Source: Anabaena sp. PCC 7108 (GTDB lineage: Bacteria > Cyanobacteriota > Cyanobacteriia > Cyanobacteriales > Nostocaceae). From it: a stretch of DNA of 64,000 nucleotides. Under the pieces are notes generated by a model, which searched no databases, was not told where the DNA came from, and saw only the letters and a list, made by a program, of their open reading frames with translations. The translations under genes and the position numbers were made by a program. The stretch covers positions 186,001 through 250,000 of the forward strand of contig NZ_KB235896.1 of NCBI RefSeq assembly GCF_000332135.1, given 5' to 3'. Positions 1-64,000 of this stretch are shown one piece after another (positions within the stretch are counted from its first letter, which is position 1; each line of letters begins with the position of its first letter).

Positions 1-1027
1 ACATCAATCCTCCGCATTCTGCAATTGTGGGAATTCCGGCTAAAATAGCTGTTTTTACTTCTTTAATAATGCTAGTATTTGCGGCTAATTGTTGTGCAAA
101 TACTTCGGGAAATCCACCACCAAAATACAGTCCTTGGATATTTTTTGGAAATTCAGTATCTTCTAAAGGACTCCAAAAAACTAATTCTGCACCTAATTGT
201 TTTAGTAAATCTAAATTGTCTTGATAGTAAAAATTAAAGGCTTTATCTCGTGCAACAGCAATTCTGATTTTAGATTTGAGATTGGGGATTGGGGATTTGG
301 GAGATTGAGGATTAATAGCTGAAACTTGAGATACTTGCAGTAGTGGTAATAATTTTTGCCAATCAAAGCAATTATCGCCTAAATCTGCCAAGCGATTGAC
401 GACATCATTCAATTCTGGTAATTCAGATGTGGGGACTAAACCCAGATGACGGTCAGGTATAGTAATATTATCTTGTCGTCTTAAAACGCCGAGAATAGGC
501 AATTGTAGAGGTTTTAGGGAATCTTTGAGCAGGTATAAATGGCGATCGCTACCCACACGATTCAATACTAACCCAGCAACTTTAATTCTACTATCCAAAG
601 CACAATATCCATGTGCGATCGCAGCCACTGAACCAGACAACCGACTACAATCAATTACCAAAATTACAGGTATATCTAATAACCGTGCAACGTGCGCCGT
701 ACTCGCAAAATCAGTTGGTAATTGATGTTCTTCTCCAGTCCCCTTAACCCCATCAAATAAACCCATCACCCCTTCAACCAGAGCATATTCACACCCAGGG
801 GAATGAAGATTAAAACATTTTTGTACATAATTTTCTGAAGTCAGTACAGAGTCTAAATTCCGACAAGGCAGACCAGTAACATACTGATGAAACATCGGGT
901 CAATATAATCTGGCCCCACCTTAAAAGATTGCACCTTCACACCACGACGACACAAAGACGCTAAAAGGGTAAGTGTTACTGTTGTCTTACCCACCCCGCT
1001 ACGTTCTCCAGCAATAATAATAGACAT
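1..1027 (-). CDS. cobB: Cobyrinate a,c-diamide synthase (CobB/CbiA), 3' part cut by window edge
   Basis: ATP- and glutamine-dependent amidation of the a and c side chains of cobyrinate in corrin (B12-type) biosynthesis, in the cytoplasm. The gene reads leftward from an ATG at 1027 and stays open to base 1, giving 342 codons; the rest lies outside the window. The N-terminus has the P-loop GERSGVGKTTVT, followed by KVGPDYIDP and EGVMGLFDG, all typical of the dethiobiotin-synthetase-like domain. The last residues, AECGGLM, are the nucleophile elbow of the glutamine amidotransferase domain with its catalytic Cys. A short stretch near 270-310 encodes a Pro/Ser/Lys-rich linker from low-complexity DNA of the gattggggatt type. 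The naming (cobB versus cbiA) is convention only; the family call is firm. Confidence 0.93.
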   Translation of the reverse strand, partial: MSIIIAGERSGVGKTTVTLTLLASLCRRGVKVQSFKVGPDYIDPMFHQYVTGLPCRNLDSVLTSENYVQKCFNLHSPGCEYALVEGVMGLFDGVKGTGEEHQLPTDFASTAHVARLLDIPVILVIDCSRLSGSVAAIAHGYCALDSRIKVAGLVLNRVGSDRHLYLLKDSLKPLQLPILGVLRRQDNITIPDRHLGLVPTSELPELNDVVNRLADLGDNCFDWQKLLPLLQVSQVSAINPQSPKSPIPNLKSKIRIAVARDKAFNFYYQDNLDLLKQLGAELVFWSPLEDTEFPKNIQGLYFGGGFPEVFAQQLAANTSIIKEVKTAILAGIPTIAECGGLM

Positions 1028-1038
1028 TAGTAATTTAG

Positions 1039-1282
1039 TAGACCTCTTCCAAAATTGTTTTATGGTAGGATAAAAGGTTTTGACCTAACAAAGCAACTGT
1101 CGAATCGGAAATTTAAACACTTGCTTGGGATAGCTTGAACACGTTAACCGCAGAAACGCTTCACATAACATTGCTACTTAATTAGCAACATTTATACTTA
1201 TAACATTGAAAAAGCTAGTCAACTTATTGACCATTTATTCAATCACCTAGCTTACCACAAGACTTTTTTTGGCAGAGGTCTA
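1039..1282. mobile_element. MITE-like element with imperfect terminal inverted repeats
   Basis: TAGACCTCTTCCAAAA at 1039-1054 is the near-perfect reverse complement of the sequence at 1267-1282, which reads TTTTTTGGCAGAGGTCTA to its end. Both ends start with TA, which could be the target duplication or part of the repeat. The roughly 240 bp between them have no open frame, so this looks like an internally deleted, non-autonomous insertion sequence. It fills most of the cobB-phnD gap, and the rest of that gap (1283-1416) is AT-rich probable promoter DNA of phnD. Confidence 0.65.
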
Positions 1283-1416
1283 TCATAAATTTACAAAAAT
1301 CATCAAAAAATATCTAGCTTATTGACTTTTATTCCTAAAAGTTATAGAGTTTTTTTATCATGTTAATTGCAAGTAATTAGCAAAAATACTGAAAATTATT
1401 TCTATTGGAGGAAAAA

Positions 1417-2391
1417 ATGCAAGTGAGCCAAAAATACTCTTGGTATGTTAGTGCAGGGTTATTAGCGTTGACAGGAATGGTTTTCAGTAGTTTAGGATCT
1501 CCGCAAATAGCCGTTGCTAACTTTTCTGAAAATCAACTAACACCACACTTAGTTGCTCAAAAAATTAAAACTTTAACCATAGTTTTTCCTACTCGTGCAG
1601 ATTCTACTGACTTGCAAAATAAAGCTGATAATGTAGCTGTATTTTTATCTAAAGAGTTAAAAATGCCTATCAAAGCGCAAGTAGGTGATGATACAGCCGC
1701 AGTAGAATCCTTAAGAGCAAATAGAGCTGATGTAGCGTTTTTAAGCAGTCGTTCAGCTTTAAAGGCTGAACAATTAGCAAATTCTCGTTTATATTTGGCT
1801 GAAGTTCGCAAAAATTACTCTGGTAGATACACTTATAATTCTATTTTTGTTGTTCCCAGTAATAGCCAATTAAAAAGTAAAAATTCTCCAAAAGCAACTT
1901 TAGAACAACTCAGAGGAAAAACAATTGCTTTTACTTCTCCGACATCTGGTTCTGGATTTATTTTTCCAGTAAGTGAATTAGTGAAACAAGGTTTTGTTCC
2001 TAATCGTGATCGCTTAGAAAACTTCTTTGGTAAAATTAGTTATGGTGGAAATTATAGCAAGGCTTTAGATGCTGTAGTTAGAGGACAAGCTGATGTAGCT
2101 GTAGTATCAGAATATGCTCTATTTTCACCCTATCTTGCCGCTCAAAATAGAGATAAAGTCAGAATATTACATAAAATTTCTGGTGTTCCTGCTCATGGTA
2201 TTGCTATTGATGATGATGTACCAGTTCTGATCAGAGAAAAGCTTATTAATGCTTTATTAAAGTTAAACAAATCAGAAAATAATCAATTACTCACCAGTTT
2301 ATATAATTCTACAGAACTGGTAAGAATTGATCATGATCGACATCTCCGACCAGTTAAAGAAGCTTTAAAAAATGTGGGAATAGATCCATAG
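1417..2391 (+). CDS. phnD: Phosphonate/phosphite ABC transporter substrate-binding protein, PhnD family
   Basis: Periplasmic solute-binding protein that captures a phosphonate, phosphite or similar oxyanion for the PhnCE importer encoded downstream. The ATG at 1417 is preferred because GGAGG (1407-1411) lies 5 bases upstream; an in-frame TTG at 1405 overlaps that site. An N-terminal hydrophobic stretch (about residues 10-30) fits a secretion signal. The core has the PhnD pattern: LTIVFPTRADST near the mature start, VAFLSSRSAL, then FTSPTSGSGFIFP in the hinge and GQADVAVVSEYALF. Length (324 aa) is normal. The ligand cannot be read from sequence: no C-P lyase or phosphite dehydrogenase gene is nearby. 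It likely forms an operon with phnC and phnE, although a repeat of about 110 bp sits in the phnD-phnC gap. Confidence 0.88.
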   Translation: MQVSQKYSWYVSAGLLALTGMVFSSLGSPQIAVANFSENQLTPHLVAQKIKTLTIVFPTRADSTDLQNKADNVAVFLSKELKMPIKAQVGDDTAAVESLRANRADVAFLSSRSALKAEQLANSRLYLAEVRKNYSGRYTYNSIFVVPSNSQLKSKNSPKATLEQLRGKTIAFTSPTSGSGFIFPVSELVKQGFVPNRDRLENFFGKISYGGNYSKALDAVVRGQADVAVVSEYALFSPYLAAQNRDKVRILHKISGVPAHGIAIDDDVPVLIREKLINALLKLNKSENNQLLTSLYNSTELVRIDHDRHLRPVKEALKNVGIDP

Positions 2392-2400
2392 TTTTTAACT

Positions 2401-2514
2401 AATACCAATTCTATGTAAAGATGCGCCAAATTTATTTGGTAGAGACGTTCCCTGTGTAGGGATTATCGGCTCTACAACAATAGATAAATTGCATCTTCAT
2501 ACAAAAACGGTATA
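2401..2514. repeat. Small inverted-repeat (MITE-like) intergenic element
   Basis: The left arm 2401-2424 (AATACC...TATG..AAGATGC) is the imperfect inverse of 2491-2514 (GCATCTTCATAC...GGTATA). Inside is a second partial palindrome of the GTAGAGACG/CTCTAC kind, also seen elsewhere in the window. It lies between phnD and phnC. As RNA it would fold into a long hairpin that could attenuate or protect the operon transcript; that is inference. Confidence 0.55.
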
Positions 2515-2600
2515 ACAAGTTAGGATAGAGAATTTAAATCAGAAAACTCTCTATTCTGACATAACTTTGCTATTTACATTAGCTTTTGATAAAATTAGCC

Positions 2601-3365
2601 ATGACTGTTTATTCTGAAACAACTAATAATTACCATTCATCTCAAAAAAACGTGAATTTTATTGAATGTTCTCACTTAGAGACAGGTTATATTTCATCTC
2701 TACAGCGGCCAATATTAAATGATATTAACTGCAAAATTAATCAAGGTGAATTTGTCGCATTATTAGGATTGAATGGTGCTGGTAAATCGACATTATTAAA
2801 ATCACTTGTAGGTTTAGTACCTTTAGTCAAGGGAGAAATTAAAATTGATGGTGTTTCTGTAAATAATCAAAATTTACCGCAAATCCGTCGAGATGTGGGA
2901 ATGTTATTTCAAGGAGGTGGATTAATCCGGCAATTATCAGCAATTGATAATGTATTGTGTGGAAAATTAGGAGTAAGAACAACTCGACAAACTATATTTG
3001 GATTTTCCCAACGTGATCGCACATTAGCCTTAGAATTATTAATACAATTAGGTTTAAAAGAACAAATATATCAAAAAACTAGTCAATTAAGTGGTGGACA
3101 ACAACAAAAAGTAGCTATTGCTAGAGCATTAATTCAATACCCACAAATACTTTTAGCTGATGAACCCACAACAGGTTTAGATATAGTAGCTTCACAACAA
3201 GTAATGGCAACATTAGCAGAATTACATCAACAAGGCTTAACTATAATAACTGTTTTACATGATTTAGCATTAGCTACAGCATACGCTCAAAGGGCTATAA
3301 TTTTAGATCATGGAAAAGTCGTTTATGATGGTAAATGTGAAAATTTACAAGAACGATTTTTATAA
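2601..3365 (+). CDS. phnC: Phosphonate-type ABC transporter ATP-binding protein PhnC
   Basis: Cytoplasmic ATPase that powers the PhnE permease. All ABC motifs are present: Walker A GLNGAGKST, Q-loop MLFQGGG, signature LSGGQQQKVAIARAL, Walker B ILLADEPTTGLD and the switch histidine in VLHDL. The ATG at 2601 (254 aa) is chosen over a TTG at 2586 because the extra residues add nothing conserved; neither start has a strong Shine-Dalgarno site. About 20 non-conserved residues precede the ABC core. The gene sits 44 bases before phnE and is almost certainly co-transcribed with it. The order D-C-E is common for cyanobacterial phosphonate or phosphite importers. Confidence 0.9.
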   Translation: MTVYSETTNNYHSSQKNVNFIECSHLETGYISSLQRPILNDINCKINQGEFVALLGLNGAGKSTLLKSLVGLVPLVKGEIKIDGVSVNNQNLPQIRRDVGMLFQGGGLIRQLSAIDNVLCGKLGVRTTRQTIFGFSQRDRTLALELLIQLGLKEQIYQKTSQLSGGQQQKVAIARALIQYPQILLADEPTTGLDIVASQQVMATLAELHQQGLTIITVLHDLALATAYAQRAIILDHGKVVYDGKCENLQERFL

Positions 3366-3409
3366 TTTATCAAGTAAAGTAATTCAAATTATATTGAGTA
3401 ATTTTAAAA

Positions 3410-4207
3410 ATGAAAAGCATTTCTAAATTGCAAAATTTGCATCGTTATCATTCTTGGTTTATTTCTTTAGTTATTTTCTTGTTAATAATAGGAGTTTACA
3501 CTTGGGCATTACAAGGATTAAAAGTTGATTTTCAATTATTAAAAGATAGTAGTCCTTTCATTATAGATTTTATTTCTCGGTTATTTCCTCCGAATTGGCA
3601 AGTTTTAGATATTGCCATTAAAGGGTTAATTGAAACTGTGCAGATGTCTGTATGGGGAACATCCATAGGTGCAGTTTTATCATTACCAATTGCCATAGCC
3701 AGCGCTAATAATATCGCCCCTTTGTGGTTAAGATGGATAGCAAACTTAATACAAAACTCCGTTCGTTCCGTACCTTCAATTATCTTAGGTTTAATCTTTG
3801 TAGCTGCTACAGGATTGGGCGCACCTGCTGGCACATTAGCATTATCAATATATACTATTGGCTATCTTGCTAAGTTTTATCAACAAGCTATAGAATCAGT
3901 AGATAATAGTTCCTTAGCATCTTTACAGGTGATTGGGGCATCAAGAATACAAATAGCCCAGTATGGAATATTACCGCAAATATTACCTTTAGGATTAGGT
4001 TATACCCTGTGGATGTTTGAATATAACATTCGTGCTGCTTCGGTTTTAGGAGTAGTTGGTGCTGGAGGTATAGGTTTTCAATTAAAAAGTTATATAGATG
4101 GTTTTGAATATACCAAAGCCACAACCATGATGTTAGTACTATTAGTAGTAGTGACAGTTATTGATTGGTTTAGTAGTAAGTTACGTCGTTATTTAGAGTC
4201 AATCTAG
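3410..4207 (+). CDS. phnE: Phosphonate-type ABC transporter permease PhnE
   Basis: Inner-membrane permease of 265 aa with about six hydrophobic segments, beginning with WFISLVIFLLIIGVY near residue 16. It carries the cytoplasmic coupling loop of binding-protein-dependent permeases, seen as LQVIGASRIQIAQYGILP, and the PhnE-typical RSVPSIILGLIF. It works with phnD and phnC just upstream. The stop codon TAG (4205-4207) overlaps the first base pairs of an 8-bp duplication created by a transposable element inserted directly after the gene, so the operon's natural terminator may have been displaced. Confidence 0.9.
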   Translation: MKSISKLQNLHRYHSWFISLVIFLLIIGVYTWALQGLKVDFQLLKDSSPFIIDFISRLFPPNWQVLDIAIKGLIETVQMSVWGTSIGAVLSLPIAIASANNIAPLWLRWIANLIQNSVRSVPSIILGLIFVAATGLGAPAGTLALSIYTIGYLAKFYQQAIESVDNSSLASLQVIGASRIQIAQYGILPQILPLGLGYTLWMFEYNIRAASVLGVVGAGGIGFQLKSYIDGFEYTKATTMMLVLLVVVTVIDWFSSKLRRYLESI

Positions 4208-4213
4208 AGTGAC

Positions 4214-4396
4214 GGGAGCATCCCAATTTTGCAAAAATATACGCAACTAACCCAAAAAACCTGTTTTACCTCTTACCTATGCCTTCGGCACGCTACGCGA
4301 ACGCGCTCTTCGCGTCTTCGCGGTTCGTTTATTTTATGCTTTGTATTCAGTTGGAAGCTCAGATAAAAAATAAACTTACACATTTGGGATGCTCCC
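4214..4396. mobile_element. 183-bp MITE with perfect 13-bp terminal repeats and 8-bp target duplication
   Basis: GGGAGCATCCCAA (4214-4226) is the exact inverse of TTGGGATGCTCCC (4384-4396). The flanks are identical 8-mers, AGAGTGAC at 4206-4213 and at 4397-4404, as expected for a target-site duplication. There is no transposase frame inside. The interior contains a GCCTTCGGCACGCTACGCG repeat that also occurs, in variants, near 13710 and 21446. An intact 8-bp duplication and identical ends suggest a fairly recent insertion. The parent transposase family is not identified; several families make 8-bp duplications. Confidence 0.85.
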
Positions 4397-4738
4397 AGAG
4401 TGACCGATATATTACGCCAAATTTCACTAAATAAAGGGTGCTTTTTGACAAAAATGAAAAGCATCTCCCAGAAGATAGAGCTTGCAACTCACGCCTTGTT
4501 GTAAAATAGACAATAGAACGATTAGGGAGGGCCAGTTAACTGGTCATAAACTTCTATAGAGACCATCTTCGGAAATCTCCAAGGTTTAAAGTCCAGCCAG
4601 CTGAAACAACTACAGCGGCTGTACCACCAGCGCATATCGGGCGATTGCATCACAACATCCGAGTTCGCCCAGCGTCTGGCCGCAATTAGCACAGAACTAA
4701 ATCAGCCAATATGTGCCTACCTCAACCGTCGCGGACAA

Positions 4739-6292
4739 GTGATTAGAGTTGGGGTGGGTAATCCGCGTCAAACCCAAATTCCACCCCTAGAACTGCCACG
4801 TTACGGTGCAGAACGTCTGAGTGGTATTCGTTGTATAGCAACTCACCTCAAGCCAGAACCACCCAATGAATCGGCGTTGACGGCAATGGCATTGCAACGA
4901 TTAGATGCTCTAGTAGTGTTGAACATTACTGGCACGGGATTTACAAAGCGGGGTGGTGGTGCGACGGGCTATGTGAAAGAAGCTTATCTAGCTCACTTAG
5001 TAGCCAATAGTAAACAGCTAGTTTTAACCGATTCTGAGGGAATTAGCACCCCAGACTCAGCTTCGTACTCTAGCATATCGCCACCTTTGAGTTTAGATGC
5101 GATCGCAGAACAAGATTTTCTGGACTTGGTAGAAAGTCTAGAAGAGGAATTTAGCCGGGAATACACCGCCCAAGAAGTAGACGCAGATCATGATCGCGTC
5201 GTCATTGTCGGTGTAATCACTGATAGTACCACTGGTCAACAATTCCAGGACACAATCGCCGAATTAGTGCGGTTAGTGGATACGGCAGGTGGAGACGTTT
5301 TGCAAATACTACAACAAAAGCGATCGCGCATTCATCCCCAAACCGTTATTGGTGAAGGCAAAGTTCAAGAACTCGCCCTCACCGCCCAAACATTGGGAGC
5401 CAATCTTGTCGTCTTTGACCGTGACCTCTCACCCGCTCAAGTCCGCAACCTAGAAGCACAAATTGGGGTCAGAGTCATTGACCGTACAGAAGTAATTTTA
5501 GATATCTTTGCCCAACGCGCCCAATCTGGTGCTGGTAAATTACAAGTAGAACTAGCACAGTTAGAATATATGCTGCCACGACTCACCGGTCGAGGTAAAT
5601 CCATGTCCAGACTAGGTGGTGGGATTGGGACACGGGGTCCTGGTGAAACAAAACTAGAAACAGAAAAACGGGGCATTCAAAAGCGGATTTCCCGACTGCA
5701 ACAAGAAGTTAACCAGTTGCAAGCACATCGTTGTCGATTACGTCAAAGACGACAACATCGAGAAGTTCCTTCTGTTGCTGTAGTGGGTTATACCAATGCT
5801 GGTAAGTCTACTTTGCTCAATGCTCTCACTAATGCCGAAGTTTACGCAGCCGACCAACTTTTTGCCACACTCGACCCCACTACACGCCGCTTGGTCATTC
5901 CTCATGCGGATACTAATGAACCCCAGGAAACTCTAATTACAGATACAGTAGGGTTTATTCACAAGTTACCTCCCTCCTTAATGGATGCCTTCCGCGCTAC
6001 CTTAGAGGAAGTTACAGAAGCTGATGCTCTACTACACTTAGTGGATTTATCCCATCCTGCTTGGTTGAGTCATATTCGCGCAGTTAGAGAAATTCTCGCC
6101 CAAATGCCCATAACTCCCGGTCCGGCCTTAGTTGCTTTTAACAAAATTGACCAAGTTAGTAGCGAGACACTAGCTTTAGCCAAGGAAGAGTTTCCTCTAG
6201 CGATATTTATCTCCGCTAGTCAGCGTTTAGGTTTAGAGACTCTACGTTATCGTCTGTCCCAGTTGATTGAATATGCTGTTGATGATCGGTAA
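4739..6292 (+). CDS. hflX: Ribosome-associated GTPase HflX (probably begins upstream at a non-standard start)
   Basis: HflX binds the 50S ribosome and splits stalled ribosomes. Seen from the GTG at 4739: the N-terminal HflX domain, the glycine-rich linker RLGGGIGTRGPGETKLE (residues 291-307), a coiled-coil arm, then the GTPase domain with P-loop GYTNAGKST (350-358), DTVGF (402-406) and AFNKID. The frame stays open and codes for plausible HflX N-terminal sequence for 61 codons upstream, from 4556 (ATA GAG ACC ATC), directly after a TAA at 4547. That stretch contains LQGLKSSQLKQL, RISGDCITT and LNQPICAYLNRRGQ, and resembles what I remember of Nostoc HflX N-termini. No ATG, GTG or TTG exists in it, so either translation begins at ATA/CTG, or an ATG was mutated and the GTG is now used. 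Confidence 0.93.
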   Translation: MIRVGVGNPRQTQIPPLELPRYGAERLSGIRCIATHLKPEPPNESALTAMALQRLDALVVLNITGTGFTKRGGGATGYVKEAYLAHLVANSKQLVLTDSEGISTPDSASYSSISPPLSLDAIAEQDFLDLVESLEEEFSREYTAQEVDADHDRVVIVGVITDSTTGQQFQDTIAELVRLVDTAGGDVLQILQQKRSRIHPQTVIGEGKVQELALTAQTLGANLVVFDRDLSPAQVRNLEAQIGVRVIDRTEVILDIFAQRAQSGAGKLQVELAQLEYMLPRLTGRGKSMSRLGGGIGTRGPGETKLETEKRGIQKRISRLQQEVNQLQAHRCRLRQRRQHREVPSVAVVGYTNAGKSTLLNALTNAEVYAADQLFATLDPTTRRLVIPHADTNEPQETLITDTVGFIHKLPPSLMDAFRATLEEVTEADALLHLVDLSHPAWLSHIRAVREILAQMPITPGPALVAFNKIDQVSSETLALAKEEFPLAIFISASQRLGLETLRYRLSQLIEYAVDDR

Positions 6293-6323
6293 ATACTGAA
6301 AATTAAATGAACCTATGATTATT

Positions 6324-6352
6324 AATTCCGTATTCTCACCAAGTACGGAATT
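6324..6352 (+). terminator. Probable rho-independent terminator after hflX
   Basis: AATTCCGTA and TACGGAATT form a perfect 9-bp stem around an 11-base loop, followed by TATTTATT. The remainder of the gap to 6717 is AT-rich and holds no gene that I can see. Confidence 0.6.
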
Positions 6353-6717
6353 TATTTATTCTGTTTAGTTCAGTAAAGATGTTGACAACAATAGAAATTA
6401 AGTTTATTTTTTGTCCTTTTTAAATTGCCTCAAATGCAGAAAATCTACTGATTATTACCGAATAATCGATTTTGACCCAATCTCCTAATATGCCAATTGC
6501 GTAATTTATTTACGTAAAATATCTATATAATTGAGCTTATTTATATCAAAATCAAGTATTCAGTATACGTAAACATACACTCCGTTTAATGGTTAATTAA
6601 ATCTTTTATAAAGTTGCCTTTGAAACATAGACTTGAGAATATAGTTGTGCCAAACTATATCCATTAGTAATAAGTTTTACAAATAAATAAAAGCACTTTT
6701 ACTGGAGCGTATCGTAA

Positions 6718-7590
6718 ATGTTAACAAGACCCTCTCACAAAATACTAAGTTATGTAGCTATCGGAGTTTCATCTTTAACTGTAGTCATGGTTTCCCAAAT
6801 GCCTCAAGCCTACGCAGCTAGTATGACCTTTTCTGCTACAGGTACTAACTCAGCAACCAACAGCAGTCTCAACTCATCAGTTATTTTTGATGATTCGTTA
6901 AACCCAGGTCAATTGACTATCACCCTTACTAATATTGGGGCAGGTGCAAAAGCTCCTTCTGATGTTCTGACTTCACTTTTTTGGGACTACAATGGTTCTT
7001 CCCCTTTAAACTTATCCTTGGCCTCAGCTAAAGCAGCAACAGTCACTCAAAATGGTACTAATACTAGTAATGTTGATCTTCTGAAGATTGGTACAACTAC
7101 TAGTACAACTAAAAAAGGGAAAACTACTACAGAGACTACTTATAGTCCTGAATGGGCATTTGCCTCTACTAACAGTCAGGGTGGCTTAGGTGGAGATGTT
7201 TCTAAGCCTGGCGCTGTAGCAGTAACTCAAAAGTACGGTCTTGGTACTGCTGGCTTAGGTATTTTTCAGGGCATAGGAGGCCAGACCCAACAGGCGTATG
7301 GCATAATAAATGGCTACGACAGCAGTGCGAATAAACCAATCACAGAAAATCCTTTTGTTAACAACTCTGCAACGTTTGTTTTATCAGGGTTACCCACTGC
7401 CTTTGATGTAAAAAAGATTAGCAACATTCGTTTTCAATACGGAACTAATTTAAACGAAGCTGCCACCTATTATATTGCACCACCACCACCACCAAAAAAA
7501 GTACCTGAACCTAACACAGCATTTGCTCTTGCTTTATTCGCTGTGGGTGCGCTAAGAGTGGTAAAGAAACAGTCTCTGCTAGTAGCTTAA
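6718..7590 (+). CDS. Secreted PEP-CTERM sorting-domain protein
   Basis: A 290-aa Thr/Ser/Asn-rich exported protein. A signal peptide spans about residues 1-33 (hydrophobic core VAIGVSSLTVVMV, cleavage-like AYAA). The C-terminus has the full PEP-CTERM tripartite signal: VPEP at 262-265, a hydrophobic helix (FALALFAVGALRVV) and a basic end (KK), preceded by a poly-Pro run. Such proteins are processed by an exosortase in species with extracellular polysaccharide; no exosortase gene is in this window. The body between has the low-complexity beta-rich character usual for the class and no catalytic motif. GGAG at 6704-6707 supports the ATG. The gene is monocistronic, with a terminator directly after it. 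Confidence 0.85.
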   Translation: MLTRPSHKILSYVAIGVSSLTVVMVSQMPQAYAASMTFSATGTNSATNSSLNSSVIFDDSLNPGQLTITLTNIGAGAKAPSDVLTSLFWDYNGSSPLNLSLASAKAATVTQNGTNTSNVDLLKIGTTTSTTKKGKTTTETTYSPEWAFASTNSQGGLGGDVSKPGAVAVTQKYGLGTAGLGIFQGIGGQTQQAYGIINGYDSSANKPITENPFVNNSATFVLSGLPTAFDVKKISNIRFQYGTNLNEAATYYIAPPPPPKKVPEPNTAFALALFAVGALRVVKKQSLLVA

Positions 7591-7621
7591 ATTCTAGATA
7601 TGAGGGATGTTCATAACAGCA

Positions 7622-7672
7622 AAGGGGCGGCTTGAATTCCATCTAAAGAAGGAATTAGCCTCCTTTTTTTTT
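7622..7672 (+). terminator. Rho-independent terminator after the PEP-CTERM gene
   Basis: An imperfect stem (AGGGGCGGCTTGAATTCC with GGAATTAGCCTCCT) is followed by a run of nine T. Confidence 0.75.
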
Positions 7673-7729
7673 AGACTGGAGTAGCAACAGTTTAAAATTA
7701 AGAAGTATTTGATTAAATATTGGATATTT

Positions 7730-8002
7730 ATGACAGCAAAAGTAGAAATTTACACTTGGAGTACTTGCCCATTTTGTATACGTGCTAAAGGCTTGCTAAA
7801 GAACAAAGCAGTTGATTTCATCGAATACAGCATTGATGGAGATGAAGTAGCAAGAACTAAAATGTCTCAAAGGGCAAATGGAAGACGCTCTTTACCGCAA
7901 ATTTTTATTAATGATGATCACATTGGTGGTTGTGATGATATTCACGCTTTAGATAGTCAAGGCAAGTTAGATGGATTGCTTTCTGCTGGTCATAACGTTT
8001 AA
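7730..8002 (+). CDS. grxC: Glutaredoxin 3 (GrxC)
   Basis: A 90-aa dithiol glutaredoxin, a glutathione-dependent disulfide reductase. The active site CPFC is at residues 13-16 in the context YTWSTCPFCIRAK; the cis-Pro glutathione-binding segment is SLPQIF and the downstream glycine pair is IGGCDD. The ATG at 7730 is chosen because it gives the standard MTAKVEIYTW start; the longer frame from a TTG at 7709 adds unconserved residues. It lies 78 bases upstream of gshB on the same strand, an arrangement that links glutathione use with glutathione synthesis and implies one operon. Confidence 0.95.
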   Translation: MTAKVEIYTWSTCPFCIRAKGLLKNKAVDFIEYSIDGDEVARTKMSQRANGRRSLPQIFINDDHIGGCDDIHALDSQGKLDGLLSAGHNV

Positions 8003-8080
8003 GTTAAAAAGTACCACAAAAGCAATATCTAGCGACAAATTGACCAACCATTACATTCAAAGGTGATTGAGGTAAAGAGG

Positions 8081-9061
8081 GTGAAACTGGCTTTCATTAT
8101 AGATCCCATCCATCAGCTTGATCCATGCCATGACACAAGTATTGCTCTCATGGAAGCCGCGCAAATTCTAGGTCATGAAGTTTGGATAACTCAAGCTAAC
8201 CTACTGAACGTAGTGGAGAGTAAAGCTTGGGCTTTGCTACAGCAGGTAGAACTTGTACCAGTGGAGTTAGTAGAGGGACGTTGGATAGCAGCAAATCCCT
8301 GGTATAAGTTAAGTTCTAGCGTTTTAACTTCCTTGGAATCAATGGATGCTGTATTTATGCGGACAGATCCACCTGTCAATGATTCCTACCTCTATGCTAC
8401 TTACATTTTGGATTACATTGACCAAAATAAAACCCTGGTAATTAACAGCCCTAGTGGTATCAGAAGTGCAAATGAGAAAATGTATGCTCTTCAGTTTACC
8501 GAATGTATTCCCGAAACGATTGTCAGTGCTGACAAACAAGTTATCCGCGAATTTGTGGCAGCAAAGGGAGCAACTGTTCTCAAACCGCTGGGTAACAAAG
8601 CTGGAGAGGGGATTTTATTTTTGCAATCAGGCGATCGCAATTTCAATTCCATTGTTGAACTTAGTACCCTCCAAGGTCGAGTACCTGTGATGGTACAAAA
8701 CTATTTACCAGCAGCAAAAGACGGAGATAAACGGATTATTTTGCTGGATGGTGAACCGATTGGGGCGCTCAATCGCCTTTCTAGTGGCAGTGATTTTCGC
8801 AATAATATGGCCACAGGGGGTACTGTAGCTCAAACCCAAATTACTCCATCAGAGCAGAAAATCTGCACCATCTTAGCTGACAAACTACGCGAAGATGGGT
8901 TGATTTTTGTGGGTATTGATGTGATTGGTGGCTACCTGACTGAAGTCAACGTTACCAGTCCCACGGGAATTCGTGAGATTGACCGTCTAGATGGTACTCG
9001 TCTTGGGGATCAGGTCATTCAATGGCTTGAGCAGAAGCTAAACAGAAAACAACTCAATTAA
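8081..9061 (+). CDS. gshB: Glutathione synthetase (GshB)
   Basis: ATP-dependent ligation of glycine to gamma-glutamylcysteine, the last step of glutathione synthesis. The N-terminus MKLAFIIDPIHQLDP is the family hallmark and decides the GTG start at 8081, which has GAGG 8 bases upstream; an in-frame GTG at 8063 would add six residues. The ATP-grasp domain is complete, with KPLGNKAGEGILFL, VMVQNYLPAAKDGDKRI, the GG(T) loop ATGGT, and the metal-binding TEVNVTSPTGIREI near the C-terminus. At 326 aa it has normal length. Partner: grxC upstream. Confidence 0.95.
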   Translation: MKLAFIIDPIHQLDPCHDTSIALMEAAQILGHEVWITQANLLNVVESKAWALLQQVELVPVELVEGRWIAANPWYKLSSSVLTSLESMDAVFMRTDPPVNDSYLYATYILDYIDQNKTLVINSPSGIRSANEKMYALQFTECIPETIVSADKQVIREFVAAKGATVLKPLGNKAGEGILFLQSGDRNFNSIVELSTLQGRVPVMVQNYLPAAKDGDKRIILLDGEPIGALNRLSSGSDFRNNMATGGTVAQTQITPSEQKICTILADKLREDGLIFVGIDVIGGYLTEVNVTSPTGIREIDRLDGTRLGDQVIQWLEQKLNRKQLN

Positions 9062-9066
9062 ACTAG

Positions 9067-9113
9067 GACGCGGAGATACTGATATGTGTTCATGTATCTA
9101 TAACCGCGTCTTT
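9067..9113. terminator. Bidirectional terminator between gshB and ftsZ
   Basis: GACGCGG (9067-9073) pairs with CCGCGTC (9104-9110) and a nested AGATAC/GTATCT pair extends the stem; TTT follows. The convergent gshB and ftsZ genes flank it. The rest of the gap to 9358 holds nothing recognisable. Confidence 0.6.
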
Positions 9114-9358
9114 GTATCAGAGCATAATTTCTATAAATTATCCAATTTCACAAAATCAAAACGACTTTTCCTCACCCTGCTTCCCTACCTTAAAAGCAAT
9201 GAGATATTTTTTATTTGGCAGACCATAAAACTTCGGGGTAGCAACTAAATTGCTGACCCCTCCCTGGTGAAATAAACCCTAAAACTAGGAAATTGTATAC
9301 AGCACTCTGTCACAACTGAGACTGCAAATTTAATCTAAAATCTCAAATCCACAATTAC

Positions 9359-10642
9359 TTAATTTTTGGGTGGTGTACGTCGTCGTTGGAGAAAGTCAGG
9401 AATATCCAGTGAGGGTTTCTCTTTAGGCTCAGGAATTGGATTGGGTTGATTAACAGTTGGTTGTGGTGTAGGTTTTCTAGTATTTGCTGGAGTTACTATT
9501 CTTGTGTTAGCCACATTTTGTTGTGGTGCAACTTGGATTTCCCCTGTAAATCCAGTAGCAATAACAGTGATTCTGACTTCTCCTTGTAGTCTGTCATCAA
9601 TTACTGCGCCGAAAATAATATTCGCATTGGGATCAACCACTTCATAGATGGTTTCAGCCGCAGCATTGACTTCATGTAAAGTGAGGTCACTACCACCAGT
9701 AATATTAAAGACAACTCCTCTAGCTCCTTCAATAGAACATTCTAACAAAGGTGAAGAAATTGCGGCGATCGCTGCTTCTCTAGCTCTAGATTTGCCAGAA
9801 CTCACACCAATGCCCATCAATGCTGATCCTGCATCTGCCATAACTGCTCGCACATCAGCAAAGTCAACGTTGACTAACCCTGGAATCGTAATAATATCAG
9901 AAATACCTTGCACACCTTGACGTAACACATCATCAGCATAGCGAAAAGCTTCTTGTACAGGCGTTTGTTCGGGAATTACCTCCAACAACTTATTATTAGG
10001 GATAATAATCAGGGTATCCACCCGACTTTTCAATCCTTCAATCCCCTGCTCGGCTTGGCTGGTGCGTCGCCGTCCCTCGAATACAAATGGACGTGTGACT
10101 ACGCCGACAGTAAGAGCGCCCATTTCTTTAGCCACTTCTGCCACAATTGGCGCTGCACCTGTACCAGTTCCACCACCCATACCAGCTGTGATAAACACTA
10201 GGTCTGCACCTTCTAAAGCCGTAGCAATCTCATCACGAGATTCCTCTGCTGCCTTTTGACCAATAGCAGGATTACCCCCTGCGCCTAAACCTCTTGTCAG
10301 TTTCTGTCCGATTTGCAAGCGACTGGGAGCGCCAGCTAGGGTAAGCGCTTGGGCATCGGTGTTAATTGACCAAAATTCCACCCCAGATACATCAGATTCA
10401 ATCATGCGGTTAACAGCATTGCCACCCCCACCACCGACACCAATCACTTTAATGTTGGCAACTCGTCCAGGAACAATTTCACCAATACGGCTATTTTCAG
10501 TAATTTTCTTACTATCATGATTTCCGTAGTTCAACCCAGAACTGTTAAAGGGGTTGTTGGCGTTAACTGCGAGGGAGAAACCTGGCTGTCCGACAGATTG
10601 CGAATTTTTATAGGTAAGCTCTTGGTTATTATCGAGTGTCAT
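9359..10642 (-). CDS. ftsZ: Cell division protein FtsZ
   Basis: Tubulin-like GTPase forming the cytokinetic ring. At 427 aa it has the N-terminal extension of about 55 residues typical of heterocystous cyanobacteria, then the conserved core from [18 protein letters not shown]. The GTP-binding signature GGGTGTG is at residues 156-162; [11 protein letters not shown] and the T7 catalytic loop [11 protein letters not shown] follow. The C-terminal tail is a Pro/Thr-rich linker ending in the conserved peptide [10 protein letters not shown], which docks ZipN/SepF-type partners. It lies about 1 kb downstream of ftsQ on the same strand, so it probably has its own promoters in that long gap. Confidence 0.98.
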
Positions 10643-11624
10643 TGGATTTTTGAAAGGTAGATAAACGACTTTTTCTGGTGCTATTCACCTAAGAGTCAAC
10701 TATAGTTTGACCATGCCATAGATTGTGGCAGTATTTTTTATTGTTCTCAACACGAACAAACTTAACCGGATTGGACGTACAATAATTAGCTATGGGATAC
10801 GCTTGAAACATGGACTATCGCACCACTAAATTCTCAGCAAGTATACTTAACTATGTTCGACAATTGGTCTATTCTCAATGATATATTCCTCCTCTATCCA
10901 AGTATGCGTGCATTATCTCCAATATGATTCCCCTATTTTTACTCAAAGTTTGATTTTGTGATAGTTTTGACGATGAATGTTGATTAATTCAGTACTATTA
11001 ACTAGTAAATACTTTAAACTTTTGTATAATTTTGAACTTTTTATTGAGTAAAATACGTTCAAAAGTTACTCGGCTTAATTTTGGAGTTGATTCTCCTATG
11101 GAGTTTAAAGTAGTTCTTATACACCTTAGCAGAGTAAAAGCAACTCCACACTCCAAATTCTCACCAGACCATAGAACTTGTAAAGATGGTTCGCGGACAA
11201 TCTTCTCTGCATTAATCATATGATCGATATTAGGGATGATCACAACTTTAGACACAAACCTTACTTACTTAATCAGTAGCCTTGAATAGCCAGCATAACT
11301 AGACACACCGTGTTAATGAACAGAAGTTACAGCGCAGAAAAGTCTGAACCCATGCCACAGTAGCAAAACACCTGAAAATTCAGCCTGAAAATTAAGGCGG
11401 TATTTCCCCCCATCCCGCGCTTAATTTCGATCAACCCGATGTGAGGCTAACAATTGAGTATCTGTTACTCTCAAATGAGTTTCTATCATTTATCCTGTCA
11501 TTTTAATAAAACTTAATGCCAATGTTTGTTTTGGTGGCAAAAATGGTGATGTTCGCAAGGATTTCGATGACTAGAAAATTTGTTTATTTACCAAGGCTTA
11601 CTGAATCAAATAGACCAGATGTTT
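10643..11624 (-). promoter_or_regulatory. Long non-coding ftsQ-ftsZ intergenic region
   Basis: There are 982 bases without a convincing gene between ftsQ and ftsZ. The longest frame (minus strand, 10998-11255, 85 codons) resembles no family I know and has no good ribosome site. An imperfect inverted repeat (AATTTTGGAGTTGATTC near 11077 with GCAACTCCACACTCCAAATT near 11140) could fold in the leader. I infer promoters and perhaps a structured leader for ftsZ; no specific box is claimed. Confidence 0.4.
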
Positions 11625-12542
11625 TTAGGGGGATTGAGACTTAATATAAAGTTTTTGGTTCATTTGTACTGAGGGAAAATCGGGATTTTTGAGATTGATA
11701 TACTCTATCTGACCAGGATTAAATTTTGCAGGTAAATGACGCATTTGGGCAAGTACCCTAATTTGTTCAGGTAACTGGGTACTAGGTAAACCGAGATGCA
11801 CATTTCCTAATTCTGTTTTCAGAATCAAATTAGTAGGATCTTGGTAATCAATTTCCGTTATTTTCAGAGAACTTTGGCTGATGGCTTGATAAAGTTGAGT
11901 CCAGTAAGGACGGGATTGTTGTGGTGAGACAATCACTTTAAGACTAGGTAGTTTTTCGGTGGGATTAAGAAAAGTGTATTTTTCTAAGGGCATCAATACC
12001 CCATGAGCATCGATTAAACCTATGTCACCCTTTTTGCTGACAGTACTACTATTTGGTGAGCAGTTCTGTGGATTTTCTCCAGGAGAATTTGCAGAGGATT
12101 GAGAGTTAGCGCGACAATCAATGGTTTTTTGCTGTTTGCTTGTTTGTGCGACGGCTACTGGTACACGTTCTTGAACTTCGATAATTAATCCAGGAGGGAA
12201 CAAACGGCGACTGACAGTGGCTTGAGCAATAGTTGGTTGTTGCTTCAAGGATTCTGCGATCGCATTTGGTTCTATCCGCCACAACGACTGAGGATAAGAT
12301 AACACTAGCAGTGACCGAATAGTTTGCTCTGAGAACAATTGCTTGCCCGATTTCATCACTATCTGTGTAGGAGCCTTTAGTACCCACATGGGTTGGATTG
12401 TCAGCCATAGTAATCCACCTGCCAGACCACAAACAGCGGAGGTTCGCCAAATAGTCTGAAGAATTTTTATTTGCCGTTGCTGACGTAATTTCTTACGACG
12501 CTGGGCTAAATCCCTACGAGAAACTGAGACTATGCCAGCCAT
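11625..12542 (-). CDS. ftsQ: Cell division protein FtsQ (POTRA domain)
   Basis: Bitopic inner-membrane divisome protein. The 305 residues show a basic cytoplasmic tail rich in R/K/Q (SRRDLAQRRKKLRQQRQ), one membrane helix at about 36-52, then a POTRA domain at roughly 54-130 (LKAPTQIVMKSGKQLFSE, NAIAESLKQQPTIAQATVSR, LIIEVQERVPVAVAQ) and the FtsQ/DivIB beta domain. A Ser/Asn/Pro-rich insertion of about 35 residues with several Cys follows the POTRA domain, at about 134-168. FtsQ is less conserved than FtsZ, but POTRA plus synteny with ftsZ make the call solid. Confidence 0.92.
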   Translation of the reverse strand: MAGIVSVSRRDLAQRRKKLRQQRQIKILQTIWRTSAVCGLAGGLLWLTIQPMWVLKAPTQIVMKSGKQLFSEQTIRSLLVLSYPQSLWRIEPNAIAESLKQQPTIAQATVSRRLFPPGLIIEVQERVPVAVAQTSKQQKTIDCRANSQSSANSPGENPQNCSPNSSTVSKKGDIGLIDAHGVLMPLEKYTFLNPTEKLPSLKVIVSPQQSRPYWTQLYQAISQSSLKITEIDYQDPTNLILKTELGNVHLGLPSTQLPEQIRVLAQMRHLPAKFNPGQIEYINLKNPDFPSVQMNQKLYIKSQSP

Positions 12543-12906
12543 TTAAACCCCTTTTCGGTTTTAGTTTAACTTAGTTAGGTACGCTCTTCTAGTCAATTAA
12601 TTTATCAGAAAGATGCATAAAAACCTTTGACAATATCGCAGCCTGAGGTGATCATCTTCAACCCAACTGAGGGACGGCCAAATCCAACAATATCTCATCG
12701 CTTTTAGCACAGAGGAAGGAAACGTCGGTTTGATTCCGTGAAATTGAATAATCAATCTATTTTTTGGAGTTCCCTAAGAGCGTCCGATTCTTATCTTGTT
12801 GCTAGATAACTATGCCAAGAAAATAGCATCAACCTCAAGCCCTAACTTGAGAGTTGATTGCAGAGCTATAAATTTATAAATTTAAAACTCCAAACTATTT
12901 CCTAAT
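12543..12906. other. Intergenic region upstream of ftsQ; nothing specific seen
   Basis: 364 bases between a small conserved gene and ftsQ, both on the minus strand. I see no open frame, terminator or repeat worth naming; it presumably holds the ftsQ promoter. Confidence 0.4.
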
Positions 12907-13272
12907 CTACCATTCTAGAGATTCATCGCTTGGAAAAACATCATGAGTTTTCTGAAACGCCGTATCTTCTGGACTAGCTTCCACTGGCAAATTCACTAAA
13001 AATGCTTGTAGTCGCATCCGTTCGATATAAGGCCAACCTCCCTCAGACTGAATATCTTTGAGCAGTGAGTAGAGCCTCTGGCGGTTATCAGGTAAGCTAT
13101 CTTGAAACATTCCATCACGAATATTTCTATGTGATTTTTCTAACTGTCGCAGCAGAGCCAATAGAGCTATCACATCACCTTGACAAAATTGTGCGACATC
13201 TTCTACCGCTGTAGCGATTGCTTGTAACTGATCAGAAATTTTCTCTAACTCAGAATTTTTACCGTTGCTCAT
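12907..13272 (-). CDS. Conserved cyanobacterial protein of unknown function, 121 aa
   Basis: A soluble, acidic, probably all-helical protein: long amphipathic stretches (LEKISDQLQAIATAVEDVAQ, VIALLALLRQLEKSHRNI) and no membrane segment or signal peptide. No catalytic motif is visible. It begins at an ATG preceded on its strand by GGAGAG. It is encoded upstream of ftsQ in the same direction but separated by 364 bases, so an operon link is uncertain. The coding style matches its neighbours, suggesting a real core gene rather than a chance frame. No function is proposed. Confidence 0.7.
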   Translation of the reverse strand: MSNGKNSELEKISDQLQAIATAVEDVAQFCQGDVIALLALLRQLEKSHRNIRDGMFQDSLPDNRQRLYSLLKDIQSEGGWPYIERMRLQAFLVNLPVEASPEDTAFQKTHDVFPSDESLEW

Positions 13273-13570
13273 ATAAATCTCTCCATGCGTACAAGATCAA
13301 CTCAAATTTACCGAATATTTGGGATTTTTAATTGTTTATAGAGAGTTATAGTTCTGCAGTTACCCGCTAAATACTGCTTTGTGAAGTGAAACTACAGGCT
13401 AAACTGAAGCTCAATTTATGGGACTCCCATTTGATTTTTGAAATCCACTTAGGGTGGAAAATGCCAACTATAGAAGGGTTTTGATGACAAATGCCCCTAC
13501 ACTAGGAAAATTTTCCAGATATCATCTAAACCTCATCCAAGTTGAGAACTGGAGTTTTTCAAAAGGGAAA

Positions 13571-13612
13571 AGGGAACAGGGAACAGGGAACAGGGAACAG
13601 GGAACAGGGAAG
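13571..13612. repeat. Heptanucleotide short tandem repeat (AGGGAAC)n
   Basis: Five exact AGGGAAC units (13571-13605) plus a sixth ending in G, with degenerate units before. This is the STRR type of repeat found between genes in heterocystous cyanobacteria. It lies in the 780-base gap between the 121-aa gene and psbO, which otherwise holds only AT-rich DNA, a HIP1 site (13742) and a triple CTCCTGAA repeat near 13981. Confidence 0.85.
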
Positions 13613-14055
13613 AGTATAAGATTTGGGAATAAAACCCAATTCTGAAAAAACTAAGGATTTCAAAGTAGACGTGGTTTATGATTGCTAAAGATAGGAAAAG
13701 TAATGACGATGCCCACGGCACGCTGATTCCTCAAAGAAAAGCGATCGCTTTTAAAACAGAGACTGAAAGCTTAACACAGCCTCTAAGGGAGCTAACTAGG
13801 ATCAATAACTTCTTATTTCTAAATATAGTGCTTTGATTTTGAGCTAAAAAAAATCGTATGATCTGGCTGATTTCCCCATCTAAACAATGGAATGTGTGTA
13901 GCATCAGGAAATACATACATATTACTGCATAATTTGGGTAACACTGCTGTTGCTACAAGTATAAGCGAAACCTACTAAGCGCTCCTGAACTCCTGAACTC
14001 CTGTATTCTTTTTGTAGACAACTTTAGATATTAATTTTTGACATTGAGGTTGACC

Positions 14056-14889
14056 ATGAGGTATCGCGCTTTAATTGTGGCTTTCTTGGCTTTATGTTTA
14101 GGGCTAATCACTGCTTGTAGTGATGCCCCTGCTTCGAGTGGCAAGGATCTACTCACCTATGAACAAATTCGAGGCACTGGTTTGGCTAACAAGTGTCCTC
14201 AACTGATAGAAACAAGTCGTGGTTCCATTGCACTTGATGCCAGCCAGTCCTATGCCATCAAAGAACTTTGCTTAGAACCAACAAATTTCTTTGTCAAAGA
14301 AGAACCCGCTAACAAACGCCAGAAGGCAGAATTTGTTCCTGGTAAATTATTAACTAGGTACACATCAACTATTGACCAAGTACAAGGCAACCTAAAAATC
14401 AATTCCGACAATAGCTTGACCTTTGTAGAAGCAGACGGTCTTGACTTCCAAGCCATCACTGTTAAACTTCCTGGTGGTGAACTAGTTCCTTTCTTGTTTA
14501 CCATCAAAAACTTGGTTGCTCAAACACAACCTAATTCAACCAGCATCAATACCTCTACGGACTTTGAAGGCTCTTTTAAGGTTCCTTCCTATCGTGGTGC
14601 TGCTTTTCTAGATCCTAAGGGTCGTGGTGTGGTTTCTGGTTACGATAATGCTGTAGCTCTTCCCGCTCAAGCAGATGATGAAGAGTTAACCCGCACTAAC
14701 GTCAAACGTGCAGAAATCCTGAGTGGCAAAATTTCTTTACGAGTAGCTAAAGTAGATAGTGCTAGTGGCGAAATAGCTGGTACTTTCGAGAGTGAACAGC
14801 CATCTGACACAGATTTGGGTGCTGGTGAGCCTAAAGAAGTTAAGATTCGCGGTTTATTCTACGGTCGCGTTGAAGGTAATGGAGTCTAA
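14056..14889 (+). CDS. psbO: Photosystem II manganese-stabilising protein PsbO
   Basis: Extrinsic 33-kDa protein on the lumenal face of photosystem II that stabilises the Mn4CaO5 cluster. The 277-aa product begins MRYRALIVAFLALCLG, an export signal ending in a lipobox-like LITAC (Cys21). The conserved disulfide cysteines are C47 (NKCPQL) and C72 (KELCLEP). PsbO signatures follow: LLTYEQIRGTGLANKCP, FTIKNLVAQ, DFEGSFKVPSYRGAAFLDPK and GRGVVSGYDNAVALPA. The ATG at 14056 (GAGG upstream) is preferred over a TTG at 14038, which would add six residues before the signal. A strong terminator follows, so it is monocistronic. Confidence 0.98.
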   Translation: MRYRALIVAFLALCLGLITACSDAPASSGKDLLTYEQIRGTGLANKCPQLIETSRGSIALDASQSYAIKELCLEPTNFFVKEEPANKRQKAEFVPGKLLTRYTSTIDQVQGNLKINSDNSLTFVEADGLDFQAITVKLPGGELVPFLFTIKNLVAQTQPNSTSINTSTDFEGSFKVPSYRGAAFLDPKGRGVVSGYDNAVALPAQADDEELTRTNVKRAEILSGKISLRVAKVDSASGEIAGTFESEQPSDTDLGAGEPKEVKIRGLFYGRVEGNGV

Positions 14890-14973
14890 ATCCTCTTATT
14901 GACACAAGAGAGCTATGGTGCGGGATATGGGTTTTTCCGGTATTGTCCGACCAACATAGATGTATTAGTTAAT

Positions 14974-15013
14974 CCAGATGTCCTCTTTTTTCAGGAGGCA
15001 TCTGGTTTTTTTT
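14974..15013 (+). terminator. Rho-independent terminator after psbO
   Basis: CCAGATG-T-CCTC pairs with GGAGGCATCTGG around a T-rich loop, then a run of eight T. The remaining gap to sigF is AT-rich. Confidence 0.85.
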
Positions 15014-15337
15014 AGGAATCTGGGAACATCTATTTTATACCTATTTACTTTATGGGTAATACCAATAGGCAAATGCGATTATGAGAGGACACGGGGATGA
15101 AAAATTCATGTGTAGCTTTGATTAAGTGAATTGAGATTATCCTCAATCTTGTTTATATTCTCAGTAAATAAACGTAGATTACATTTTTTATTTCAAAATT
15201 AGATGAATTTAATCAAGTTAAATAAGCAATATCACCAATAAGAAACTTTTACAGACCTAAAACTATAAGGAATATTATTGCTAGATACTTATAAGTAAAT
15301 CTCATATTGCGTTTGTTAAATTAAGTACGATCTCGGT

Positions 15338-15366
15338 TTGACATTGGAGCATTAATTGTATATTTT
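15338..15366 (+). promoter_or_regulatory. Candidate sigma-70-type promoter upstream of sigF
   Basis: TTGACA (15338-15343), a 17-base spacer, then TATTTT (15361-15366). It lies about 280 bases upstream of the chosen sigF start and points toward it. The match to consensus and spacing is good, but nothing else confirms it. Confidence 0.4.
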
Positions 15367-15643
15367 GATTCTAGGGTAATTGTTCCATCAACTACTGGAC
15401 AGACTAACTTCAGTTGAATAAAAAAACACACATATCAATTTCTTCTCTCAAAATGACGATGGACTCTGAACCTACTGATGGAATGCTTTTTAGCAAAAAG
15501 TTCTTTCTGTCATAGGGTCTTGCCGATTCTGTAAGAGCAGCATTTATCTAGATATCGTGCAATATGTACCCTCTTTGCCGATGTCTGAAAAAGGTTTAAA
15601 AGCAATTACTCAATTCAATTATTTGTTTAATACCCAATGTGCC

Positions 15644-16420
15644 ATGCATACTACAGCCACAAACGAACTAAAACATGAGATTTCGCAGCTATTGCGAGAG
15701 TATGAGCAAAATCCCTCAGAACGCCTTCGCAATCAACTAGTGAAACTAAATTTTGGATTAGTGAGAAAAGAAGCTCACTACTGGATCAATCAATGCCATG
15801 AAAGCTATGACGATTTGCTCCAGGTCGGTTGCTTAGGTTTAATCAGGGCTATTGAAAGATTTGAACTCTCTAAAGGACACGCCTTTAGTTCTTATGCAAT
15901 GCCATATATTCGCGGGGAAATTCAACACTATCTGAGAGATAAGGGTGTGACTATGCGAATACCCCGACGATGGCTGGCACTACAACAGCAAGCAATTGGA
16001 GTTTCGCGCTCTTTGCGGGAAAAAAATAACCGTCAGCCAACTGATTCAGAATTAGCCGCAGCACTAGAAATCTCTCTGAGTGAATGGCAAGAGGTTAAAT
16101 TAGCGTGGGTCAACCGCTCTCCTTTGAGTTTGGATGTACCAATCCAGGATGGGGAAGAAGGAGCTACATCCTTAGGTGAGTTGGTTCCAGATCCTCATTA
16201 CCGCAGCTTTCAACTGGCCCAAGAAGACCAAATGCGTCTACAACAAGCCCTAGTGCAGCTAGAGAACCGTACCCGCGAGGTTTTAGAATGTGTATTTTTG
16301 CAAGATTTGACTCAGAAACAAGTCGCAGAGCATTTGGGGATTAGTGTGGTTACTGTGTCTCGTAGAGTCAAAAAAGGGCTGGATTTATTGAAAAATCTGA
16401 TGGGTGCAGCAGAAGATTAA
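15644..16420 (+). CDS. sigF: Group 3 RNA polymerase sigma factor SigF
   Basis: Alternative sigma factor related to the SigB/F/G class; in unicellular cyanobacteria SigF directs pilin genes and motility. Domains: sigma-2 (residues about 35-105: DDLLQVGCLGLIRAIERF, FSSYAMPYIRGEIQHYLRD), sigma-3 (about 110-165) and sigma-4 with its helix-turn-helix (LTQKQVAEHLGISVVTVSRR) near the C-terminus. The frame opens at a GTG at 15557, but the ATG at 15644 gives the family-typical start MHTTATNELK; a middle ATG at 15581 is also possible. None has a clear ribosome site. The next gene encodes a lipoprotein with a PilP-like tail, consistent with a pilus link. Confidence 0.93.
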   Translation: MHTTATNELKHEISQLLREYEQNPSERLRNQLVKLNFGLVRKEAHYWINQCHESYDDLLQVGCLGLIRAIERFELSKGHAFSSYAMPYIRGEIQHYLRDKGVTMRIPRRWLALQQQAIGVSRSLREKNNRQPTDSELAAALEISLSEWQEVKLAWVNRSPLSLDVPIQDGEEGATSLGELVPDPHYRSFQLAQEDQMRLQQALVQLENRTREVLECVFLQDLTQKQVAEHLGISVVTVSRRVKKGLDLLKNLMGAAED

Positions 16421-16585
16421 TAATAAACCAGATCAAACTGTAGTTATGCTGGACTGACAGTGTTAAAAACAACGATAAAAGTGTAAAAATGTAGGCTATA
16501 AAGGAAACAGTCTTCGCCTCTAATAACAATTGAAGGCGTGCTAATTTCCATAAGTAAACCTTCCTATAGCTTTCGAGAACGGCTA

Positions 16586-17452
16586 ATGGGTATAAAATCA
16601 CAAATTACAGCTACAGCTATTTTCATGTTGGCGATCGCTGGATGTAGTTCAGGAGAAACTCCAGAAGCTACTAATACTTCTAGCCCTGTACCAACTCCCC
16701 AAGTAGCAGCCCAGAAACCACCAACAGATCCAACTTTTCCCAATCCTGTAGTACCTCCTAGTGCTACTAGCCCTGTTGGTTTAAGTAATGCTGGTATCAT
16801 TCAATCAACTAACGGCGATTTGCAACCGGGTCTAATACCAAAAGGAAGACCTGATCCATTTGCCCAAATTGTTAAGCCGACATTTACACAAATGCCTGGT
16901 AATGGAGATACAAAACTAGAAGTTCCTAAAATACCTCGTCTACCAACTCAAGTTACTAATCCACAACAAACGCAAACATCGCAAAATAGAACTTCAGGAA
17001 AACAAACAAATGTAGCGGCGGTCAAAAATAGAAATACTAATCCCAAGACTGCTACTCTACCTAAGCTTAAACCTGGAATAACTTCACCTCTGCCTAAGGT
17101 TTTACCTCAAACTGTTGCTACCCAGCCCATAAAGCCTTTATTGCCACCGCAACCACAACCTGAAGCGGCAAAAGCAATTGTAGTCAGTGGTGTGGTTTTG
17201 ATTGGTAGAGAACCCCAGGCAATTATCAAAGTACTGGACGAAAAAACCAGTCGCTATGTACAAGCAGGACAAATATTAGGTAATGGTGTTTTGATTAAAC
17301 GGATTGAGATGAATAGAGGTTCTAATCCTACTGTAATTTTGGAACAATACGGTATTGAAGTAGCCAAAGCAGTGGGTGATAAACCTATGAACTCTCAGCC
17401 ATCAAAGACTGCTTCTACTAGCAATCCTATTTCGATGGTCACACCGCTTTAA
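16586..17452 (+). CDS. Proline-rich lipoprotein with PilP-like C-terminal domain
   Basis: A 288-aa predicted lipoprotein. The ATG at 16586 gives a short signal with lipobox LAIAGC (Cys20). Residues 21-205 are low complexity, rich in Pro, Thr, Asn and Gln, like a wall-spanning tether. The last 80 residues form a compact beta-rich unit: VVSGVVLIGREPQAIIKVLD, YVQAGQILGNGVLIKRI, then NPTVILEQYGIEVAKAV. That order (substrate-like strand, G..LG.G..V..I, then a valine-rich strand) resembles the PilP/GspC homology region of type IV pilus and type II secretion systems. The similarity is pattern recognition, not a search result. Position after sigF supports a pilus or envelope role. Confidence 0.7.
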   Translation: MGIKSQITATAIFMLAIAGCSSGETPEATNTSSPVPTPQVAAQKPPTDPTFPNPVVPPSATSPVGLSNAGIIQSTNGDLQPGLIPKGRPDPFAQIVKPTFTQMPGNGDTKLEVPKIPRLPTQVTNPQQTQTSQNRTSGKQTNVAAVKNRNTNPKTATLPKLKPGITSPLPKVLPQTVATQPIKPLLPPQPQPEAAKAIVVSGVVLIGREPQAIIKVLDEKTSRYVQAGQILGNGVLIKRIEMNRGSNPTVILEQYGIEVAKAVGDKPMNSQPSKTASTSNPISMVTPL

Positions 17453-17627
17453 AATTTTGTTATGCTCTCAAACCTAATTGTGATTTAAATACGGCTATCA
17501 ATCTGAAAAAAGCGGTCAGATTAATCGTTTATCTCTAGTTTGGGAGTGCCTTACAAAGAATTTAAAAAACAGAAAATAAAGTTTAATGACCGGAGATTTC
17601 CGGTTTTATATTAGTTTTATGGAGTTT

Positions 17628-17876
17628 ATGGAGCAGATTAAAGAAAAAGTTGAATTCCCTAATTTACCTTTAGCTGTATATCGAGAGATAGCAGCTCATT
17701 TGCGTCAAGTAGAAGGAATAGAGGTGGATTTAATTTCCCAGACTTCTTCGCAGTTCGATTATAGTCAAAGTCAAGTTGATAGTTTGTGGATTTCTGGGAC
17801 AACAAATGTTAATGAGGAAAGCCAACAGAGAATCAAACAAATTTTGGCTTACTATCAGAATCTGTATGGTGTTTAA
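17628..17876 (+). CDS. Small conserved hypothetical protein, 82 aa
   Basis: A soluble protein beginning MEQIKEKVEFPNLPLAVYRE and containing REIAAHLRQVEGIEVDLI, an alternating pattern that suggests a helix-strand fold. I recall similar short proteins in other cyanobacteria but know no function. Three in-frame ATGs exist (17586, 17619, 17628); the last is chosen because conserved-looking sequence begins there and GGAG precedes it. A perfect CCGGAGATTTCCGG palindrome (17590-17603) lies in the leader if the later start is right. A terminator follows at 17913. Confidence 0.6.
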   Translation: MEQIKEKVEFPNLPLAVYREIAAHLRQVEGIEVDLISQTSSQFDYSQSQVDSLWISGTTNVNEESQQRIKQILAYYQNLYGV

Positions 17877-17912
17877 TTTTTTAAGCTTTTTGTGAAATTT
17901 AATTTCAGTTTC

Positions 17913-17934
17913 AACCCTAGTTTAGGGTTTTTTT
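17913..17934 (+). terminator. Rho-independent terminator after the 82-aa gene
   Basis: AACCCTA and TAGGGTT form a 7-bp stem with a 3-base loop, followed by a run of seven T. It marks the right edge of the core block before the accessory island. Confidence 0.8.
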
Positions 17935-18075
17935 GTGCCTAATAGAAGTTGTAAGTTGCTGGTGTTGAGGTTGGAGATATTTTTTCTCACGCAGAGGCGC
18001 TCTAGACGCAAAGGAAGAGCTAAAAAAAGACTTTTGCAATAGAAATCGACCTTGTTTCTAGAAAACGCGGGTATC

Positions 18076-18537
18076 ATGTCAATGGCAATTTTTAGCAATG
18101 CTTACTCAGATGAGTTAGTGACAGCTACTGAGTTGAATAGTCAACCTGGACGAATTCTAGACAAAGCTTATGAACACCCAATTACTATTACTAGAAATGA
18201 CCAATCTTTTGCGCTGTTGCGTCGTGAGGATGTGGCTTATTTAGTGAAAGGGGTAATACAAAGTAAGGCTGTTTTTGAGGTGTTATCGGTGGCATTTCGG
18301 TTGTTGTTAGGTCAAGAAATTGGTTATGAGCATCCTTATGGTTGGTTGCGGGTTTTTGATGCGGATGAATTGCAAGATTTTATTAAAGAGGTGAGTGAGG
18401 CTTTTCGCTTAACTGATATTTCTAATGAGGCTTGGGATTTGATTGATGCTATTATTTATGAATGGAAAGAAAGTTCTATAGCTATTATTAATCCTGAGTT
18501 AGCAGCAGCTTTTAATGATGATAAGGTGAAATCATGA
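18076..18537 (+). CDS. Phd/YefM-like antitoxin with C-terminal extension (orphan)
   Basis: Residues 1-55 (AYSDELVTATELNSQPGRIL, then HPITITRNDQSFALLRRED) match the prevent-host-death (Phd/YefM) DNA-binding antitoxin fold. A further 95 residues, rich in aromatic and acidic residues (YEHPYGWLRVFDADELQDFI), form an uncharacterised tail. The ATG at 18076 is chosen over a TTG at 18052. Its stop overlaps the start of the next gene (ATGA), so the two are translationally coupled; that partner is itself antitoxin-like. No RelE/YoeB/Doc toxin is adjacent, so the toxin is either missing or unrecognised. Confidence 0.6.
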   Translation: MSMAIFSNAYSDELVTATELNSQPGRILDKAYEHPITITRNDQSFALLRREDVAYLVKGVIQSKAVFEVLSVAFRLLLGQEIGYEHPYGWLRVFDADELQDFIKEVSEAFRLTDISNEAWDLIDAIIYEWKESSIAIINPELAAAFNDDKVKS

Positions 18538-18794
18538 ATATCCAAATTAAACCGGAATTAGAGCAAATTATTCAAGCACAAATTGCAACGGGTAGATATA
18601 CAAATCCTGAAGATGTGATTAGTAAGGCTTTGAAGTTGCTTTTGGAGTGGGATAAGGGTTATCAGAATTGGGTGGAAGAAACACGGGAAAAGGTTGATGT
18701 TGCTATTGAACAATTGGATAGAGGAGAAAGTATTGATGGGGATGTTGTGATTTCACAATTGCGGGCTAAGTTGGCATTTATCAAAAACAAATAA
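18534..18794 (+). CDS. ParD-type antitoxin, copy 1
   Basis: An 86-aa protein of the ParD/CopG (ribbon-helix-helix) antitoxin type: IQIKPELEQIIQAQIATGRY, then the NPEDVISKALKLLLEWD helix pair, then an acidic C-terminal arm that would wrap a toxin. It overlaps the preceding Phd-like gene by 4 bases. No ParE toxin gene follows; the next gene on this strand encodes a small protein of another type. Copy 2 at 19649 is almost identical over the first 77 residues and diverges only at the extreme C-terminus. Confidence 0.75.
   Translation: MNIQIKPELEQIIQAQIATGRYTNPEDVISKALKLLLEWDKGYQNWVEETREKVDVAIEQLDRGESIDGDVVISQLRAKLAFIKNK
18546..18765. repeat. Direct repeat, left copy (inside ParD-type gene 1)
   Basis: About 220 bases nearly identical to 19661-19880, in the same orientation and exactly 1115 bases apart. 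Homologous recombination between the two would delete the small-protein/aspartyl-protease pair and leave one ParD-type gene. Confidence 0.85.
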
Positions 18795-18878
18795 TAAGTT
18801 ATAATAAAAACAAATTACAGACTTTGATTAATTAGCACAATTTAAGTTAAACTAGTAGTTATATTTGAGGTTAAAAAT

Positions 18879-19196
18879 ATGACTCCCGTAACATCAAAAC
18901 AACCAGCACGACGCGGAAGAATTTTTCCTGAATTGACTATCTCACCAGAAGAATTAGCTAGACGAAAAGCGGAAGATGAAGTATTTTATCAGCGTTGTCG
19001 TGCAATTTTTGATCGTGTCCGTTCTGAATATATTGAAAGTCACTATGGTTGGTATATTGGCATAGAACCAAATAGTGGTGAATACTTTCTTGCTCAAGAT
19101 AATATCCAAGCTCATAAAAAAGTCCTTGAAAAATACCCAAATGCTAAGAATTATGTGTTTTGCTTAAATGAAACAGGAACGACTGGGAGAATATGA
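18879..19196 (+). CDS. Small protein partner of a retropepsin (DUF5678-like), 105 aa
   Basis: The N-terminal part is basic then acidic-helical (LTISPEELARRKAEDEVFYQ); the C-terminal 55 residues, HYGWYIGIEPNSGEYFLAQD and LNETGTTGRI, resemble small domains annotated DUF5678 in cyanobacteria and archaea (from memory). GAGG precedes the ATG by 8 bases. The stop overlaps the start of the aspartyl-protease-like gene by 4 bases (ATGA), so the two products are made together. The function is unknown; the arrangement is toxin-antitoxin-like, or the small protein may be the protease's adaptor or substrate. Confidence 0.65.
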   Translation: MTPVTSKQPARRGRIFPELTISPEELARRKAEDEVFYQRCRAIFDRVRSEYIESHYGWYIGIEPNSGEYFLAQDNIQAHKKVLEKYPNAKNYVFCLNETGTTGRI

Positions 19197-19555
19197 TTCA
19201 GGGAAATTTTGGTGGTGAGGGGCAGCTATTTTTTGAGATTGATTTGATTACTGCTGATGGTTTACATTTGCCTGTAGATGCGATGTTAGATACAGGTTTT
19301 ACCAAGTTTATGGCAATTAATACCCAAGATTTAGATGGACTTGATTGGGTTTTTCTTGGTAATGAACCTATGCAAACAGCACAAGGTGAATCAAGGTTTA
19401 ATATCTATTTAGGTAAGGTAATATTAGATGGTAAGGAATATGAAATTCCTGTTTATGTAGGGGATAATATTACAGAAGTTTTATTAGGTTCTGAATGGTT
19501 GAAGTTTTTGCGTTTGGTTGTGGATTTTCCAGAAGGTATTTTAACTTTGGGATGA
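19193..19555 (+). CDS. Retropepsin-like clan AA aspartyl protease, 120 aa
   Basis: A single-lobed aspartic protease fold: the catalytic motif LDTGFTKF (D-T-G) follows the strand LHLPVDAM, and the second half has the hydrophobic-hydrophobic-glycine element EVLLGSEWL. It would need to dimerise to form an active site, as in retroviral proteases. There is no signal peptide, so it is probably cytoplasmic. It overlaps the upstream 105-aa gene by 4 bases. The pair sits between two near-identical ParD-type genes. The substrate is unknown. Confidence 0.72.
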   Translation: MIQGNFGGEGQLFFEIDLITADGLHLPVDAMLDTGFTKFMAINTQDLDGLDWVFLGNEPMQTAQGESRFNIYLGKVILDGKEYEIPVYVGDNITEVLLGSEWLKFLRLVVDFPEGILTLG

Positions 19556-19648
19556 ATATTTTTATTTCGCGCAAAGATACAAAGGAGCAAAGACGCAAAG
19601 AAAGAGAAGTGTTATAAAATATATATAGGTCAAATACCAGGATAAATT

Positions 19649-19915
19649 ATGACTATTCAAATTAAACCGGAATTAGAGCAAATTATTCAAGCGCAAATTG
19701 CAACGGGTAGATATACAAATCCTGAAGATGTAATTAGTAAGGCTTTGAAGTTGCTTTTGGAGTGGGATAAGGGTTATCAGAATTGGGTGGAGGAAACACG
19801 GGAAAAGGTTGATGTTGCTATTGAACAATTGGATAGAGGTGAAGGTATTGATGGAGATGTTGTGATTTCACAATTGCGGGATAAGTTGCGTCAAGCGAGA
19901 GAAATACAAGGATGA
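19649..19915 (+). CDS. ParD-type antitoxin, copy 2
   Basis: 88 aa, nearly the same as the protein at 18534 (changes at residue 2, one Ser to Gly, and an Ala to Asp) until residue 77, then a different tail (RQAREIQG). The DNA is almost identical, which points to a recent segmental duplication. There is no ParE toxin next to it: the following gene is a minus-strand PIN toxin with its own antitoxin. It may regulate a toxin elsewhere or be a relic. Confidence 0.75.
   Translation: MTIQIKPELEQIIQAQIATGRYTNPEDVISKALKLLLEWDKGYQNWVEETREKVDVAIEQLDRGEGIDGDVVISQLRDKLRQAREIQG
19661..19880. repeat. Direct repeat, right copy (inside ParD-type gene 2)
   Basis: Partner of 18546-18765; see that entry. The upstream flank (19560-19610) is a degenerate GCAAAGACGCAAAG repeat, a common cassette border in this island. 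Confidence 0.85.
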
Positions 19916-19955
19916 AAATACATATTAAAAACAATTTGAATAATATAAGTATAAT

Positions 19956-20372
19956 TTAATCAAGGTTTAAAAAGTCTCTCGGTGTAATAATCTGGTTTTG
20001 ATATTCGGCTAGAGTTTTAAGTGATAAAAGGTCTTGATCTCCTGTGATCAAAAATTCGGCGTTGGCATCTTTTGCAAGTTCTAAAAATTTGTTATCATCT
20101 GAATCTCTACAGATATCTATTTGAGTTTTTATTTCTATAAATTGGCTATTTTTTTTGACTACTTCTAAAAAATCTTGTCGTTCTTCATCGGAGATATATT
20201 TATTGAATTTAGGTTTATAAATTAGTGTTTTTAATTCTTGATAAGTTTCCTCGCTTTGAGCTATTTTGAATTGTTTATAGGCTTTATCTAGGGCTTTACG
20301 GACTGTTCCATCTGGACTGAGTGCAGCACTAAGTAAAACATTGGTGTCAATGACAATTAGTTTATGATTCAT
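19956..20372 (-). CDS. PIN-domain toxin, type II toxin-antitoxin
   Basis: A 138-aa PIN ribonuclease of the COG1569 type. The first catalytic Asp is in VIDTNVLLSA (D9); further acidic residues lie in RDSDDNKFLELA and in ITGDQDLLSL, forming the usual Mg-binding cluster. The C-terminal PRDFL is typical of this subfamily. It overlaps the upstream antitoxin-like gene by 11 bases, so both are co-translated on the minus strand. The target RNA is unknown. Confidence 0.85.
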   Translation of the reverse strand: MNHKLIVIDTNVLLSAALSPDGTVRKALDKAYKQFKIAQSEETYQELKTLIYKPKFNKYISDEERQDFLEVVKKNSQFIEIKTQIDICRDSDDNKFLELAKDANAEFLITGDQDLLSLKTLAEYQNQIITPRDFLNLD

Positions 20373-20583
20373 CAGCTAATAATTCTTCTAAAATTTCTTC
20401 TGTAAGTCCTTTTGCTTGAGCATTTCTACCGATTCTATCAAAAACAGTCATTAAATCTTCTTCTTGATTTTTTGGTGAGTTGATCTTTATTTGTTGGATA
20501 ATTTCTTCTTGTTCTTGTGCGGGAAGTTGTAACACAAGATTAAGAATTTGCTCGAAGGTTAGAGGATAGGTTTTTTGTGTCAT
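20362..20583 (-). CDS. Antitoxin partner of the PIN toxin, 73 aa
   Basis: A short acidic protein: LTFEQILNLVLQLPAQEQEEI is a helix often seen at the start of antitoxins paired with PIN toxins (DUF2281-like), and the C-terminus ends in the acidic GLTEEILEELLADES. It is placed first in the pair and overlaps the toxin by 11 bases. No DNA-binding fold can be assigned with certainty. Confidence 0.75.
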   Translation of the reverse strand: MTQKTYPLTFEQILNLVLQLPAQEQEEIIQQIKINSPKNQEEDLMTVFDRIGRNAQAKGLTEEILEELLADES

Positions 20584-20637
20584 GGTAGTTTATTAAGTAT
20601 CAATAGCTGAAAATCCTGTAATTTTTGATTCAGAAAT

Positions 20638-20970
20638 CTAAACCGATGCAAACCCAGTAAACTGTCTCACATAAGGTGATCTAAAAGCTAAAACAATATC
20701 TGTTTTCGGTACTCCTAACTCTACTAATTGATGAGGAATTCCTTCTTCCGTAAAATCTCTTTCAATCCAAATTTTACCATCTTTAATACTAATATGAATG
20801 GGACAACCATAAATTCTATTTTCATCCTTCCATCCTGTATATAACAATAAATAAATATCCCGTTCTGTATCAAACACAATTTCTGTGTGTTCTAAATCTT
20901 CCTCTGCTTGGTCTTTTGCGTATTTAGAGATAATATCTTTTACTATCTCTTGATAATTTAAGGTTTCCAT
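20638..20970 (-). CDS. xisI: XisI family protein, copy 1
   Basis: A 110-aa member of the fdxN-element excision controlling factor XisI family: NYQEIVKDIISKY at the N-terminus, YLLLYTGWKDENRIYG, then KIWIERDFTEEGIPHQLVE and the hallmark GVPKTDIVLAFRSPYVRQ. In Anabaena XisI works with XisH to permit excision of the fdxN element during heterocyst development, but the family is widespread and multicopy where no such element exists. It begins 13 bases inside the 3' end of xisH copy 1. Its last 25 residues match XisI copy 3 almost exactly although the N-terminal half is divergent. Confidence 0.92.
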   Translation of the reverse strand: METLNYQEIVKDIISKYAKDQAEEDLEHTEIVFDTERDIYLLLYTGWKDENRIYGCPIHISIKDGKIWIERDFTEEGIPHQLVELGVPKTDIVLAFRSPYVRQFTGFASV

Positions 20971-21377
20971 AACACTATTTCCTCCTTATTAATGTCAAAA
21001 ACTAATAATTTAATCTCATAAGTTTGTAAAACAGTTTGAATGAAACTATCAGTAAAAAACTCTTGATATATGTCTTGAGATATAGCTAAATATAATATTC
21101 TTTCGGGGTCTTGCTGTCCTAATGCTATCCTATAATTTAAAAATTGACCAATAGCTGTATGAAATTCAGAAATTGCTGAAAGTCCTAGAAAACTTTTTAC
21201 TTCTACGGCTATCTTGTGATTATCTTTCTCAGCGTCAATTAACTTTTCTGCATCTAAATCTATCCTAATTTTAACTAATGCTGTTAGGCGCAAATATAAA
21301 GGATCATCAGTAATTTGCCAATTCTCCTTTTCTAAGGCTATTTTAACTGTATTGTGAAATATATCTTTTGCTGACAT
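20958..21377 (-). CDS. xisH: XisH family protein, copy 1
   Basis: 139 aa. N-terminal SAKDIFHNTVKIALEKENW, then the nuclease-like core: IRIDLDAEKLIDAEK and IAVEVKSFLGLSAISEF, with Asp and Glu-x-Lys spaced as in PD-(D/E)XK nucleases, followed by IGQFLNYR. XisH is classed with that nuclease superfamily; activity is not proven. It is the most diverged of the three copies here. It is encoded first, overlapping xisI by 13 bases. Confidence 0.92.
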   Translation of the reverse strand: MSAKDIFHNTVKIALEKENWQITDDPLYLRLTALVKIRIDLDAEKLIDAEKDNHKIAVEVKSFLGLSAISEFHTAIGQFLNYRIALGQQDPERILYLAISQDIYQEFFTDSFIQTVLQTYEIKLLVFDINKEEIVLWKP

Positions 21378-21433
21378 AAAAAATTTAAAGTGATATTTTA
21401 TCTTAGATAATACCTTATTTTTTAAGTAATAAA

Positions 21434-21507
21434 GATGTTGGGTTATGCCTACGGCACGCTACGCGAACGTTCCATTGCTCCGCAACGCTAACGCGAACAA
21501 CCCAACC
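21434..21507. repeat. Dispersed GTTGGGTT repeat with TACGGCACGCTACGCG core
   Basis: GTTGGGTTATGCCTACGGCACG at 21434 onward ends at AACCCAAC (about 21499-21506), so the ends are inverted. Related ends occur at about 36727-36803 and 39213-39262. It separates xisH copy 1 from xisI copy 2. Confidence 0.6.
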
Positions 21508-21512
21508 TACAA

Positions 21513-21842
21513 CTAACCCACTGCAAAACCAGTAAATTCCCTCACAACAGGAGATTTAAAACCTAAAACTATATCGGTTTTTGGTACTCCTAATTCTACC
21601 AGTTCACTAGCTACACCTTCTTCAGTTAAATCTCGCTGAATCCAGATTTTTCCATCTCTAATATCTACATGAATAACTGTACCATAAGCCCTTTCGTTAT
21701 TCTGCCATCCTACATGAACTACTAAATAACTATTTCTTTCACAATCAAAAATTAACTCCTTTTCTGTTCCTTCTGATCTATGATTTTCGGTATGTCTTGC
21801 TAACACGGTTTTTACTAATTCAGGATAATTCATTCCTTCCAT
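21513..21842 (-). CDS. xisI: XisI family protein, copy 2
   Basis: 109 aa, starting MEGMNYPELVKTVLARHTEN; core YLVVHVGWQNNERAYG and KIWIQRDLTEEGVASELVE, then GVPKTDIVLGFKSPVVREF. It differs from copies 1 and 3 at the C-terminus (SPVVREFTGFAVG). It overlaps xisH copy 2 by the same 13 bases as in the other pairs. Confidence 0.93.
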   Translation of the reverse strand: MEGMNYPELVKTVLARHTENHRSEGTEKELIFDCERNSYLVVHVGWQNNERAYGTVIHVDIRDGKIWIQRDLTEEGVASELVELGVPKTDIVLGFKSPVVREFTGFAVG

Positions 21843-22246
21843 AAAACAATCTCCTGTTTAATAATTTCAAAAATCAATAATTTTAATTTATGTTCAGCAA
21901 TTATTTCTTGAATAAACGGAATTAGAAAAAACTCTTTGTATATGTCATTACCAATTGCTAGATATAAGATACGGTTGGGTTCTTTTTTTCTTAAAACAGT
22001 ACGATAATTAAGTGTTTGTCCTAAAGCTGTATGAAATTCAGTAACCTCAGATTGTCCTAAAAAAGATTTTACCTCAACTGCTATTTTTTGACCTTCTTTT
22101 TCTGCTCCTAATAGTCTTTCTGCTCCTAAATCAATTCTAAAGTCAAGACCATCTACTGTAAATGATAAAGGATCATTAGTAATTAACCAACCATCTTTTT
22201 CTAAAGCTAACCTGACTGCATTATGAAAAAAATCTTTTGCTGACAT
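21830..22246 (-). CDS. xisH: XisH family protein, copy 2
   Basis: 138 aa. The putative nuclease residues are D39 (FRIDLGAE), E58 and K60 (AVEVKSF). It is close to copy 3 (SAKDFFHNAVRLALEKDGW shared) and more distant from copy 1. Its start lies about 210 bases from the reverse transcriptase start on the opposite strand, so the two are divergently transcribed from a shared region containing AT-rich DNA (TACTACAATATATAGTA) and a three-hairpin repeat. Confidence 0.93.
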   Translation of the reverse strand: MSAKDFFHNAVRLALEKDGWLITNDPLSFTVDGLDFRIDLGAERLLGAEKEGQKIAVEVKSFLGQSEVTEFHTALGQTLNYRTVLRKKEPNRILYLAIGNDIYKEFFLIPFIQEIIAEHKLKLLIFEIIKQEIVLWKE

Positions 22247-22306
22247 AGGGATAAATTTATACTACAATATATAGTATATTAATTTGGGTATTTACAAAAA
22301 GCCCTG

Positions 22307-22405
22307 GCGATTAGAAATCGCGGCTATACAAACGAAGTCCACCTGCGTGGACTAAAAACAAGATTTTTGAACCCGCAAAGGCGGGTTTTGTCTGTGTAGA
22401 CGCGA
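22307..22405 (+). ncRNA. Three consecutive hairpins upstream of the reverse transcriptase (dispersed repeat or RT-associated RNA)
   Basis: Three perfect hairpins lie in 81 bases: GCGATT/AATCGC (22307-22321), AGTCCAC/GTGGACT (22336-22353) and AACCCGC/GCGGGTT (22370-22387). The outer segments (GCGGCTATACAAAC and GTCTGTGTAGACGCG) are imperfect inverted repeats, so the unit could be a MITE. Similar units are, as I recall, scattered through Nostocales genomes, which argues for a mobile repeat. However, it ends about 50 bases before the reverse transcriptase gene on the same strand, where several anti-phage reverse transcriptases carry their RNA partner. Both readings stay open. Confidence 0.45.
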
Positions 22406-22456
22406 ATTATATTGGGTAGAGTAAATTGAGTCTTATTATTGACATTGTAATACTTC

Positions 22457-24208
22457 ATGCTAAATTGTACTGAAGACTTAAAACAGATATTTTACCCAAG
22501 TACAATGACGGAAAATAATTCTCCCCTTATTCAGACCAAAGATTTTATTAGCAGTGGTTTTTTTCCTAAAGAGTTAGTCCCAGCATTTACAACAGAAGGA
22601 CTTGCAAATAATCTTGATAAAGTGAACGATATTGTTCAAGCCACTTTACCAAAACATTTTAGTCAGTGTTCTTATTATTCATTCCCAAAAAGTAAATATT
22701 CTCGTCGTAATTTAGCAATTCCTAATCCTCTGCATCAAATCATCTTATGTAATACATTATCTGATAATTGGGCAACTCTGAGACAAAAGATCGAAACTTC
22801 TCCTTTATATAAACCATTACTTTTTTGCTATGACAGAAGTAATCAATCCTTATCAGAAACTGAACCCTATCCAGGTATGGAATCTTCTCCTATTCCTGAT
22901 TTAAGTATTAAACGGGCTGTATCTGCCAATTATAAAGATTTGTTAGATTGGCGAGTTATTCATTCATCAGGTTATTCTTATTGTCTTCATACTGATATTT
23001 CAAGATTTTATTCTACTATTTATACTCATAGTATTCCGTGGGCGATTCATGGGAAATATATCTCCAAAAAAAATAAAAATAAGGAAGATGGAGAATGTGC
23101 AATAGGCAATAAAATTGATCGTTGTGTTCGTAATACGCAAGAGCAACAAACTAAAGGTATTCCTATCGGAACTGATTCATCATTAGTTATAGCTGAAATT
23201 ATTGGTTCTGCTATAGATAAAAAACTTAACGAACTATTAGGTTCTACTTTATCTGGATTTCGTTATATGGATGATTATTATTTATATTTTAACTCTCTTT
23301 CAGAGGCAGAACTGGCACTCTCTCAACTACATAAAATATTTCACGATTTTGAATTAGAAACTAACTCAGAGAAAACATTTATTGTTGAACTTCCTGAATC
23401 TATTGAGCCGATTTGGGTTTCAGAAATGAGAAGACATCCTATTGATAATCAAAACAAAACAGAACAGCGCAATGATCTTATAACTTATTTTAGTAAATTA
23501 TTTGAATATTCCAAAATATTTACAGATGATTTTGTAATTAAATATGGTCTTCGTAGAATTAGTAAAACTAAAATAAAATCCGAGAATTGGGAAATTTATG
23601 AAGCGTTTATACTGCAATCAATCTTATTCGCACCTAACGCCTTAGTTATCGCTACGGAAATACTATGGGCATATTCTAAATTAGAATATAACTTAAACAA
23701 AGAAAGAATATCTTTAACTATTAATTCGCTAATTTTACGTCATAGTATTTTGAATCATAGTCATGAAGTCTCATGGGCATTGTGGCTAAGTAAGACGCTG
23801 AATATACCAATTGAAGAAAACACATTTAAGGCAATTTGTGAATTAGAGGATTCTGTTGTTGCACTTGTCGCTTTAGATTTATATCAAAATCATAATACTC
23901 TTATTAGAGGTACATTTGAATTTGAGAAATGGAAAAGTATAGTCACACCCGACGATTATAATAATAATTTATATTCTAAAAATTGGCTTTTATGTTATGA
24001 AGCTAGTATAAAAGGATTTTTTTCTAATGTTAGCCAAAGCGAATATATGAACAATAATAATCAATTCTTTTCTACATTAAAAAATAACAATATAACTTTC
24101 TACAACCATGACAATCAAGTTCAAGATTTATTAGAATATATAGATAATGATGAAGCAGATGATGAAGCAGATGATGATACAAGTAGCAATAGTTGGATGT
24201 CATACTAA
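22457..24208 (+). CDS. Reverse transcriptase of the Abi/UG (DRT-like) group, putative anti-phage
   Basis: A 583-aa RNA-directed DNA polymerase. Motif A: HTDISRFYSTIYTHSIPWAI, catalytic D180; motif B: KGIPIGTDSSLVIAEI (233-248); motif C: FRYMDDYYLYF, YMDD at 270-273; motif D: LETNSEKTFIV. The IYTHSIPWAIHGK and GIP.G.DSS..IAEI patterns are those of the Abi/UNKNOWN-group RTs used in phage defence (DRT systems), not of group II introns, retrons or DGRs. The C-terminal 250 residues are helical with no known domain, as in that class, ending in an acidic DEADDEADDD tail. No maturase, HNH, protease or nitrilase part is seen. Start 22457 is the longest; M17 (22505) is an alternative. Flanked by xisH-xisI pairs on both sides. 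Confidence 0.85.
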   Translation: MLNCTEDLKQIFYPSTMTENNSPLIQTKDFISSGFFPKELVPAFTTEGLANNLDKVNDIVQATLPKHFSQCSYYSFPKSKYSRRNLAIPNPLHQIILCNTLSDNWATLRQKIETSPLYKPLLFCYDRSNQSLSETEPYPGMESSPIPDLSIKRAVSANYKDLLDWRVIHSSGYSYCLHTDISRFYSTIYTHSIPWAIHGKYISKKNKNKEDGECAIGNKIDRCVRNTQEQQTKGIPIGTDSSLVIAEIIGSAIDKKLNELLGSTLSGFRYMDDYYLYFNSLSEAELALSQLHKIFHDFELETNSEKTFIVELPESIEPIWVSEMRRHPIDNQNKTEQRNDLITYFSKLFEYSKIFTDDFVIKYGLRRISKTKIKSENWEIYEAFILQSILFAPNALVIATEILWAYSKLEYNLNKERISLTINSLILRHSILNHSHEVSWALWLSKTLNIPIEENTFKAICELEDSVVALVALDLYQNHNTLIRGTFEFEKWKSIVTPDDYNNNLYSKNWLLCYEASIKGFFSNVSQSEYMNNNNQFFSTLKNNNITFYNHDNQVQDLLEYIDNDEADDEADDDTSSNSWMSY

Positions 24209-24326
24209 GTAATTTATATTCCTGTATAACTATCCTTTTACTCTTCTCTTCTTTCTTCGTGTTCTTCCTGCCTTTGTGGTTCGTTAAATAAATTCACAAG
24301 AAAAACTAATAAAAAACAGAAAAAAT

Positions 24327-24656
24327 CTAAACCGATGCAAAACCAGTAAATTGTCTCACATAAGGTGATCTAAAACCTAAAACAATATCTGTTTTTGGTA
24401 CTCCTAACTCTACCAACTCATTAGCTACTCCTTCCTCTGTAAAATCACACTGTATCCAGATTTTTCCATCCTTAATATCAACATGAATCACCGAACCATA
24501 AGTTCGTTTTTCACCTTCCCAACCTAGATGAATTACTAAATAGTGATTTTTTTGATTATCAAGTATTAATTGTATTTCCGTTCCCTTAGCTAAATGACTT
24601 TCTGTATGTCTTGCTAATACTGTTTGTACTAATTCAGGGTAATTTATTCCTTCCAT
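24327..24656 (-). CDS. xisI: XisI family protein, copy 3
   Basis: 109 aa: MEGINYPELVQTVLARHTES, YLVIHLGWEGEKRTYG, KIWIQCDFTEEGVANELVE, GVPKTDIVLGFRSPYVRQ. The first three quarters resemble copy 2, whereas the last 25 codons match copy 1 nearly base for base. A Cys replaces the Arg found in the other two copies at IQ(R)D. It converges on the reverse transcriptase gene and overlaps xisH copy 3 by 13 bases. Confidence 0.93.
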   Translation of the reverse strand: MEGINYPELVQTVLARHTESHLAKGTEIQLILDNQKNHYLVIHLGWEGEKRTYGSVIHVDIKDGKIWIQCDFTEEGVANELVELGVPKTDIVLGFRSPYVRQFTGFASV

Positions 24657-25060
24657 AAAACAATCTGCTCCTTCCTAGTTTCAAATATCAATAATTTTAA
24701 TTTATATTCAGCAATTATTTCTTGAATCACAGGTATCAGAAAAAAAGCTGTATAGATTTCATAACTAATTGCTAAATATAAAATACGATCAGGTGCTTCT
24801 CTTCCTAAAATATAACGGTAATTAAGTGTTTGTCCTAAAGCTGTATGAAATTCACTAATCGCTGATTTTCCCAAAAAAGATTTTATTTCAACTGCTATTT
24901 TTTCTCCTTCTTTTTCTGCTGCTAGAAGTCTTTCCGCTCCTAAATCAAGACGAAATTCTATAGTATCTACTATAAATCTTAAAGGATCGTCAGTAATTAA
25001 CCAACCATCTTTTTCTAAAGCTAACCTAACTGCATTGTGAAAAAAATCTTTTGCTGACAT
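24644..25060 (-). CDS. xisH: XisH family protein, copy 3
   Basis: 138 aa, close to copy 2. The nuclease-like residues are kept: Asp in FRLDLGAERL and Glu-x-Lys in IAVEIKSFLGK. It is the right-hand member of the three pairs. A degenerate GCCTCTGCGCCTCTGAG repeat at 25105-25125 lies between it and ahcY and marks the island border. Confidence 0.93.
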   Translation of the reverse strand: MSAKDFFHNAVRLALEKDGWLITDDPLRFIVDTIEFRLDLGAERLLAAEKEGEKIAVEIKSFLGKSAISEFHTALGQTLNYRYILGREAPDRILYLAISYEIYTAFFLIPVIQEIIAEYKLKLLIFETRKEQIVLWKE

Positions 25061-25127
25061 ACAAACTTACAATAACACCCTCAATCCCATTCTATCCTCT
25101 CTCCGTGCCTCTGCGCCTCTGAGTGAG

Positions 25128-25159
25128 AAAAAAAAGGGATAAGCAAAACGCCTATCCCC
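25128..25159 (-). terminator. Rho-independent terminator of ahcY
   Basis: Read on the minus strand, GGGATAGGCG-TTTTG-CTTATCCC is followed by a run of eight T, directly downstream of the ahcY stop. Confidence 0.8.
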
Positions 25160-25181
25160 AAAAAATCAACTAATTAATGAC

Positions 25182-26815
<1,634 letters not shown>

Positions 26816-28459
26816 GTGCGTTTTAAATTTTTGGCCATCGCAGTTTCAATGGCTGTTACCGTTGTTTCTGTACCAAAAGCTACAGCCCAGATTCCTCTTT
26901 TTCCTTATTTGCCAACTCCTAGCAGTGCGAGTAATAATTCTGAAAACCAAACTGCTTCGGAATGGATTTATTTAGATGGCCGTCCATTATTTCGGATAAC
27001 TGGATCAAAAAACGATATTTCCCAACGGGTACAAAATATCCAACTTAATTTACAGGAAATTAGCCAAGATTACTTTCAATCATCTACACAAAAGCTGAAG
27101 GTGCAGATTCGCACAGTCAACGCTTTACCAGTAATTTATGTCAATGATAAATATCTCATGACTATTAATTCACTGGATGCTAAATTACGTGATGTAGATG
27201 CTTTAAATTTGGCTAATCAAATTGTCGGAGATTTGCAGAAAGAGCTAGAAAAATCCAAGGAAGAACGCCAAACTTCATCTTTAATCAGCCAAAGTAAAAT
27301 TGCTGGTGGTATTTCTTTGGCAATGATTTTGTCAAGTTTACTAATATATCGTTATCAACGTCGTTCTCAAAAAGATGATTTAGAGCCAATTCCCCCAATT
27401 GACCAAATAGAACAACCAATTACAACCCAACTAAATCAACAGCAACATCAGCATTTAGTAGAAGTCAAAAAAAGACTATTTCAATTAACACAAACAGGTA
27501 TTTGGGGAAGTGGAAGTTTCATTATTTTGGGTTTATTTCCCTACACAAGAGCATTACAATTAGGGATTCTTACAGCTGCCCAAATTCCTTTAAAAGTTGG
27601 TGTTGTAGTTTTAGGGACTTACGTAACTATTCGTTTTAGTTATGCCCTAATTGACAAATTTACCACGACATTAATTAGTGGTGGTGTTTTATTAAATTCA
27701 GAAACTTCTGAACGGATGCAACTGCGAGTTTCCACATTTTCAGGAGTGACAAAAAGTATTACTACCTTGATTTGGATCGGAGTTGGTATTTTACTCGCGT
27801 TGGTTGCATTAGGTATAGATATAGTTCCCTTATTAGCGGGTGCTGGTTTAATAGGTGTAGCTGTATCTCTCGCTTCTCAAAACTTAATCAAAGATGCAAT
27901 TAACGGCTTTTTAATTATTCTCGAAGACCAATATGCCCTTGGTGATGTAATTAATGTCGGAGATGTGGGAGGATTAGTAGAAAATTTAAATCTGCGGATG
28001 ACTCAAGTTCGGGATGCAGAAGGACGTTTGATTACAATTCCTAACAGTGAAGTGAAAATTGTTGCTAATCTTTCTAGTCGCTGGTCACGAGCTGATTTAA
28101 CTATTCCAGTTTCTTACCAAACTAACATTGATGAGGCTTTAAAGTTAATCACAAATGTGGCTTTAGAAATGAATCAAGAACCTTTCTGGAAGCGGCAAAT
28201 TGTGGAAAAACCAAGTATTTTGGGAATTGATAATTTTAGCGATCGCGGTTTGATTATCCGTGTATGGATTAAAACTCAGCCTCTTAAACAATGGGATGTA
28301 GCGCGAGAATACCGTCGTCGTTTAAAAATTGCTTTAGATAAAGCCGGGGTTTCAATTTCCGTTCCGCAACAAGAAATTTGGGTCAATAATACTCAGTTGT
28401 TTAACTCTCAGAATAATGGTAAGTCTGAATTACCCTCAATTACAGCACCGGAAATCTAA
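26816..28459 (+). CDS. MscS-family mechanosensitive ion channel, large cyanobacterial type
   Basis: 547 aa, GTG start with GGAGG 7 bases upstream. A signal peptide (about 1-25, ending ATAQ) leads to a periplasmic domain of about 140 residues (WIYLDGRPLFRITG, VQNIQLNLQEISQ, TVNALPVIYVND). Then come a membrane helix at about 165-182 (IAGGISLAMILSSLLIY), further helices, and the MscS pore/beta domain: LLAGAGLIGVAVSLASQNLI, LEDQYALGDVINVG, VRDAEGRLITIPNSEV. It releases solutes under hypo-osmotic shock. The exported N-terminal domain is a cyanobacterial feature and could sense the envelope. Confidence 0.9.
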   Translation: MRFKFLAIAVSMAVTVVSVPKATAQIPLFPYLPTPSSASNNSENQTASEWIYLDGRPLFRITGSKNDISQRVQNIQLNLQEISQDYFQSSTQKLKVQIRTVNALPVIYVNDKYLMTINSLDAKLRDVDALNLANQIVGDLQKELEKSKEERQTSSLISQSKIAGGISLAMILSSLLIYRYQRRSQKDDLEPIPPIDQIEQPITTQLNQQQHQHLVEVKKRLFQLTQTGIWGSGSFIILGLFPYTRALQLGILTAAQIPLKVGVVVLGTYVTIRFSYALIDKFTTTLISGGVLLNSETSERMQLRVSTFSGVTKSITTLIWIGVGILLALVALGIDIVPLLAGAGLIGVAVSLASQNLIKDAINGFLIILEDQYALGDVINVGDVGGLVENLNLRMTQVRDAEGRLITIPNSEVKIVANLSSRWSRADLTIPVSYQTNIDEALKLITNVALEMNQEPFWKRQIVEKPSILGIDNFSDRGLIIRVWIKTQPLKQWDVAREYRRRLKIALDKAGVSISVPQQEIWVNNTQLFNSQNNGKSELPSITAPEI

Positions 28460-28514
28460 AGACTGCAAAGTTGTTTTAATCACCTAACTATTTTTCTCTC
28501 CAGGAAAGAGTATT

Positions 28515-28542
28515 GTAGAGGCGTTATATAAAGCGTCTCTAC
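28515..28542. repeat. GTAGAGGCG-CGTCTCTAC palindromic repeat
   Basis: Nine-base arms around a 10-base loop. It belongs to the same dispersed family as 30638-30663 and 40398-40421. Confidence 0.7.
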
Positions 28543-28672
28543 ATGATTATGTTTGCATATAAAAATTACTTTTAATTCCGATCTTGGCAAACTAGTATAT
28601 TCGTACTATACTATAAAAATAGTCTTCAAACCTGGAAAGACTTATGGAAGATGGATTTAAAGGACTATACCT

Positions 28673-28936
28673 ATGATGAAGCATTATATTCTCAGCCTCA
28701 ACCCAACTGCCAAGCATGAATGGGATCGTTGTATTTTACGTGATCCTCTCACTGCAAAACGTCCAGATATAGCTAAATTAATTTCCGAAGCCGTAGGTGC
28801 AGATACAGGCAATTATTTAGTAAGTGTAAATATTGAAGTCACAGTATTAGAACAAGCATCAGCATCACCAGCAGAACAACTTTCACTACCATTTCCAGAA
28901 GTCAACCTCCCATCACAACTTCGCGAAGCAGCTTAA
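28673..28936 (+). CDS. Hypothetical protein, 87 aa
   Basis: Begins MMKHYILSLNPTAKHEWDRC; the middle (DIAKLISEAVGADTGNYLVS) looks helical then beta, and the C-terminal third (SPAEQLSLPFPEVNLPSQLR) is Pro/Leu-rich and probably disordered. No motif, signal or membrane segment. It stands alone in a repeat-rich stretch (28460-29528). No weight is placed on function; it may be a plasmid-type or regulatory small protein. Confidence 0.5.
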   Translation: MMKHYILSLNPTAKHEWDRCILRDPLTAKRPDIAKLISEAVGADTGNYLVSVNIEVTVLEQASASPAEQLSLPFPEVNLPSQLREAA

Positions 28937-29119
28937 AAAGGATGCAATATTTGAGGGTGCAAACTATGCGCCCCTATAAGTACTAGGACAGAATTAATTA
29001 CACAATGTCATTGCGAATGGAACGCAGTGGAATGACGCAATCGCAAGGGCTGGGATTGCTTCGCTTCGCTCGCAATGACTGTAAATATTTTTGTCCAATT
29101 ACTTAGTCTTTATAAAAAC

Positions 29120-29310
29120 TAGGACTTACGCACTGTACAAATTAATCATGGTATGATTTCTACGAAAATAGGTCGTTTTAGGCTTTGATTAATGATTACT
29201 TTGATGGTAAATATATCTGTGCTGTAAGGGTTTAGCATTGCTAAACCCCTACGACATATCGGTTTTTTTATAATTCATATTTTGTATTTTCCGTCAATGC
29301 GTAAGTCCTA
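29120..29310. mobile_element. 191-bp MITE with GGACTTACGCA ends and TA target duplication
   Basis: TA-GGACTTACGCACTGTAC at 29120-29138 is inverted at the right end, GTCAATGCGTAAGTCC-TA to 29310. TA on both sides is the IS630/Tc1-mariner style of insertion. There is no transposase frame; inside is a GGGTTTAG/CTAAACCC hairpin (about 29228-29249). A related element in the opposite orientation lies at 52529-52751. The remainder of 28937-29528 carries only simple AT-rich DNA. Confidence 0.75.
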
Positions 29311-29528
29311 AAAACTTGTTTATGTCATTTTTCTCCAACCACTGGGAAAATAGTTGATATTTTAATTACTACTACGCTTGATTTAATTAATCCCCAACAT
29401 TTGTACCTCATAAACCTGCAATTCGCTGTAAAACTTTTGTGGTACTGGCATCTTGTCTGTTCAAATCATGTAGATTAAATAGACAATAGCTTCATCCTCA
29501 TTTACGTATCTGCGAAGGACATTCAACC

Positions 29529-30593
29529 ATGCCACATTTATTTGAACCATTGAATCAACGCAGTGTTACCTTTAGTAATCGCATTGCAGTTTCTCCCATG
29601 TGTCAATATTCCAGCGAAAATGGGTTCGCTAATGATTGGCATTTTATTCACCTTGTGAGTCGTGCCGTGGGAGGTGCAGGACTTGTAATTACTGAAGCAG
29701 CGGCAGTTGAAGCCCCAGGAAGAATCACGCCGCAAGATTTGGGAATTTGGGAAGATGCCCACATTGAAATGCTGGCAAGAATTGTAGAGTCGCTTCATCG
29801 TCATGGATCTGTGGCAGGAATTCAGCTTGCCCATGCAGGACGAAAAGCTAGTACAGCCACTCCTGGGGATGGTGATGGAGTGCTTTGGGAATCTGAAGGG
29901 GGATGGAGAGCGATCGCTCCCAGTGCTATTCCATTTGAGTCAGAAAGTCCTACTCCCAAAGCATTGAGTATCGAAGAAATTCAAAACCTGATCGAATCAT
30001 TTGTGAATGCTGCTCGACGTTCTCTAGAAGCAGGATTCGACGTGATTGAAATTCACTCGGCTCACGGTTATCTATTGCATGAATTTCTCTCTCCACTAAG
30101 CAATCAACGGACGGATGAATACGGTGGTAGTTTTGAAAATCGCATCCGGTTTTTATGTGAAGTTGTTCAAGCCGTAAGAAATATTTTACCGGATCAAACT
30201 CCGCTTTGGGTGCGTATTTCTGCAACTGATTGGGTTAGTAATGGCTGGGATATTGAACAAAGTATTGCTCTTTGCAGTAAATTAAAATCACTGGGTGTTG
30301 ATTTAATTGATTGCTCCTCAGGTGGAATTGTCCCTGGTGAAAAAATTCCCGTTGGTGCTGGTTATCAAACATCATTTAGCGATCGCATTCGCCGCGAAGC
30401 CAAAATTGCTACTGGTGCTGTTGGCATGATTACAGCACCCGAACAAGCGGATCATATCATTCGTACAGGTCAAGCAGACATAGTGTTAATCGGTAGAGAG
30501 ATGTTGCGTGATCCTTACTGGGCAAGGCGGGCAGCCAAGCAACTGCGCCAATCCGTATCGGTTCCGATTCAGTACGATCGCGCCTGGAAGTAA
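29529..30593 (+). CDS. Old Yellow Enzyme family NADPH-dependent ene-reductase (NamA/YqjM-like)
   Basis: FMN-dependent reductase of activated alkenes, 354 aa, the classical-length (beta/alpha)8 barrel. Starts LFEPLNQRSVTFSNRIAVSP-MCQYS (the Cys and Tyr of the YqjM/XenA subgroup), then IQLAHAGRKAS with the H-A-G-R-K FMN contact, GFDVIEIHSAHGYLLHEF with the H..H substrate pair, LSNQRTDEYGGSFENR, and the phosphate-binding C-terminus VLIGREMLRDPYW. The natural substrate is unknown. Transcribed alone and convergent with the first glycosyltransferase. Confidence 0.93.
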   Translation: MPHLFEPLNQRSVTFSNRIAVSPMCQYSSENGFANDWHFIHLVSRAVGGAGLVITEAAAVEAPGRITPQDLGIWEDAHIEMLARIVESLHRHGSVAGIQLAHAGRKASTATPGDGDGVLWESEGGWRAIAPSAIPFESESPTPKALSIEEIQNLIESFVNAARRSLEAGFDVIEIHSAHGYLLHEFLSPLSNQRTDEYGGSFENRIRFLCEVVQAVRNILPDQTPLWVRISATDWVSNGWDIEQSIALCSKLKSLGVDLIDCSSGGIVPGEKIPVGAGYQTSFSDRIRREAKIATGAVGMITAPEQADHIIRTGQADIVLIGREMLRDPYWARRAAKQLRQSVSVPIQYDRAWK

Positions 30594-30637
30594 GTATATC
30601 TGCAATGAATCTATTAGACATCTGGTGGAAAAGAATG

Positions 30638-30681
30638 TAGAGACGTTCCATGGAACGTCTCTATAAGGGTTAGAACCCTTT
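30638..30681. terminator. Double hairpin between convergent genes (TAGAGACG palindrome plus AAGGGTT stem)
   Basis: A perfect 26-base palindrome centred on TTCCATGGAA (30638-30663) with TAGAGACG ends, then AAGGGTT-AG-AACCCTT (30665-30680). It probably serves as a bidirectional terminator; the first hairpin is a dispersed repeat. Confidence 0.6.
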
Positions 30682-30693
30682 ATCTGATGCCAA

Positions 30694-31833
30694 TTAAAAT
30701 AATGATTGCAGTAACTTTTGAATTTGCTGATTAATAATCTTCACATCAAAACGTTCACTAGCATTAGTTCTAGCATAATTGGCGATAGTTGCAATTTTCT
30801 CTGGTTCCTGAACGCAGGTATTAATCACTTGTGCTAATTCTTGAGATTCTCCTGGTGTGACTAAAAAACCATTAATTCCATCTTCCACCAATTCCATTGC
30901 ACCGCCGGCTTTAGCAGCAATCACAGGTTTACCACACAGCATCCCTTCCACAATCACTCTTCCAAAAGGTTCTGGTGCAGTGGAAGTATGTGCCACTACA
31001 TCACACATTGCCATTAATTGGGGAATATCTGAGCGAAATCCTAAAAACTTCACCCGATTTTCTAAACCTAGTGCGGCAACTTTTTGGTGTAAATCTTGTA
31101 CATAATCTTGTTCACCAAATAAAGCATCACCAACAAGAACTGCTATCACATTTTCCGGACATTCAACAAGTGCATTAATTAAAATATGCTGTCCTTTCCA
31201 GGGAGAAAGACGGCTAAAATGTCCAACCACAAATTTATCTTCTATTCCTAATTCTTGTTTTAAATTTTTAATCTCAGTTTCACAAGTTTGATAATTATCC
31301 GATTCAAAACCATTATAAACTACTTCAATAATATTGGGTTTACCTCCTGCTTCTAAAAATGCAGTTTTACTAGCTTCAGAATTAGCGATTACCAATGAAG
31401 AGAACCGATTAACTAAAGTAACAGCAACCCGCAGATTAGTTTTGCTAAAGTGTTCTGCAGAAAGAATATCATGTAAATGATAAACCAAAGGACGACGAGC
31501 GAAAAAACTCGCTATTGCACCTACAACTAAAGCCTTTTGAGTATTAGCGTAAATTAAATCATATTCTCTGGCACGTTGAACAACCTTATAAATGAGAGGA
31601 GTGAGTTGTCCCACACTACCTAAAGCTTGTAACAAACTGCTTTGTTTACGAACATTAATAACTTGAGTCGCTAAAACTTCAACAGGAATTTGATTCTTTT
31701 CTAGTAACTTCCTAAAATCACCATCTGCAAATAAACCAACCAAGGAGCTTTTTTGATAGGATTTAGCAATATCAATTAAACATAATTCTGCACCACCTGG
31801 TTTTCCACTTTGATCTAAAAAAAGAATCTTCAT
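30694..31833 (-). CDS. Glycosyltransferase family 4 (379 aa)
   Basis: GT-B fold retaining glycosyltransferase. N-terminal MKILFLDQSGKPGGAELCL with the acceptor-side GG loop; C-terminal donor domain VVGHFSRLSPWKGQHILINAL, the E-x7-E pair in EPFGRVIVEGML, then GKPVIAAKAGGAMELVEDG. GGAG precedes the ATG. Sugar and acceptor cannot be told. Left-most gene of the polysaccharide island, 65 bases downstream of another GT4. Confidence 0.9.
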   Translation of the reverse strand: MKILFLDQSGKPGGAELCLIDIAKSYQKSSLVGLFADGDFRKLLEKNQIPVEVLATQVINVRKQSSLLQALGSVGQLTPLIYKVVQRAREYDLIYANTQKALVVGAIASFFARRPLVYHLHDILSAEHFSKTNLRVAVTLVNRFSSLVIANSEASKTAFLEAGGKPNIIEVVYNGFESDNYQTCETEIKNLKQELGIEDKFVVGHFSRLSPWKGQHILINALVECPENVIAVLVGDALFGEQDYVQDLHQKVAALGLENRVKFLGFRSDIPQLMAMCDVVAHTSTAPEPFGRVIVEGMLCGKPVIAAKAGGAMELVEDGINGFLVTPGESQELAQVINTCVQEPEKIATIANYARTNASERFDVKIINQQIQKLLQSLF

Positions 31834-31898
31834 GTCATCTCCAAAATCTTTGCATCTGTATTTACCTGTGGTGAATGTTTTTATTAAAATTTATCAAC

Positions 31899-33071
31899 TT
31901 AAGCCAAAAGCACCTGCCGCACCTTTTGAGCAATATTAGTCCAGTCGTAATTTGTAGTTGTGTAAGCACGACATTCTTCTCGAGAAGGTAAATAAATTTT
32001 ACCTAATAGTGCTTGTTCTATTTTTTCAGAAATGCTTTCAACAGTAGTAGAATTAGTAATTAAATCCGGTGAAAATCCCTGTACAATTTCTGGCATACCT
32101 CCCACAGGAGTACAGATAACAGGAGTACCACAAGCTAAAGATTCAAGAATAGCTAATCCAAACCCTTCAAAAGATTGACTAGGCATAATAGTTAAATCAG
32201 CCGCTTGGTAAGCAATTGGTAACTCTTTCTCTGGTAAAAAACCTAAAAATTTAACGTTGTTTTCTAGTCCTAATTCTATAGCTTGTTGTTGAAGTAATTC
32301 TTGGATATGACCACGGCCAGCTATAGCTAACCAAATATCAGGAATATTGGGTTTAATTATGGCTATAGCTTCTAGTAATTTATCAATTCCCATGCGATTA
32401 ACTAAGCGACGGGAAGTGAATAATATTTGCTGACTACTGGGCCAACCTAGTTGTTTTCTTGCATCTTGACGTGATAAATTTGCTTGAAAGTGATTAATAT
32501 CAACTCCACCAGGAATGATGTGAATTTTGTTCCAAGGAATTTGGTATTTTTGATGTAAAATGTGACCAAAAGCTTTACTAAGAACAATAAAACGATCACA
32601 TCTATTATAAGTATTTTTTTCTATCAACTGCTGCTTTAGCCAAATACTTAGTTTCTTATTTACTACTTCCTCCTGACTTTCGGAAGCCCAAGGTCCATGA
32701 AAATTAAAAGTAATTGGTACTCCCTTAGGTAAAATATCTAAAATTGGAAAACTATATAATGCGAAATGCAAATTTATTGCATCAGGTTTACCTAATCTTG
32801 TTTTCTTAAATTTATTACGAATTGACCAAAACCGTTGCGAAATAGAACTATCTGGGGAAGCTAAATTAGTTAACTTAATAGGTGTATCTTTTTCATCCAT
32901 TGGTAAACCTACACCACATAATTCTACTTGGTCTTTATGTGCTGCTAATTTATGAGTTAGTTCATAAATATACCTTTCCAAACCTCCAGGGGTTTTAGGA
33001 AACCAACCTGTTCCCAATGTTAAAATAGATGCAGATGATGCTGATTTACAATTTTTTTGATTATCTTCCAC
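31899..33071 (-). CDS. Glycosyltransferase family 4 (390 aa)
   Basis: LTLGTGWFPKTPGGLERYIYEL at the N-terminus gives the acceptor-domain GG loop; donor-domain elements are LFTSRRLVNRMGIDKLLEAI, the E-x7-E of EGFGLAILESLA and GTPVICTPVGGMPEIV. It starts at GTG with AGGAG upstream. The first 15 residues are a Ser/Asn-rich lead that may not be translated. Probably co-transcribed with the next GT4. Confidence 0.9.
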   Translation of the reverse strand: MEDNQKNCKSASSASILTLGTGWFPKTPGGLERYIYELTHKLAAHKDQVELCGVGLPMDEKDTPIKLTNLASPDSSISQRFWSIRNKFKKTRLGKPDAINLHFALYSFPILDILPKGVPITFNFHGPWASESQEEVVNKKLSIWLKQQLIEKNTYNRCDRFIVLSKAFGHILHQKYQIPWNKIHIIPGGVDINHFQANLSRQDARKQLGWPSSQQILFTSRRLVNRMGIDKLLEAIAIIKPNIPDIWLAIAGRGHIQELLQQQAIELGLENNVKFLGFLPEKELPIAYQAADLTIMPSQSFEGFGLAILESLACGTPVICTPVGGMPEIVQGFSPDLITNSTTVESISEKIEQALLGKIYLPSREECRAYTTTNYDWTNIAQKVRQVLLA

Positions 33072-33788
33072 CTATTTATCTCCTCGGATGAATTAAGTTT
33101 GCTTTGGTGTGGTTACACGCTCAAGTTCACTTTTTTCTATTCAGCCATTAGTTAGTATTGCTAATTTTGAGAGTAGGTAACTCTCTATACAATGCTTAAA
33201 AGTCCAGCTAAATTAGATACAAGTTAATTACTAGAAATGTTAAAAAACTCTAGTCAAGAATTAGATAATAATATCCTTATATATTCTGTATTTAGACATT
33301 TAAAACAGGACACTTTTTTTATAAACTATTTTTAGCTACCTGTCAACTAATAAATTACCCAATGTTTTCTGATTAACTCAGAACTATTACTAGAGACAAA
33401 TATATTACTTAATTCTTGTTTAGATAAAATGATTAATGGATAAGCTTTTCCGCCGCATATTTTTTATAAGCTACAACTTATTTTCATTTGTTAATGTATT
33501 AAAATTTGCTGTTATTTGTACAGATAATACATTCATCTAAGTAAAAAACGAGTGAGTATAATTGTAATGTAAAAAAAGCATATTTTATTGATAAAGTTTT
33601 GATGAAAGTAGCTGATAAACACTATTTACTTGTTAATTTATATATGTGTTCCCATGATCAATATAAACAAATTAGGTTAAAAATCACTTTCTTTAGATAT
33701 GGAGAGATAAGTAAATATTCACAAATATATTAATAGTAACTAGCCAACTTTTGTATTAAAAGTCCCCATTCTCATTTAAAGTATTTGT
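33072..33788. promoter_or_regulatory. Divergent intergenic region, 717 bases
   Basis: Very AT-rich DNA between a leftward GT4 gene and the rightward beta-propeller gene. No open frame, no clear inverted repeat and no consensus operator found; presumably two divergent promoters. Confidence 0.35.
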
Positions 33789-36014
33789 ATGAAAAATCGA
33801 TTATTATCACATTTCCATGAAAATCGCCAAAAAATTAATCCCTTCATCAATAAATTGATTCATAAACGATCTTGGTTAACAAAAAAAGCTTTCAAAATTT
33901 TACTCTGTCTAACCTGTGGATTCATGGTGACATTCCTAGGAATGACAATGGACTTGGCTATGACCAAAAGTAATAAGACTCCAGCCACACTTACCTATAA
34001 AACCTCTTGGCTTGGTAATACCTTTGGTAAAGGAAAATTACAGGTACAAAATAATATAGAGGCAATGTATGTAACAGCAAATGGGGAGATTTATACTAAC
34101 AGTCTCTGGGATGAAGCAGGAATAGAAGCAGGAATATATAAAGATGGTAAAGTAATTGCTGCTCTTGAAGACACTCACGGCTGGAATCGTCTTGGTGGTA
34201 AAGCAGTAATAGTCAATAGTAAATATATTTACATTGCGATGAGTCAAGGTGGGATGAATAATCGAAAAGAAGATTATCCTCCCGAAGGTACAACTTGGTA
34301 TTGCGTCAGACGCTATGATTTAGCTGGAAAACCTGCACCTTTTCCTGGAGGAAGAGGCTGGGATAAAAGTATGTTAATTACCAGTAATAAAAGCGAAGTT
34401 ACTGGTTTAGCAATTGTAGATAATAAGTTATTTGTTAGCAATGAGGCTGCTAACATAGTTCGTATTTTCAATACTGACACAATGCAGGAAATAGGCAGCT
34501 TTCCTGTTACTAATCCGGGTAAAATAGCTATTGATACACAAGAAAATTTGTGGATTATTCAAAATCAAAAAGGTAGCACCACTGGCAAAATCGTCCATTA
34601 TTCGCAGACAGGTAAAAAGCTACCAGAACAAATTGTAGATGTTGTGGAACCAACAGCAATTGCTACTGATAATCAAAGTAGATTATTAGTTGCAGAAAAT
34701 GGAGTCCGTCAACAAATCCTAATTTACAACATTAAAAAACAGCCTGTACAAGTAGGAACTTTTGGCAATAAAAATGGTATTTATGGTGATATACCTGGAG
34801 AAGTTAAAAGTTTAAAATTGTATGGAATTACAGGAGTTGGTACAGATGCTACAGGCAATATCTATATCAATAACAATGGTTTTAATAAATCAGGTACAGA
34901 TTTAAGAAAATTTTCCTCATCTGGAAAACAACAATGGCAATTACTAGGCTTAATATTTGTAGATAATGCCGATACTGACCCCAAAAGTGATGGTGTAAAT
35001 GTCTTCACTAAGCAAGAAGAATACTTGATGGATTACAGTAAACCTGCTGGTCAACAGTGGACTTATAAAGCCTATACAGTTAATCCTTTCAAATATCCTC
35101 AAGACCCACGCTTGCATACATCTCCAGATGGTACATTTATGCGACGTATCCAAGGGAAGCCGTTTTTATTCCTCACAGATATGTATGGCAGCTTTCTACA
35201 AATTTATCGTTTTCAACCAACTACAGACGGTAAAATTGCTATCCCTGCGGGACTGTTTGTTAATACTAATGAAAGTGGTAAATCCATTACTGGTAATTGG
35301 CCTCCCTATCAACCAGCTAAAGGAGAATGGATTTGGCGGGATAGTAATGGTAATGGTGCATTTGAGCAAAATGAGTATGACAGCAGCCAAGATTATCCCT
35401 ACACAGGTGGTTGGTGGGTAGATAGCAAAGGTGACGTTTGGAAAACCTTGCGAACTGAAGATGGTATTCGCCATTATCCTTTACAGGGTTTAGATAGCAA
35501 AGGGAATCCCATCTACACCTATAGTTCCATGAAAAGGGAAAAAACTCCCAACCTGTTTAAGGATTTGCGGCGCATTGAATATTTTCCCCAAACAGATACT
35601 ATGTACTTGTCAGGCTTTACCGCAGAACATCCCGCAGTTGGTGATGATACCGGAGTGGTGGGATCAGAAATTGTCCGCTTTGATAATTGGAGTCAAGGAA
35701 ATCGCAGACCTAAATGGCGAACCGTTGTTCCTTATGACACCACTGGTAAGCGAGAAGTTTCTACCGCAGCTATGAGTATAGCCGGAGATTATGTATTTGC
35801 GGTGACAGTGAAAACCGCACAGGTGTATGTCTACAAAGCCAATACAGGCAAAATGGTACATACATTTAGTCCGGGACCGGAAGTTGGTGGAGAAAGTGGT
35901 TGGATTGATATACCCTATGGTATCCGGGCTTTTCGCCGTTCTAATGGTGAATATCTAGTGTTTGTGGAAGAAAATTGGAAAGGAAAGGTGATTATTTATC
36001 ATTTACCAATTTGA
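33789..36014 (+). CDS. Membrane-anchored NHL-type beta-propeller protein, 741 aa
   Basis: A basic cytoplasmic tail, one helix at about 37-58 (ILLCLTCGFMVTFLGM; uncleaved anchor or signal), then about 680 extracytoplasmic residues of repeating blades: NNIEAMYVTANGEIYTNSLW, VTGLAIVDNKLFVSNEAAN, PGKIAIDTQENLWIIQN, PTAIATDNQSRLLVAENG, GVGTDATGNIYINNNG. A calcium-loop-like RDSNGNGAFEQNEY interrupts the later blades. Such propellers bind or process carbohydrates, but no catalytic residues are clear. It is the only large plus-strand gene in this half, flanked by glycosyltransferase genes, so a role in handling the exported polysaccharide is inferred. Confidence 0.72.
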   Translation: MKNRLLSHFHENRQKINPFINKLIHKRSWLTKKAFKILLCLTCGFMVTFLGMTMDLAMTKSNKTPATLTYKTSWLGNTFGKGKLQVQNNIEAMYVTANGEIYTNSLWDEAGIEAGIYKDGKVIAALEDTHGWNRLGGKAVIVNSKYIYIAMSQGGMNNRKEDYPPEGTTWYCVRRYDLAGKPAPFPGGRGWDKSMLITSNKSEVTGLAIVDNKLFVSNEAANIVRIFNTDTMQEIGSFPVTNPGKIAIDTQENLWIIQNQKGSTTGKIVHYSQTGKKLPEQIVDVVEPTAIATDNQSRLLVAENGVRQQILIYNIKKQPVQVGTFGNKNGIYGDIPGEVKSLKLYGITGVGTDATGNIYINNNGFNKSGTDLRKFSSSGKQQWQLLGLIFVDNADTDPKSDGVNVFTKQEEYLMDYSKPAGQQWTYKAYTVNPFKYPQDPRLHTSPDGTFMRRIQGKPFLFLTDMYGSFLQIYRFQPTTDGKIAIPAGLFVNTNESGKSITGNWPPYQPAKGEWIWRDSNGNGAFEQNEYDSSQDYPYTGGWWVDSKGDVWKTLRTEDGIRHYPLQGLDSKGNPIYTYSSMKREKTPNLFKDLRRIEYFPQTDTMYLSGFTAEHPAVGDDTGVVGSEIVRFDNWSQGNRRPKWRTVVPYDTTGKREVSTAAMSIAGDYVFAVTVKTAQVYVYKANTGKMVHTFSPGPEVGGESGWIDIPYGIRAFRRSNGEYLVFVEENWKGKVIIYHLPI

Positions 36015-36111
36015 TAAATATTAGTTTTTTCATTGGTATCTAGGTTTTATCATCGGTTGGTGTCCTGACTGCCCTATCTGTTGCTATATATGGAAATATC
36101 TCGCATTCAGA

Positions 36112-36285
36112 GGGAACAGGAAGCAACTCTTAACAGGAAAAACTCATGTTTAAAAACATGAGATTGAAATAATGACACTGTTTTTTTGGTGCTACGTATC
36201 TCAAAAAACATCCTTTTTTTGACTGAGCTTTAAACTCTTAAACTTTAGTTTCTTATCTGTTCCCTGTTAAGAGTTCCCTGTTCCC
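36112..36285. repeat. Long inverted repeat built on GGGAACAGG, with internal hairpin
   Basis: GGGAACAGG..AACTCTTAACAGG (36112-36137) is inverted at 36262-36285 (CCTGTTAAGAGTTCCCTGTTCCC). Inside is CTCATGTTT-AAA-AACATGAG. It lies downstream of the propeller gene and could end its transcript. Confidence 0.65.
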
Positions 36286-36487
36286 TTTTTTTGTAATTTA
36301 GAAGCACAGATGTCGAGACTGAATTGATATTATCAAATATCATCTTTTAGAAAATGTTTTAAAAGTTTTTAATCTATAAATAAACCCCTCTCCAAACCCC
36401 GCATCGGGGAGAGGCTTTGAAACCCCCATTCCAGCTAACAAAAGTTGTTCCGCTCCCCTTGTAGGGGAGGGTCAGGGAGGGGTAGGG

Positions 36488-36601
36488 GGCGTTGCATAAT
36501 TGCGGAATGATTTGAGAATCTGCATCAATATATAATCACCGCGTCTGGAGTGTCCCCGCGTCCCCGCGTCAGCCTCAATCATCCCATTATTCAGCAACGC
36601 C
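36488..36601. mobile_element. 114-bp MITE-like element with GGCGTTGC ends
   Basis: GGCGTTGC (36488-36495) is inverted at 36594-36601, and similarity extends inward (AATGATTTGAG versus CTCAATCATCCCATT). The right half carries CGCGTCCCCGCGTC simple repeats. A right-hand half copy (CGTCAGCCTCAATCATCCC) recurs at 43201-43219. The rest of the 36015-37171 gap holds G/C-rich gggaggggt repeats and AT-rich DNA with no gene. Confidence 0.55.
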
Positions 36602-37171
36602 GGGTAGGGAAGCAGGGGAGTTAGGTTCTTGGAAATTATTGGTTTCATCTAATACTTTTCAAACAACCTCTTAGACATTTTTTTTGCATAAGTATATCTT
36701 AATACTGTTAAGTTAAGGATAATTTTAGGTTGGATAGAGCGACAGCGAAACCCAACACAGTCCTGAAGATGTTGGATTATGCCTACGGCAAACTACACAA
36801 CCTATGAAATTTAATAGTCGTAATTCTAACTTTATCTATTTAAATATATCTGTTGATATACCCATAAAAAGTTTTTTAATTGAGATATTTAATGCCAAAA
36901 AAATCTCCGTGTCTTTTATTAATTTATTGATCACCTAACATCTTTCTCAAGTCTGATTTTCTCTTTATATTTTCACTGTAAGTTCACACAAAAAATAAAT
37001 AGGATTAGTTGTAGTTAATTATGATAAAAATAATTATCGGTTGCTGAATTAAAAGATATTTTTTAAGTCTTGTCAGAACAACTAGATTCTGATATATCTA
37101 AGTCCTACAAGTATTATATTTTCAGCAATTAAATAAGCATTATATTTCTATATACCACTGGAGCAGAAAAA

Positions 37172-37957
37172 ATGAATCATAAAAACAGCCTCATCAAATT
37201 AGAAAAGATAATTCCCAAGAACTTAATAAATCAAATCCAATATATTCATGCCAGTTTACTCTCCCGGTGGATTTTGAATTGGGGAAGTCAACCACTAATA
37301 TTTAACCAAAAAGCCGCAATGGTTTTTTCTCCCCATCAAGATGATGAAACATTAGGATGTGGCGGAATGATTGCCAGAAAGAGGGAACAGGGTATACCAG
37401 TAGTTGTAACTTTTCTAACAGATGGAAGAGGTTCTCATGGCTTAGATCCACATATTCAAAATCAAATTATCAATATTCGCAAACAGGAATCACTGACGGC
37501 ATTAAATATTTTGGGAGTGAAGCCTTCAGAAATTCACTTTTTAGATAAGGAAGATGGAACTTTGAAAGATTTAAAAATAGAAGAAAAACAACAGCTAATT
37601 TTCCGGATTTGTGAATTGCTTCAGCGTTATCAACCAGGAGAAGTTTATGTACCTCATCATAAAGATTGTCACAGAGATCATGAAGTTACTTATGAACTAG
37701 TTAAAGAAGCAATTTCCCAATCAGGAATTACAGTAGAATTACTAGAATATCCCATTTGGGTATTCTGGAGAGCGCCATTATTTATCCTCTTAAACTTACA
37801 GGATATTGCCTTTGCTTATCGACTATCAATTACATCAGTGCAAGATAAAAAAACTAGAGCCATTGCGGCATATCATTCTCAACTTGAAATGTTGCCTCGT
37901 GGCTTTATTCAGCGATTTTTAAATTCAGAAGAAATATTCTTTAAGGCAGATTTTTAG
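37172..37957 (+). CDS. PIG-L/LmbE family deacetylase
   Basis: 261 aa. The metal-binding motif is HQDDETLGCGG (H-x-D-D, with Gln in the usual Pro position), followed by VVVTFLTDGRGSHG and VYVPHHKDCHRDH, which provides the third zinc histidine. The family removes N-acetyl groups from GlcNAc-containing conjugates, so deacetylation of an amino sugar in the polysaccharide or a lipid precursor is likely. GGAG precedes the ATG. Co-directional with the GT4 gene 102 bases downstream. Confidence 0.9.
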   Translation: MNHKNSLIKLEKIIPKNLINQIQYIHASLLSRWILNWGSQPLIFNQKAAMVFSPHQDDETLGCGGMIARKREQGIPVVVTFLTDGRGSHGLDPHIQNQIINIRKQESLTALNILGVKPSEIHFLDKEDGTLKDLKIEEKQQLIFRICELLQRYQPGEVYVPHHKDCHRDHEVTYELVKEAISQSGITVELLEYPIWVFWRAPLFILLNLQDIAFAYRLSITSVQDKKTRAIAAYHSQLEMLPRGFIQRFLNSEEIFFKADF

Positions 37958-38059
37958 TGTTTGAGCATTTATCTAAAATTTGATTAAATCAAGGTGAAAT
38001 CTCTACCGGTAAGCATCGTTATATTTGAGCCAAATAATGACCGTGGAGATAATTTATAA

Positions 38060-39169
38060 ATGCGAATCCTTCATATCACCAATCATGTACAAAAAATTGG
38101 TAACGGCATTGTCAATGTAGCTGTAGACTTAGCCTGTTTACAAGCAAAAAAAGGTTTTCATGTAGCTGTCGCCTCATGTGGCGGAGAATATGAAGAATTA
38201 TTAACCGAACATGGTGTTAGCCACTTTCAACTAGATCAATCAAGAACGCCATTAAACATGATTAAAGCATCTTGGCGTTATCGAGAAATTATCAAAGAAT
38301 TTCAACCAGATATTGTTCATGCCCATATGATGACAGGAGTTGTATTGGCAGGAATTCTGAGAAATAGTGGTAAATATAGTTTAGTTTCTACCGTACATAA
38401 TGAATTTCAACGTAGTGCAGTTTTAATGGGATTAGCAGATCGGGTAATTGCAGTTAGTCATGCAGTAGCTGATTCAATGATCCGACGTGGTATCTCAGCT
38501 AAAAAATTACGCGTGGTTGCTAATGGTACATTAAGTAGTCCTCGACATAAGAAAATTCAAGACTACCAACCGCTACCACTACATCATCCAACTATTACTA
38601 CTGTAGCTGGGATGTATACTCGGAAAGGGATTAGTGAATTAATTGAGGCATTCAGCATTATTGGGAAAGATTTTCCCCAAGCACATTTATATTTAGTAGG
38701 AGAAGGTCCAGATCGGTCTATATTTGAGGCTATGGCACAAAGTACAGCTTTTGCTAATCGCATCCATTTTGAAGGTTTTCAACCAGAACCGCAAGGCTAT
38801 ATGTTAGCAACAGATATCTTTGTGCTTGCTTCACATTGTGAATCCTTTGGGTTAGTGCTGACAGAGGCAAGAGAAGCCGGTTGTGCAATTGTAGCCAGCG
38901 ATGTAGATGGTATTCCTGAGACTTTGGATCATCGTCAAGCTGGTTTATTAGTACCACCTAAAGATAGCCAAACCTTAGCTAGTACTTTGGTGCAATTACT
39001 CAGCAATCCTGAACTAATAAACAAGTGGAAATTTCGCGCTCAACAGAATTTAGAGCGTTTCAAAGTAGAGCGAGTAAATGAAGAAACAGTGGCGATATAC
39101 CGAGAATTAATCAGACAATATGATGTCCCCAAAATCATGAGAACAAGGGAATTAGTTGTAGGTAAATAG
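38060..39169 (+). CDS. Glycosyltransferase family 4 (369 aa)
   Basis: N-terminal MRILHITNHVQKIGNGIVNV; IVHAHMMTGVVLAGI and VSTVHNEF in the acceptor domain; donor domain TTVAGMYTRKGISELIEAF, LVGEGPDRS, E-x7-E in ESFGLVLTEARE and VASDVDGIPETLDH. Only two glycosyltransferase-linked genes (this one and the PIG-L gene) run rightward here, forming a mini-operon inside the leftward cluster. Confidence 0.9.
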   Translation: MRILHITNHVQKIGNGIVNVAVDLACLQAKKGFHVAVASCGGEYEELLTEHGVSHFQLDQSRTPLNMIKASWRYREIIKEFQPDIVHAHMMTGVVLAGILRNSGKYSLVSTVHNEFQRSAVLMGLADRVIAVSHAVADSMIRRGISAKKLRVVANGTLSSPRHKKIQDYQPLPLHHPTITTVAGMYTRKGISELIEAFSIIGKDFPQAHLYLVGEGPDRSIFEAMAQSTAFANRIHFEGFQPEPQGYMLATDIFVLASHCESFGLVLTEAREAGCAIVASDVDGIPETLDHRQAGLLVPPKDSQTLASTLVQLLSNPELINKWKFRAQQNLERFKVERVNEETVAIYRELIRQYDVPKIMRTRELVVGK

Positions 39170-39212
39170 ATGAGCAGATAAAAAATTGTTGCCAAAATAA
39201 ATCGTGAATGTT

Positions 39213-39262
39213 GGGTTATGAAGTGGTTTGGGTGATTTATTAGTTAATAACCACGTCTAACC
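39213..39262. repeat. TTGGGTTA inverted repeat
   Basis: TTGGGTTATGAAG near 39213 with TCTAACCCAACC near 39257. Same end type as at 21434 and 36727; a possible terminator between convergent genes. Confidence 0.5.
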
Positions 39263-39300
39263 CAACCTATCAGGTTTTAAAAACATCTGCAAGAAAGCTT

Positions 39301-40182
39301 TCATGGAATATGAATCGATTCCTTTTTGCTCAGATGCATGGCAATTCCTTTCTCGTAATAAGCGGCTTCATTAACAAAGACAGGATAAACGGTAGACTCT
39401 CCTTCATAGCAAATATCTTTGCCTGTAAAAGTTAGGAAGATAGGATCACCTGGATGCAAAGGTTCATAGTCTTGAAACTGAAGTTTGGGGTGAATCATTG
39501 CGACAATTTCCCCATTTTCATTTCTAGGGTAATCGACAGAACCAAGAGATTTATAAAGTGTCAACTTGTTATGATTTAGGTGAGTTTGTCCTTGGTTACA
39601 TTCTTCAAAATATTGTAAGATTGTATATATAAGCTGTTCTGTTTGTTGGAATAGTTCAGCATCCAAAATACCCTGGGCTACAGCACCAACTTCTATTGCA
39701 AAACCCAATTGGCATAAAGAACGGAGGAAACCATTACCTCTGGGTTGCTGGTGACTGTAAACTTTTACTAAAGGATTAATCGAACTCAAATTAGCTGCTA
39801 ACTGAAGTAAAAACGGATGCATATTACCAAGAATAATACATAATCCCATGTTGGCAGTAGTGGTATGCAAATCAATAATTACATCTACAGGTTCTTGGTT
39901 TTGTGGTTGCAATATTTGTTGAATTTCTTTAGCCCGCAATTCTTCGTAAGTAAAGGAGGTAGGAGCTTGGAAATTGTCGATAGTAAAGCAACGATTCAAA
40001 TCTTTATCAATATATCTTCTCCTCGCAGCAATCGCTTGAGGATTACCTAGTAATGCTAAAGTTTCAAAACTATGTTTATTAATTAAATTTGGATATTTCT
40101 GAAACTTTTTAACTAGGTAAACTCCTGTTAACTCATTACCATGACTTCCGCCAACAATTGCCACCCGGTTGATTTGATTCAT
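39301..40182 (-). CDS. Aspartoacylase-like zinc hydrolase (AspA/AstE family)
   Basis: 293 aa. Zinc ligands: [10 protein letters not shown] (H-x-x-E) and [15 protein letters not shown] (His); the substrate-arginine region [21 protein letters not shown] with the catalytic Glu region. Close to aspartoacylases (N-acetyl-L-aspartate to aspartate plus acetate). GAGG precedes the ATG. Its place within a polysaccharide island may be chance; alternatively it acts on an acylated amino compound made there. Confidence 0.9.
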
Positions 40183-40397
40183 AAGTGCCTCATGTATAAA
40201 ATATTATAATAATAATAGCGGAAATTGTCTGCCAGCTTTAATTTATAGGACACATGAAATGTTAGTACCGCAAGGCAGAATTAGATCGTGTTCAGTTAAA
40301 GACTGATCAATAGGGAACAGCGCTGAGAGTTTTTTTTGATAAATAACTAAGTAAAGATGATATTAAAACTTAAAATGCCAGTTTCTTGAATTAATAT

Positions 40398-40421
40398 AGA
40401 GACGCTGTACGCAACGTCTCT
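40398..40421. repeat. AGAGACG-CGTCTCT palindromic repeat
   Basis: Seven-base arms around a 10-base loop; same family as 28515-28542 and 30638-30663. Confidence 0.65.
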
Positions 40422-40454
40422 AGATAGTTTCGTATTTTTTTGATTGTATTACCC

Positions 40455-41603
40455 TTATGATGTGATTCTTTTGGGCATTTTTTCTAAAACAGTTGGCATT
40501 TGTGAGCGAATCACATTAATCAAATTTTGAGCATAACGTTGTGTAGAAAATTGGAGGGCGCGTTGCCGTGCTGCTAATCCTACACTATGGGATAGGTCTG
40601 GGTTGTCAAGATATTGAAGAATAGCTTGGGCTAATGCATCTTGATCAGCGTAAGGTGTTAACAATCCATTGACAGCGTCGGTGATAATCTCCGTTGGTCC
40701 GCCAGCATTGCCAGCAATAACCGGTTTACCTAAAGCCATAGCTTCGATAATCACAATCCCAAATGGCTCTTGATCAGAAGCATGAACAAATATATCCATT
40801 GCTTGTACCCATTCAGGAATATTACGCTGTAACCCGGCCATAATTATGCGATCGCATAACCCTAAATCAGTTATTTGTTTTTTTAAGAAATCCTCATAGT
40901 CTGGTTCCAAATCGTGTTTACCACCGACGATCACACAATTAGCATCAGGATATTTTTGCAAAACTTGGGGCATAGCTTGCACTAGTACGTGCATTCCCTT
41001 CCATCTCTGCAAACGTCCGACAATGCCAATTAAAGGACCATGCAATGGTAAACCGAGCTTTTGGCGTGCTTCTGCTGGAGTGGGTAACACAGTAGGCTCA
41101 AATCGATCCAGGGCGACACCAGGGTAAACTAAGGGTGTGGGTCTGTGAGGCCAAATCTGTGACTGTGCTTTTTGTCCATCTTGGCAGAGGGTGATAATTG
41201 CCTTAGCAGGGATTAAAGTAGCAAGACGCACTAACCAGGTTTTATCACTAGGTACTTCTAGCTGATACCACAAAGCAGGCAACCCCGCTAACATAGCCGC
41301 CAGTCCCCCAGTGATGTGGGTGATCCACATCCAATTGAGAATCATGTCTGCGCCTTCACGGCGGGCGATCGCAGCTATCCGAACAATAGTCGCAATCAAA
41401 CGATGGACTTGACGCAAACGACCGCTTTCGATAACTCTGGTATCAATGCCCAGGTTTCTCACTTGTTCCACCATTGGACCATCTTCTAAGAAGATTGCCA
41501 ACCATTCTACATGAGCATTACGCCCTTGCTGCATCAAATCCCAAAACATCATTTCACCGCCGCCTCTTTGCTCGGCTAACGGCATGATCACAACTACTTT
41601 CAT
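40455..41603 (-). CDS. Glycosyltransferase family 4 (382 aa)
   Basis: MKVVVIMPLAEQRGGGEMMF (acceptor GG loop), then IGIVGRLQRWKGMHVLVQAM, VIVGGKHDLEPDYEDFL, E-x7-E in EPFGIVIIEAMA and GKPVIAGNAGGPTEI. It starts 3 bases after the stop of the Wzy-like gene, so the two are one operon and probably act on the same repeat unit. Confidence 0.92.
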   Translation of the reverse strand: MKVVVIMPLAEQRGGGEMMFWDLMQQGRNAHVEWLAIFLEDGPMVEQVRNLGIDTRVIESGRLRQVHRLIATIVRIAAIARREGADMILNWMWITHITGGLAAMLAGLPALWYQLEVPSDKTWLVRLATLIPAKAIITLCQDGQKAQSQIWPHRPTPLVYPGVALDRFEPTVLPTPAEARQKLGLPLHGPLIGIVGRLQRWKGMHVLVQAMPQVLQKYPDANCVIVGGKHDLEPDYEDFLKKQITDLGLCDRIIMAGLQRNIPEWVQAMDIFVHASDQEPFGIVIIEAMALGKPVIAGNAGGPTEIITDAVNGLLTPYADQDALAQAILQYLDNPDLSHSVGLAARQRALQFSTQRYAQNLINVIRSQMPTVLEKMPKRITS

Positions 41604-41606
41604 AAT

Positions 41607-43040
41607 TTAAACCTTAATTCCTTGATGTTGATAATATTTATGTCCTGCCATTGCCATAGCAAAAAATCCCCAAAGAATCATCCCAGCTACACTCAACATT
41701 CCGCTGCCAATAATTAGTTGGGAACAGGAAGCGATCGCAATGGCGCGGGCAGTACTCAGAAAACTATCAAACCGAGCTTCACCATAATTGATCACACTAA
41801 AAATCATCAAGATCAGCGCACCCAGATAAGGAATAGCGCCAAACCAACCCAAGGTGAAAAACATATCTAAAATGCCGCTATCAATGACAACTACTTCTAT
41901 TTGTCCGGTTTTTTCATTCACCTTCCAGGTATTTCCTAAGCCATTACCCAAACCATTAGAAAGGGCTAAACCCAGGTTTCTGTCATAGCTGCCTGATCTA
42001 TCTTTAAAGCTGCCATCTTCTTGCAAATTAGAAAAACTTTCTAATCGAGCCGTAACCACCTTAGAAATTGGCTCAATACTGATTAATGGCACAACACACA
42101 TTGCCATCACTAAAATTATGGTAATTAATCGCATTTGCACCCGCGTCTTGGCTGAAGACATAATCATAATTACCCCGAATAACCAACCTATCCAGTTAGT
42201 ACGGGCTTGTGCCAACAAAAACGATAAATAACCAACAGCGGAAGCAGGAAAAATTAATTTTCCCGAATTGGTAAATAACAGCAGCAAACCAGTTTGCATG
42301 ACTGCACCAAATGGTCCAACTGAGTGCAGTGTACTCCACACGCGCATCCCAAAAGGTACAGGATCTCCCGAACTGGTAAACAATTTTGATTCAATTAGCC
42401 AGTACCTGTCCCACTCTGGTGCTACCACAAATTGGTATATACCGTAAGTGCCAACGATTAACACACACCAGAGAAATACGCGTTGAATGTTCTGACGATA
42501 ACTTGGATAATCTCGCCAGTTCATAAATATGTGAAAACCAAAAATAATTGGACAAAGCCAGTCCAATAAACCCCGTGCTACGGGAATGGGTGAGTTATAA
42601 ATCAGTCCCACGAGAAAGGCATATAACACCCCAAAAAACCCCAAAATAAAAGGTAAGCCGCCTTGGCGACAAGCGCTAGGAAGATAGCGTAATAAAGTTA
42701 TTATGGTAACAAACACCACTAAATACGGTGCTATAAGTATTTGACGGGTGGGGTCCCAACCAATTCTATAGTCAACTAAGCGAGCAAATAAGGGGGTGAG
42801 AAACCAAATCCACCAAGTAAAACCAATGTAGAGAATGGGATGGCGCAAGTATAAAAATAATGCTACCAGCAAAGATGTTGCCGGAAACACCAGGCGCAAC
42901 ATAGAAGCAGCACCAGCAAAATAGCAAGTAATTGTCAAGAGTATGAAGCCCAGAATTACCGTCCAAGCCTGTGCTGATCGCTCTTGAGGAGAAAAATTTT
43001 CTTTTAAAGTACTATTGAAAAGTATTTGTTTGGAAATCAC
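41607..43040 (-). CDS. O-antigen ligase/Wzy-like polysaccharide polymerase
   Basis: 477 aa, GTG start. About ten to twelve hydrophobic segments (WTVILGFILLTITCYFAGA, LPFILGFFGVLYAFLVGLIY, FLSTARAIAIASCSQLIIG), with a large periplasmic loop in the middle containing TARLESFSNLQEDGSFKDRSG, the usual layout for WaaL/Wzy proteins. The periplasmic Arg-rich loop (RLESF, DRSGSYDRN) fits the sugar-lipid-binding part. It would polymerise lipid-linked repeat units. Family membership is by topology and pattern, not strong motifs. Confidence 0.8.
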   Translation of the reverse strand: MISKQILFNSTLKENFSPQERSAQAWTVILGFILLTITCYFAGAASMLRLVFPATSLLVALFLYLRHPILYIGFTWWIWFLTPLFARLVDYRIGWDPTRQILIAPYLVVFVTIITLLRYLPSACRQGGLPFILGFFGVLYAFLVGLIYNSPIPVARGLLDWLCPIIFGFHIFMNWRDYPSYRQNIQRVFLWCVLIVGTYGIYQFVVAPEWDRYWLIESKLFTSSGDPVPFGMRVWSTLHSVGPFGAVMQTGLLLLFTNSGKLIFPASAVGYLSFLLAQARTNWIGWLFGVIMIMSSAKTRVQMRLITIILVMAMCVVPLISIEPISKVVTARLESFSNLQEDGSFKDRSGSYDRNLGLALSNGLGNGLGNTWKVNEKTGQIEVVVIDSGILDMFFTLGWFGAIPYLGALILMIFSVINYGEARFDSFLSTARAIAIASCSQLIIGSGMLSVAGMILWGFFAMAMAGHKYYQHQGIKV

Positions 43041-43127
43041 TGTATTAGGTGGTAATTGATAATTGGTAATTGGTCATGGGTGAAAGTTGTTCTAATAGAC
43101 CTGTCCGACTAATCACTTATCAAAAAA

Positions 43128-43219
43128 AATCTCCGCGTCCCCGCGTCCCCACATCTCCGCGTCTCCGTGTCCCCTCGTCTCCGTGTCCCCTCGTCCCCAC
43201 GTCAGCCTCAATCATCCCC
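43128..43219. repeat. Degenerate CTCCGCGTC/CCCCGCGTC tandem repeat with a partial MITE end
   Basis: About ten 8-mer-like units (TCCCCGCG, TCTCCGTG and variants) between 43128 and 43200, joined to CGTCAGCCTCAATCATCCC, which also ends the 36488 element. The stop codon of the GT2 gene lies in this last part. Confidence 0.7.
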
Positions 43220-44153
43220 AGTTCCCAATCCCCAGTCCCTGATATGTCTGCCATCCTTGCCAACGCCCACGCCAAGATGCGAGCAACTTTTTACCCACAA
43301 GTTCTCTTTGGCTGGGAAAAAGTCGCAGCGATTGGATTAGACCTAAACTATCTCTAGTTCCTACTAATAATGCCCAGAACAAAAAGATCGCCCGACGAAT
43401 CGGGGGCAAATGCTCTAGTAAAACTAGGGTTTCATTATGAACTAAATTAATTAAGGCTGTTTCATTAAAGTTTCGCCGCTGGTCTTCATCAAAACGTTGG
43501 GCTGGATAATGATCTACGGCAACTTGAGGATCATAAATAATTTTCCAACCTGCTCGTTTTAGGGTGAGGGTAAATGCCATTTCAAAATGTACCTGCGCCC
43601 CTGTTCCTCGCATCCGCTCATCAAAACGTAATGTTTGAATGGCTTGTTGTCGAAAACTCATGTTTACACCTTTGAGAACATCGACTTCACGAGGTATACC
43701 AACACCTAAATGATGATTGCCAATTACACGCCCAAACCACTGTAACCGACCAACTACTGGTCGGGATTCGTCTTCTAGTTTGCTGCCGTGATGTACCCAA
43801 TCACGCCCACCCACAGCACCAATGCAACTATCTGCGGCAAAGTGGGCAGTAATTTTCTCTAACCAATCTGGGTGGGGTGCAGCATCATCATCAGTAATGG
43901 AAACAATATCTCCTTTTACCTCTGCCAGTCCGGCATTGAGGGCGGCAACTACTCCTGATTGTGTGACTGTGACGATTTGCAAAGGTAGGTTTTGGGGGTT
44001 GAATTGGTCTAGAAATTGCCAAGTTTCTGTATCTGTATCCCGGACAATAGCGATCGCTTGATCAACAGGTTTAGTTTGTGCCTGTAGCGCCAGAAGGCAG
44101 CGCGATAAATCTAGGGGACGGCGATAGGTGGGGATGAGAACTGTGTTCTTCAT
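43212..44153 (-). CDS. Glycosyltransferase family 2, repeat-derived C-terminus
   Basis: GT-A fold inverting transferase, 313 aa. MKNTVLIPTYRRPLDLSRC, IVSITDDDAAPHPDWLEK (D-x-D metal site), GAVGGRDWV and FDERMRGTGAQVHFEMAF. The ATG at 44153 is preferred to the TTG at 44159 (GAGGAG upstream). It overlaps the 3' end of the preceding GT4 gene by about 83 bases. The last residues, GLGIGNWG, are encoded by the common ggggattggg repeat, and the TGA comes from a dispersed element, so the original C-terminus was probably replaced. Confidence 0.88.
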   Translation of the reverse strand: MKNTVLIPTYRRPLDLSRCLLALQAQTKPVDQAIAIVRDTDTETWQFLDQFNPQNLPLQIVTVTQSGVVAALNAGLAEVKGDIVSITDDDAAPHPDWLEKITAHFAADSCIGAVGGRDWVHHGSKLEDESRPVVGRLQWFGRVIGNHHLGVGIPREVDVLKGVNMSFRQQAIQTLRFDERMRGTGAQVHFEMAFTLTLKRAGWKIIYDPQVAVDHYPAQRFDEDQRRNFNETALINLVHNETLVLLEHLPPIRRAIFLFWALLVGTRDSLGLIQSLRLFPSQRELVGKKLLASWRGRWQGWQTYQGLGIGNWG

Positions 44154-45273
44154 TCTCAATTAACTCCTCAAATAGATTCAGATATGTTTGCGCCATAGTC
44201 ATCCAGCTATGTTGTTCAGCTACAGTCCGCGCTTTTACACCCATTTGCTGCATTTGTGACGGTTCACTTAGTAAAGACAATAATGCTGCTGCTAAAGCCT
44301 CAATGTCGTCTGAGTTGGGCAAAACGATCCCACATTCTGGTGTCACTAACTCTGCACCTCCGGTTGCGGTGGCAGTAATTACGGGTAGTCCAGAGGAAAG
44401 TGCCTCTAACAATACGAGGGTACAGGCTTCGTAACGGGATGGAAACACAAATAAATCCACCGCCCGCATAATATCGGCAATGTCACGGCGATATCCCAGA
44501 AAATGCACCCGTTCAGTTAAGCCTAGTTCGGCTGTTAGCTGCGGAAAGGGGCTACCTTCTGTACTTCCTACCACTGCTAAATGTAAATTGGTAACTTTTA
44601 CCAAGGCTTGCAGTACAGTATCTAAGTTCTTTCTGGGTGTGCGGATGTCTCCAGCAAACAATGCTAACGAGACATTTTCTGGTAAACCTAATTTTTGCCG
44701 CCCAGCCTCACCAGGAGCAAATTCTTGCAAGTCAACACCATTCACAATTACCCGAATTGTTGAACGAGGTACACCAATGCTGACTAATTCTTGGGCTACT
44801 TTTTCCGATACGGCTACGACGATTTTGGCTTTTTGGAAAGCTCGTTTTTCCCAATAGGAATTTATGGCTGTATAGAGCCATTGGTATAGCCCATAAGCAT
44901 CTCGACGGTTACGAGAAATATGGACAGGCGATCGCCACCACGAACTATGGACAAAATGTACTGCATTGACATCAGCAGCGCCCATAGTAATAGCACCATT
45001 GACTTTAATTAAATCAACTTCTTGACCATGTTTACCCAACCAATCGCTGCTTTTTTTGGCAAATATGAAATTTTTTAGAAATTCCGTAGGATATCCTTTA
45101 ACGGGGATAGAAACCCAATTTACCAAGCTATTTTTTTCTAGCTCTGGTGATATTTCACTTGCCAATAATGTCAGATGATGACCGCGACGAATCGCTTCTT
45201 TAACCACTTCATAGTTTACTCGTCCCTGACCATCACCCTTTTTAATTTTGTGGGTTACAATACAAATTCTCAC
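44071..45273 (-). CDS. Glycosyltransferase family 4 (400 aa)
   Basis: GTG start with a strong AGGTGA ribosome site. N-terminal RICIVTHKIKKGDGQGRVNY; LFAGDIRTPRKNLDTVLQAL; E-x7-E as EACTLVLLEALS; GLPVITATATGGAELV. After the normal end (NLFEELIENEEHS) a tail of about 25 residues (HPHLSPSPRFIALPSGATGTN) runs across the start of the next gene, which suggests loss of an earlier stop codon. Confidence 0.9.
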   Translation of the reverse strand: MRICIVTHKIKKGDGQGRVNYEVVKEAIRRGHHLTLLASEISPELEKNSLVNWVSIPVKGYPTEFLKNFIFAKKSSDWLGKHGQEVDLIKVNGAITMGAADVNAVHFVHSSWWRSPVHISRNRRDAYGLYQWLYTAINSYWEKRAFQKAKIVVAVSEKVAQELVSIGVPRSTIRVIVNGVDLQEFAPGEAGRQKLGLPENVSLALFAGDIRTPRKNLDTVLQALVKVTNLHLAVVGSTEGSPFPQLTAELGLTERVHFLGYRRDIADIMRAVDLFVFPSRYEACTLVLLEALSSGLPVITATATGGAELVTPECGIVLPNSDDIEALAAALLSLLSEPSQMQQMGVKARTVAEQHSWMTMAQTYLNLFEELIENEEHSSHPHLSPSPRFIALPSGATGTN

Positions 45274-45305
45274 ATATCACCTCATTTTTAAATGAATTGC
45301 TAACT

Positions 45306-46301
45306 CTATGAGTTGGCTATTTCTAGTAATTGATTCGCTAAAGCTTGAGGACTAAAACTGATAGTTAGTGATGCCAGAGTTCGCAAATTAATTTTTTGTG
45401 CTTTCATGGCTTTCCAAAGATAAGAACGGGCTTCTACTGTCTGCTTATTTCGCATTAAGCCAATTCCCAAAGTCGTATGAGATTCTAACCATTTTTGTTC
45501 AAAGTAAGATTTGAATTCCCGAAGCTGAGGATCTTCCATAAATTGTTGGTAACAAAACAATTCACTTGTAGCCTTACGGATTTTCGCTTGAACATCTCGA
45601 CCACCACTGAGCATCGTATCACTTTGTTCATGAATACGATATCGCGTCAATTTTTCGGGACAATAATAAACTCCATATCCTGAAATACAAGAAAGGTATG
45701 TTAAATACAAATCCCACATACCACCAACTTCAGCAGGAATATTATCCCAATCAATAATATGATTACGAATCACACAAGCAACAGCAGTCCCTATGCTTTT
45801 ATCTATTAACCCAATTTTATTAAAAGATTTATGCACTCCTTTTTCCAAGGTATCTCGCTTGAAAGCTTTGCTATTTTCAACAGTAGCAGCATGATTAATT
45901 ATGCTCTGTGAATCTATAATATATTGATCACAAAAAGCCAGAATTACATCAGAGTTTGCTTCTAGAGGTGGTACAAGTTTGGCTAAAAAATCTTCATTCC
46001 ACATATCATCATCATGAAGACTCGCAACATATTTACCTTGTGCCATTTTGAAAGCACTTAGTTGATTAGCCAACATACCAATATTTTGTTGGTGTCGCCA
46101 AAATTTGATGCGTGAATCTTGGAAGGATTCAATCAGAGATTGAGGATTTTCGGGACTACAGTTATCAGAAACGATAATTTCAATATTTTGATAAGTCTGT
46201 TGAACCGCGCTAGAGATTGCCTGCTTTAAGTAATCTAGACGATTATAAGTAGGAATGATGACGCTGACTAGAGGTTCGGCTAATTTAGCATTGATAGACA
46301 T
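45306..46301 (-). CDS. Glycosyltransferase family 2 (331 aa)
   Basis: PLVSVIIPTYNRLDYLKQAI, the nucleotide-binding IEIIVSDNCSPENP and the metal site YVASLHDDDMW (D-D-D). The C-terminal half is helical and variable, as in many polysaccharide GT2 enzymes. It sits 32 bases before the next gene's start; operon-like spacing with both neighbours. Confidence 0.92.
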   Translation of the reverse strand: MSINAKLAEPLVSVIIPTYNRLDYLKQAISSAVQQTYQNIEIIVSDNCSPENPQSLIESFQDSRIKFWRHQQNIGMLANQLSAFKMAQGKYVASLHDDDMWNEDFLAKLVPPLEANSDVILAFCDQYIIDSQSIINHAATVENSKAFKRDTLEKGVHKSFNKIGLIDKSIGTAVACVIRNHIIDWDNIPAEVGGMWDLYLTYLSCISGYGVYYCPEKLTRYRIHEQSDTMLSGGRDVQAKIRKATSELFCYQQFMEDPQLREFKSYFEQKWLESHTTLGIGLMRNKQTVEARSYLWKAMKAQKINLRTLASLTISFSPQALANQLLEIANS

Positions 46302-46333
46302 AATTACAATTCGTTATTTTTTCATCTTTAGTC

Positions 46334-47461
46334 TTAAAAAGATTGAAAATCAGCAATAGTTTTGGTGTAGATTTTTTCTAATCGCTGAATGTGAATATCA
46401 AGAGTAAATTCTTGCTCAAACCAATGCCGACCTTGTTCACCCATTAATCGGCTTTTATGATAGTTTGTAGCTAGTTCGTTGATGGCATCTGCCAATTTTT
46501 GAATATGATTAGCTGGGATAAGGATTCCTGTTTGACCATCTTGCACATATTCAGGAATTCCGCCAACAGCACTGGCAATTATAGGACGATACCGAGCATA
46601 AGCTTCTAAAGTTACTAGACCAGCAGGTTCTGGCCAAAGACTAGGAAAAACTACAGCTAAACAATGTTGATAAAGTGTTTCTAGTTTTTCTTTATGACAC
46701 CAACCATGCCAAATAATGCGATTGTTCAAACCCATTCTTTCGGCTAATTTTTCCATGTCATTTTTAATCCAACCTTCACCAGCTATATCAAGATGAATGT
46801 GAGATTTAGTCTTGGCTAAAGCTTTTAGCAACCATTCAATTCCTTTATCAGGAACAATTCGACCCACAAACAAAATTCGCTGATTTTGATGAATCTCTTT
46901 ACTTAAAGATGCAGTAGGATATTTAGGCCGTTGTACACCACAATGTAGTGTAACTACTTGATGGGGTGATAACCCATTACTAATAATCTGTTCCCGCACA
47001 AAATTACTATTAGCAATTACAGGAATCTTAATTTTTTTGGCAGTATTAAGAAAATTATTACTATTCTGCAAACCCTGAAATATCTTTTGCGGTCTGCGAC
47101 TACCACAACCATCTACCAAATGTCCCCAAGTACAGCCCAAGGGGTGCATATTGCGATTACATTTTTGTTGGCGATTTGCTAAATATTTTGTGCCACTTGG
47201 ACAGTAGCTAGAGTGATTATGTAGTGTAAATACTGCTGGACATTCGCCACTTACTTCTGCTAAAAATTCTGGATCATGAAGGTGGAGTAACTTACATTGA
47301 CCTTGGTCTAAATTTTTGAAAGAATTAATATGGCGATTGCTTACCCCATGAATTGGCGAATTTACCAAAGAAGATATGTAAGTTTCTAATCCACCACCTC
47401 CTCTAATATCAGCAGCAGAGCATTGGTAGAGCATCTTTTCGGCTACTAATGTATGATTCAT
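46334..47461 (-). CDS. Glycosyltransferase family 4 with Cys-rich acceptor domain (375 aa)
   Basis: The ATG at 47461 is preferred to a GTG at 47476. CSAADIRGGGGLETYISSL gives the acceptor loop. A Cys cluster follows (HNHSSYCPSGTKYLANRQQK, CNRNMHPLGCTWGHLVDGC), known in one GT4 subgroup and possibly structural. Donor domain: ILFVGRIVPDKGIEWLLKAL, EPAGLVTLEAYA (E-x7-E) and RPIIASAVGGIPEYV. Confidence 0.9.
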   Translation of the reverse strand: MNHTLVAEKMLYQCSAADIRGGGGLETYISSLVNSPIHGVSNRHINSFKNLDQGQCKLLHLHDPEFLAEVSGECPAVFTLHNHSSYCPSGTKYLANRQQKCNRNMHPLGCTWGHLVDGCGSRRPQKIFQGLQNSNNFLNTAKKIKIPVIANSNFVREQIISNGLSPHQVVTLHCGVQRPKYPTASLSKEIHQNQRILFVGRIVPDKGIEWLLKALAKTKSHIHLDIAGEGWIKNDMEKLAERMGLNNRIIWHGWCHKEKLETLYQHCLAVVFPSLWPEPAGLVTLEAYARYRPIIASAVGGIPEYVQDGQTGILIPANHIQKLADAINELATNYHKSRLMGEQGRHWFEQEFTLDIHIQRLEKIYTKTIADFQSF

Positions 47462-47559
47462 ATTGAATTTACTCACTACTAAATAAAATCAAGTTTTTGA
47501 GAAAACCTTCTAGAGCAAAGATATTAGCGAACCAAACATTATTTTTATTATTCAAGAAC

Positions 47560-48417
47560 TTAATTTCCCAAGTTTAACCAAAATCTATGTCGGACATCAT
47601 TAACATAATGTCTTAAAGCAATTTTTTGCTTATCAAACTTGTCTGAATAACTAAATTGGTCATCAACACTTAAAACAAACTTCTCTCGATTAAGTGGCTT
47701 CGCTTGGGCAATATGCATAGCTAGGTGAACTACAGTTTGATCTGTAAAATATATTGGTGAATCTACTAATTCGGCAACGCGATTTAATGAACTTAGCCAA
47801 TCTATTTGCTTTTTAAGCAAGAAAAATCCTGCATTTACTGGGTTGATTTTTTCATGATCATGTAAAAGTATTCGCTCGTCCAATGAAGCTAGACAATCAG
47901 GTAAATACCAAGGTAAACTATCATCTGACTGACATAAATTAATAATTTCATCAGCACCTGGGAAAAATAAAATATCGGCATCGGTGTAAATAGTCGGCTG
48001 TTCGATTGGAAGTGACATCAATACTGCCATTCTTCTCCACATTGCCATAACTGATTTTTGAGGATGATAAAGTGCATAATCCCAAATATATTGAGGAATA
48101 TCACCTGTTGCTAAATCTTTCCATTCAACAACATCAACACAGGAATGTATCTTACATAAAATACTACTAGAATTTGATGAATAGCTACCATCAGAAATCA
48201 CAGTGAATTTGTTAGGAATACCAACATGACGAATAAATGAGCGAATATTTGCTACTTGGGTAGCTAAGTCCCGTTGACAAGAGAAGGAATAGACATTGAT
48301 GTTAAGTTTTCGATGTTGATAAAGTGGAAAATTAACAATATTATTAATTGCTTTTGTGTATATAAAGCAATTTAATTTTCCTTGAAGTTTTGCCGAATGA
48401 TAGCCTATGTTAACCAT
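47560..48417 (-). CDS. Putative GT-A glycosyltransferase (285 aa)
   Basis: The ATG at 48417 has GGGAGG 6 bases upstream; the longer frame from a TTG would start inside that ribosome site. Signature features of a nucleotide-sugar transferase: KFTVISDGSYSSNSSSIL, the D-x-D in IYTDADILFFPGADE, NAGFFLLKKQIDWLSSL and YFTDQTVVHLAMH. This layout resembles GT8 or glycan-editing GT-A enzymes, but no family is assigned. It lies between HepA and the GT4 cluster on the same strand. Confidence 0.72.
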   Translation of the reverse strand: MVNIGYHSAKLQGKLNCFIYTKAINNIVNFPLYQHRKLNINVYSFSCQRDLATQVANIRSFIRHVGIPNKFTVISDGSYSSNSSSILCKIHSCVDVVEWKDLATGDIPQYIWDYALYHPQKSVMAMWRRMAVLMSLPIEQPTIYTDADILFFPGADEIINLCQSDDSLPWYLPDCLASLDERILLHDHEKINPVNAGFFLLKKQIDWLSSLNRVAELVDSPIYFTDQTVVHLAMHIAQAKPLNREKFVLSVDDQFSYSDKFDKQKIALRHYVNDVRHRFWLNLGN

Positions 48418-48460
48418 TGTTCCTCCCAAAAACCCTACCGACTTAAAACAATACTATTCC

Positions 48461-48490
48461 AGGTGTAATCAGGTGTAATCAGGTGTAATT
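48461..48490. repeat. Three tandem copies of a 10-mer (AGGTGTAATC)
   Basis: Two exact units and a third ending in TT, directly between hepA and the next gene downstream. Confidence 0.85.
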
Positions 48491-48529
48491 TAGATTTTGA
48501 TTTAATATTGTTAATTACACCCTTAAAAC

Positions 48530-50380
48530 CTATTTAGACTGACCTAATTCATACTGCATTTGGTGATATTGCCAAAGCTTACCTTGCTGTTCCAAAAGCT
48601 CTTGATATTTACCCTGTTCTACTATTCGTCCTTGTTCTAAAACTACTACTTTATCAGCTTTAGCAATTGTAGAAAGACGGTGAGCAATTGCAATCACAGT
48701 TCGACCAACAGCAAGCTTTTCTAATGAATCCTGAATTAATCGCTCAGACACAGAATCCAAAGCACTAGTTGCTTCATCTAAAATCAAAATCTCCGGGTTA
48801 CGCAATAAAGCACGCGCAATAGCAAGTCGCTGTCTTTGTCCCCCAGATAACCGAATACCTCTATCTCCCAATTGTGTATCAAACCCTTCTGGCATTTCTA
48901 AAATAAATTCTTGTGCATTTGCCAATCGAGCCGCTTCTTTAATTTCCGCTTCTGTTGCCTCTGGTATACCATAGGCAATATTGTTCCAAATAGAAGTGTT
49001 AAAGATAAAAGTATCCTGACTAACAACCGCTATTTTGCGGCGGAGAGAGTTAATTTCAAATTGTCGCACATCAACTTCATCAATGTAAATATAGCCATCT
49101 GTAGCATCATAAAACCGAGGAATTAAATCGGCAATTGTGGTTTTACCAGCACCAGACGCACCGACTAAGGCGGTCATTTTGCCTCGTTCAATTGTCAGAG
49201 TGATATTATGCAGCACGCGTTGATTCTGACTATAGCCAAAATCCACTGAGACTAAATCAATTGATCTTTTAAAACCTGTAAATTCAATTGTGCCGTTTTG
49301 AAAGTAGGTTTTATCCTCACTTTTTAACAAGGTTTTAATATTTTCGGCTGAACCTTGGAGAGTGCTGAGAAATGCTCTTGTGCCATTAATATCTTGAATG
49401 AATGGTACGAGCCGAAATAGTACAAAGAAAAAGGTGAGCAAAGAACTAACTTGTAAAGCACCATTAACCACAAAGCTACTAAAAGCCAAAATAATCATAC
49501 CTACCAGCACAGTAGTAGCTGCGCTTTCAGCAATTGGTTTTACCAATGTCCAAGTTAAAATAACTTTAGTTGAACTACTGACTATTTGATTACTCGCTTT
49601 GTAGTAACGCTGACGCTCTAATTCTTGAGTACCAGAGGCATGAACAGTGCGAATGCCATTGATAAATTCTAGGGCTGTTGATGTAAAATTACCATTAGCA
49701 ACTGATGTACCAAAACTAGATTCTCGCACTCTGGCATTGAGAGTTGATAAGCCGACAGCTAACAGCGTGAACAAAAATACTGCAATTAGCGTCAGTTGCC
49801 ATGAAAGCAACACCATTGTACTTAAGTAAACAATAACCGTCAAGCTTCTAGTAAATAAAAATGCTCCACCACTAAAACCCTGTCGAATCCTCTCAATTTC
49901 TGTAGTAATGGTATTAACTATTTCCCCAGAACGAGTAGTGCTAAAATAACTAAGAGATAAAGATTGTAATTGCTCAAAAATTTGTTTGCGTAAGCGATCT
50001 CCAAGATATAATTGACAAAATTCTGTGTATATTTGAGAAAAGTAGTTAAAGGCTGCACGTATCCAAGTACTCAATAAAATTAGAAAAGATACGCGATATA
50101 AGCGGCTAACTGCTGATGTATGAATTCCCAATATGTAATGATCAAACCAGCCTATTCCTATTTGAATTGGTTGGGAATTAGGATTCGTTAGATTTTGCAA
50201 AAACGAGAGCAAAAAACCAATGCTAATACCTTCAAATGTGGCAGCCAAAAATGTAAAAATTAGGGCAAGTATGGTAATGCGACGAAAGTGTTTAAACTCT
50301 CGCAAAATTAAATGATTTTCTCTCCAGAATTTACTAGTATTAAGCAGATTACGAAGCGGATGAAAAATTTGAAGATTCAT
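48530..50380 (-). CDS. hepA: Heterocyst envelope polysaccharide ABC exporter HepA
   Basis: 616-aa ABC half-transporter with membrane and ATPase domains fused; it is needed in Anabaena to deposit the heterocyst envelope polysaccharide. It begins MNLQIFHPLRNLL, which I recognise from HepA, then has six membrane segments (from about residue 36), Walker A GASGAGKTT (407-415), Q-loop VVSQDTFIFN, signature LSGGQRQRLAIARALL, Walker B ILILDEATSALD and switch histidine AHRLSTI. General MsbA-type exporters share these motifs; the close N-terminal match and the hepC gene just upstream decide the name. Expression in Anabaena is induced on nitrogen step-down. Confidence 0.9.
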   Translation of the reverse strand: MNLQIFHPLRNLLNTSKFWRENHLILREFKHFRRITILALIFTFLAATFEGISIGFLLSFLQNLTNPNSQPIQIGIGWFDHYILGIHTSAVSRLYRVSFLILLSTWIRAAFNYFSQIYTEFCQLYLGDRLRKQIFEQLQSLSLSYFSTTRSGEIVNTITTEIERIRQGFSGGAFLFTRSLTVIVYLSTMVLLSWQLTLIAVFLFTLLAVGLSTLNARVRESSFGTSVANGNFTSTALEFINGIRTVHASGTQELERQRYYKASNQIVSSSTKVILTWTLVKPIAESAATTVLVGMIILAFSSFVVNGALQVSSLLTFFFVLFRLVPFIQDINGTRAFLSTLQGSAENIKTLLKSEDKTYFQNGTIEFTGFKRSIDLVSVDFGYSQNQRVLHNITLTIERGKMTALVGASGAGKTTIADLIPRFYDATDGYIYIDEVDVRQFEINSLRRKIAVVSQDTFIFNTSIWNNIAYGIPEATEAEIKEAARLANAQEFILEMPEGFDTQLGDRGIRLSGGQRQRLAIARALLRNPEILILDEATSALDSVSERLIQDSLEKLAVGRTVIAIAHRLSTIAKADKVVVLEQGRIVEQGKYQELLEQQGKLWQYHQMQYELGQSK

Positions 50381-50588
50381 CGGTATTTTTTTAGCAGTAT
50401 TTTGTCAAATCAAGAAGTGTCCCATAGATTAAGATGCAACCGATTTTGTTTCTAGCTTCAGTGCGGTAAATCAAATCTACAACTACCGCACTTAGGCTAA
50501 TAATTATATCCTTTAAAATTCAAATGCTATAGGTAAATCACAGTGTTTGTCTATGTAAATGCAACAGATTCGCATTTTGACCATGTAT

Positions 50589-51305
50589 TTACCATCGATT
50601 CGTCATTACTGACAACTGATTTAGCTGTTTTTCATCTTCAAGATTTAGCTGAACTGCATCTGTTAAAGCCCAACAATGAGAGCCTATTAAACTTATGTCA
50701 CCACGCAGTACATTAAATAATTTTGGTAAATTATTTAGACCATAGCTACACATCAAAAAACCTAAAAATGTGATATTATGTTTTCCATTTGTACAAAATT
50801 TAATCAGTTGAAAAAGTTTACCTCTCTCACCAATATGCCATTCATAAGAAAATAATACGCCAGGGGAGTAAATTTGCATAAGTACGGACAATACTAGTAT
50901 CAGAGGGCTAACTAATAACAGGACAAAAAAAGCCAAAACCCAGTCAATTAGTCTTTGTATAGTCCTCAACATTTGTTGACCTTGTTTAGGCAATTTCTGA
51001 CTAGGAGGTATGCTGAGGAATATTGGCTTTTTAGCCTGTTGACAGGCCTCTGCCCAAAATCGTAGTGAAGTATCACCTAGTTTTGGATCTATACTCACCA
51101 AACTAACTGGAGAATGTTTTAAACACTCTACCAATAATTGTTTGTTCTCTAGTGAAGGTAGATATGGTTGTTCTAGGTTTCTAGGCAACTTTACTAATAA
51201 CTGGCCTCTACGCCATTGAAGTGTGCAGTATTGAGAGTGATAATTTTGATGGTGTTGGGGTATGGTGCAGTTACTTTGTAAATTGGGAATGATTGATGTT
51301 GTCAT
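50589..51305 (-). CDS. hepC: Heterocyst envelope polysaccharide sugar transferase HepC
   Basis: 238 aa. A soluble N-terminal 110 residues with paired beta/alpha elements, then a membrane segment (WVLAFFVLLLVSPLILVLSV, about 121-140) and a shortened bacterial sugar-transferase (UDP-hexose:polyprenyl-phosphate) core: GERGKLFQLIKFCTN, GLNNLPKLFNVLRGDISLIG. The order hepC then hepA matches the Anabaena HEP locus. Some core residues of the family (the usual D/E-x-x-K-x-R-T-M region) appear altered (LIKFCTNG), which fits HepC's divergent status. Confidence 0.85.
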   Translation of the reverse strand: MTTSIIPNLQSNCTIPQHHQNYHSQYCTLQWRRGQLLVKLPRNLEQPYLPSLENKQLLVECLKHSPVSLVSIDPKLGDTSLRFWAEACQQAKKPIFLSIPPSQKLPKQGQQMLRTIQRLIDWVLAFFVLLLVSPLILVLSVLMQIYSPGVLFSYEWHIGERGKLFQLIKFCTNGKHNITFLGFLMCSYGLNNLPKLFNVLRGDISLIGSHCWALTDAVQLNLEDEKQLNQLSVMTNRW

Positions 51306-52336
51306 ATTTCTTTGAATGTATACAGTAGCAAATTACTGATTTTATATCTCAGGCGAGGAATGCCAAATATTGCGATGCCAATCTTGTTGTTGCTCTAAAA
51401 AGCTGAAGATAAATCAAGGTAAAAACAAGTTATCAAAACCTGTCTTATCAGCAAGCACCTGGCTTAATTTTGTAGGTGTGAAGATGTACAGAAAGCAATA
51501 ATAAGAGTTAAGCGAGCAGCAATTAAGATAGAGGTGTTATCGCACTTGGTATTTTATAGCAATGGACAAGGCGGTTAGGACATCTACCAATGCTAAAACT
51601 TAGACAACAAAAGAGTTTTAGTACTGTTAAGAGTCACCTGCTATATCTGGGGGTTTGTAGAGGTTAATTGCCCCCTCATCACGACATCAATTTACTTCCA
51701 GTTGCTTAATTTTTAGACAACTATCACAAAACCTGTTGATTTTTATCCTTTCAGCCTTGAGTTTTGTCTTCAATTTCTAGAATATAGTAATCACTAGAAA
51801 TAACTAATGCTTAAATAAATTCTTTATTTACTCTTTAAATAAAGTTGAGATTTTGGACAAAATATTAAGCTATGATAAATTTACTGACTGGATAATGAAA
51901 CAGAATACACTATATTCTTTTGTTTGAAAACATGATTAATCATACTATAGCAAAGAATACAAAAAATATAAATAGTACACAGTGATGTAAACTAAAAAAC
52001 CATGAGAAATTACTGAAAAGCTTATATAGCAGTTCCCCTGCTCTTGAGGTACTAGGGAATAAATTGGTGTGTACTTCATTAGATTTGGAAATGCTATATA
52101 ATATATTTATTGAATTGTTTATTCTTGATTTTGACCTGCGGTAAGATTCTAAATATTAACAATAGAATAGGGCAGAAGTAGAGAAAGATATAATTTTTCT
52201 CTAGACTCTACCCTTTTGATCCAGTTTTGATTGAAAGCACTAATCAAACTGAGGAATGAGTTAATCAACAAAATATTCAGGAGTGCTGATGACTATTAAT
52301 TTTACTTTTTTACTCAGCACTATTTTGTTCAAGAAG

Positions 52337-52505
52337 GCAGGAGGCAGAGGGCAGAGGGCAGAAGGAACCAATTGGAAAGGGATTGTGACCCCTCCCAATC
52401 GGAAGCTCCCAAATTTTCGATTTGGGAGGGGCTTCATACCCTTACTCCTTTCAGTCGTGGGCAGAGGAGACATTCCTTCTGCCTCCTGCCTCCTGCCCTC
52501 TGCCT
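52337..52505. repeat. GGCAGAGGGCAG inverted-repeat element with internal hairpin
   Basis: GGCAGGAGGCAGAGGGCAG (from 52337, with AGAAGG to about 52366) is inverted at about 52476-52505. Centre: CTCCCAAATTTTCGATTTGGGAG. The overall structure is one long cruciform-capable unit of about 170 bases. Confidence 0.75.
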
Positions 52506-52528
52506 TTACCGGTGAAGTTTAAATCACA

Positions 52529-52751
52529 TAAGACTTACGTATTGACAAAATTCCTCAAATATGTAATCTGAATTATATTTCTTGTAGGGTGTGGTTCGGC
52601 AAGCTCACCAGCCACGTCAGACACGATATTTTCACAAAAAACAGATTCTCTCTATCTGACGCACCTTACTCAATAAGTTATTCCCAAAAGCGAAAACGAC
52701 GCAATTTCGTTCATTTACATCATGGCAGATTCGTACAGTGCGTAAGTCCTA
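52529..52751. mobile_element. 223-bp MITE, second copy of the GGACTTACG family, opposite orientation
   Basis: TA-AGACTTACGTATTGAC (from 52529) and GTACAGTGCGTAAGTCC-TA (to 52751). Its left end matches the right end of 29120-29310 and its right end the left end of that element. It carries no transposase. Confidence 0.75.
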
Positions 52752-52917
52752 AGTTATTCCTTTTCCCTCTCCACCTTTCAGGGGGAGTCCATATGTTCCT
52801 CCTGAAAGGAGAGGAGTAGGGGAGCCAGTGCGTTGCTGGGGTTCCCCCCCCGTTGTAGAAACTGGCGTGAGAGGTTTACCAGAGAGGTTTCATATTTAAT
52901 TGCGCCAAGCTACTTAG

Positions 52918-55146
52918 CTATTTTTCCACAATTTGCTGTAGCGCCAATTGTTGTTGCTTGACATAAGGGACATAAGCACTGTCAGAGTTGGATACTCCAT
53001 TAGCCACAACCCCAATTAGATTTAACTTGCTTAACATAGCTGTAGCTTGAGTAAGTTGAGTCCGTGTGACTTTACCAATGCTTGCTACCATAATTACGCT
53101 GCGACAAGATGATGCGGCAAGCATGGCATCCACTAAACCTAGAACTGGTGGAGCATCGATGAGTACCAAATCATAATTCTCTTCAAATGCTGCCATCAAC
53201 TGTATCATGCGTGGAGAACTCAAAAGATTAGCTGAGTCAAGAGGTATGGGTCCAGCAGTCAAAATGTCGATGTAGGATGAGCCTGAGTATTGAACTCCAA
53301 TCTGATTGGGGATATTGACATCACTAGCTAGTAGAGTGGAAAGCCCTTGTTCATTAGGAAGGTTTAACTGTTGATGCAAACTGGGAGCGCGTAAATTAGC
53401 ATCAATGAGTAGTACCTTTTTGTGTAATCGAGCTGCACTCATAGCCAGACCCAATGCCAAAGCTGACTTACCATCATCCGGCAATGCTGATGTCACCATC
53501 AACGACCTCAAGTCAGATACAGTATTGAGAAGTTCTATATTTTTATAAATCAGATCTAGTGATTCCCAACGAGGTGGGGATTGTAGCACTTGAATTGTCC
53601 AGGGTGCCAGAACTTCTGGCTTACCAAAAGGCAATTTGATCACTGATTCTCTGGGTTTAGCTGCTGGTAATTTGGGTGTTGTTCCTAATAATGGCAAGGA
53701 GAATTGTTTTTCCAGTTCAGCAGTAGTATGTAATGAATCATCAGATGCTTCTCGAATAAAGGCAGCAATACCGCCTAACATTAATCCAACTACTGCACCT
53801 AACAAAAGATTCTGTTGGAGGAAAGGACCAGTAAGCATCCCTTTTTGTGGTTCTTCCACCACTTCCCAATTAAACCCACCTTTGGAAAGTTCCTGCCGCA
53901 ATTGCTGTTCTGCTCTGAGCAATTGCTCCATTCTTTCTCGGCTAAATTGTAATTGTGGAAGTATGCGATTATAGTAAGCTAACAGAGAGGGAAAGCGTTT
54001 AAGTTGCGATCGCAGTTCGTTCTCTTTTTGCGCTAAGGTTTGATCACGCGCACTTAAAGCCACTATATTGGTTTGGTTATCTACTAACTGGCCAGTCAGG
54101 TTCAGGTCAATTTGACCAAGCTGCCCTTGTTCAAGTAAAGTTTCTCTAGAACTAAATACACTAGTAGACTGTCCACCTAAAGTTCTACTAACTTCTTTTC
54201 TTAATAGTTCTTTTTGACTTTGAAGTTGTTCGGTCAGCTTCTGCACACTAGGAGTATCATCTGTAAAGCGTAAGCGTTCCTGTGCTAAAGCTAATTCTGT
54301 TTTTTGGATTTCATTGAGTAAGCCTTGGTAGCGAGTAGACTGACTCAAACGGGAAGATACTAAAGCATTTTGTGGAGAACGATTCAGTTGTTCTTCCAAA
54401 GATTTTTGCCGAGCTAAAGCCTCTTCATATTGAGAACGAGTGGTCTGCCGCTCTTTCTGAATATTATTTAAAGTTTCCTCAAGTGCTTTAGCTTGTAATT
54501 CTGGATCAATTAAGTTTTGGTTTCTCCGAAAACGCTGGAGATTGGATTCAGATGCATTTACTTCATCACTGGCTTTTCTTAACTGTTCTCTAATAACTTG
54601 TAAGCCTTTCTGTAAGCGTACATCTTGCTGTTGTTTGTTGTATTCTACATAAACTTGCCGAATGGCAGTCAGCACTTTTTGGGTTTTTTCTGGATTGCTA
54701 CCTGTATAATCAACTTGAAAGATTTTAGTGGCAACATTATCATCTTTAGTCTTAATTTGAGTTAAAACTAAGGAGGTTTTGATTTCTTTGGTAGTGATAT
54801 TCGGATAGTCTGATTTAAGTTTATCTACTGCTTTTTGGATGAGTCCAGAACTCTGCATTAGATTCAGCTGGGTTGCAGTGTCTATAACAACACTAGTGTC
54901 AGTAAACTGATTTTCTACTCCACCTCCTTCCTTTTTACCTTGATAATTAGGTTCTATGAGTAGTTGCATTGTACTTTTGAAGTTAGGATTTGTCTTCAAA
55001 GTTATGATGCCTGCAAGAGCCGTAGAACTGAGAAATACTAACAAAAACCAGGGAAATCTCCGCACAAATATAGTAAGCATTTGTCCGTAGCCAGGTTCTG
55101 TTTCTACTACTGAATTTATATGGGGATTTAGGCTAGTTTGAACCAC
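52918..55146 (-). CDS. Polysaccharide co-polymerase/tyrosine-kinase-like protein (Wzc type)
   Basis: 742 aa. Wzz domain: membrane helix at about 31-50, periplasmic coiled coils (about 160-420, e.g. VNASESNLQRFRRNQNLIDP), second helix at about 447-463. A BY-kinase-like domain follows: Walker A SALPDDGKS (553-561), Walker A' LLIDANLRAP (579-588), Walker B LVLIDAPPVLG. It sets chain length and couples polymerisation to export. The Walker A has DDGKS where most have GEGKS/T, and only two tyrosines (AYVPY) remain in the tail instead of a cluster. GTG start. Confidence 0.9.
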   Translation of the reverse strand: MVQTSLNPHINSVVETEPGYGQMLTIFVRRFPWFLLVFLSSTALAGIITLKTNPNFKSTMQLLIEPNYQGKKEGGGVENQFTDTSVVIDTATQLNLMQSSGLIQKAVDKLKSDYPNITTKEIKTSLVLTQIKTKDDNVATKIFQVDYTGSNPEKTQKVLTAIRQVYVEYNKQQQDVRLQKGLQVIREQLRKASDEVNASESNLQRFRRNQNLIDPELQAKALEETLNNIQKERQTTRSQYEEALARQKSLEEQLNRSPQNALVSSRLSQSTRYQGLLNEIQKTELALAQERLRFTDDTPSVQKLTEQLQSQKELLRKEVSRTLGGQSTSVFSSRETLLEQGQLGQIDLNLTGQLVDNQTNIVALSARDQTLAQKENELRSQLKRFPSLLAYYNRILPQLQFSRERMEQLLRAEQQLRQELSKGGFNWEVVEEPQKGMLTGPFLQQNLLLGAVVGLMLGGIAAFIREASDDSLHTTAELEKQFSLPLLGTTPKLPAAKPRESVIKLPFGKPEVLAPWTIQVLQSPPRWESLDLIYKNIELLNTVSDLRSLMVTSALPDDGKSALALGLAMSAARLHKKVLLIDANLRAPSLHQQLNLPNEQGLSTLLASDVNIPNQIGVQYSGSSYIDILTAGPIPLDSANLLSSPRMIQLMAAFEENYDLVLIDAPPVLGLVDAMLAASSCRSVIMVASIGKVTRTQLTQATAMLSKLNLIGVVANGVSNSDSAYVPYVKQQQLALQQIVEK

Positions 55147-55199
55147 GTTTATTATCCTTCTCTGTGAGATGGCTTCCCCTGAGGGGTACAGTTAACAAA

Positions 55200-56300
55200 T
55201 CAAATGAATGAGTGATACATATGAGCAGATTGATCAATGATTTGCTCAACCTTACTAAAGAAGGCTTGTTCTGAAAAATTATTGACAGCGTGATTACGAA
55301 TTTTTTCGTAATTCCAAGATATTCCTTGAGCTTCTAGTAATGCGGCTTGTAAAGAATCGGGTGTTTGCCTCTTAAAAAAAACTCCGGTTTGACCAGGTAT
55401 TTGAGTATCTAATACCCCACCGGCTCCATAGGCAATTACTGGAGTTCCACTAGCATTTGCTTCTACTGGAACTAATCCATAGTCTTCTAAAGCTGCAACA
55501 ATAATAGACTTAGCTCTAGAAAATAAGTCTTTACGTTTTCCATCAGTAACATGACCTAAGAACTCTATATTGCTTAATGCCTTGGATTTTAACCGTTCTA
55601 GTTCTGGTCCATCACCTGATATTAATAAATTCCACCCTAACCAATTAAAAGCTTCGACTATGATATCAAGACGTTTATAACTTATCATCCGGGCAGATGC
55701 CAAGTAGTATTCATCTTTCGTATCTGAAAATACAAAATTACTTGTATCAATTGGATAGTTAATTACAAGTGCGTTTTTCCCGTAAATTTCTTGGATACGT
55801 CGGGCAACAACACTGGAATTAGCAATGTAGAGGTCGGGTTCCTGAGAATATTTCAGGTCTACATTTCTCATCATTTGAAAGACTTTTTCAATTAAGGGAG
55901 CAAAGTAGCGATAGTCTCCATACTCTCGTAAATAAGTTTCTGTATCCCATAAGAATCGGGTAACATTATGACAAAAACAAATATGACGTGCTTGTGGTTT
56001 TTTCTTAACTGCTTTAGCAAAACTGGTGCTACTACTGATAATAAGATCGTAGTCTTGTAAATCCAAAGCCCGAAAAGCAGGAAAGTACAGAGGAGCCATC
56101 AAGCGGAAATTTTTAGCTGCACCAGGAATTTTTTGCAAAAATGTTGTATTAACGATACGCTCACCTAAATCAATAGTTTTTTGCGGCTCGTATAAAGAGG
56201 TAAAAATATCGGCTTCCGGGTAGCGTTTACAAAGCAATTCAAACACACGCTCTGCCCCACCGCGCTGGGTTAAGTAATCATGGACGAGAGCAATTTTCAT
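55200..56300 (-). CDS. Glycosyltransferase family 4 (366 aa)
   Basis: MKIALVHDYLTQRGGAERVFEL is the classical N-terminus, which selects the ATG at 56300 over a TTG at 56321. ARHICFCHNVTRFLWDT and NYPIDTSNF in the acceptor domain; EDYGLVPVEANA (E-x7-E) and GTPVIAYGAGGVLDT in the donor domain. It ends 54 bases before the Wzc-like gene. Confidence 0.92.
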   Translation of the reverse strand: MKIALVHDYLTQRGGAERVFELLCKRYPEADIFTSLYEPQKTIDLGERIVNTTFLQKIPGAAKNFRLMAPLYFPAFRALDLQDYDLIISSSTSFAKAVKKKPQARHICFCHNVTRFLWDTETYLREYGDYRYFAPLIEKVFQMMRNVDLKYSQEPDLYIANSSVVARRIQEIYGKNALVINYPIDTSNFVFSDTKDEYYLASARMISYKRLDIIVEAFNWLGWNLLISGDGPELERLKSKALSNIEFLGHVTDGKRKDLFSRAKSIIVAALEDYGLVPVEANASGTPVIAYGAGGVLDTQIPGQTGVFFKRQTPDSLQAALLEAQGISWNYEKIRNHAVNNFSEQAFFSKVEQIIDQSAHMYHSFI

Positions 56301-56700
56301 GGATGATGCCTTATATTGCAATGTTGATTAAATTGAGGGTTAATTAACAAGTTTGTACCGATATGTTTATACCAGTCTTAGGTTGATACTAAACCCTTCT
56401 TGAGGAGGTTGTTGAAATTTTGGATTTTGGATAATGCCCTTGAGAAAATATAAAAAATAGGGAAGATTTACTTATTGTTGATGGAGTTTTAGTTAATTAA
56501 GTTACACTTAATCAATAAATCATTTAACTTAGATAAAAACTAAGTGAATACTATCAACTAAAATTTTTACTATCTGTAAATAAGAATCAGCAGTTGAATA
56601 AGAATATCAGGAAAAATTTTGACTATTCGCTCATCTTGAACAAACCTAGGCTTTGCTTAAGGGTGTGATGGAAACCCTTAAGCGATCAATTTACTAACAG
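56301..56700. other. Intergenic region, 400 bases
   Basis: AT-rich; contains the inverted pair AAACCCTT/AAGGGT near 56391 and 56660. It is the only sizeable gap within the RfbC-to-Wzc part of the cluster, so a promoter for the GT4-wzc unit is likely here. Confidence 0.4.
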
Positions 56701-58014
56701 CTATTTTGCCAGTATTAGAGTTTTGGCAGGAGTAAAATAAGTTGTTTGTTCAGCACGTAGTTTGTCGCACAGTCTATCTTCTGGCAATTCCACGTCGTCG
56801 TAGGTGAGGACTTGATCTTTGCTAAGATCACGCTTTAACCGACATCCTTCGGCTATCCCCATTGGGAGTAAGTTTTGTTGCTGGACAATTGCTGAGTTTT
56901 CACATTGTCCATAGGTCATGTAATAACCAATACCATCAAGAGTTTCTCCAGCTTTGAGGTCGATTTTAGCAGTAGCGACGACATCGACAACGGGTCCGGC
57001 TATGGGAGCTAAAACGGCATCATGGAACAGGACTGCACGCGCTACTGATAGGGGAACTTCAAAATGGCAAAGGTGATAGGGGGTGTAGAAGCTGTAGAGA
57101 GGACCTTCACCGAGTTTATAGAGGTTGAGATAATGGCGTTGTTTGGGGTCGTCGTGGGTGGCAAAAACAAACACTCCTGGACCAGGTTTTGTGCCGACGA
57201 CATAATCAACGATGCCACCTAATTCTTTGAGTTGGTCAACGTCATACATTTTGGTCATTTCATCCACATGACCGGTGTAGTCATATCCCAACATCCCCCG
57301 TTTTGCTACTTTCATATCTGTAGCATTGGCAACTATTGCTTGCTCAAAAGAAATTTTTGTGCCGTCCGCAAAGCTTGTTACCATGGCGGGATTTTGACCC
57401 CAGCGTTTAGCAAAGCCTTCTTGGGTGGTGGGGTTGCGGTAGGGGTCTTGTAAACCTTTGATGTTGCCGCACAATAGGGGGGTTAAACCGATGCTTTTGA
57501 CGAAGCGATACAGGTTCATTTCTACCCCTGGTTGGTCGCCGTCACAGGCGCTGAGGATGACTCCAGCGCGGTCTGCATGGACTTTGAGGATGGGACCAAT
57601 TGTACCGTCGAGTTCGGCATTCATCAAGATGATATGCTTTTGATGAGCGATCGCACTCATAACTAAATGAGCCGCAAATTCAATTGTGCCTGTGACTTCA
57701 ATGATTGCATCTATGCCTTCGGCTTCACACAGCAACATGGCATCTTCGGTGACTGCATATTGGTCTTGGGCGATAGCCTCTTCTAAATCAGCTACATTAG
57801 TAACAACCTGAATATCCTCAATTCCCGCTTCTAAATAAGCTCGTTTAGCTGTATCTATATGACGATTGAAGATAGCAACTAACTTCATTCCAGGGACTGA
57901 ATTAATAATTTGATTAGCTATTCCTCGTCCCATAAAACCCGCACCAATCATTGCTACTTTGACTGGCTTACCTAATGCTTCCCGTGCTTGAAGAGCTTTA
58001 TCTACAATAATCAT
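56701..58014 (-). CDS. NAD(P)-dependent oxidoreductase with C-terminal SAF domain
   Basis: 437 aa. Rossmann motif VAMIGAGFMGRG (residues about 20-31), then a homoserine-dehydrogenase-like catalytic middle (DGDQPGVEMNLYRFVKSIG) and a C-terminal SAF-type domain (AKIDLKAGETLDGIGYYMTY). Proteins of this build occur in sugar-nucleotide and antifreeze-like sugar clusters; the substrate is unknown. It follows rfbC after a single base, with its GGAG ribosome site inside the last codons of rfbC, so the two are translationally coupled and likely act on the same deoxy-sugar. Confidence 0.88.
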   Translation of the reverse strand: MIIVDKALQAREALGKPVKVAMIGAGFMGRGIANQIINSVPGMKLVAIFNRHIDTAKRAYLEAGIEDIQVVTNVADLEEAIAQDQYAVTEDAMLLCEAEGIDAIIEVTGTIEFAAHLVMSAIAHQKHIILMNAELDGTIGPILKVHADRAGVILSACDGDQPGVEMNLYRFVKSIGLTPLLCGNIKGLQDPYRNPTTQEGFAKRWGQNPAMVTSFADGTKISFEQAIVANATDMKVAKRGMLGYDYTGHVDEMTKMYDVDQLKELGGIVDYVVGTKPGPGVFVFATHDDPKQRHYLNLYKLGEGPLYSFYTPYHLCHFEVPLSVARAVLFHDAVLAPIAGPVVDVVATAKIDLKAGETLDGIGYYMTYGQCENSAIVQQQNLLPMGIAEGCRLKRDLSKDQVLTYDDVELPEDRLCDKLRAEQTTYFTPAKTLILAK

Positions 58015-58015
58015 T

Positions 58016-58561
58016 TTAAACTCCTATCAAAATAGATTCTAGTAAAGGCCAATTCCGATCTTTATCAGACATTTCTGTGACACTCAAAGGCCACGAGATT
58101 TCTAAAATCGGATCATCATAACGCAAGCCACGCTCATATCCAGGGGTGTAAAATTCACCTACTTGATAAACAACTTCTGCACCATCTGTTAAAGCTTGAT
58201 AGCCATGAGCAAACATTTCTGGTACATATAAAGCGCGGCGATTTGACGCAGTTAGTTCTACACCAATATGTGTCAAATAAGTTGGAGATTCGGGACGCAT
58301 ATCAATAATTACGTCATAAATTGCTCCTTGAATACAGCGAATTAATTTTGTTTCTGCGGCTGGGAGAATTTGATAGTGCATTCCCCGCAATGTACCTTTT
58401 TTGTGATTAAAAGATAGGTTACATTGGGCAACTGTTGGCTTTAAACCATGTGCGGCAAATTCCTCAGCACAAAATGTCCGAGCAAAAAAACCACGATGAT
58501 CTGGTTTTTCTTCTAAGTCAATAATAAAAGCATCTTTGAGAATAGTTTCAGTGAATAACAT
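58016..58561 (-). CDS. rfbC: dTDP-4-dehydrorhamnose 3,5-epimerase-like (RfbC)
   Basis: 181 aa cupin epimerase. FFARTFCAEEFAAHGL, the catalytic His region FNHKKGTLRGMHYQ, AAETKLIRCIQGAIYDVIID, YVPEMFAHGYQAL, then the active-site Tyr (VVYQVGEFYTPGYERG). The ATG at 58561 gives a cleaner start than a TTG at 58570. The true substrate may be another 4-keto-6-deoxyhexose (rfbF/ddhA-type pathway), as no rfbA, B or D gene is present in the window. Confidence 0.93.
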   Translation of the reverse strand: MLFTETILKDAFIIDLEEKPDHRGFFARTFCAEEFAAHGLKPTVAQCNLSFNHKKGTLRGMHYQILPAAETKLIRCIQGAIYDVIIDMRPESPTYLTHIGVELTASNRRALYVPEMFAHGYQALTDGAEVVYQVGEFYTPGYERGLRYDDPILEISWPLSVTEMSDKDRNWPLLESILIGV

Positions 58562-58689
58562 AGATGACAAAATTGTTGAGGGTTTAATGCAAAAACTAGC
58601 AATTAATCAAGTTGAGATGATCACCTTTTAACTTAACTCTTTGGTAAGAGAATAACCCAAGTCTTTAACCATACAATATCCGTAGATAT

Positions 58690-59676
58690 TTATGATATTT
58701 TTTTATTTTCTAGGCTGCTAAATGGTGAAGATATCTCTTCTATTTTCTGGTATGCAGCACTGCTTTCTAAAAATGATTTACTGACTAAACCAAGATAACG
58801 AATCATGGTGGTGAAGGACATGATAGGCCATCTTCTAAAAGCACCAAATAAAACTCGCCAATTATTATTGGTGAAGTGCTGAATAACTAATTTTCTACAA
58901 AATATTTTAGAGTATCCTATCTCCTTGAGTTTGATATTAATTTCGGGTGAATAAATATATTGCATTTTTAGCAATATTTTGGGTTTTACCATCCAATGAC
59001 TAGCACCGAAAGCATTTTCTAAAAAAGTATCCTTGGTTATTTTAACGCTGCCATTAAAAGCACAAAAACCAGTTAAATAAACCTGGTAATCTAAGTTTTT
59101 CAAACCATCAGACCATTTTTTTAGAGCGCCCTGAGCTAATTCTGTCTTGTATACTAGAGCAGACATTAATTGCACACCGGAGCGATTTTCCTGTATGCAG
59201 CGCTCAAATGCTGCTTTACCATCATGCTCAACTTTTTCCTGATCAAGTTCATAACAGCGTTGATATAATAATTCCCTTGTAATTTCATGACGACAGGAAA
59301 AATTCAATATCAGTAAAGCTAAATCTGGTTCTTGCTTCAAGGTATTGACGATATAAGATATCGTTTTATCAGCGATAATATCATCATCACTAACAGTCCA
59401 AACATATTTGCTTGTTGCAGCTTGTAGGCAATAAGCAATATTTTTCATTACACCAACATTTTCGCTATTTTTGTTAATATGAAATGTTAGATTTGGTAAA
59501 AATAGCTGCCATTTCTTAACTATTTCCTGTGTATTATCTTCTGAACAGTTATCAGAAATAATAATTTCACATTCAGATTCAAAACCTTTGATAGATTCAG
59601 TTAACCAAGTTAACTGTTTATCAAGCAAGACAGCACGATTGTATGTGGGAATGGCGATGCTAAGTAATTTATTCAC
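58690..59676 (-). CDS. Glycosyltransferase family 2, paralogue A
   Basis: 328 aa, GTG start. LLSIAIPTYNRAVLLDKQL, CEIIISDNCSEDNTQEIV, YVWTVSDDDIIADKT (D-D-D). About half of its residues match paralogue B at 60625; the two flank the PhyH-like gene. The C-terminal half keeps the same layout (RRWPIMSFTTMIRYLGL). Confidence 0.92.
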   Translation of the reverse strand: MNKLLSIAIPTYNRAVLLDKQLTWLTESIKGFESECEIIISDNCSEDNTQEIVKKWQLFLPNLTFHINKNSENVGVMKNIAYCLQAATSKYVWTVSDDDIIADKTISYIVNTLKQEPDLALLILNFSCRHEITRELLYQRCYELDQEKVEHDGKAAFERCIQENRSGVQLMSALVYKTELAQGALKKWSDGLKNLDYQVYLTGFCAFNGSVKITKDTFLENAFGASHWMVKPKILLKMQYIYSPEINIKLKEIGYSKIFCRKLVIQHFTNNNWRVLFGAFRRWPIMSFTTMIRYLGLVSKSFLESSAAYQKIEEISSPFSSLENKKIS

Positions 59677-59737
59677 GGTATTTACAGTAAATCAGATTAA
59701 ACAAAGAAAGTCCTAATTATCAACTTGAAAAAATACT

Positions 59738-60571
59738 TTATTGGATTTGTTGACTTAATTGCGGTTTCGCAAAAGTATGATCATGATATTGTGTACAAAG
59801 TTCTGGGCGTTTCGGTGGTTTAGCTGTGTACACAAAAAATAAAGTTGAACGTTCTTCTGTTCGCAAAGTACCATGATGTAAAACATTTCTGGTATCTACG
59901 AAAATCACAGTTCCAGCTTTTCCAGGACAAGCTTTCCAAGCTGATTTAGGAATAATTTTGCTTAATTTGAAATCATTAATTCCTAAATATTTTGATTCCC
60001 AAAGTTTATAATCAACCCAATAATAATTAAATTGTTCTAAAGGGTGATTAGGTAGAGATACATATTCAAAATATCCATGTTTTTCTGTCACATCATTTAA
60101 ATAGATGATGACTTTAATCATGCGCCGATCTTCAGAATCTTTATGCCATAGCAGCGTTTGTAATTGCTGCTCATTTGGAAAATCTTTCCGCAAATGTACA
60201 CCATGAAAAGCTATAGGTAATCCTATATAATTTTCAATAATATTTTGCAGTCTGGCTTCAATTCCCCAGGTAAAGAACTCTGGTAAATCTGTGATTGTAT
60301 AAATTTGCGGTAACTTATAACCTGCCTGAATATCTCGTGGAGTTACCATACTTGTTACATAATTATTAGCAGAAGCTAACATTTCTGGAGTTGATGGTAG
60401 TCCTAAATCTGCAAGTGTCGTAATGTAAACACCTTCTCGCTTCAGGGTTTCAGCAATCAAGCCATCATTGCCTGTCAATACAGGTAAATTACTTTGATAC
60501 TGCCAAAGTTTATATCTATAAACTAATTCACTTGCTAATGCTGAAATTTTAGTTGCTACACTATCAAACAT
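59738..60571 (-). CDS. Phytanoyl-CoA dioxygenase (PhyH)-like Fe(II)/2-oxoglutarate oxygenase
   Basis: 277 aa. The iron-binding facial triad is visible: LLWHKDSEDRRMIKVIIYLN (H-x-D) and NVLHHGTLRTEERSTLFFVY (distal His and the oxoglutarate-binding Arg). The fold is the double-stranded beta-helix of the PhyH family, which hydroxylates diverse small molecules and lipids. Its role in a polysaccharide cluster is unknown; hydroxylation of a sugar-lipid or substituent is a guess. Lies between two paralogous GT2 genes on the same strand. Confidence 0.85.
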   Translation of the reverse strand: MFDSVATKISALASELVYRYKLWQYQSNLPVLTGNDGLIAETLKREGVYITTLADLGLPSTPEMLASANNYVTSMVTPRDIQAGYKLPQIYTITDLPEFFTWGIEARLQNIIENYIGLPIAFHGVHLRKDFPNEQQLQTLLWHKDSEDRRMIKVIIYLNDVTEKHGYFEYVSLPNHPLEQFNYYWVDYKLWESKYLGINDFKLSKIIPKSAWKACPGKAGTVIFVDTRNVLHHGTLRTEERSTLFFVYTAKPPKRPELCTQYHDHTFAKPQLSQQIQ

Positions 60572-60624
60572 AGTATTATTTCCTGGTAATTAAACATTTT
60601 AATGTACCTAAAATTAGCAATTTA

Positions 60625-61629
60625 TTACTCATTATTTCTGATTTCTTGACTATTAATATCACTTATTTCTGCTATGTTAAATTCTCTGACTGGCATGATT
60701 TCAAAAGCAGATAACCCGACTAAAGCTAGAAAAAGAGCTACTGTTTTGATAGCAGGTACAGGCCATCTTCTTAAAGCACCTAAAAATACTTTCAAATTTA
60801 CTTCTTTGAAGTTTTTCAACATCATCCGACGACAAAATTGCTGAGAATATCCATTCTCTCGCAGCTTTAAAATTACTTCTGGAATGTGTTTGTATTGCAT
60901 TAATAGTGCAGATTGTGGCTCTTTTTGCCAGTAGCTTACACCTACAATACATTCTAAGTAAACTTCTTTAGTAACAATAACCTTGCCATTAGCGGCACAA
61001 TATCCTGCTAAATACGCTAAAGATATCCAATTACTGCTTGCATCTGGCCAAATTTGTAGAGCGCCTTTAACTAAGTCAGTACGATATACTGTAGCAGTCA
61101 GAAAAATTACTGCACCTACACTTTTAGCAAAACAATGTTCAAATATTGCTTTTCCATCATCTTTACCATCTTCACTATCTGCATCAAACCAACGATTACC
61201 AACTATTGTAGGTGGATGAACTGGTTCACCAGTAATTTTATTAGTACCAGAAAAATTCAGAAATAATAATGATAGATCCTCAATTTTTTTAATTTTATCT
61301 ATTACATAACTAACAGCTTCATATTTAATTGGATCATCATCCCCAATTGTCCAAACATATTTGGTTTTAGCAGAACTTAGGCAATAAATAATATTTGGCA
61401 TTACGCCCAAATTTTCGGAATTTTTATTTGATCTAAATGTGATGTTTGTAAGAATATTTTGCCATTTTTTAATAATGGATTGAGTGTTATCTGTTGAACA
61501 ATTATCAGAAACTAATATTTCACATTCAGATTCAAACCCTTTAATAGATTTTGCTAACCAATTAAGTTGTTTGTCTAGCAATGCGGAGCGATTATAAGTA
61601 GGAATAGAAATTGTAAGTAATTTATTCAT
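60625..61629 (-). CDS. Glycosyltransferase family 2, paralogue B
   Basis: 334 aa. LLTISIPTYNRSALLDKQL, CEILVSDNCSTDNTQSII, YVWTIGDDDPIKYE (D-D-D). Sister of the gene at 58690. Ends with a long tail (VREFNIAEISDINSQEIRNN) not present in paralogue A. Confidence 0.92.
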   Translation of the reverse strand: MNKLLTISIPTYNRSALLDKQLNWLAKSIKGFESECEILVSDNCSTDNTQSIIKKWQNILTNITFRSNKNSENLGVMPNIIYCLSSAKTKYVWTIGDDDPIKYEAVSYVIDKIKKIEDLSLLFLNFSGTNKITGEPVHPPTIVGNRWFDADSEDGKDDGKAIFEHCFAKSVGAVIFLTATVYRTDLVKGALQIWPDASSNWISLAYLAGYCAANGKVIVTKEVYLECIVGVSYWQKEPQSALLMQYKHIPEVILKLRENGYSQQFCRRMMLKNFKEVNLKVFLGALRRWPVPAIKTVALFLALVGLSAFEIMPVREFNIAEISDINSQEIRNNE

Positions 61630-61765
61630 GGTATGGTAATCAATCCTAAGTAACTAGAGTCTTGCTGGGTAAAAAAATCTTGTATCTAGTCTATTAGATG
61701 CTTCCGAATCAAGTAAATTTGATTAAATTTGATTCGGAAACTTTAATTATTGATTCTAACTAAAT

Positions 61766-62794
61766 CTAATTTTTAGTCCAGAAAAAATCTTGGTCAATTT
61801 GTTGAGTACGAATTAGATACTCTAACTGCTTCAACCGAGTAAATCCTCTAAACAAGAAAGTATCTTCAGTCATATGAATTTGACTGAATAAATTAAATAA
61901 TTGTTCAGCACCGCGTTGAGCATTCCAATCACACTTAAATCCGGGAAGAATTGTGTTAATCTTCTCAAAAGATACTCGATAACTGCGGTTATCTGATCCG
62001 TTATTACCAAAAGATAATTTACAACCAGGGAAAGTATCAGCAATAATTTCTGCGACTTCTTTAACCCGATAATTATTTGCTGTATCTCCAACGTTAAAGA
62101 CTTGATTGTGGACAATATCTCTAGGTGCTTCTAAAGCGCAAACAATGGCTTTACAAATATCCAAAGCATGAACTAATGGCCGCCAAGGTGTACCATCACT
62201 AGTCATTTTAATTTCTTTGGTAGTCCATGCTAATCCTGATAAGTTGTTTAAAACAATATCAAATCGCATTCTAGGAGAAGCACCAAAAGCGGTAGCATTC
62301 CGCATAAAGGTGGGAGAAAAATCATCATCAGCTAATGGTTTGACATCTCTTTCTACTAATGTTTTGCATTCTGCATATGCTGTTTGAGGATTAACAGGTG
62401 ATTCTTCTGTAACATCATCTTCACTAGCAACGCCATAGACACTGCATGAAGACATATACACAAAGCGACGTACCCCTACTGCTTTGGCTAAATTAGCAAG
62501 ACGAACTGAACCTAAATGATTAATTTCATAGGTAATATTGGGTGCTAATTGTCCTGTAGGATCATTGGAAAGTTCCGCCATGTGAACGATTGCTTCCACA
62601 CCCTGTAAATCTTCAGGAGTAATATTACGAATATCTTTATTGAGGGTTTTAGCTGTTATATCACTTCCGTTATATAGCCAACCAACTTTATAAAAACCAG
62701 TATCTACGCCGAGAACTTCGTGACCTCTTGCAATTAACATAGGAGGCAGTAAAGAACCTAAATATCCTTCTGTTCCTGTTACTAATATCTTCAT
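61766..62794 (-). CDS. NAD-dependent epimerase/dehydratase (extended SDR)
   Basis: 342 aa nucleotide-sugar enzyme. Rossmann VTGTEGYLGSLLPPML (G-x-x-G-x-x-G), VEAIVHMAELSNDPTG, active site SSCSVYG and AYAECKTLVERD (Y-x-x-x-K). It is a cluster enzyme for a modified hexose; the exact reaction cannot be read from sequence. Confidence 0.92.
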   Translation of the reverse strand: MKILVTGTEGYLGSLLPPMLIARGHEVLGVDTGFYKVGWLYNGSDITAKTLNKDIRNITPEDLQGVEAIVHMAELSNDPTGQLAPNITYEINHLGSVRLANLAKAVGVRRFVYMSSCSVYGVASEDDVTEESPVNPQTAYAECKTLVERDVKPLADDDFSPTFMRNATAFGASPRMRFDIVLNNLSGLAWTTKEIKMTSDGTPWRPLVHALDICKAIVCALEAPRDIVHNQVFNVGDTANNYRVKEVAEIIADTFPGCKLSFGNNGSDNRSYRVSFEKINTILPGFKCDWNAQRGAEQLFNLFSQIHMTEDTFLFRGFTRLKQLEYLIRTQQIDQDFFWTKN

Positions 62795-62910
62795 TGTTGT
62801 TATGTCCTGTTTGTTGATTATTTCAATTACACGGAGCTTTATTCACAGCGAAATTATCTTTGCAATTATGTCAAAAGCAAAGAAATCATGAGAATTAATA
62901 CGACAATGTT

Positions 62911-63852
62911 TTAGAGTTTTGACGTAGTTAGTGATGTTACTTTCAACAATTTTCTAACCAGTCTTCTCCAAACAGTATCCCGCCATCCTGACCAAGATGT
63001 CATATCAAGATATTGAAAAAATAAATCTTTTTTCGGGTGCTTACATTCTGTTTGCAATCCTGCGTACCAAGGTTTAGGAGAGTTAGTAAAGTGAATAATG
63101 TAAGGTTGATGGAGAAGTTCTTCATAGATATCTTCTGCATAAGGACTCTCTTTCCAGGATGAATAATCATATATTCTCGGCATTTGATTCCATCGCGGAT
63201 GAATTTCTTGCCATTTACCCGCAAGCACTGCATTCAACCCATCTTGATCGTTTCTGACATATTCTCTATTCTGTGTTATGTATTCAAGAACTTTTTCTCC
63301 TATGTTTTCGTTGCGCCATTGTTTTAGATTAATTACTAAAAGTCCAGAATTAAAATATTTCAAATCTGGGCTAATTCCGACTTCTTTGTAATTCTTCAAT
63401 CCATCAGACATTGATATATACAGTTCAACATCATCCTGAACTGCTAATACATAGTTGTCTTCTAGAGGAATATTCCATAACTCCTCTAAATTTCCTTTGA
63501 CTACCATATCGGTGTCTAGATAAATTGCTTTATCAAACTCTGGTGGTAAAAATTTAGTAATTAGGAGTCGATAATATGAAGTAGTTGTTAGATGCCTAGT
63601 CAAGACCAGATTATTTAACTGCGTATCATCTATTTGTATCCATGAAATCTCAACTTGGTCTGATTGAAGTGATTTAATAATTTTGTTTTTGTTAGTTTTA
63701 TTAATCCCTCCATCAAGAATAAATAATGCTATTTGGCGCTTACTTTTAAGATTTGCGAGTGCTGAACGAACCGTAACCGCTAGGGGCATAGCATAGTTAT
63801 TATCAGCAGCACAGACAAGTATAATCGGCTGAAGTGTGGAGTCAATGTACAT
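62911..63852 (-). CDS. Glycosyltransferase family 8
   Basis: 313 aa. GT-A fold retaining enzyme: PIILVCAADNNYAMPLAVTV at the nucleotide end, the D-x-D metal site YLDTDMVVKGNLEELW, FNSGLLVINLKQWR, YVRNDQDGLNAVLAGKW and IIHFTNSPKPWY near the C-terminus. These are LgtC/GlyS-type features, with galactose or glucose as likely donors. The gene's ATG is 148 bases from the window edge; nothing recognisable lies beyond it. Confidence 0.94.
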   Translation of the reverse strand: MYIDSTLQPIILVCAADNNYAMPLAVTVRSALANLKSKRQIALFILDGGINKTNKNKIIKSLQSDQVEISWIQIDDTQLNNLVLTRHLTTTSYYRLLITKFLPPEFDKAIYLDTDMVVKGNLEELWNIPLEDNYVLAVQDDVELYISMSDGLKNYKEVGISPDLKYFNSGLLVINLKQWRNENIGEKVLEYITQNREYVRNDQDGLNAVLAGKWQEIHPRWNQMPRIYDYSSWKESPYAEDIYEELLHQPYIIHFTNSPKPWYAGLQTECKHPKKDLFFQYLDMTSWSGWRDTVWRRLVRKLLKVTSLTTSKL

Positions 63853-64000
63853 AACAAGAATACTGTCAAGTTGCTGAATATAAAAATCTAGATGATGGCG
63901 ATGACAACAATAAGTGATTAAGCAAAATTTTATAATTCACTTATTCTGAAATAGATTCAGATTAGATCCAGCTAATCTAGGGTAGATGCCAAACAATTTA

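Follow-up and report, generated by a model that had tools for sequence, protein, structure and literature searches.

A reverse transcriptase (RT) gene of Anabaena sp. PCC 7108 lies between pairs of xisHI genes. This arrangement raises the question of whether the RT forms a new defence system with its neighbours, or belongs to a known type of enzyme that works alone. The window in this study means the whole stretch of DNA analysed, 64,000 nucleotides in length. The RT gene and its catalytic parts are located as follows.

22457-24208, forward strand: reverse transcriptase assigned to the DRT6 type; open frame of 583 codons, probable true start at 22505 (Met17)
22994-23275, forward strand: catalytic core of the RT, running from motif A (D180) to YMDD; from the translation, columns conserved in the homologue alignment
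23156-23200, forward strand: RT motif B, GIPIGTDSSLVIAEI; from the translation
23264-23275, forward strand: RT YMDD, residues 270-273; from the translation

The first-pass annotation had described a 583-residue RT with catalytic motifs and a helical C-terminus. The frame, motif A (DISRFY), motif B and YMDD were all seen again, and the predicted model places a helical C-terminal domain behind the RT domain. The catalytic motifs are intact, D180 and the YMDD being conserved across the DRT6-type set, and Pfam RVT_1 matches the protein above its cut-off. Since a 71%-identical relative begins at Met17, and the model is disordered over residues 1-18, the first 16 codons of the frame are probably untranslated.

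The family of the RT was examined by profile and by fold. We take UG12 to be DRT6 and UG15 to be DRT4. Among 40 PADLOC families, scored without a cut-off, the best was PDLC03748 (DRT6) at 545 bits, a narrow lead over PDLC02177 ('Drt4') at 530 bits; PDLC02179, also named Drt4, followed at 513 bits. These close scores are what would speak for a DRT4 (UG15) enzyme. The NCBIfam Drt4 model NF041749, however, gave 221 bits against a cut-off of 450, and the identity to DRT4 (PDB 9vdo, 9l9s) was only 21%. The fold of solved DRT6 (PDB 9wy8), in contrast, was matched over the RT and helical domains, with 494 of 495 residues aligned and an identity of 36%. We consider it very improbable that the window RT is DRT4 rather than DRT6. 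The maturase profile of group II intron RTs, TIGR04416, reached 39 bits of the 300 required, and the RT does not lie closest to any group II RT nor, it would seem, to a retron or DGR RT, in line with the Abi/UG lineage first proposed. The earlier statement that it fits no named DRT type gives way to a name, DRT6, assigned by the PADLOC profile and the 9wy8 fold. The RT appears to be a stand-alone, class 1 UG/Abi defence reverse transcriptase of the DRT6 type. This defence-type RT is genuine and of an ordinary kind; its last residue offers an interesting clue to a putative function.

The xisHI genes beside the RT are arranged in three pairs.

20638-21377, reverse strand: xisHI pair 1, apparent bystander; XisI 20638-20970, XisH 20958-21377, by Pfam
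21513-22246, reverse strand: xisHI pair 2, apparent bystander; XisI 21513-21842, XisH 21830-22246, by Pfam
24327-25060, reverse strand: xisHI pair 3, apparent bystander; XisI 24327-24656, XisH 24644-25060

The XisH of pair 3 was found in a genome-wide XisH search, and its XisI was recognised only by likeness to the other two. Pairs 1 and 2 lie to the left of the RT and pair 3 to the right, so the description of xisHI on both sides was correct. The span first singled out, 22247-24326, is merely the gap between pairs 2 and 3. The genome has seven XisH matches, four of them apparently full length, and three of these four lie within 4 kb of the RT. The impression of a special arrangement was thus a natural one, and it is this clustering that would argue for the RT and its flanking XisH and XisI as one new defence system. 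To this reading, however, several observations are opposed. When three XisH and three XisI proteins were compared by tblastn with 94 homologue loci (a few genomes being present twice; 60 loci with at least 5 kb on both sides), XisH was found at none of the 94, and XisI at one, as a lone gene about 8.5 kb from the RT in Nostoc parmelioides. This is not due to scarcity of xisH genes, since all nine cyanobacterial genomes checked have them, with 2-10 matches each. In the five RT-bearing cyanobacterial genomes among them, no XisH lies within 34 kb of the RT: on the RT contig the shortest distance is some 34.6 kb (G128), and in G131 the RT contig has none. The RT and the xisHI genes are on opposite strands, and xisHI occupies the same slot without the RT in two sister genomes (G002 and G004). 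The one-system reading is thus largely refuted already and has very little probability left; the xisHI genes look like bystanders, and the "new composition" proposed for RT and XisH is removed as a candidate. Homologues lacking a link to xisHI, which the first-pass annotation had itself named as grounds for refutation, are what the comparison found.

The slot itself was compared with the corresponding region beside ahcY in four other genomes of the genus (G001-G004; loci L154, L155, L156 and L157).

22297-22413, forward strand: palindromic dispersed repeat at the left cargo edge, not RT-specific; 18 matches in its own genome, itself included
24236-24316, forward strand: short dispersed repeat at the right cargo edge; 14 matches in its own genome, itself included
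25182-26459, reverse strand: presumably ahcY (adenosylhomocysteinase), recognised from its sequence; conserved anchor of the variable slot, beside it in G001-G004

The cargo beside ahcY differs in each of the four sister genomes. G001 has a 736-residue protein (L157:5229-7439) with an HSDR_N-type Pfam match below the cut-off, G002 a 527-residue protein that looks by eye like a coiled coil, G003 an 823-residue protein (L155:6879-9350) with Mrr_cat above and STAND/AAA matches below the cut-off, and G004 three open frames with no Pfam match above the cut-off. XisH or XisI, whole or fragmentary, is found in the slot of all four, none of which has the RT there. Homology of the window to G003 and G004 ends at 22413 and returns at 24249 and 24242, respectively. 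Only the RT gene therefore lies between the repeats here, and other genes lie there in G003 and G004. Since the sequence shared on the left is the repeat alone (98% identical in both genomes), and the right-hand match in G003 is short (68 bases, after which homology jumps to 25128), exchange of cargo between the repeats is a conclusion that we draw only by inference. Five slot proteins of G001, G003 and G004 gained no name in PADLOC beyond a weak mad8 match. The slot genes, including the Mrr-nuclease and NTPase-like gene of L155 and the HSDR_N-like gene of L157, are candidate unnamed defence genes, and the ahcY slot is a place within this cyanobacterial genus to seek more of them.

Some other features of these variable stretches are worth recording. 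An open frame of G003 (L155:4999-5460) joins XisI to an N-terminal stretch that resembles Phd/YefM by eye, and would be an antitoxin-XisI fusion. In the window, two near-identical ParD-like open frames, 18534-18794 (ParD match just under the Pfam cut-off) and 19649-19915, form a duplication in the same variable stretch. An open frame at 19193-19555, also in this toxin-antitoxin-like stretch, contains a DTG motif, which we take to resemble that of clan AA aspartic proteases.

Any one neighbour family was present within 4 kb of the RT in at most 6 of 70 loci. The RT gene seems to be independent of its neighbours and to travel as single-gene cargo through the variable slot by ahcY. In one sub-clade (L067, L076, L078 and L111) a membrane-protein-like open frame of about 230 residues, so judged by eye, recurs near the RT, ending a few bases upstream of it in L076 and L078; this sub-clade is possibly a two-gene variant. 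An RNA partner was also considered. The 210-nt gap upstream of the RT folds better than its own shuffles (z -4.3), as would be expected if the enzyme were class 2-like and templated by a folded RNA of the 22297-22413 region. The folded element, however, is the dispersed palindromic repeat, which in G003 and G004 precedes cargo genes unrelated to the RT; no Rfam family reached its gathering score in the window, and the fold and family of the RT are those of class 1. The upstream ncRNA partner was rejected for its identity with the repeat and the want of an Rfam match, and an RNA-templated enzyme is hardly to be expected here.

When 198 related genomes were searched with the RT protein, 16 of them, that of the window included, matched at E 0.001. 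Six of these, again counting its own, aligned along most of the protein at an identity of at least 38%, and in the remaining matching genomes only part of the RT was covered. A profile search at E 1e-60 gave matches in 5 of 386 cyanobacterial genomes, including its own. Among 84,980 species genomes scanned, 247 relatives came to light, the best 80 of which were kept, and viral contigs yielded 16; single-protein scans of viral sequences added no further homologues. In the tree, the window RT grouped with three cyanobacterial proteins with full SH-aLRT support, and Bacillota sequences were next nearest. This pattern suggests that the RT has spread horizontally. Three DRT6-type RTs on viral contigs (L109, L110 and L122) adjoin genes that look by eye like phage-tail genes, a context consistent with carriage as prophage cargo.

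How such a lone enzyme might begin DNA synthesis was considered from its C-terminus; past a conserved FY at residues 548-549, DRT6-type proteins diverge strongly.

24104-24205, forward strand: acidic C-terminal tail, residues 550-583 after the conserved FY, ending SWMSY; from tail statistics and the model
24203-24205, forward strand: codon of Tyr583, predicted primer residue; terminal Tyr in 27 of 70 proteins, function proposed from DRT3b and DRT10

For the tail statistics, 25 rows were dropped because of short length, an X in the sequence or a score below 200 bits, and six further entries gave way to longer stretches from the same locus. Of the 86 rows left, 70 remained after removal at 80% identity, the window RT among them. 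The background consisted of the 1079 longest non-overlapping open frames of at least 150 residues from the same loci; these are open frames rather than annotated genes, and RT-like frames from the dropped rows are among them. The tails are 13-146 residues long (median 36.5) and net negative in 57 of the 70. The last residue is Tyr in 27 of 70 RTs, compared with 23 of 1079 background frames (P 3e-22). With Tyr, Phe and Trp taken together, the counts are 38 of 70 and 91 of 1079. Terminal Phe by itself is also overrepresented, at 10 of 70 compared with 55 of 1079 (P 0.004). The Tyr peak is confined to the last position, with counts of 27, then 3, 4, 8 and 5 going inward. When the last 8, 15 or 25 residues were shuffled, none of the 20,000 trials in each case reached 27. 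Terminal Tyr persists in 14 of 36 sequences when each 45%-identity group is represented once.

In the clade of the window RT, the four proteins on the tree all have Trp-containing tips with Tyr as the final residue, and so does L028, a near-copy. The tips (SWMSY, SWMLY, FWFWY, YYWMY) keep this character while the tether varies in length and letters. Terminal Tyr required 18-19 changes on a quick tree, of which starred branches forced 14, and label shuffling gave equal clustering in 7 of 500 cases; on the first tree, limited to rows ending in Tyr or in Phe/Trp, it was not clustered (78/500). These repeated changes suggest that the label has been gained and lost often. Seven viral rows held out (L172, L174, L176, L178, L180, L181 and L182), two of which are contigs of dropped rows and one of which (L176) is 80% identical to L122, are too small a set to confirm the bias; two end in Tyr, two in Phe and three otherwise. 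Three more distant rows end in Arg (L168 and L184) or Thr (L185).

On these grounds and by analogy with its relatives, we consider it probable, at about 0.72, that the window RT is a DRT6-type lone enzyme which would form a homo-oligomer, synthesise DNA without a template, prime on Tyr583 and arrest growth through single-stranded DNA upon infection. The RT would probably assemble like its solved relative, a hexamer, and would polymerise DNA without a nucleic-acid template. The strand is probably begun on a side chain of the protein itself. The likeliest primer would be the C-terminal Tyr583, which the flexible acidic tether may bring to the YMDD active site; residues 571-583 are disordered (pLDDT under 50), and the tail is disordered or unplaced in both AlphaFold models. 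By analogy with DRT4 and DRT6, infection would be the trigger: a phage DNA-binding protein would shield the product from nucleases, single-stranded DNA would accumulate, and growth of the infected cell would stop. The sequences themselves show the family membership, the intact motifs, the want of a recurrent neighbour, the differing slot cargoes and the bias to terminal Tyr; the oligomer, the independence from a template, the priming residue, the trigger and the toxicity are inferred. A hexamer, template-independent synthesis and activation by phage ORF55 have been reported for DRT4/DRT6 (PMC13213688, PMC13314766, PDB titles). DRT4 makes random single-stranded DNA without a template; ORF55 shields the 3' end of this DNA, the accumulated DNA is toxic, and ORF55 activates DRT6 too (PMC13213688, PMC13314766). 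The DRT6 product is described there as less resolved than that of DRT4, or as not yet fully characterised. In the portions available to us, the cited literature treats no cyanobacterial DRT6 member.

Enzymes of this class are known to prime on protein, and where a lineage has a terminal Tyr, the simplest reading is that this residue is the primer. Tyr is conserved at 80% or more at positions 185 (58/70), 189 (70/70), 514 (69/70) and 549 (59/70), and at no position before 185 in the 70 sequences; an AbiK-like N-terminal primer was rejected on this count. A tail Tyr cannot be a universal primer, since 43 of the 70 proteins end in another residue and nine tails have no Tyr at all. The excess of terminal Phe is unexplained by priming. 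The frequent gain and loss of terminal Tyr on the tree, the two of seven in the hold-out, the N-terminal Tyr44 used by AbiK, a class 1 enzyme, and the unplaced tail of the AlphaFold models also speak against the preferred reading. The C-terminal tip of SSB has a known sequence, and exonuclease I binds to it. Three RTs (L033, L040 and L083) have SSB-tip-like ends, EDLPFI, DDLPF and DDIPY (3 of 70 against 1 of 1079 background frames), L033 and L040 in one clade of the first tree and L083 elsewhere on it, and the held-out L176, close to L122, ends in DDDDDDLPF. Because of the non-Tyr ends, the Phe excess and these four ends, the tip probably has a second role in some members of the family.

It is therefore worth asking whether the conserved aromatic C-terminus is instead a docking or autoinhibitory tip, either mimicking the SSB tip to recruit SSB-binding proteins such as exonuclease I or plugging the enzyme's own active site, with another residue as primer. 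The acidic tails fit this idea, as do the Phe excess and the SSB-like ends. Tyr nevertheless outnumbers Phe 27 to 10 in the RTs while Phe outnumbers Tyr in the background, and the window tip SWMSY is not SSB-like; we regard this alternative as unlikely. A reading that we put forward tentatively, at less than even odds, is that DRT6-type enzymes carry a built-in terminal protein: the last residue of the mostly acidic tether, most often Tyr, would enter the active site as the covalent start of the toxic DNA, and in lineages that have lost this hydroxyl, with Phe or an SSB-like tip in its stead, the tail would serve docking or control. Priming on Tyr583 remains our preferred reading for the window RT, and the terminal-Tyr bias offers a one-residue test of how DRT6 starts DNA synthesis.

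The window RT has the whole fold and an acidic tail in common with the solved DRT6 hexamer (PDB 9wy8), from which it differs as a sequence-divergent cyanobacterial branch; its own tail ends in SWMSY, and for the solved protein the alignment examined stops short of the end of the tail. The literature searched, as far as it was accessible, holds no statement on the DRT6 C-terminus, but the DRT6 structure paper may have one. Internal priming is known from Ser402 of DRT1 (PMC13275509). AbiK and Abi-P2 prime from N-terminal loop tyrosines, Tyr44 and Tyr61, respectively (PMC9508834), a region in which the DRT6-type set has no such conserved Tyr. In DRT9, Tyr496/Tyr498 of the C-terminal tail are the priming residues (PMC12483538). 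A likeness to the predicted Tyr583 is found where the priming residue is terminal or nearly so, namely Tyr666 of DRT3b, within a tail of residues 622-667 (PMC13174585), and Ser456 of Eco3DRT10, the last of 456 residues, with Tyr444 as the likely priming residue of Eco1DRT10 (PMC12632851). DRT3b, however, works with Drt3a and an ncRNA, and DRT10 with SLATT and an ncRNA, whereas the window RT is a lone gene.
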